Source of the DNA: a virus
Length of the DNA stretch: 23,077 nucleotides
IMG/VR virus record: IMGVR_UViG_3300032284_000480
Location: 1 to 23,077 of that record
Direction: 5' to 3' (one strand)
In this document: positions 1 to 23,077 of the stretch, piece by piece
How positions within the stretch are numbered: the stretch's first letter is position 1
Layout: each line of letters begins with the position of its first letter
The notes under the pieces: generated by a model
What the model was told of the DNA's origin: nothing
The model's input: only the letters and a program-made list of their open reading frames with translations
The model's database searches: none
Made by a program: the position numbers and the translations under genes

Positions 1-893
<893 letters not shown>

Positions 894-897
<4 letters not shown>

Positions 898-1397
898 GTC
901 AGCGGACCTGTCTTTGGCACTTCCGTGTTATCATATGGCAGGCCCGGATCGTCGTTACCCGGAGCAATCGGGTTAGTACCCGGCTCCTGATTAAGACCAC
1001 CCGGTGGCTCGCCTGTCTGCTGAGTAACACGAGTTTTATCATCTTCCGTAATACGCCGATCACCGCCCGGAACCGGAATCCCAGTTGAATAATTAACCGT
1101 ATTCTGGCCGGAAGTGTACCGAATATTGGTTTGACTATCCACAAGCCATTCGACGCGCGGGTTCTGAATTGGAACCGGGTCAGCCGGAACAACGATAGCG
1201 CGAAGCTGCTGTTGGGGAGTATCGTAGCAAGTGTTGCAGACCAGAAGCCTGATGTTCATCAGGGCAGCGCCGCGCCAGTCAAACTGCCAGCGCAGGCTGG
1301 TGTGATTGTACCAAATCCCGCACCTATCACAGACGGCAAAGGCGTTAGGGCTGCTAACGCTTGTTCTTGCTCGTCCTGATTTTGATGCGTAGGCCAT
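894..1397 (-). CDS. Conserved phage zinc-ribbon protein, probably virion-associated
   Basis: The protein has 167 residues. Two Cys pairs, CDRCG (C23, C26) and CNTC (C54, C57), frame a short conserved core with QFDWRG and end in [10 protein letters not shown]; the spacing fits a small zinc ribbon. The C-terminal half (from about residue 95) is polar, rich in Gly, Pro and Asn, and probably disordered. It lies between an adaptor-like protein and the collagen-like fibre, so a tail or adaptor role is likely, but its function is unknown. It begins three bases after the upstream stop. The start codon sits in a GGCCAT/ATGGCC stem (1392-1408) with no clear ribosome binding site, so it is probably translated by coupling. 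Similar proteins occur beside tail genes in other phages. Confidence 0.72.
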
Positions 1398-1400
1398 GGG

Positions 1401-2096
1401 TTATGGCCTGTAATAACCGGAAATCTGCGGGGAAATGTACTGCTGCGCCTGCTCGACGTTCTGGCGGGCAGCAATATCATAGCTTTGATCAGCCACACCC
1501 TTTAAAGCCGGGGCAATCTGGGGGCTCCAGATTTTAGCCAGCCGGAAGGCCAGACCATCAGCAAAGGCTTCCAACCACAAATACGGGATTTCCACTGTCT
1601 GGCCGCTAATGTAGTTAGAGTCCTGAAGCTGGCGGACCCGGTAATACTTGAGGTACTGGGCGCTCGAACCATCCGGGACCGGCCACAGGGTAATCGTGGG
1701 CGCGATCAGGCGGTCAAACCAGAAGGTGGTCGTAAAGCCTTGCTGCTCCTTATTAGGATAAGAAGCGTATTCCGTGCGCGAAACAGGCAGGATAATGCGG
1801 TCAATGGGCTGGCCTGAACCGTTATCCGTCTGCATATAGGCGTCAAGGATCATGACGGTGTTGCCGTCAACGGAATAAGTCGCCTGCCCCTGAACCAGCG
1901 GAACCGTAATAAGATCAACCGCCCACAAGTTGACGCCTTGGTTCGCCCAAGACGCCAGCATCATATTGGTCGCCATCTTAGCGGCCTGCATATGCTCCTG
2001 TAGCAGCGCGGTATTCCGCACCCCCACCATATTATAGGCGTAGAGGGTCAGTTCACCCAAACTCGGGTTGAAGGCATATGTACCGCTAGTGGTCAA
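1401..2096 (-). CDS. Probable head-tail adaptor or tail accessory structural protein
   Basis: The protein has 231 residues and an N-terminus (GTYAFNPSLGELTLYAYN) typical of a conserved phage structural family. That family sits downstream of the capsid gene and is often compared with head-completion or tail-accessory proteins such as P22 gp4. The middle contains alternating beta-type and hydrophobic segments, LWAVDLITVPL and PTITLWPVPDG. The C-terminal part is helical and ends in ISGYYRP. It starts with TTG, not ATG: a strong AGGAGG lies five bases upstream and no better in-frame start is near. Structural membership is well supported by sequence type and context. The exact position in the particle is inferred. 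Confidence 0.65.
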   Translation of the reverse strand: MTTSGTYAFNPSLGELTLYAYNMVGVRNTALLQEHMQAAKMATNMMLASWANQGVNLWAVDLITVPLVQGQATYSVDGNTVMILDAYMQTDNGSGQPIDRIILPVSRTEYASYPNKEQQGFTTTFWFDRLIAPTITLWPVPDGSSAQYLKYYRVRQLQDSNYISGQTVEIPYLWLEAFADGLAFRLAKIWSPQIAPALKGVADQSYDIAARQNVEQAQQYISPQISGYYRP

Positions 2097-2105
2097 ACCG
2101 GCCTC

Positions 2106-2423
2106 CTATCGAGTTCCAGCTTGCACAATGGTCAATGTCCAGACACCAGTGCCGGAAACGTACATACAGATCGCCTTGCACGGAATGGTGAATGCGCCGC
2201 TGGCGGTTGCGCTAAGGTTAGACAGGTTTGGCGCATCATACCAAGTCGCAGCAGAGGCCACATATCCGGTGTCCATGGGGTCATCGAACGAATACTGAAC
2301 GCTCCCAGTGGCAGTTCCGCTTATTTCAGCGGCGGCAGCACCAATGTTGAACGGGTTCAGAAAGTTATCGACCGCTATCACAGTGCGGCCAGTATTAGTC
2401 TGAGTTACTGAAATAGGCGTCAT
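2106..2423 (-). CDS. Small conserved beta-rich virion protein
   Basis: The protein has 105 residues. It begins MTPISVTQTNTGRTVIAVDN and continues in a Ser/Thr/Ala-rich, beta-type sequence with a central SFDDPMDTGY and a C-terminal WTLTIVQAG. Proteins of this pattern are common in phage structural clusters and are usually annotated as hypothetical or decoration-like. Its ATG overlaps the upstream stop as ATGA, so translation is likely coupled. It is followed closely by the adaptor gene with its strong ribosome binding site. No catalytic motif is visible, and the function is unknown apart from probable virion association. Confidence 0.6.
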   Translation of the reverse strand: MTPISVTQTNTGRTVIAVDNFLNPFNIGAAAAEISGTATGSVQYSFDDPMDTGYVASAATWYDAPNLSNLSATASGAFTIPCKAICMYVSGTGVWTLTIVQAGTR

Positions 2424-2617
2424 TTGCGTTTACCTTTCGTAAGCCCTGCGCGAGCAGCGGTAATGTTATCGACCATATTGGGATATGGCCTCCCGGCAGC
2501 GCGGGCCTTAGCCTTAGCAGTCTTAACGCCTTTAACGCTCAAATCTTTGTGTCGGACATTTTCTGGAACTGGTTTATCCCAGATGTTCTTCTCACGAGGT
2601 TTTTTCCGGTCAGCCAT
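2420..2617 (-). CDS. Small basic conserved phage protein
   Basis: The protein has 65 residues and is strongly basic, with many Lys and Arg and few hydrophobic residues (start MADRKKPREKNIWDKP, end LTKGKRK). A short conserved-looking core, AAGRPYPNMVDNITAAR, is followed by the basic tail. It overlaps the next gene by four bases (ATGA) and starts one base after the stop of the previous gene. This tight packing supports a real gene. A nucleic-acid or scaffold-binding role would fit the charge, but there is no direct evidence. Confidence 0.6.
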   Translation of the reverse strand: MADRKKPREKNIWDKPVPENVRHKDLSVKGVKTAKAKARAAGRPYPNMVDNITAARAGLTKGKRK

Positions 2618-2618
2618 A

Positions 2619-2888
2619 TCAGCACTTAACGTCCCAGCGTTTCAGGGCAAGATTAATACGGCTATTGGGATCATGAGCGGTTTTGGCAGAAGTTAGCTTG
2701 TCCTTCATCCCGCACATGCGAGTCCTGAAGTTGTCCCGCCTCTGTGAGGCTGCTGGGCTTTTATCGGCCTCAGCAGCCGTCACAGGACGTTTTATGTTAT
2801 GACCTTCAGCACGGAGAGATTGACGACCCTTTTCGTTCAGGCCACCAGAAGGGCTTTTGCCCTCTTTCCTCGTCCATGCCCCAGCCAT
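2619..2888 (-). CDS. Small DUF6321-like basic protein
   Basis: The protein has 89 residues and matches a recognised pattern of small phage proteins: MAGAWTRKEGKSPSGGLNEK at the N-terminus, a central RRDNFRTRMCGMKDKLTSAK and a final SRINLALKRWDVKC. I recall this layout as the DUF6321 family, whose function is unknown. I chose the ATG at 2888 because TTGGAGGA lies ten bases upstream; an upstream TTG start would place that ribosome binding site inside the coding region. The protein is rich in Lys, Arg, Ser and Gly and contains an SPSGGL segment, loosely like the G-G motifs elsewhere in this cluster. Confidence 0.65.
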   Translation of the reverse strand: MAGAWTRKEGKSPSGGLNEKGRQSLRAEGHNIKRPVTAAEADKSPAASQRRDNFRTRMCGMKDKLTSAKTAHDPNSRINLALKRWDVKC

Positions 2889-2913
2889 AATATGGACTTC
2901 CTCCAACTACTCA

Positions 2914-3504
2914 CTAGGCGGAAACGACGCCAAGCTGTGCCGAAATCCAAGTGTTCACATCAACAAAAGTGTACAGGCAACGCTTGGCATTCGTAAGGGT
3001 AACGCCAGTAGCGCCAGCAATGGTATCAACCGTTTCAGACGCGCTCGCATAAACCTTAATGGCGTTAGCGCCAGCGTTGTACACGGTTATGACCATGCCA
3101 ATGACGCCGACCGGAAGAATGACACCAGTGCCAGAAGCGGCAGTGGTCACGTTGTTGACCTCCTTCGCAAGCTGCAAGGCAGTAGCGCGGTTGGTGCCAA
3201 CGGCGGTCAGGGCGTTACCGACCGAAGACAGCGCATAGGAACTAGTGCTGTTCAGCAGCGTAACAGTGCCGGTAGCACGGTTGACCGTGATCGGGGTGTT
3301 GATGATGGTAAACCCATCGTCAGCGATGCCCTGAAGCTGGAGGTTCGAGCCAGCATTCGCGGAGGACTCATCGCCAATCAGGTTCCACTGCCAGCGCGTA
3401 TTGTACGCCACCGGGTCAGTGCTATTGGAAATGCTAAATTCAGAAGAGACGCCCAGACCATTAGTAAAATGGGTGCCGGGGGTGGGGGAAACAATAACAG
3501 CCAT
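2914..3504 (-). CDS. Probable virion surface (decoration or head-fibre-like) protein
   Basis: The protein has 196 residues and no membrane segment, and is rich in Thr, Val, Ala and Asn in alternating beta-strand style. Its C-terminal half contains VILPVGVIGMVITVYNAGAN followed by ASETVDTIAGATGVTL, a beta-domain pattern that recurs in phage surface and decoration proteins. The N-terminal half (IVSPTPGTHFTNGLG) is less familiar. A GAAGGAT ribosome binding site precedes the ATG. The gene has a leader of about 100 bases with a 12-base-pair stem, so it may be regulated separately from the gene before it. The particle position is not known. Confidence 0.6.
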   Translation of the reverse strand: MAVIVSPTPGTHFTNGLGVSSEFSISNSTDPVAYNTRWQWNLIGDESSANAGSNLQLQGIADDGFTIINTPITVNRATGTVTLLNSTSSYALSSVGNALTAVGTNRATALQLAKEVNNVTTAASGTGVILPVGVIGMVITVYNAGANAIKVYASASETVDTIAGATGVTLTNAKRCLYTFVDVNTWISAQLGVVSA

Positions 3505-3526
3505 TGACTTAATCCTTCACAGAGTA

Positions 3527-3581
3527 AGTCCGGCTGGTATGCTCTGCACATAGCCCACGGGAAAAGGCCACCAACCGGACT
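3527..3581 (-). other. Long-armed inverted repeat in an intergenic leader
   Basis: AGTCCGGCTGGT (3527-3538) and ACCAACCGGACT (3570-3581) can pair over 12 positions with one G-U pair. They enclose 31 bases and lie just upstream of the gene starting at 3504. There is no T-run after the stem, so it is not a classic terminator. It could be a processing site or an RNA stabiliser. Confidence 0.5.
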
Positions 3582-3603
3582 AGAAACCCGTCATTTTATT
3601 GGA

Positions 3604-3975
3604 TTAGTCGATGTCCAAAGTCTTGTGGCGCTTGGGGGCTGTACCCGCATGGGCCGAAGACAGCGGCGACTTATCCGAACCAGCGCGACCACCGGAATTG
3701 CGGGCCTTGCGACCAGCATGGTGCATGGCATGCATACCATGGACTTTACCAACATGCTTCCGACCATCATGGTGCATGGCATGCATACCATGGGCTTTAC
3801 CAACATGCTTCTTCTTCGCACGGCCACCCGACTTACGCTCTTCAGCTTCGTCGTTGACCTTGCTCTGATAGGTGTAGCGCATATTCTTGGACTTCAGGTC
3901 CTGCTCATACTCTTTAGTGCCAGACTTAGGGGAGTCCATTTCCCCGCCGTTAGCCTTACCTTTGCGACCTTTCAT
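3604..3975 (-). CDS. Basic G-G-motif protein with tandem His/Met repeat
   Basis: The protein has 123 residues, rich in Lys, Gly and His, with no hydrophobic core. It carries KSGGRA (48-53) and NSGGRA (93-98), the same short motif class as in the genes at 7994 and 9574. Between them lies a two-copy 17-residue repeat (57-73 and 74-90) containing HGMHAMHH, which is dense enough in His and Met to suggest metal binding. The gene lies directly downstream of the major capsid gene, separated by a terminator-like hairpin, and has a GGAGAG ribosome binding site. It does not match a family I can name. It is probably a flexible accessory protein of the particle or of assembly. Confidence 0.6.
   Translation of the reverse strand: MKGRKGKANGGEMDSPKSGTKEYEQDLKSKNMRYTYQSKVNDEAEERKSGGRAKKKHVGKAHGMHAMHHDGRKHVGKVHGMHAMHHAGRKARNSGGRAGSDKSPLSSAHAGTAPKRHKTLDID
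3706..3807 (-). repeat. 51-base coding tandem repeat (two copies)
   Basis: Copies 3706-3756 and 3757-3807 are nearly identical and in frame. Each encodes 17 residues containing the HGMHAMHH core. Differences are few and include one changing Val to Ala and one changing Ala to Asp, so the duplication looks fairly recent. Confidence 0.9.
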
Positions 3976-3986
3976 GGGTCTCTCCT

Positions 3987-4017
3987 AAAAAATGGTGCCT
4001 CCCCGGTTAAGGGGAGG
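3987..4017 (-). terminator. Terminator-like hairpin after the major capsid gene
   Basis: On the minus strand a CCTCCCC/GGGGAGG stem (4011-4017 with 3998-4004) with a short TTAACC-type loop is followed five bases later by six T (3987-3992). It begins nine bases after the capsid stop codon and ends next to the ribosome binding site of the next gene. Partial read-through would give high capsid and lower downstream expression. Confidence 0.75.
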
Positions 4018-4025
4018 TTTACCGA

Positions 4026-4940
4026 TTACGACGTTGGGAACGACCCATAGATTGAACGCCAGTTGTAGTACCCGAACGAATAACGCTCGTAACCCTTCAC
4101 AAGCAGGTTGTCAGTTACAAAATCCACCTGCATGTCGGTCTCGAACTTCACACGTTCCATGTACGACAGACCGTCGATGTTGGTCAGCAAAAACCACGCA
4201 TAAGCCGAGGTTAGGAAGTCGTTGACCATGTACGATTCAGGCAGACCACCAGCGGTCATCAAAATCGCATTCACATCATTGTCCGCAGTACCCGGACGCA
4301 GTTCCGTCTTGCACAGACGGATTGCAACCGGCTCCAACTGGGGAGGAACAACCAGCTTACGACCACGGGCGAAGACCTTCAGGCCAGCCTGATCCTTGAA
4401 GTTCGTGCGGATTGCGATCATCGCATTCAGCAGCGTAGCTTCGTTAAGATCAACCTGCACAGCGGGCTTGTTCGCCACGACGCCGCCAGTGATCGGGTGA
4501 CTCGAAGAGCAAAGAGCTACTCCGTCACCGCCAATGGAGGCATTGTAGGTAGTCGCAGTGTTCAGGAGGTTCGCGCCGTAGATTTCCTTGGTCTGCTGAA
4601 AGGATTCGATCAGGCCGAGGTTGGACGGGTGGAACTGGGTCTTATACAGGTTGTCGTCAACAGCCTTGCGAGTGATCGCGTAGCCGAGGCCGATTTCCGT
4701 ATGTTCCTGATTGTAGATAAAACGCTCACCAGCGTTATTATCGAACGCAGTCTGACCACCTTCGGTCTTCAACTGGGCTAGACCGAGGTACTGCATTTCG
4801 GCAGTACGTTCGAGGGCCATATTCGAGTTATGCTTGGTAAAGATTTTATCGTACTGAGACGGGATCATCTCATACTTGCCTTCTACGCCGCGAAGTCCGG
4901 GGAGTAGAAGGTCTTTAATCGCACTAAGATTAACAGCCAT
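4026..4940 (-). CDS. Major capsid protein (Mu gpT-like / HK97-fold family)
   Basis: This is the main shell subunit. The 304-residue length fits the Mu-like major head subunit family. Visible markers are the N-terminal MAVNLSAIKDLLLPGLRGVE, a basic middle with GYAITRKAVDDNLY, a capsid-type SSSHPITGG turn, FARGRKLVVPPQLE, and a C-terminal VKGYERYSFGYYNWRSIYGS. No N-terminal prohead protease cleavage region is obvious, which fits a separate scaffold gene (6367). An AAGGGAG ribosome binding site lies just after the upstream stop, only 13 bases away, so it is co-expressed with the decoration-type gene. A terminator-like hairpin follows. The sequence type and the position downstream of portal and scaffold make this call strong. 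Confidence 0.9.
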   Translation of the reverse strand: MAVNLSAIKDLLLPGLRGVEGKYEMIPSQYDKIFTKHNSNMALERTAEMQYLGLAQLKTEGGQTAFDNNAGERFIYNQEHTEIGLGYAITRKAVDDNLYKTQFHPSNLGLIESFQQTKEIYGANLLNTATTYNASIGGDGVALCSSSHPITGGVVANKPAVQVDLNEATLLNAMIAIRTNFKDQAGLKVFARGRKLVVPPQLEPVAIRLCKTELRPGTADNDVNAILMTAGGLPESYMVNDFLTSAYAWFLLTNIDGLSYMERVKFETDMQVDFVTDNLLVKGYERYSFGYYNWRSIYGSFPTS

Positions 4941-4953
4941 TGGTCAAACTCCC

Positions 4954-5577
4954 TTAGCTGATGCCGGTCGGACCAGCGCCATTAGTACGCATGATCTGGT
5001 TGTTGAAACCAACAACGACATTGTTGTACGCAGACGTTGGGTCCGCACCATTGGCTCCCGGCGGGAACGTAATAAGATCAACCACGATGAACGGATAGGT
5101 AACCGTGGTGCCGAGGGCATTCAGATACGCGCCCGACGCACCAGTGCTGGCATTGCCAGTACCGATAGCGAACTGAGCGTACTGACCAACGGGCGAAGTA
5201 CCATACGACGCCAGAGAGCCGCTGATGTTGAACGTCGTGCCGTTGCCCATAACAAGGAAACGAGCATTCGGATCATCAACAACATAGACGATGACATCGG
5301 TGGTCGAGTCCGAACCCGGCCAGTAACGCGACCACACGGTGCGCTTCTGGGAGGTAGACAGGTACTGGCAACCAACAAAAATGCCAGCCAGAGCCTGAAC
5401 ATTGGACGGATCAGCCACTGTGATGTAACCAGTCGCAGAGTTCTGCTGAACGGGGTCGCCACAATAAATGGCGGCAGCGTTATAGGCAGTACGGCGAGCA
5501 GACTGGGAGAAGGTCGGAGCGCCACCAGCGCCACCGTAGTATTCTAGAAAACCGAAAGGCGCGTTCGCATTCGCCAT
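4954..5577 (-). CDS. Conserved virion protein, probable capsid decoration or head protein
   Basis: The protein has 207 residues with the N-terminus MANANAPFGFLEYYGG. MA-N-A-P-x-G-F is a recurrent beginning of phage head-associated proteins encoded just before or after the capsid gene. The rest is beta-rich, with IYCGDPVQQ, VWSRYWPGSDS, VIVYVVDDPNARFLVMGN and YPFIVVDLITFPPG. I set the start at 5577 because GAGGAG lies eight bases upstream; the frame stays open further upstream but crosses a promoter and a terminator. It is the first gene after the best promoter in the structural block, so it should be highly expressed with the capsid gene. A structural role is very likely; decoration is inferred. 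Confidence 0.72.
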   Translation of the reverse strand: MANANAPFGFLEYYGGAGGAPTFSQSARRTAYNAAAIYCGDPVQQNSATGYITVADPSNVQALAGIFVGCQYLSTSQKRTVWSRYWPGSDSTTDVIVYVVDDPNARFLVMGNGTTFNISGSLASYGTSPVGQYAQFAIGTGNASTGASGAYLNALGTTVTYPFIVVDLITFPPGANGADPTSAYNNVVVGFNNQIMRTNGAGPTGIS

Positions 5578-5690
5578 GACGGGACTCCTCTTCAGGAGGC
5601 CATCATCGCTCATCGTGGCGAAGATAGGGCCGGGGTTAATTATAACCTTCCTCATCGTGGGAAGGCAGGCGCGTATGCGCTTGGGGACAG

Positions 5691-5719
5691 TATATACTAA
5701 ATATGGAACCATCTGTAAA
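5691..5719 (-). promoter_or_regulatory. Sigma70-type promoter for the capsid genes
   Basis: On the minus strand TTTACA (5714-5719) is followed after exactly 17 bases by TATATA (5691-5696), within an AT-rich stretch. It lies downstream of a terminator and about 115 bases upstream of the decoration-type gene. The spacing and position support a late promoter for the decoration and capsid genes. An imperfect palindrome (5634-5647) in the leader contains a second TATAAT box without a good -35. Confidence 0.6.
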
Positions 5720-5756
5720 CGATAGTGGCCCAACATAATTCGGCTACTAAATGTAC

Positions 5757-5789
5757 GAAAAGAAACCCACGCCAGTTTCCCAGCGTGGG
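5757..5789 (-). terminator. Rho-independent terminator
   Basis: On the minus strand a perfect seven-base-pair stem CCCACGC/GCGTGGG (5783-5789 with 5766-5772) with a ten-base loop is followed by TTTCTTTTC (5757-5765). It lies 20 bases after the stop of the gene at 5810 and before the capsid promoter. Confidence 0.85.
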
Positions 5790-5809
5790 CTGCTGCAAGG
5801 CGTGATTTA

Positions 5810-6367
5810 TTAGTTTTTTGGAACGGGCAGAGGCTCGTAGGACTTGTTGATCTTCGGAGCCGCTTGGGCATGGTCACGACCAAACTGGCCCTGCGGAGCC
5901 GAACCAAGCTGTTCTTCCTTGGCCCGCATCTGCAAACGAGCGCGACGCTTATCAGCTTCCTCGAACTTGCGGGTAACCTCAGCCGGGCGCTCCATTAGGA
6001 TCATCCCTTTACGCTCGATTGATTTAGAAGCCCCGATAGGCATCATTTCGGGGTGACGCTTGGCCGGAACAGCCTCCCAGCCGGTACGCAGCAGGGAAGT
6101 CATGTAGGCCGGGTCTTCCTGATTAAAGAGCGTGTTGCGCTTCCATTCGTAGGTCCAGCCATCCGGGGCCGTGGGGGTACGAAAGTCGTCCTGCCCCTCA
6201 TCAGCCTGACCAATATTATCAAGAATTTCCTGCGCCCGCTTCGCCGCAGCACTACGGGGATCGGGTTCACGCATTTCGGCCCTCATAGGCTGGCGGGTGG
6301 ACACGGGTTCAACGAGTTCACGATCAATATTCCGGGGACGCCCACGGCGCTTTGCTACAGGTTCCAT
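5810..6367 (-). CDS. Conserved phage protein with AT-hook-like N-terminus
   Basis: The protein has 185 residues. The start MEPVAKRRGRPRNIDREL contains the RGRPR core of an AT-hook, a short minor-groove DNA-binding motif. The central part (PDGWTYEWKRNTLFNQEDPA, GWEAVPAKRHPEMM, ILMERPAEVT) is a conserved pattern in phage structural clusters. The C-terminal third is highly charged and probably helical (KFEEADKRRARLQMRAKEEQ). It begins on the scaffold stop codon (TAATG) and is followed by a terminator. The function is not established. A link between DNA and the assembling head is an inference from the motif and the neighbours. Confidence 0.65.
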   Translation of the reverse strand: MEPVAKRRGRPRNIDRELVEPVSTRQPMRAEMREPDPRSAAAKRAQEILDNIGQADEGQDDFRTPTAPDGWTYEWKRNTLFNQEDPAYMTSLLRTGWEAVPAKRHPEMMPIGASKSIERKGMILMERPAEVTRKFEEADKRRARLQMRAKEEQLGSAPQGQFGRDHAQAAPKINKSYEPLPVPKN

Positions 6368-7281
6368 TAATTCATTTTCCCTTCTTTTTTCAGGTCCATC
6401 ATGTTTTTGTGGTACTCGGCGGGGGTCATTCCCATCATTTTAGCCATGTCGGCCTGTTCGCGGGTCAAAGTTGCCCGATTAGTGGGTGTTCCCGTTCCGT
6501 TCCCACGGCGGCTCACAGGAGTGGCAGCAGGAGAGGCCCGTCTCTGGGTGGGTGCAGACGCCGAGGACATAACAGGTTCGGCGTCATAGACCGGCTCTGC
6601 CCTTCTGGGGTTCATTTTCAGCGTGTCTTCGACAAACTCAAAGTATTCGTCGCTGTCAGCCGGGATTCCATCGGCTACGGCAATATTATGAGCCGAAATC
6701 ATCTTTGTCATGAGCCGGGGATCGGTCACACATTGGGGATGGGCGCGAACCCAGTCCGCAGAGCGCGGGGAAAGCTGGCTTGCGAACTCCTCAACGGGGT
6801 CCATACGCCTTTCCATAGGCTGTACCCGCTGCGGGGTCTGGCTTTCGAGGCTTTCCTTGCCCAAACGAAGCTGATTTAGCTTAGAAGCCGTCTCAGACAT
6901 GGCATAATTGATGTTTGCCGCCTGTTCGTGGTCCCCGTTAGCCATTGCGTTAGCGTAATTGGCCTTCAGGATTTCCGTTTCGCGGGTCATCGACTCAATC
7001 GCACCTTTCACAAGGTGCAAATTGGCCTGATGAACGTCGGTTTCGGCCTTTGCAGCGGTATTGCTGCTCTGCCTAGCCCGATTTTCGGCCTCATACCGGG
7101 CAGTACGCTCGGCCTCAATCTGCTTTTTCAGGTCCGCAATAGCTTTTTCATGGTTTGAAGCACTAGCTTCTACCGGTTCAGGCTTTTCTGTGATCTCAAG
7201 TTCAAGTTCGGGCTGGGCTTCCGGTGCTTCCGGGGCTTCCAGAACGACCTCAACTTCTTCGTCTTTGCTTTTTTTCGCCAT
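6367..7281 (-). CDS. Probable capsid scaffolding protein
   Basis: The protein has 304 residues and lies two genes before the capsid protein in transcription order. It has the classic scaffold profile: an acidic, Pro-rich N-terminus (DEEVEVVLEAPEAPEAQPEL), a long predicted coiled coil (about 43-130, starting HEKAIADLKKQIEAE), a variable middle, and a short basic C-terminus (YHKNMMDLKKEGKMN) of the kind that binds the coat protein. The C-terminal LTREQADMAKMMGMTPAEYH is common in phage scaffold-like proteins. I chose the ATG at 7281 because AAAGGA lies ten bases upstream; the earlier TTG would include that site. It overlaps the next gene by one base. Confidence 0.75.
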   Translation of the reverse strand: MAKKSKDEEVEVVLEAPEAPEAQPELELEITEKPEPVEASASNHEKAIADLKKQIEAERTARYEAENRARQSSNTAAKAETDVHQANLHLVKGAIESMTRETEILKANYANAMANGDHEQAANINYAMSETASKLNQLRLGKESLESQTPQRVQPMERRMDPVEEFASQLSPRSADWVRAHPQCVTDPRLMTKMISAHNIAVADGIPADSDEYFEFVEDTLKMNPRRAEPVYDAEPVMSSASAPTQRRASPAATPVSRRGNGTGTPTNRATLTREQADMAKMMGMTPAEYHKNMMDLKKEGKMN

Positions 7282-7295
7282 TTTGATTGGTCCTT

Positions 7296-7688
7296 TCACC
7301 AAATCTTGTCGGGTACGTCGATTTTGCCGCGCACGGAGGTGTCATCCAGCATCCGGCACAGGACGCCATTGACGGTAATCGCCCAGCCTTCAGAGGGCCG
7401 GAACACGATCCAGTCATCCAGTTCAATCTTCATGTCCTTGAACCACAGGCTGTCATCACCCTCGAAAGCCGCCGGACCCTTCTTCAGGACTAGGCCAACC
7501 TTTGACTGGTACTGGTCTTCAGCGCGGAGACCATCGGTCAGGTAGATGCCGCTCTTGGTCTTTTCAGGCCGGACATAGACAGCAATCAAAATCTGGTTGT
7601 TGTAGATGTCAAAACTGTCAATGTTCCCGATTTGTTCTTTTAGAACTACTTTCGGGTCTACGTCGTGTTCCATCATTCTCGGAGGCAT
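7296..7688 (-). CDS. GroES-like co-chaperonin
   Basis: The protein has 130 residues, longer than the usual 95-100. The Cpn10 layout is visible in order: ILIAVYVRPEKTKSG, then GIYL (47-50), matching the hydrophobic mobile-loop motif that contacts GroEL (GGIVL in GroES), then KVGLVLKKGP, a DDWIVFRPSEGWAI barrel strand, and a final CRMLDDTSVRGKID. Phage co-chaperonins such as T4 gp31 and RB49 CocO work with host GroEL to fold the coat protein. Its position directly before the scaffold gene fits this role. Partnership with host GroEL is inferred. The extra N-terminus (about 25 residues) is unexplained. Confidence 0.68.
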   Translation of the reverse strand: MPPRMMEHDVDPKVVLKEQIGNIDSFDIYNNQILIAVYVRPEKTKSGIYLTDGLRAEDQYQSKVGLVLKKGPAAFEGDDSLWFKDMKIELDDWIVFRPSEGWAITVNGVLCRMLDDTSVRGKIDVPDKIW

Positions 7689-7705
7689 AGGTATCCCTTT
7701 AATAC

Positions 7706-7909
7706 TTAGCGGTTGCGTTGATCAGAGGCCTCTTGGGCCGCATCCATCATGTCCGCCATATCCGTAAGGGCAGCAATCTTACCCATCAGGAACTTAAATT
7801 CAGCGACGCTCTCATAAGAGTTCATCGCCAAATTATCCTTTAGGTCCAATATCCTAGTGGCAATCAGCTTCTTCAATTCTCGCTGAAAAACCGTATCAAT
7901 TGTTTGCAT
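7706..7909 (-). CDS. Small conserved helical phage protein
   Basis: The protein has 67 residues and is mostly alpha-helical. The core contains LKKLIATRILDLKDNLA, NSYESVAEFKFLMGKIAAL and a charged C-terminus ending DQRNR. Small proteins of this pattern often lie close to the portal and scaffold genes of related phages, and their role is unknown. I chose the ATG at 7909; an upstream TTG gives seven more residues but has no better ribosome binding site. It lies just after a terminator, so it may be the first gene of a transcript, or be expressed by read-through. Confidence 0.65.
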   Translation of the reverse strand: MQTIDTVFQRELKKLIATRILDLKDNLAMNSYESVAEFKFLMGKIAALTDMADMMDAAQEASDQRNR

Positions 7910-7928
7910 AAACGCCCCACGGTTAGGC

Positions 7929-7960
7929 AAAAATAATGGGCCGAGGTTTCCCCCGGCCCA
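7929..7960 (-). terminator. Rho-independent terminator
   Basis: On the minus strand a GC-rich stem TGGGCCG/CGGCCCA (7954-7960 with 7937-7943) is followed by TTATTTTT (7929-7936). It lies just downstream of the G-G-motif protein gene. Confidence 0.85.
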
Positions 7961-7993
7961 CTACATATAGTTACTAATTACCAGATTGGCAAC

Positions 7994-9553
7994 TTATACC
8001 GGCTTGACATACTTCTTCTTGGCAATCTCGGTCTTCTCTAAGCGACCAAACCCGCTGCCAGCGCCCGCATCCATATCCTTATAGGAACTATAGTTGCGGT
8101 GACCGACCTTGCCGCCGGACTTGCGCGGCATCGGCGGCATACCCGGAGGCGGACCACCGACCGGGGGCATACCACCCGGCGGCATTCCCGGAGGAGCGCC
8201 CATCGGCGGCATCGGGGGCGGCATCGGACGGGGCGGAGGAGGCATCGGAGCGCCCGGAGCCTGCTGCTGCTGATCCATCCCATGGTGCGGGTTGATGATG
8301 ATGTTGATGTTGGTCTTGCCCTTACCCTTGGACTTGGGCTTGGAACCAGTCATCGCATTCAACAGGCCACCACCGGCCTTAGCAACACGGCCACCGGTCG
8401 GACGAGTGCCGCCAGTGTAGTTGCCAGCGTTGCCGCCGCGCTTGAAACCCTTATTGACCATGTGCTGGGCAGTATCATGAGCGTCTTCCAAATCGCCATG
8501 ATAATCGGCCTTGGACTGATACGAGCCATCAGGCTTAAAGAATTTAACCCGGTGTTCGTTATAATCCTTATCCTTGTAGACCTTAGCCATATGCCCTTCG
8601 GGGCCAGTGTGGGTCTTAACAAGGCGCAGGTTCGGCTTGTTCTCTGCGTCATCGTAATGACCCAGATTACCACCACGAGCCTTCTTGGCCGTGCCGCCCT
8701 TCTTCAGCTTCAAGTCTTCGTGCTTGCCGTGATGTTCAGCGTTCTCATGCTGGCGGAAAGCCTTTTTGATCAGCTTCTTGTCCTGAGCCATATCCTTGTT
8801 ATTAACCTTGCCGCCGGACTTGTGGGCGGGACGGTCGATCTCAGGCACATACTCTGCACCACCGGGACCGGTAACCAGAGGGCGACGGCCAACCATGTCT
8901 TCGCTGCTCGGGGGCAAACGGTCCAGCGGGCGGGAAGTTGCATTGCCACGGCGGACGGCATCCAGAGCGTTCTCGGTCTGCACGGCCTTACGGGCAGCAA
9001 TCATGTTCTGGATTTTGGCGAAATCTTTGGCAACGCTGCCGCCATCTTCATAGCCGCCGCAGGCACGACCGCCGCGCTTATAAACACCCGGCTGGTTGGT
9101 CATGTTCATACGGTCCTTCTGGACAATCCCAAGCCGGGGGTCACCCATGGACGTACCAAGCGAGGCCGGGGCCATCATGCCGCCGCCGTCCATCTTGCCA
9201 GCGCGGCCACCCTTCTTCAGGCCACCGATATGGGGCCTGCCGAACTCGGAAGCATTGGCCTCCTTGACGTTGCGATTAATCTTGGCGTTGACCAGATCAC
9301 TGATCTTGCCACCGGCCTTGCGGGCCTTGCGACCGGCGTTCGGCGCACTCGCGCAGCCTTCGGCTTTCATGCCGACCTTGCCGCCACGCTTAAAAGCGCG
9401 GGGAGAAACCGGACGCAGGCCAGTCTTGGCCCCCGTGTTCATGGGTTCTTCAGGCTCCCAGCTAGAGGCGTCAACCTTCTTGTGGGGGTCAGTCGTAAGG
9501 CGCTTGGCCTTCTGCTTCATTGCGGCCCGTGCGGCCTTTGCCATCTCAGACAT
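7994..9553 (-). CDS. Large Gly/Lys-rich K-x-G-G-motif protein, probably virion-associated
   Basis: The protein has 519 residues, is very basic and has no membrane segment. It carries about ten K-x-G-G motifs (KRGGKV 55-60, KAGGKI 79-84, KKGGRA 113-118, KRGGRA 159-164, KSGGKV 245-250, KKGGTA 284-289, KRGGNA 371-376, TGGRV 386-390, KAGGGL 392-397, KSGGKV 478-483). Residues 305-368 look like a small folded domain (MAKVYKDKDYNEHRVKFFK, then ADYHGDLEDAHDTAQ). Residues about 424-475 are Gln/Pro/Met-rich, including PPPPRPMPPPMPP. The N-terminal region VDASSWEPEEPMNTG followed by LRPVSPRAFKRGG is recurrent in related phages. It follows the polyvalent-type gene with a good AAGGAG site and ends at a terminator. 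No enzymatic motif is visible and the function is unknown. Confidence 0.7.
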   Translation of the reverse strand: MSEMAKAARAAMKQKAKRLTTDPHKKVDASSWEPEEPMNTGAKTGLRPVSPRAFKRGGKVGMKAEGCASAPNAGRKARKAGGKISDLVNAKINRNVKEANASEFGRPHIGGLKKGGRAGKMDGGGMMAPASLGTSMGDPRLGIVQKDRMNMTNQPGVYKRGGRACGGYEDGGSVAKDFAKIQNMIAARKAVQTENALDAVRRGNATSRPLDRLPPSSEDMVGRRPLVTGPGGAEYVPEIDRPAHKSGGKVNNKDMAQDKKLIKKAFRQHENAEHHGKHEDLKLKKGGTAKKARGGNLGHYDDAENKPNLRLVKTHTGPEGHMAKVYKDKDYNEHRVKFFKPDGSYQSKADYHGDLEDAHDTAQHMVNKGFKRGGNAGNYTGGTRPTGGRVAKAGGGLLNAMTGSKPKSKGKGKTNINIIINPHHGMDQQQQAPGAPMPPPPRPMPPPMPPMGAPPGMPPGGMPPVGGPPPGMPPMPRKSGGKVGHRNYSSYKDMDAGAGSGFGRLEKTEIAKKKYVKPV

Positions 9554-9573
9554 TGTAGTTCTCCTTGGAGGGG

Positions 9574-12500
9574 TTAGTTCCGACGTTGATGTTGCCTTGC
9601 AAGAAATACGGCAGCGGGCAACGTCGCGCCGGATTTGGATGTCAGTTTAAGAGCCTGCTCGACAGCAGAACTTCTGGCAGGTGGTACGAACCCACCAGTT
9701 TTCCGAGGTAGGCCCTTGGAAATTGTCTCCCGCATTGCGGGGGTAATCTTTAGTGAAGGGACGGCCTTCAAGCCTTTGTAAAGATTAGTGCGGTGGGCGT
9801 CAGCCTCTTCACGGGTGGCGAACGGGCCAGCAACGTGTTCTCCGTCTTGCCAATTTCCTTCGTTATTATGCATGTCTGGCGTTTCGACATGATACTGGCC
9901 GCGACGATTAATAAGGACCAAATCCCTATCATCCTTCCTGCCCTGAATATAATCAGTGCCGAACTCAGGGGTATGTCCAATTGACTTCACAATCCTAGCA
10001 AGGGCAGTCGGTACGATTTTATCGTAGTAGCCCTTCATGCCTTCGCCGCCGACTTTGAGGTCAACACCGCGAAGGTCGGCACGGGGAATGTGAGAACCAG
10101 CGTTACGGCTAGATTCCATATGCTCCATGGCCTTGTCTGCCGCTTCTTTCCCAATTAAACGGGCTATCTCTTCCGGCGTATCAACATGCTCGTTGATTAC
10201 TTTGCTGCCATCATGGTCATAAGCTTTGACATGGAACTTTCCCCCGTGATTTTCCACAAGGATTTGCTTTACCTGTTGGCTTAGGTCGTACCGGTCAGCT
10301 TGATCTTGGCCCGGTGTCCAGACTAGCTTGTCATGTCCATTACGAGCAGCTTCGATCAAGGCCCGCTTTAGGCCAAGTTCGGTCCACTTAGCTGTGCTTC
10401 CAACATATGGGCCTTCAGGCGTAGTGGCCTTAGAGGCTTCATTCCACTTGTTCATAACAGCCTTAGACTTATCTTCCGCTGCCTGTATTTGGTCTTCAGT
10501 CGCACCGCTAACCGGACCAATCAAGTTTAGAAAATTCTTATGCGCGGCCAGCATGTCGGCCTTCATGGACGCCAGTTCTTCAGGGCTTTTCTTGAACCCT
10601 GCGCGGCCAGCCTGACCCCAGTCACTTTGCAACTCTTCTAGGTGCAGGGCTTTTTCGCCGGTCTGAGGCAATGTGCGGTCAGACATGCGGAGGTGGGCCA
10701 CAAGATTAGGCTTATTATACCAATGGGGTGATTTATAATCTAAGTTCCATGTTTTTGGTACCAAGTCTTTATATTCGGAACGCAGATTTTCTTGTTCTGA
10801 CAAAAGATGCATTTTTTGCATCATTATGTCGTCAACATTTGCAATTCCTTGCGTAGATATATGTTTATCAAGTTCTTCGTCATTGAGTTTCATAAGTTCT
10901 TTTTCAATGGCGTGGCGTCGCTCATCTATGGCCGACATCCTATCCCGCTCAGGCGATTTATTTAGAGGAGCCTGAAGCAGCACTTCCCGGTAATTCTCAC
11001 CGCCGGGGATGGTGTACTTATGGTATTTGGTTTCCATATTGGACTGCCTACCGCCAAGCTGGGTTTCTTCCAGCTTCGGAGCATTGGTCTGGAAGTGCTT
11101 TACCAGATCGCCTTTGGACACAATTGGCTGACCGGCAAAAGCATGATCAGCCCCCGACCACTTGATGGACTCCTGTGTGCCGGGAACCTTCTGGACCATA
11201 GACATCATCTGCTGCGGCGTACCCTTGGCTTGCGGGATGCCCTTTGCGGCCTCTGCGGCAGCGTTGTAGAAGCCGGACTGGTCTAGTTCGCGGTCGCCCT
11301 CTACAGGTCCGCCGTAGGCGTAATGGATTGGCTGCTCGCCCTTAGCCCTAGCAATCATTAATGCCTTCCGGGCGTCCTTATTTCCCTGTTCCGGGGACCG
11401 CAAAGCCGCAATTCGCTCGGAAATGACCTGCTGCGGACTTTCGATATGGACCTGACCGCCAGTAGGTAACTGGGCCGCAATAGCCGAAGCCTGTTCGTGG
11501 GCTGTCTTGTCTGTACCAGCAGCGGACAGGACTTCTCGGCCCCCTGCGTCCCTGCCAACCACGGCAAGCGGGCTTTCGCCCTGAGCTACGCGATTGAGAA
11601 CGTCCCTTTTGGAATAGGGGCCGTATCCCAGAATTTCGTTGATCCTGTCCCCGGCGACCGCAGCCTTGATGGAGCGTTCGTCGATCAGCGCGGGGTTGTA
11701 ATGAAATACTCCGTGGGCCGTCTCTAGGCGTCCCGCACCCTTGGGGAGTTCCGGCTCGTCATGGGTATACAGGACGGCCTTGCGCTTGCCCTGTAGGAAA
11801 GCCTGCAATTGGCTTTCGAGCGTATAGGGCGCTTCAGGAACGGTCTCTTCGACTGCCCCGCCTTTGGCTTTGGCATTGGTGCGCGTGATGCCGTAGGAAT
11901 TGTCTGTAGGCACCTGCACTGGCTGCGGGGTTCCGTTAATTGGCGCAGGCGTTGTAGCCCCTAAGACTGGCGGCGGCGACTGAGGTGACGGCGCTACCAT
12001 TCCCGGCACTGGCTGTACTGGCTGGGGGGTTCCATTAACTGGCGCGGGTGTTGTTGTCCCAAGAACTGGCGGCGGCGCGGGCGTAGTTGGCGTAGCTGGC
12101 GGCGGCGCGGGCGTAGTTGTCGTCGTCGAGGGCGGCGTTGTAGGCGGTGTAGCGCCATACACGGGGGAGGTTGGTGTGGTGCCTACCGTTTGATAGTTTG
12201 TGACAGGGTTCGGCGTTGACGGCGCGGCAGGCGTTGACGGCGCGGTAGGCGTTGACGGCGCAGAGTAGGTAGGCCCCACAAACCCCGGCATGTTTATCGG
12301 GTCTTGCGATACTAACTTGCCTTGGTCGTCGTAGCTGTCAGACTTTACCTGACGCCAGCCACTGCCGGGTTCGGCTGACCAGCCGCCGCTGCTGGCCGTG
12401 TACCGCTGGCCGGTCTTTTCGTTGTACCAGTTTACAAGCTCCTGAGTGGCAACGCCGTTGGCTGGGTTCAGCCCCTCCGGAGGCGTAGGGGCCACATACG

Positions 12501-13269
12501 GGTTATCCTGATCCCAAGCCGAGTTGAACTGCTCTTCCTGCTGGGCGCCGTAATCCATGCCTTGCGCCATCTTCAGCGCACTGGGATCGCCTTGCATTAG
12601 CCCAAGATTGCCAGAAGCAACCGCCCCGCCTTCAGCCTTGGTGATGTCTGGCTCGTTCAGATCGAAGGTGCCACGGTTTCCGATGGCGGATTTGAGTTGG
12701 CGTTCGGGATGTAGCGCAACCCAGACTGGACCCTGATCAGGGTGATCGACCGCACCGGGCGGGAACATGATCGAGTCATGCCCCTTGCTCATAAGGTAAT
12801 CCCGCAGCGGACCTACCGTGCCTCTACCTTTAGGGTTCTGCGCCTTTGGGTTGCGGCCAGCGGTGGTGTGCATTAGGTCTAGGAACTCATCAAAACTCTT
12901 AGGTTTCCACGGGTTTTTTAGGGATGGATTGACCGGGTAAATAGCGCCCTCGCTACCGGCATACATGCCAGCGCCGGTCTTGCCGGGATTTTCGTCAAGC
13001 CAAGTTCCTACTGCGTCCATGCCTTCGGGACGGTTGAAGGCTTTGTAAGCAGCATACCGATCGAACTGGTCTATGTCACCGAGCGGTCTGGTGTTAGTAC
13101 CCCTAGGAGCGGCATGCACGAGGGTCCCGTGGTACAGCGTAGGGGGCGCGACGCTGCCCTCCATGAACCGCGCAAGGTTAGCCGTCCGCTGCGGATCACC
13201 CGGAGGCAGATACCCACTGGATACCGGCCCCTTGGCAATCATCAAAGCTTTGCGGACATCCTTGGACAT
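9574..13269 (-). CDS. Polyvalent-type protein with ADP-ribosyltransferase-like domain (putative injected effector)
   Basis: The protein has 1231 residues in several blocks. Residues 43-210 resemble the ADP-ribosyltransferase domain of phage polyvalent proteins: TLYHGT, GTWLDENPGKTGAGMY, GAIYPVNPSLKNPW and the closing LKSAIGNRGTFDLNEPDI. A Pro/Thr/Ala-rich linker (335-455) follows, then an unassigned domain (475-625) with RKAVLYTHDEPELPKG and INEILGYGPYSKRDV. The largest block (655-1190) matches a polyvalent-associated domain with LVAHLRMSDR, LHLEELQSDWG, YVGSTAKWTELGLKRALIEA and VGGEGMKGYYDKIVP. G-G motifs mark the borders (213, 469, 652, 1191). The gene starts on the portal stop codon (TAATG), where podoviruses often encode ejected proteins. 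Injection and host modification are inferred; activity is not shown. Confidence 0.75.
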   Translation of the reverse strand: MSKDVRKALMIAKGPVSSGYLPPGDPQRTANLARFMEGSVAPPTLYHGTLVHAAPRGTNTRPLGDIDQFDRYAAYKAFNRPEGMDAVGTWLDENPGKTGAGMYAGSEGAIYPVNPSLKNPWKPKSFDEFLDLMHTTAGRNPKAQNPKGRGTVGPLRDYLMSKGHDSIMFPPGAVDHPDQGPVWVALHPERQLKSAIGNRGTFDLNEPDITKAEGGAVASGNLGLMQGDPSALKMAQGMDYGAQQEEQFNSAWDQDNPYVAPTPPEGLNPANGVATQELVNWYNEKTGQRYTASSGGWSAEPGSGWRQVKSDSYDDQGKLVSQDPINMPGFVGPTYSAPSTPTAPSTPAAPSTPNPVTNYQTVGTTPTSPVYGATPPTTPPSTTTTTPAPPPATPTTPAPPPVLGTTTPAPVNGTPQPVQPVPGMVAPSPQSPPPVLGATTPAPINGTPQPVQVPTDNSYGITRTNAKAKGGAVEETVPEAPYTLESQLQAFLQGKRKAVLYTHDEPELPKGAGRLETAHGVFHYNPALIDERSIKAAVAGDRINEILGYGPYSKRDVLNRVAQGESPLAVVGRDAGGREVLSAAGTDKTAHEQASAIAAQLPTGGQVHIESPQQVISERIAALRSPEQGNKDARKALMIARAKGEQPIHYAYGGPVEGDRELDQSGFYNAAAEAAKGIPQAKGTPQQMMSMVQKVPGTQESIKWSGADHAFAGQPIVSKGDLVKHFQTNAPKLEETQLGGRQSNMETKYHKYTIPGGENYREVLLQAPLNKSPERDRMSAIDERRHAIEKELMKLNDEELDKHISTQGIANVDDIMMQKMHLLSEQENLRSEYKDLVPKTWNLDYKSPHWYNKPNLVAHLRMSDRTLPQTGEKALHLEELQSDWGQAGRAGFKKSPEELASMKADMLAAHKNFLNLIGPVSGATEDQIQAAEDKSKAVMNKWNEASKATTPEGPYVGSTAKWTELGLKRALIEAARNGHDKLVWTPGQDQADRYDLSQQVKQILVENHGGKFHVKAYDHDGSKVINEHVDTPEEIARLIGKEAADKAMEHMESSRNAGSHIPRADLRGVDLKVGGEGMKGYYDKIVPTALARIVKSIGHTPEFGTDYIQGRKDDRDLVLINRRGQYHVETPDMHNNEGNWQDGEHVAGPFATREEADAHRTNLYKGLKAVPSLKITPAMRETISKGLPRKTGGFVPPARSSAVEQALKLTSKSGATLPAAVFLARQHQRRN
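12213..12266 (-). repeat. 18-base tandem repeat in the Pro/Thr linker
   Basis: Three head-to-tail copies of an 18-base unit (GCGTTGACGGCGCGGCAG type on the plus strand) encode six-residue APSTPx repeats. They are part of a wider low-complexity stretch (about 11900-12270) that also holds a duplicated PPPVLG...PAP.NGTPQPVQ block. The linker probably changes length easily by slippage. Confidence 0.85.
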
Positions 13270-15590
13270 TACTGGCCCCTAGGGATTAGGCCGGGGGCGA
13301 GGCCGGGCTGCTGTTGGGGCTGCTGATCAGGGTTACTGATGTCGCTCAGGTCCTGAATGGCCGGGGCAATCAAGGGCTTGATCACATCTAGGCTCTCAGG
13401 GTGAACCGCGATGTTCTGGGCCAGATCAATCAATTGGACATGCTCTTTGAACTTGCGGTCCTCGAACTTGTTCTTGGCTTCCAACTGGCTGTCCTGCATG
13501 TCGGCCTGAGCCTTCATCTTGTCGATCTCGACCTTGGCCTCATCAATCGCCACCTTCTTGGCGTCCAATTGGGTCTTGGCCTCGTCCGTCTTGGCCTTGG
13601 TCTGGGCGTCCATCATCCGCGCATCGGATAGGGTCTGAGCAGCCTTAGAGTCGGCCTGCATCTTGACCAGTTCCGGGGGCGGGTTCTTCTGGGCCTCCGG
13701 CGGCGCAAGGAACTGGCTCGGATTGCTCCAGCCAATGGCCTGTATCGCGGCGGTATCAATGGCGACGGGATCATACAGCGACGGGTTAGCCTCCTGAAGC
13801 TGCTTCAGGGCCATGACCTTCATCAGTCTCTGAACTTGCGAAGCCGTATTGGGGTCGGCCTGCGGGATCAATTCATAGTTATTCAGCGCGGTCAGGAACG
13901 ACTTCTCGTCCCAAGGGGCGGCAGGCTTCTTATTCCGCTGCCAGAAGCTGTCAGGATGCTCCCTGAAGACTTCCTTTAGAAGCTGGAACTCCTCAGCCTG
14001 AGCCGCATGCATGCGCTTGTGGACCGAGTTCAGGACCTTCTGGGACTGCTCGATCTGGGCCAGTGTCGTACCTACCGGAGCGTCAGAGCGGCCTTCGCCA
14101 ACTGCAGCCTCGGACGTGCCCCCCAGTCGCATGCCGGTCTGGGCCATGTTGTCTACCAGTTCCATCAAGGTTCCCGAAGGCTCCTTGTACGGCAGGGGCA
14201 TAATGGCCTGACTGATCGGCATGCCGCCGGTCTTGACCAAGGCTCCGCCGCCGGGGGGAACCCGGAAGATGTTCGTGTTTTGTCTTGCACCGGTATCGGC
14301 CATCAGGAAGCCGGGGAAATTGGCGTACATGCCAGCGTCCAGCAGTTCGCGCCAAGCAGCCGTAATGGCGTTGGTGGTGTTACCCAGAATGTGCAGCAGG
14401 CCGATGTCGTAGAAGCCCATGCCCGGAACGTAGGTGTACTTCACGAAGTTCTTGCGGGCCTCGGGCAGTTCCTGCGCGTCCTCATTATAGTTGCGGACAA
14501 CCGACAGGATTTTCTTGGAGGAAACATCAACAGTAACCCGGTACGGAATTTCGAGGCCGGTCACCTTACCGCGCATCTTATGCTCGTAACCCTGAATGTT
14601 GAGTTCGCAATTACACTCGTAAATCTCGCGGTCCCGGTCGTTCGGGTTCATGCTGTCCGGGGCAATACCCTGCACAGACAGCTTCTCGCGCTGGAGGCTA
14701 TCCAGATTGCCCATGTTCGGGGTGGATAGGTCGATGTCCCGGTACACGCCCAGTATCTGGAGGCGCTTGACGGTCGAGGGCCGCTGATAGGACCGGTGCG
14801 TAATGCGCTTGGCGTTCTGCAAGTCCGTCGCGTTATTATTAACAATCAGATCGTCAGCATCTACCGTCTCAGAGACGGGCCGGTTCCGCAGGGGGCAGAA
14901 GTAAACCTTCTTAAAGGCCGTGCCGCCAAAGCCCAGCATGAACAGCATGCGGTCGGTGTCGGGGTAATACTCTGTGGCCGTCGATGTCAGGTAATGGTTC
15001 AGGTCCCGCTCGAACGCCTTAGCAAGCTGGTCTTCATCCAGCGTCGCATTGTTATCGTCGTTGCGGATTTTCACCGGGCCGTCAGTCGGCAACATTTCAG
15101 AGCGGGCGTTGGCCTGAAAGCGCAACACCGCCTCCAGAAGGAGTGGGTGCCGCACCCTGTTCATGCCCTCGACAGGCGCTCCTTCTGCGGAGCCTCCGAG
15201 GCCGGGAATTTCAATCTTGAGGCCAAGTAACTTAATGCCGGTCGAATGATCTTCGATCCAGTCCTTGCGGCTCTCGATGTCATCAGAGATACCGCGCAGC
15301 AGTTCGTCCGATATACGGTTCAGTTCCAGTTCGGGAATGTCATCAACCAGATTATCAAACCAGCCGGTCGGACCTTTAGCTTCGTCTTCTCCGGTAAGGG
15401 ACTTGCCGTCTAGGCTGATCGTGATCGAGCCGTCGTCATGCTCGATCTCCAATATCTTGCCATCTTCATTAGCAATGGGCTTATCGTCACCATCGATGAT
15501 CTCGACAGTGCTGTCCTCTCCCGGCCCCTCAAATTCAGGGTCCGGCTGCACTAATCTGATGTTCGGAGAAAGGCCCGGAGTTAACGCCAT
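13269..15590 (-). CDS. Portal protein
   Basis: The portal is the ring at the capsid vertex through which DNA enters and leaves. At 773 residues it is in the size range of P22-type portals. Markers include RHPLLLEAVLRFQANARSEM in the wing region, LFMLGFGGTAFKKVYFCPLR, ARKNFVKYTYVPGMGFYDIG, and GRSDAPVGTTLAQIEQSQK before the barrel. The C-terminus from about residue 644 is a long heptad-like coiled coil (KTQLDAKKVAIDEAKVEIDK) ending in a Gln/Pro-rich tail, which fits the extended barrel of P22-like portals. The acidic N-terminus (1-70) is unusual. It follows the large terminase gene after 66 bases. Its ribosome binding site lies at the foot of a small hairpin. Confidence 0.9.
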   Translation of the reverse strand: MALTPGLSPNIRLVQPDPEFEGPGEDSTVEIIDGDDKPIANEDGKILEIEHDDGSITISLDGKSLTGEDEAKGPTGWFDNLVDDIPELELNRISDELLRGISDDIESRKDWIEDHSTGIKLLGLKIEIPGLGGSAEGAPVEGMNRVRHPLLLEAVLRFQANARSEMLPTDGPVKIRNDDNNATLDEDQLAKAFERDLNHYLTSTATEYYPDTDRMLFMLGFGGTAFKKVYFCPLRNRPVSETVDADDLIVNNNATDLQNAKRITHRSYQRPSTVKRLQILGVYRDIDLSTPNMGNLDSLQREKLSVQGIAPDSMNPNDRDREIYECNCELNIQGYEHKMRGKVTGLEIPYRVTVDVSSKKILSVVRNYNEDAQELPEARKNFVKYTYVPGMGFYDIGLLHILGNTTNAITAAWRELLDAGMYANFPGFLMADTGARQNTNIFRVPPGGGALVKTGGMPISQAIMPLPYKEPSGTLMELVDNMAQTGMRLGGTSEAAVGEGRSDAPVGTTLAQIEQSQKVLNSVHKRMHAAQAEEFQLLKEVFREHPDSFWQRNKKPAAPWDEKSFLTALNNYELIPQADPNTASQVQRLMKVMALKQLQEANPSLYDPVAIDTAAIQAIGWSNPSQFLAPPEAQKNPPPELVKMQADSKAAQTLSDARMMDAQTKAKTDEAKTQLDAKKVAIDEAKVEIDKMKAQADMQDSQLEAKNKFEDRKFKEHVQLIDLAQNIAVHPESLDVIKPLIAPAIQDLSDISNPDQQPQQQPGLAPGLIPRGQ

Positions 15591-15599
15591 AATCTATTC

Positions 15600-15621
15600 C
15601 TTGCGGATATTTGACCGCAAG
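15600..15621 (-). promoter_or_regulatory. Hairpin at the portal ribosome binding site
   Basis: CTTGCGG (15600-15606) and CCGCAAG (15615-15621) form a perfect seven-base-pair stem with an eight-base loop. In the mRNA the AAGG of the portal ribosome binding site falls at the end of the 3' arm, so folding could lower portal translation. Confidence 0.45.
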
Positions 15622-15656
15622 ATACCACTGGTGTGGTCTAGAACAAACCATGAACA

Positions 15657-17261
15657 TTAGTATAGGGCAGGAAGGTCCCGCCCGCGATGCTGCATCGACT
15701 CTTGAACCTGAGCCGTCCACTCCGGGCCTCGCGTCAGCATGCCAAGATCACGCAAGTGGCGAAGGCACATGCTTACCGTGTCCACCAGATCGTCATGCTT
15801 ACCCTTAGGGAACGTCCCCACCTGCGTCATGACAGTATCGGCCCATGACCTGTCCGGCGCATAGACCATCCCCTCGCTGAACAGATGCTGGACCGAGTAC
15901 AGGCGCGACAGCTTGTCCTGAGACTTCGGGTCCACCAGTTGGACCGCCCAGTCCTCATGCCCGAACAGCCGCCGGATTTCCTGCGCGACCGAATGGCCCG
16001 CCGCCTTGTTCTCAATGATCAGCTTGTCGATCTTCATGGTCCGGCAGGTCTTGGCGACCTTCTCGACCAGATCGTGTAACTCCAGCCGCTCCTGCCAGCC
16101 GTCCATCAGCATGGCCTTGGGCGACTGCTGGGCGTAGGACCGTTCCGTATCGGTTCCGCCTGCCTTGACGTTGTGGGCCACGACATCGCCCGAGAACACT
16201 CCCCAAACGGTCATGGCTGAGTAATCGTTCTCGCTCTTGGTGGTGTAGGCCGTATCGAGGGAGGCGATCACATAGTCCATCGCGGGATAGGCATCATGAG
16301 GCCAGAGTTCCCACCAGTCCCGCTTGATGATGCCGCCGCCCTTGGGTTCAGGCCGCTGCTGCAATTGACCAGCTGAGGCCCACGGGCCTAGCGCGGACTC
16401 TAGGGATTTGATTTCGTCCGGGCCGAACCTCTCCGGCCAGAGTAGTTCGCCCTCCTCCGTTCGAGGGTCTTTCCAGCCAATAGAGGTCACGAAGGAGCGG
16501 GTCTTCTCGTACTCCATAGGCAGGCACAGGTGGGTCCAGTCCCCTGACTGTTTCTCAAGGATGTGGCCGGTCAGGTCGTTCTCCGCCAGCCTCTGCTGGA
16601 TCACCACAAATGCGCCCGTCTTAGGGTCATCGAGGCGTGTGCTAAGGGCGTTATCCCACCAATCTATAGTTGTCTCTATGGTAGCGTCACTAAAGGCCTC
16701 AGCCGCTGCGTTGGGATCATCGACCAAAATGACGGCACCACCCTCCCCGGTCAGGGCCGAGCCGACCGAGGTGGAGAGCCGGGTGCCTCCCTTGGAATTG
16801 TCGAACCTCGATTTTGTATTTTGGTCGCTGGTGAGAACAAATCGTGAACCCCAGAGAGACCTGTACCATGGGGACTCGATCAAACGGCGGCACTTCACAC
16901 TATCGCGGATTGATAGCTGTTGCGCGTAGGAGGCGGTCAGGAACTTAACACCCGGCCCGGAAGTCGGGCTTATCTGCTCCTGCGCCCATGTCCAGGCAGG
17001 CCAACAAGTGGCTGTTATAGTTGATTTACCGCACCTAGGTGGCACGTTTATAATCAACCTGCGTATCTCTCCATCCGTCACAGCTTGCAGGTGTTCGGCT
17101 ATAGCCTCTATGGCCCAACTATCCGTAAACGGTGACGGGTCAATGGTCTTCCACGCATTCCGCAGGAACTCGTACAGGCTCTGCTCATTGTCGTAGCAGT
17201 CGATCAGACGCAGAGCGTCGTCTGAGTTTATCTTTTTGCCTCCGACATCCCAGTAATTCAT
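15657..17261 (-). CDS. terL: Terminase large subunit
   Basis: This is the ATPase and nuclease that packages DNA into the prohead. It has 534 residues with all main motifs: Walker A VPPRCGKS (73-80), Walker B AVILVDDPN (176-184), a coupling-type IQQRLAENDLTGHI (221-234), and an RNase H-like nuclease with acidic residues at IASLDTAY (D336), LIIENKAAG (E417) and KGKHDDLVD (D490, D491, D494). It lies directly downstream of the small subunit. I chose the first ATG; an AGGAAT sits at suitable distance. A GC-rich stem and a parS-like palindrome lie in the 136 bases before it. The call is firm. The packaging mode (headful or cohesive ends) cannot be told from the sequence. Confidence 0.96.
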   Translation of the reverse strand: MNYWDVGGKKINSDDALRLIDCYDNEQSLYEFLRNAWKTIDPSPFTDSWAIEAIAEHLQAVTDGEIRRLIINVPPRCGKSTITATCWPAWTWAQEQISPTSGPGVKFLTASYAQQLSIRDSVKCRRLIESPWYRSLWGSRFVLTSDQNTKSRFDNSKGGTRLSTSVGSALTGEGGAVILVDDPNAAAEAFSDATIETTIDWWDNALSTRLDDPKTGAFVVIQQRLAENDLTGHILEKQSGDWTHLCLPMEYEKTRSFVTSIGWKDPRTEEGELLWPERFGPDEIKSLESALGPWASAGQLQQRPEPKGGGIIKRDWWELWPHDAYPAMDYVIASLDTAYTTKSENDYSAMTVWGVFSGDVVAHNVKAGGTDTERSYAQQSPKAMLMDGWQERLELHDLVEKVAKTCRTMKIDKLIIENKAAGHSVAQEIRRLFGHEDWAVQLVDPKSQDKLSRLYSVQHLFSEGMVYAPDRSWADTVMTQVGTFPKGKHDDLVDTVSMCLRHLRDLGMLTRGPEWTAQVQESMQHRGRDLPALY

Positions 17262-17280
17262 TCCCTAATTCCTATGGCAA

Positions 17281-17314
17281 GCCCGCCCCAGCACGGAGCG
17301 GAGCCGGGACGGGC
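17281..17314 (-). other. GC-rich stem-loop in the leader of the large terminase gene
   Basis: GCCCGCCCC (17281-17289) and GGGACGGGC (17306-17314) pair at eight of nine positions with a 16-base loop. It lies about 20 bases before the terL start and is much more GC-rich than the flanks. There is no T-run, so it is not a simple terminator. Confidence 0.4.
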
Positions 17315-17363
17315 CGCGCCAGCCACAGGATAGGGGACTGCTACCGGCGCGTGGATAATACAA

Positions 17364-17379
17364 TGTTTCACATGAAACA
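17364..17379 (+). promoter_or_regulatory. parS-like centromere palindrome
   Basis: TGTTTCACATGAAACA differs by one central base from the widespread bacterial parS consensus TGTTTCACGTGAAACA. Both seven-base arms are perfect inverted repeats. It is intergenic, between the two terminase genes. ParB binds parS and spreads or clamps along DNA. No ParA or ParB gene is visible in the window, so any ParB would come from the host or from elsewhere in the phage. Binding is inferred from sequence only. Confidence 0.6.
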
Positions 17380-17397
17380 CTAATCAACGTCCCGGCC

Positions 17398-18012
17398 TCA
17401 TTCTTTGCTCTTCATTTCCAGCAAAGCAGCCTTCAAAGCCGCGCGGGACTCCGGGGACAGGCTGGCAACATCCAGCGCAACGGTCTCGACCTTGATCGCA
17501 GAGCCATCGACCCCGCTCACCTCAGTCTGGACCTTATCGCCAAACCGCTTCGGGGACATCTTGCTCGCAAACCAGCGGCGGGCGTCCACCCGGTTCTTCT
17601 GCCATGAGACGTAGGCAGAGTGCAGGCGCATGTCGATGATCTCGCCATCCTTGTCCCTGACAGGCTCTGTCTCAGGGGTTTGATCAGCGATTTCCAAGGC
17701 TTCTTCAGCCAGATGATTGCCCCGATCTACGCAAGCCCTATCATATTGCTGGCAAAATTCCTTATTTTCCCTAGTCCAACGGATGATAGTCGTGATGTCC
17801 GGCATGTCATCCGCGAGGCAAACCTTTCTCAGGCTGTTCCCCAGAGCGATTCGAGTACAGATCATATCGGCCAGATTACCTGTGTATTTGCTGGGCCTTC
17901 CCACACTTCTGGGAGCCTCAGCTATTTCAGGACTATCTGTCACCAATTCACCATCCTGCACAAACAAACCCCGTGCTTTGTCAGTGATTGTATCTTTTTT
18001 CTTCCTAGGCAT
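17398..18012 (-). CDS. terS: Terminase small subunit
   Basis: The protein has 204 residues and is the DNA-recognition partner of the large terminase. The N-terminus is basic (MPRKKKDTITDKARG). The core SVGRPSKYTGNLADMICTRI, followed by GNSLRKVCLADDMPDITTII, is the usual helix-turn-helix of this family, and RWTRENKEFCQQYDRA follows. The middle has a helical oligomerisation-type segment (HLAEEALEIADQTPE) and SWQKNRVDARRWFASKMSPK, typical of small terminases. The start overlaps the upstream helix-turn-helix gene by eight bases, with AAAGGTG as ribosome binding site. The gene order with terL 136 bases downstream strengthens the call. Confidence 0.9.
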   Translation of the reverse strand: MPRKKKDTITDKARGLFVQDGELVTDSPEIAEAPRSVGRPSKYTGNLADMICTRIALGNSLRKVCLADDMPDITTIIRWTRENKEFCQQYDRACVDRGNHLAEEALEIADQTPETEPVRDKDGEIIDMRLHSAYVSWQKNRVDARRWFASKMSPKRFGDKVQTEVSGVDGSAIKVETVALDVASLSPESRAALKAALLEMKSKE

Positions 18013-18253
18013 TCTTGTTCACCTTTGTTCCCTTACTCTTATACACGGGACGGAACTTCTCGGACATAGTGATCAGGACTGGGTTCTCTATGAACAGGTT
18101 CAGGAGGATCGCCACAGGCTCAGGGATGGCTCTCTCCCCTGCCTCCCACTTACGGATGGTTCTGTCCCACCTGAGACCTATGATTTGCGCGAGTTCAGCC
18201 GTTTTCAAATTGCCAAGTTTGGCGCGGGCGGATTTTAGCTGTTCGGGTGTCAA
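18005..18253 (-). CDS. Small XRE-like helix-turn-helix regulator
   Basis: The protein has 82 residues. LTPEQLKSARAKLGN, then TAELAQIIGL and DRTIRKWEAGERAIPEPVAI, is a clear Cro/CI-type helix-turn-helix with the scaffold seen in phage regulators. I chose the TTG start at 18253: it overlaps the upstream stop (TTGA) and has ACAGGG upstream, continuing the overlap pattern of the whole run. A longer reading from another TTG at 18322 would add 23 residues across the upstream gene. It could act on the divergent region at 19032-19197, but this is an inference. Its last codons overlap the small terminase start. Confidence 0.75.
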   Translation of the reverse strand: MTPEQLKSARAKLGNLKTAELAQIIGLRWDRTIRKWEAGERAIPEPVAILLNLFIENPVLITMSEKFRPVYKSKGTKVNKNA

Positions 18254-18435
18254 TGTGCTGGCCCTGTCAGGTAACTCTGCCGGATGTCTTCGGGGACGAC
18301 CAGATCGAGAGGGTATCTCCAACCCAGTTTATTCCCGGCATTTGCCTCAGATATGGCTTGAGCCATCTTGTCCCGTTCGGCGTCGAATCTTTCCAAATCG
18401 TCTAATATGTCCTGTAGTTCCTTGGGGATGTTCAC
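18250..18435 (-). CDS. Small unknown protein in overlapping gene chain
   Basis: The protein has 61 residues, mostly helical and acidic at the start (NIPKELQDILDDLERFDAER), with a hydrophobic YPLDLVVPEDIRQ near the end. It starts with GTG, overlaps the upstream stop as GTGA, and has AAAGGTG seven bases upstream. Its stop overlaps the start of the helix-turn-helix gene. I do not recognise the family. The regular overlaps on both sides are the main evidence that it is real. Confidence 0.6.
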   Translation of the reverse strand: MNIPKELQDILDDLERFDAERDKMAQAISEANAGNKLGWRYPLDLVVPEDIRQSYLTGPAH

Positions 18436-18614
18436 TTCAGCACCTTTAGACGGCGCGGGGTCGCTTCCTGCTCAGAGGCAGGCTTGTAGGGCCAACCCTT
18501 GCTCGACGGCTTAGGCGGCACTGGCTCCCGCATCTTCCATACTCTGTCGATGTACGCATCCAGACCGTCTGCGGCCAGAGTTTTTAAGAACTCTCTTGCG
18601 TCCTCGATCATCAT
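18432..18614 (-). CDS. Small unknown protein in overlapping gene chain
   Basis: The protein has 60 residues: a helical N-terminal half (EDAREFLKTLAADGLDAYID) and a Pro/Lys-rich C-terminal half (MREPVPPKPSSKGWPYKP). I preferred the ATG at 18614 because it overlaps the stop of the membrane peptide upstream (ATGA), as everywhere else in this run. An earlier ATG at 18659 would add 15 residues and is possible. The function is unknown. Confidence 0.58.
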   Translation of the reverse strand: MMIEDAREFLKTLAADGLDAYIDRVWKMREPVPPKPSSKGWPYKPASEQEATPRRLKVLK

Positions 18615-18721
18615 GTCCGCCCCCGAAGGTACGAGGTGATCATATGCCCGATTACCCATAATTCGTACCCCACTATCACCATAAGCAGCACATAGAATAC
18701 CGAACCAATGACGCGCCTCAC
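18611..18721 (-). CDS. 36-residue single-span membrane peptide
   Basis: A GTG start at 18721 overlaps the upstream stop (GTGA) and the stop overlaps the next ATG (ATGA). The product is MRRVIGSVFYVLLMVIVGYE and then 16 more residues ending YLRGRT. One hydrophobic segment (about 4-27) is flanked by Arg at both ends. The ribosome binding site is weak, so translation probably depends on coupling. It could be a holin, antiholin or membrane-anchored accessory peptide; nothing proves this. It lies below the usual length limits of gene callers. Confidence 0.5.
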   Translation of the reverse strand: MRRVIGSVFYVLLMVIVGYELWVIGHMITSYLRGRT

Positions 18722-18885
18722 GGCATCACCCAGTATAGCGCTTGGGCCAGAAACATCATCCCAGTGAGTAGCGCAGCCAGCAGTACGCCCCCGACCAGCA
18801 TACTGATCAGGCCAAATACGCGCGGAAATTTTTCCTCCGGCGGGATGTATACCTGCTTCGGCCTAATTCCGTAGTTCCGGCTCAT
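18718..18885 (-). CDS. 55-residue single-span membrane protein
   Basis: An ATG at 18885 has a strong AGGGGG site five bases upstream and overlaps the upstream stop (ATGA). The N-terminal 23 residues are polar (MSRNYGIRPKQVYIPPEEKF). A long hydrophobic segment follows (about 24-53, with LVGGVLLAALLTGMMFLAQA) up to the end. One span and small size fit a small holin-like or superinfection-exclusion protein. No family is recognised, and no endolysin lies next to it. Confidence 0.65.
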   Translation of the reverse strand: MSRNYGIRPKQVYIPPEEKFPRVFGLISMLVGGVLLAALLTGMMFLAQALYWVMP

Positions 18886-19031
18886 TTGCGCCCCCTACAC
18901 ATGTAACAATCCCAGCAGTCCCACCAGCGGGACCCGGACCAGCGGGCCGTTGACCCATGCGGGAGGCCCACTCCGCACCTGCAATTCGTAGCACCCGGCA
19001 GCGACCGGAGGCGTATCTTATTGAAATCCAT
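18882..19031 (-). CDS. 49-residue Cys-rich mini-protein (possible zinc finger)
   Basis: The protein starts MDFNKIRLRSLPG. It has CRC (C17, C19) and then CWDCYMC (C39, C42, C45) near the basic end, a spacing that could hold one zinc ion. Four Trp and many Arg make it strongly basic and aromatic. GGAG lies seven bases before the ATG. It is the first gene of the minus-strand chain after the divergent control region, and its stop overlaps the next start (ATGA). No known family is recognised. Confidence 0.58.
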   Translation of the reverse strand: MDFNKIRLRSLPGATNCRCGVGLPHGSTARWSGSRWWDCWDCYMCRGRK

Positions 19032-19077
19032 CATCTATCTCCACTTGAGGCGGCACAAAGCCGCCAATCGACCCCCT

Positions 19078-19106
19078 TTAATGGGCCATATGGGCCGGTA
19101 ATGCAA
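19078..19106 (-). promoter_or_regulatory. Candidate promoter of the minus-strand gene chain
   Basis: On the minus strand TTGCAT (19101-19106) and CATTAA (19078-19083) are 17 bases apart. Two direct GGCCCA half-sites (complements of 19082-19087 and 19091-19096) lie between or over them. A GGCGGC/GCCGCC stem (19049-19065) is in the leader. The -10 is weak, so confidence is modest. Confidence 0.4.
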
Positions 19107-19139
19107 ACAAAATAATTTGCCCTACCCCGATTTTCCCCC

Positions 19140-19167
19140 TTTACATGTGGCCCAATGGGCCTATGGT
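19140..19167 (+). promoter_or_regulatory. Promoter with built-in inverted-repeat operator
   Basis: TTTACA (19140-19145) and TATGGT (19162-19167) are 16 bases apart. GGCCCAATGGGCC (19149-19161), an inverted repeat with six-base arms, fills the spacer and ends right before the -10. The same arrangement recurs at 20147-20176. A factor bound here would block RNA polymerase. Confidence 0.6.
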
Positions 19168-19197
19168 GCTTTTGTTAGATCAACAGGGAGATACTAA

Positions 19198-19575
19198 ATG
19201 ACCATCAATTCGATTTTCGCCAGCATCGCCGCGAACGCCCACGAAGCCGGTATGGCCGCTGGCAATGCCGCCTGCCCGACCCCCATGCATCTGGTCGAGG
19301 CCGACATCTGGGGCCGTCCTAAGCCCGGTGCGGAGGTCTACTGCGAGATGGAAGGCCCCTGCGGGTTCGCGTGGGTTTGGTTTGCCGGGAATACCGCCTT
19401 TGGCCGCTGGGCCAAGAAGCAGGGTCTGGCCCGCGAAAGCTACCCGACCGGCCTCCAGATTTCCTGCCATGAGTTCAATCAGAGCATGGAGCGCAAGGAA
19501 GCCTATGCCCGCGCCTTCGCTAAGGTTCTTCAGGAAGCCGGGATCAAGTGTCACGCCGGTAGCCGTCTCGATTAA
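19198..19575 (+). CDS. Small conserved hypothetical phage protein
   Basis: The protein has 125 residues. The N-terminus MTINSIFASIAANAHEAGMA is helical. The middle contains CEMEGPCGFAWVWFAGN and KKQGLARESYPTGLQIS, and the end is a charged helix with several Ala. No membrane segment or catalytic motif is seen. It is the first plus-strand gene, with GGGAG eight bases before the ATG, driven by the operator-bearing promoter. A role in early take-over of the host or in regulation is likely from the position only. A UUCG hairpin follows the stop immediately. Confidence 0.68.
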   Translation: MTINSIFASIAANAHEAGMAAGNAACPTPMHLVEADIWGRPKPGAEVYCEMEGPCGFAWVWFAGNTAFGRWAKKQGLARESYPTGLQISCHEFNQSMERKEAYARAFAKVLQEAGIKCHAGSRLD

Positions 19576-19577
19576 CC

Positions 19578-19595
19578 GGGGGTCTTCGGACCCCC
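19578..19595 (+). other. UUCG-capped hairpin after stop codon
   Basis: GGGGGTC-TTCG-GACCCCC is a perfect seven-base-pair stem with a stable UUCG tetraloop. It starts two bases after the stop and has no T-run, so it more likely protects or punctuates mRNA than ends transcription. A similar one follows the gene ending at 20506. Confidence 0.7.
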
Positions 19596-19616
19596 ACCCA
19601 TCTCAAGGAGATCATC

Positions 19617-19943
19617 ATGAAATACGCGAACCACTACGGATATTCAGACGTTAACCCCTACGAGATCGTCCGCCATGTCTCCCCGACCACCATTGAGGTC
19701 CGGGAAATGAGCGCGGTTCGGGAAAACCCGGAGGATACCCTAGGTTTCGCCCCCGGCGGGTTCTTCGGCCACTGCGACCGCCAGACCGACCAGAAGTGGG
19801 TGATTACCCCCTGCCCGGAAAACCGGGTCATCCGCATCCGCCTGTCAAAAGCCAAGCGTAAGGCCGGAAAATGGTACAGCAAGAACGGCGAAAGGTTCGC
19901 CTTGGCCGACGCCCCACGCAAATTCTACGACTACAATTTTTGA
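19617..19943 (+). CDS. Conserved small phage protein (MKYANxxGYSDV type)
   Basis: The protein has 108 residues. The N-terminus MKYANHYGYSDVNPYEIVR, the middle FAPGGFFGHCDRQTDQKW and the C-terminal ALADAPRKFYDYNF form a conserved pattern in phages and in some bacterial genomes. No enzymatic signature is known to me. AAGGAG is a good ribosome binding site six bases before the ATG. It shares a transcript with the previous gene and is followed by a terminator-like hairpin, so these two form one unit. The function is unknown. Confidence 0.75.
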   Translation: MKYANHYGYSDVNPYEIVRHVSPTTIEVREMSAVRENPEDTLGFAPGGFFGHCDRQTDQKWVITPCPENRVIRIRLSKAKRKAGKWYSKNGERFALADAPRKFYDYNF

Positions 19944-19973
19944 TGGCTGTCTGTAGGTACTTGTTAAATGACA

Positions 19974-20005
19974 GGGGGGAGGTAATTCCGGTTAACCCCC
20001 CCTTT
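19974..20005 (+). terminator. Terminator-like GC-rich stem
   Basis: A run of six G (19974-19979) pairs with seven C (19996-20002), extended inside by GGTAA/TTAACC with one bulge. Only three T follow, so it is a moderate terminator. It ends the first plus-strand unit. Confidence 0.6.
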
Positions 20006-20026
20006 AATCCGGAAATTTAATCAGCC

Positions 20027-20127
20027 GCCGATTTGCCGATTATTTTTGGCCGATTTATGTACTTGAAACATATAGGTTTTCTTGCGTTTAATCGGCCAAC
20101 AAAGAGGGTATTCAGCAAATATTTTGC
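20027..20127. repeat. AT-rich block with GCCGATT repeats and a small palindrome
   Basis: Three direct GCCGATT copies (20027-20033, 20035-20041, 20049-20055) are followed by one inverted AATCGGC (20090-20096) in an AT-rich stretch. GCAAATATTTTGC (20115-20127) is an imperfect palindrome. No gene fits here. It could hold operator or replication-origin repeats, but the copies are few. Confidence 0.5.
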
Positions 20128-20146
20128 AATTCCCTCCATTTTCCGT

Positions 20147-20176
20147 TTGACACCCACGGCCCAATGGGCCTAGTGT
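20147..20176 (+). promoter_or_regulatory. Promoter with the second copy of the inverted-repeat operator
   Basis: A perfect TTGACA (20147-20152) and TAGTGT (20171-20176) are 18 bases apart. GGCCCAATGGGCC (20158-20170) fills the spacer and touches the -10, just as at 19140-19167. It drives the four genes from 20228. Confidence 0.65.
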
Positions 20177-20227
20177 GTCTGTGTTGATTGACCGGCCAAT
20201 TCTGGCCCCGATAGATGGAGTTTAGAT

Positions 20228-20506
20228 ATGAACATTGCAGACCGCTTTATCGCCCTCCGCGACAATGCCAAGGCCATAGAAGCCGAAATGTCCGCCCTGA
20301 AGGCCGAATTTCTGGCCTCCGGTGTCGAGCGCCTCGCCGCTGACGGTTTCGACCTCGCCATGGTCCACCAGTTGTCCGAGCGCGGCACCATCGACAAGGG
20401 CCTGCTGGCCCAGTTCCTCTCCGACGACCAGATCAAGGCCTGCACCAAGATCACGCAGATTTCCTCGGTCACGGTCAAAGAAAACATCCGCCGCCTCGCG
20501 GCCTAA
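20228..20506 (+). CDS. Small conserved phage protein, helical
   Basis: The protein has 92 residues. The first half is a coiled-coil-like helix (RFIALRDNAKAIEAEMSALK, then AEFLASGVERL). The second half, LSERGTIDKGLLAQFLSDDQ followed by ACTKITQISSVTVKE, recalls small conserved early phage proteins, but I cannot name a function. GGAG lies nine bases before the ATG. It is the first gene of the second plus-strand unit and is followed by a UUCG hairpin. It might bind nucleic acid, but there is no direct proof. Confidence 0.7.
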   Translation: MNIADRFIALRDNAKAIEAEMSALKAEFLASGVERLAADGFDLAMVHQLSERGTIDKGLLAQFLSDDQIKACTKITQISSVTVKENIRRLAA

Positions 20507-20512
20507 CCCGGC

Positions 20513-20528
20513 GGGGGCTTCGGCCCCC
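20513..20528 (+). other. UUCG-capped hairpin after stop codon
   Basis: GGGGGC-TTCG-GCCCCC is a six-base-pair stem with a UUCG loop, followed after four bases by TTTT. It lies right before the ribosome binding site of the next gene. Weak termination or mRNA protection are both possible. Confidence 0.7.
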
Positions 20529-20548
20529 AGCCTTTTGGAGTAACTGAC

Positions 20549-20761
20549 ATGGAATACGATAAGCGCCACGGCGGACCCTTTGATCGCGGATCGGCTGACA
20601 ACTGGTACGGTCGCCCCTTCGCCCCCCACTACTGGACCGGCGGCACAGGCAAGGGCCTGTACATTGGCAAAGACGGCATGACCGAAGACGAGATCGCCGC
20701 TTACGCCGCTGGCTGGGCCGACAATGAAACATCCGGCGGAAAGAAGGAGTACGCAGAATGA
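20549..20761 (+). CDS. Conserved small protein (YDKRHGGPFDRGSAD type)
   Basis: The protein has 70 residues. The N-terminus MEYDKRHGGPFDRGSADNWY and the C-terminal MTEDEIAAYAAGWADNE match a small family that is frequent in phages of proteobacteria. Its function is unknown, though the pattern is recognisable. GGAG lies ten bases before the ATG. Its stop overlaps the ATG of the next gene (ATGA), so both are translated together. Confidence 0.78.
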   Translation: MEYDKRHGGPFDRGSADNWYGRPFAPHYWTGGTGKGLYIGKDGMTEDEIAAYAAGWADNETSGGKKEYAE

Positions 20762-20952
20762 CTTTCCATGTCTGCCCTGTCTGCGGCAGCGAACCTATGA
20801 TCAACCCCTCGTTCTGCGGCGGGTTTGTTATCTGGTGCGATAACGATGACTGCACCGGCTCCGATATACAGGCTTGGGATCAGAACCCGTCCTATGCGGC
20901 GGAGAAATGGGAACAGCGTTGCTCTTTAGGATTTGAGGCCCCGGATGCGTGA
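20758..20952 (+). CDS. Lar-like zinc-ribbon protein (possible restriction alleviation)
   Basis: The protein has 64 residues. CPVCG (C6, C9) and CDNDDC (C27, C32) form a zinc ribbon, followed by AAEKWEQR, the W-x-x-R ending seen in Lar-family and related small phage proteins. Rac prophage Lar weakens type I restriction of incoming DNA by acting on the host system. Assignment is by pattern only, and many ribbons of this shape have no tested function. It overlaps its neighbours on both sides. Confidence 0.6.
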   Translation: MTFHVCPVCGSEPMINPSFCGGFVIWCDNDDCTGSDIQAWDQNPSYAAEKWEQRCSLGFEAPDA

Positions 20953-21142
20953 ACCCCGGAAAATACTGGTCGAGCATTACGAGTTCGGCCCGTTAGAAGT
21001 TGTAGCCTCCCCGGAATACAAATACTGGACCGGCAAGTCCGGCTTCTGGTGTCCTGATGATCCAGAACTAGGGACGTTTGACGAAGACGAATTAACCTTT
21101 CTGGACCCGCCAGCAATCATTATAGAATTTCCCAAGAAATAA
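20945..21142 (+). CDS. Small unknown acidic phage protein
   Basis: The protein has 65 residues. It contains ILVEHYEFGPLEVVASPEYK, a WTGKSGFWCPDDPELGTFDE stretch and a hydrophobic, basic end (AIIIEFPKK). I chose the ATG at 20945 because GAGG lies six bases upstream; it overlaps the previous gene by eight bases. It is the last gene of the plus-strand unit, closed by a strong terminator. I do not recognise a family. Confidence 0.6.
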   Translation: MREPRKILVEHYEFGPLEVVASPEYKYWTGKSGFWCPDDPELGTFDEDELTFLDPPAIIIEFPKK

Positions 21143-21469
21143 TTAGGGGCCGTCCTTGTGACGGCCTTTTTTATTTACAATAAGGCAATATTCATAAAGT
21201 CCGTTTTCAATATAGCGGCGTTCTACGATGTGGCTCCCAAACCGCTCTTTTCTCAAATGGCGCAATTGTGCGGAAATAGATGCTTGTGGGTAGCCGGTCT
21301 GCGTTTCAATTTGAGGCAGGGTTCGCCAAATACCATCTTGCATCAGATTAAAAATCTTTTTGATTTGTGCGCCAAGACGCTCATCGTCACGTTTGGGTTT
21401 ATAATCCGCACCATTAAATCGCATATATCCCAAAAGTGGCAAGTCTTCAGTTCCATCAGGTTTTTTCAT
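21143..21469 (-). CDS. Winged-helix DNA-binding protein
   Basis: The protein has 108 residues. DDERLGAQIKKIFNLMQDG, then WRTLPQIETQTGYPQASISA and QLRHLRKERFGSH, is a winged helix: GYPQASISAQLRHLRK looks like the recognition helix. VERRYIENGLYEYCLI forms the wing strands. This type is common beside phage replication genes. It starts two bases past the helicase stop with GAAGG as ribosome binding site, so the two are co-transcribed. The last codons lie inside the terminator stem of the opposite unit. Its target is unknown. Confidence 0.78.
   Translation of the reverse strand: MKKPDGTEDLPLLGYMRFNGADYKPKRDDERLGAQIKKIFNLMQDGIWRTLPQIETQTGYPQASISAQLRHLRKERFGSHIVERRYIENGLYEYCLIVNKKGRHKDGP
21148..21172 (+). 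terminator. Strong Rho-independent terminator of the plus-strand unit
   Basis: A perfect seven-base-pair stem GGCCGTC/GACGGCC (21148-21154, 21160-21166) with a five-base loop is followed by six T. It overlaps the last codons of the convergent winged-helix gene. Confidence 0.9.
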
Positions 21470-21470
21470 T

Positions 21471-22952
21471 TTAAACCTTCGCCATGGCTGTCTCTAACCG
21501 TGTCTCATAGTCGGTACAGCGGAACGTACCCTTGTCGATGTCGTAGTCCATCTCATGCGAGCAGGGCCAGCCCAGTTCCTGAAATCTGGACTTGAGGACC
21601 TTTAGCTCCGCCCCAGTCTGGCGGGTGGCCCCCTCAATCATCTTCTCCCGGTAGATACACAGGCCCAAATCAACCCGGTTTGCCCAGTGCTGGGAGCCGC
21701 TGATGCTGTACAGGTCCGGCGGTGACTTCCTGAAGGCTGCGTCAGGCTTGGCAGGGTGCGCGATGATTTGGGTATGGATCGAAAGGCCCCGGCTCATCTG
21801 GATCAACAGGTCCAGCATGCGCCCGATCCACCGGGTTTCAGTCTCTTTCCTAGGGTCGTAATCCTCCTCAATCTTGTTCCAAGGATCAATTACCGCCGCC
21901 CTGCACCCGTGCCTCTGGGTGGCGATCTCGATACTGTCAATCATCCAAGGCATGGTCGGGACATCATCGCCGGGGTCCATGAGGATGAAATGGGCCTCTA
22001 TGAAATTATCGGCCTCCCGAAGCTGGCGGGAGTCCATTTGGTATTCTGGCATGGCATGGTAAAATTGGCGTAGGTTCCGCCGCAGGAACGGCTTTATCCG
22101 GGTCTCAGCCGAGAACATCGCTACCTTGACCCCGTATTCCCGCGCAATGTTGAACCAGACCTGTTGCATCATGTGAGATTTACCGTGGCCGGGAAATCCC
22201 GTGACGACCGATAATGTGGTTGGCGCGAAATTGATTTTATTCTCAAATTCAGGAAATCCTAAATTCCATAATTCCAAGGCCGGAGGTTCTGGAACCTGAG
22301 ACATCGTGTAGAGGCCCTTGACGGGCCAAGGCTTGATGTTCCTGCTGAGGTAAAATGCCAGTTCATCTTTGCCCTTCTGGAGCAGGAACTCGTTGGCGTC
22401 TTTGACCCCCTCCGGCCAGTCAATGAAGCAAACCTTGGCTTTTCCTAGTATTGCCACCAGATCGCTTCTAAGCGCCCTCCCAGCCCCGTCGTTGTCGGTG
22501 GCTATCAGATACCGGCCAGCCCCTGAAAGGCCGTCAGCGACCGCCGCGAAGGCCCAGACGTAGCGTTTGGACTCGGTAGGGTCCTCTGACTCCTCCGGCG
22601 GAGCGCCAGCCGGGACCGAGATCACCCGGTCGGGGGGAACCCCAGCTTCGACCAGCGCGAGGGCATCGAACTCACCCTCGGTGATCCAAACCTCCTCCAT
22701 CGTGGACTGGCGAACGAGGTCCCAATTAAATCCAATTTGTTTGCCGCCGGATTTTTGTTTGTATTTCTTTTCGGTAATTGCGCGGGATTTATAATTAACC
22801 AATTCCCCATTTTCAAAATATGGAAAAGTAATTGATTGCAGTAATTCATCCCCGAATTTTGCTGGCCCACCGACGACGCGCATTTTCGTAAGGGTCTGCT
22901 CGCTGATCCCTCGGCTTGCTGCGTAGGCTATGGCTTCCTGAGTTAACTTCAT
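21471..22952 (-). CDS. T7 gp4-like primase (TOPRIM) and replicative helicase
   Basis: The protein has 493 residues. A TOPRIM primase domain shows WITEGEFDALAL (acidic 91-96) and IATDNDGAG (151-158). A RecA-like hexameric helicase follows, with Walker A GFPGHGKS (252-259), Walker B AAVIDPWNKIE (352-362), and QIIAHPAKP as the sensor-type His motif. It opens the fork and primes lagging-strand synthesis. The zinc-binding domain that normally starts this protein is not in this frame: upstream the frame meets a stop at 23001-23003. I chose the ATG at 22952, with AAGGGAG nine bases upstream; a TTG directly before it is the alternative. It may be a 4B-like short form, or the second half of a frameshifted protein. 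Confidence 0.9.
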   Translation of the reverse strand: MKLTQEAIAYAASRGISEQTLTKMRVVGGPAKFGDELLQSITFPYFENGELVNYKSRAITEKKYKQKSGGKQIGFNWDLVRQSTMEEVWITEGEFDALALVEAGVPPDRVISVPAGAPPEESEDPTESKRYVWAFAAVADGLSGAGRYLIATDNDGAGRALRSDLVAILGKAKVCFIDWPEGVKDANEFLLQKGKDELAFYLSRNIKPWPVKGLYTMSQVPEPPALELWNLGFPEFENKINFAPTTLSVVTGFPGHGKSHMMQQVWFNIAREYGVKVAMFSAETRIKPFLRRNLRQFYHAMPEYQMDSRQLREADNFIEAHFILMDPGDDVPTMPWMIDSIEIATQRHGCRAAVIDPWNKIEEDYDPRKETETRWIGRMLDLLIQMSRGLSIHTQIIAHPAKPDAAFRKSPPDLYSISGSQHWANRVDLGLCIYREKMIEGATRQTGAELKVLKSRFQELGWPCSHEMDYDIDKGTFRCTDYETRLETAMAKV

Positions 22953-23077
22953 CAAAAAAGGCTCCCTTCCAACCGCACGTTGCGCGGTGACAAATCCAAA
23001 TTACGCTGTCGGTCCTGACCTGCACGGCCAGAGATTTTTCCTTGCCGTTGCCGCCTTGGCATTTCGGGCAAGTGACC
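22846..23077 (-). CDS. Primase zinc-binding domain, separate frame (5' end cut off)
   Basis: This open frame enters from the right edge, shows CPKC and then ICHRATCGW, a gp4-type zinc-binding domain used to recognise priming sites, and ends at TGA (22846-22848). After WKGAFF the sequence (DEVNSGSHSLRS...) is no longer typical, because the conserved primase frame lies one base over, starting at 22952. The switch falls on six T (A run 22954-22959). Losing one T would give a single in-frame primase/helicase. Programmed frameshift, real split gene and sequencing error are all possible. Confidence 0.65.
   Translation of the reverse strand, partial: VTCPKCQGGNGKEKSLAVQVRTDSVIWICHRATCGWKGAFFDEVNSGSHSLRSKPRDQRADPYENARRRWASKIRG

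Follow-up and report, generated by a model that had tools for sequence, protein, structure and literature searches.

We find that six overlapping micro-genes in a virus record form a chain that is best explained as an autorepressed accessory operon, similar to acr-aca operons, which continues into the terminase; we place the probability of this reading at roughly 60%. The window (the whole stretch of 23,077 nucleotides that was analyzed) is a 23-kb virus record that encodes an Sf6-like small terminase, a large terminase, an SU10-type portal, and a primase/helicase. In the proposed mechanism, the accessory micro-genes of the chain would form one translationally coupled operon with control over its own dose. 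Transcription would begin just upstream of the first gene (O1), and the small proteins O1 to O5 would be made first. O6, made last, would recognize GGNCCA half-sites in the spacer that separates the −35 and −10 boxes, and would thereby close its own promoter together with the facing plus-strand early promoters. Three points of this mechanism are inferred: the identity of O6 as the operator-binding protein, the repressive effect of its binding, and read-through from the operon into the terminase.

The chain lies on the minus strand, from 19034 down to 18005. Our reading of the sequence recovers six frames coupled by five 4-nt stop/start overlaps (ATGA, GTGA, ATGA, GTGA, and TTGA, in order), as the initial annotation had proposed. 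O1 (18882..19034, minus strand) encodes a Cys-rich protein with five cysteines, which has 50 amino acids if it starts at 19034 and 49 if it starts at 19031. O2 (18718..18885, minus strand; 55 aa) has a single hydrophobic span at its C-terminal end, and O3 (18611..18721, minus strand; 36 aa, GTG start) also has a single hydrophobic span. O4 (18432..18614, minus strand; 60 aa) and O5 (18250..18435, minus strand; 61 aa, GTG start) are soluble-looking orphans; the start of O4 is uncertain, with 18659 a possible alternative to 18614. O6 (18005..18253, minus strand; 82 aa, TTG start) is an HTH protein and the proposed autorepressor. Its 3′ end overlaps the terminase small subunit (17398..18012, minus strand; Sf6_terminase, 8e-33; phrog_1482, 2e-41), which starts at 18012, by 8 nt. 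This suggests that the chain continues into the packaging genes. Its six members of at least 36 codons make it the longest NTGA-linked chain of the window. No six-member chain arose in 400 minus-strand simulations (200 Markov-1 and 200 Markov-3; longest chain, five members), a test that is generous, since the 36-codon threshold was chosen after the chain had been seen.

Comparison with relatives confirms that all six frames are real genes under purifying selection. According to the initial annotation, stop codons within these frames in relatives, or an absence of codon-level conservation, would speak against the chain. We find the opposite. Each of the five overlaps recurs exactly in six relatives (L059, L060, L061, L062, L063, and L067), among which L061 and L062 are near-identical. 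Pooled pN/pS across the chain frames is 0.26–0.45. When the substitutions observed in three independent pairs are redistributed at random, amino-acid changes prove to be below the neutral level in all six frames (P = 0.002 for O2 and P < 0.0005 for the other five), and a stop codon would have arisen in 54–96% of the neutral substitution sets. The three genes described as easily missed are also upheld, one being Cys-rich (O1) and two hydrophobic with a single span (O2 and O3). Overlap and codon evidence together can therefore confirm six genes, three of them shorter than 60 residues.

In a divergent cousin, L091, the gene order is kept: O1 and O2 come first, an extra gene and a hydrophobic peptide follow, and O4 and an HTH gene complete the chain, with O5 missing. 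Identity is highest for O1 (52%), followed by O2 (47%), O4 (about 40%), the HTH protein (31%), and the hydrophobic peptide (only 20%). The L091 junctions are 4-nt overlaps at three of five positions and 11–14 nt at the other two. The O1 cysteines are constant between the window and L091, as a CxC pair and a CxxC pair; this assignment is a manual reading of the alignment, and the automatic alignment puts the last cysteine in the wrong place. Another contig, L064 (IMGVR_UViG_3300032562_000205, 3250–5249), carries a tandem of two cassette versions, as do L065 and L066. The first part of this tandem comprises O1, O2, an extra gene, a hydrophobic peptide, an O4-like gene, and a second HTH gene. Next come a fragment that resembles the terminase small subunit and one that resembles the large terminase, fused to the end of O4, followed by O5, O6, and the terminase. 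The tandem looks like a remnant of recombination or duplication; an assembly error could also account for it, though it is common to three records. In the small terminase (17398–18012), the ends are conserved relative to L060, L061, and L067, while the central part is unrelated in some of them, as if exchanged.

O1 has no family match in Pfam, PHROG, or NCBIfam, and O2 and O3 have no convincing match in these collections, holin families included. Nor was a family match found for O4 or O5, and O2 and O4 have no close relatives in the phage database. A zinc fold was considered for O1 and set aside, the AF2 model being too poor for use and the PDB giving no match. An Rfam search of the window returned nothing.

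A membrane role is possible for O2 and O3, with no pointer to lysis specifically. They had initially been suggested to form a holin/antiholin pair or a membrane defense or exclusion module. Our searches do not bear out the holin/antiholin pair: there is no family match, and there is no recognizable lysis cassette nearby. The chain could still be read as such a cassette, with O2 and O3 as the holin and antiholin that open a late operon and the endolysin encoded elsewhere. Two small hydrophobic peptides upstream of the terminase do occupy the slot of lysis genes in lambda-like phages, between the replication and terminase genes, and hydrophobic proteins also lie upstream of the HTH–terminase pairs in L091, L115, and L128. 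However, O2 and O3 match no holin family and are located within an operon that, unlike the lambda-like cassette, has an HTH gene after them. Furthermore, no endolysin or spanin is recognized in the window, a record from which the genome ends are absent, or among the listed neighboring genes of relatives, whose flanking replication genes were scanned in part. We therefore consider a lysis cassette improbable. The sole “endolysin” label in the window is a partial PHROG match inside a 1231-aa virion-type protein (9574–13269, minus strand), which also has a weak ADP-ribosyltransferase (ART-PolyVal) match.

O6 is clearly a small HTH protein of the HigA2/MqsA/Aca2–Aca3 fold class, while its assignment to any named Aca family is not clear. 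It matches PHROG transcriptional-regulator families, and a profile search with it against solved structures ranks Aca3 and Aca2 at the top. The profile match to Aca3 (E = 2e-6) covers only 38 HTH residues, and the single-sequence search is weak (E = 0.036). The AF2 model (pLDDT 83) is closest to HigA2, then Aca2, MqsA, Aca1, and Aca10, with no match below E = 0.001. Against Pfam HTH_3, O6 reaches only E = 0.015; the AcaFinder cut-off of 1e-3 would overlook it. The initial annotation thus described the gene chain correctly and missed its organizer, namely the HTH regulator encoded by the last gene and the family operator in the presumed chain promoter.

The nearest solved folds to O6 are the HigA2 and MqsA antitoxins, and O6 is also similar to the NCBIfam MqsA family. 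This could indicate a toxin–antitoxin operon, with O6 as an antitoxin of the HigA/MqsA type and the toxin encoded by one of the small genes before it. In HigBA2 and MqsRA operons, with which O6 shares an HTH fold, autorepression by the product of the second gene is usual. However, the NCBIfam scores are far under the curated cut-offs. No toxin family is found in O1 to O5, beside O6, or in the 56 cargo proteins of related cassettes, and this cargo is much too varied for a single cognate partner. A toxin–antitoxin operon is thus very unlikely.

Autorepression by O6 would operate through a variant operator (GGCCCA-TA-TGGCCC; 19083..19096, minus strand) in the presumed chain promoter, a site that is kept in relatives. 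This promoter, read by eye, comprises TTGCAT (19101–19106), four nucleotides, the operator, and ATTAAA (19077–19082), and its boxes are weak. A divergent promoter (TTTACA-16-TATGGT; 19140..19167, plus strand) has the operator GGCCCAATGGGCC in its spacer at 19149–19161. A second promoter (TTGACA-18-TAGTGT; 20147..20176, plus strand) has GGCCCAATGGGCC in its spacer at 20158–20170. Both GGCCCAATGGGCC sites are perfect palindromes, whereas the site in the chain promoter departs from them in having a 2-bp rather than a 1-bp center. Related contigs that bear O6 and are long enough also have palindromes in promoter spacers. L091 has an HTH gene without GGNCCANTGGNCC; its promoter, again read by eye, is TTGTCA-gggg-GGCCGGAATTGGGCC-TAATCT, which is alike in layout. 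A hairpin-like GGCGGC...GCCGCC, also identified by eye, falls within what is presumably the O1 5′ leader (19049..19065, minus strand) and is kept by relatives, in some with G-U pairs.

The palindrome and the O6-type HTH family co-occur across many viruses. Upstream of HTH homologues chosen by protein similarity alone, there are nine GGNCCANTGGNCC sites in 22.4 kb, compared with none in the other 221.7 kb (P = 5e-10). A reciprocal scan of viral contigs used the promoter–palindrome DNA pattern alone and counted those sites that are followed by 1.2 kb or more of sequence. Among the matches listed, 50 of 60 sites have a same-strand HTH gene of the O6 family within 2.5 kb downstream (48 of these within 1 kb), a fraction that overstates the number of independent cases, since the HTH profile was built from partly overlapping loci and some matches are near-duplicates. 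The HTH background is 69 matches in 1.4 million strand-bases, and 50 of 60 is far above it. The promoter–palindrome pattern occurs in none of 385 bacterial genomes from the class of Microvirga genome G020, and the HTH homologues found in bacterial genomes are confined to two weak loci, both without the operator. A literature search for the palindrome returned nothing relevant.

At least 57 cassettes have an HTH gene within 1 kb of the operator, mostly with orphan cargo. There are mostly one or two small ORFs between the operator and the HTH gene (none in four of the 57 cassettes listed), and some of these ORFs are possibly spurious. Only one of 56 cargo proteins matched Pfam at E < 0.001 (LPD29), and a Pfam search with the cargo of the HTH loci gave no usable match. 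The cassettes have almost no close counterparts in annotated phages. A relative of the window's large terminase is detectable at 5 of 80 operator loci, among the matches listed. This indicates that the terminase junction is a trait of this lineage, not of the cassette. It is a real possibility, if short of even odds, that the GGNCCANTGGNCC promoter and the mini-HTH gene constitute a widespread virus-borne regulatory cassette with interchangeable orphan genes, of which we found no description in the literature searched. The cargo, including O1 to O5, would then represent a large untapped set of anti-defense or host-takeover genes, and the cassette would have been spliced onto the packaging operon in this phage lineage. 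The promoter–operator provides a DNA tag for HTH-ended micro-operons that is independent of cargo similarity and, if the cargo is anti-defense, a searchable source of new inhibitors.

The terminase junction could alternatively mean that O6 serves specifically to regulate late or packaging genes, with O1 to O5 being phage-physiology genes that share the transcript and have no link to anti-defense. HTH homologues do adjoin the terminase in L106, L115, and L128, directly upstream of its small subunit, in the absence of O1 to O5 or other cargo and of the palindrome, and the 8-nt overlap of O6 with the terminase fits the same explanation. However, most operator–HTH cassettes are not near a relative of the window's terminase, as the 5 of 80 loci show, and the operator is also present within plus-strand early promoters. 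We regard a dedicated late regulator as unlikely. An autorepressed operon that feeds the terminase would itself require either another promoter, active late, or a way to lift the repression.

The autorepressed operon that we favor shares several features with acr-aca operons of the Aca2 and Aca3 types. Aca proteins act as repressors that bind inverted repeats within the core promoter (PMC9410906, PMC8434428), and AcaFinder describes a short-gene operon as closely spaced genes on one strand, each shorter than 200 aa (PMC9765179). Similarly, O1 to O6 are same-strand genes of 36–82 aa with 4-nt overlaps, and the last of them encodes an HTH protein of related fold that, at 82 aa, is below 150 aa. 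An inverted repeat also lies inside the core promoter, in the chain's own case as the 2-bp-center variant between weak boxes. The differences are the operator sequence, the continuation of the operon into the terminase, the two membrane-peptide cargo proteins, and the lack of a known Acr. Searches of the NCBIfam and Pfam Acr families found no known Acr among O1 to O5 or the 56 cargo proteins. A defining feature of acr-aca systems is that the operon encodes at least one Acr or a homologue of one; since this was sought and not found, we describe the chain as working like acr-aca and do not class it as an acr-aca system. The 2-bp operator center, the weak promoter boxes, the L091 HTH gene without GGNCCANTGGNCC, and the bare HTH loci of L106, L115, and L128 also count against the reading that we favor. 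Furthermore, membrane peptides would be unusual anti-CRISPRs.

O1 to O5 are most likely host-takeover or anti-defense proteins, two of them at the membrane, with the anti-defense role put forward purely as a hypothesis. In the plus-strand group that faces the chain, 20758–20952 encodes a 64-aa protein that is weakly Lar-like (restriction alleviation; E = 1.3e-4, under the Pfam cut-off). On this faint similarity, the protein might suit an anti-defense region. Elsewhere in the window, a collagen-like tail fiber (1–897, minus strand) is cut off at the window end, and a 130-aa protein encoded among the structural genes (7296–7688, minus strand) matches the GroES co-chaperonin PHROG (E = 8e-9).
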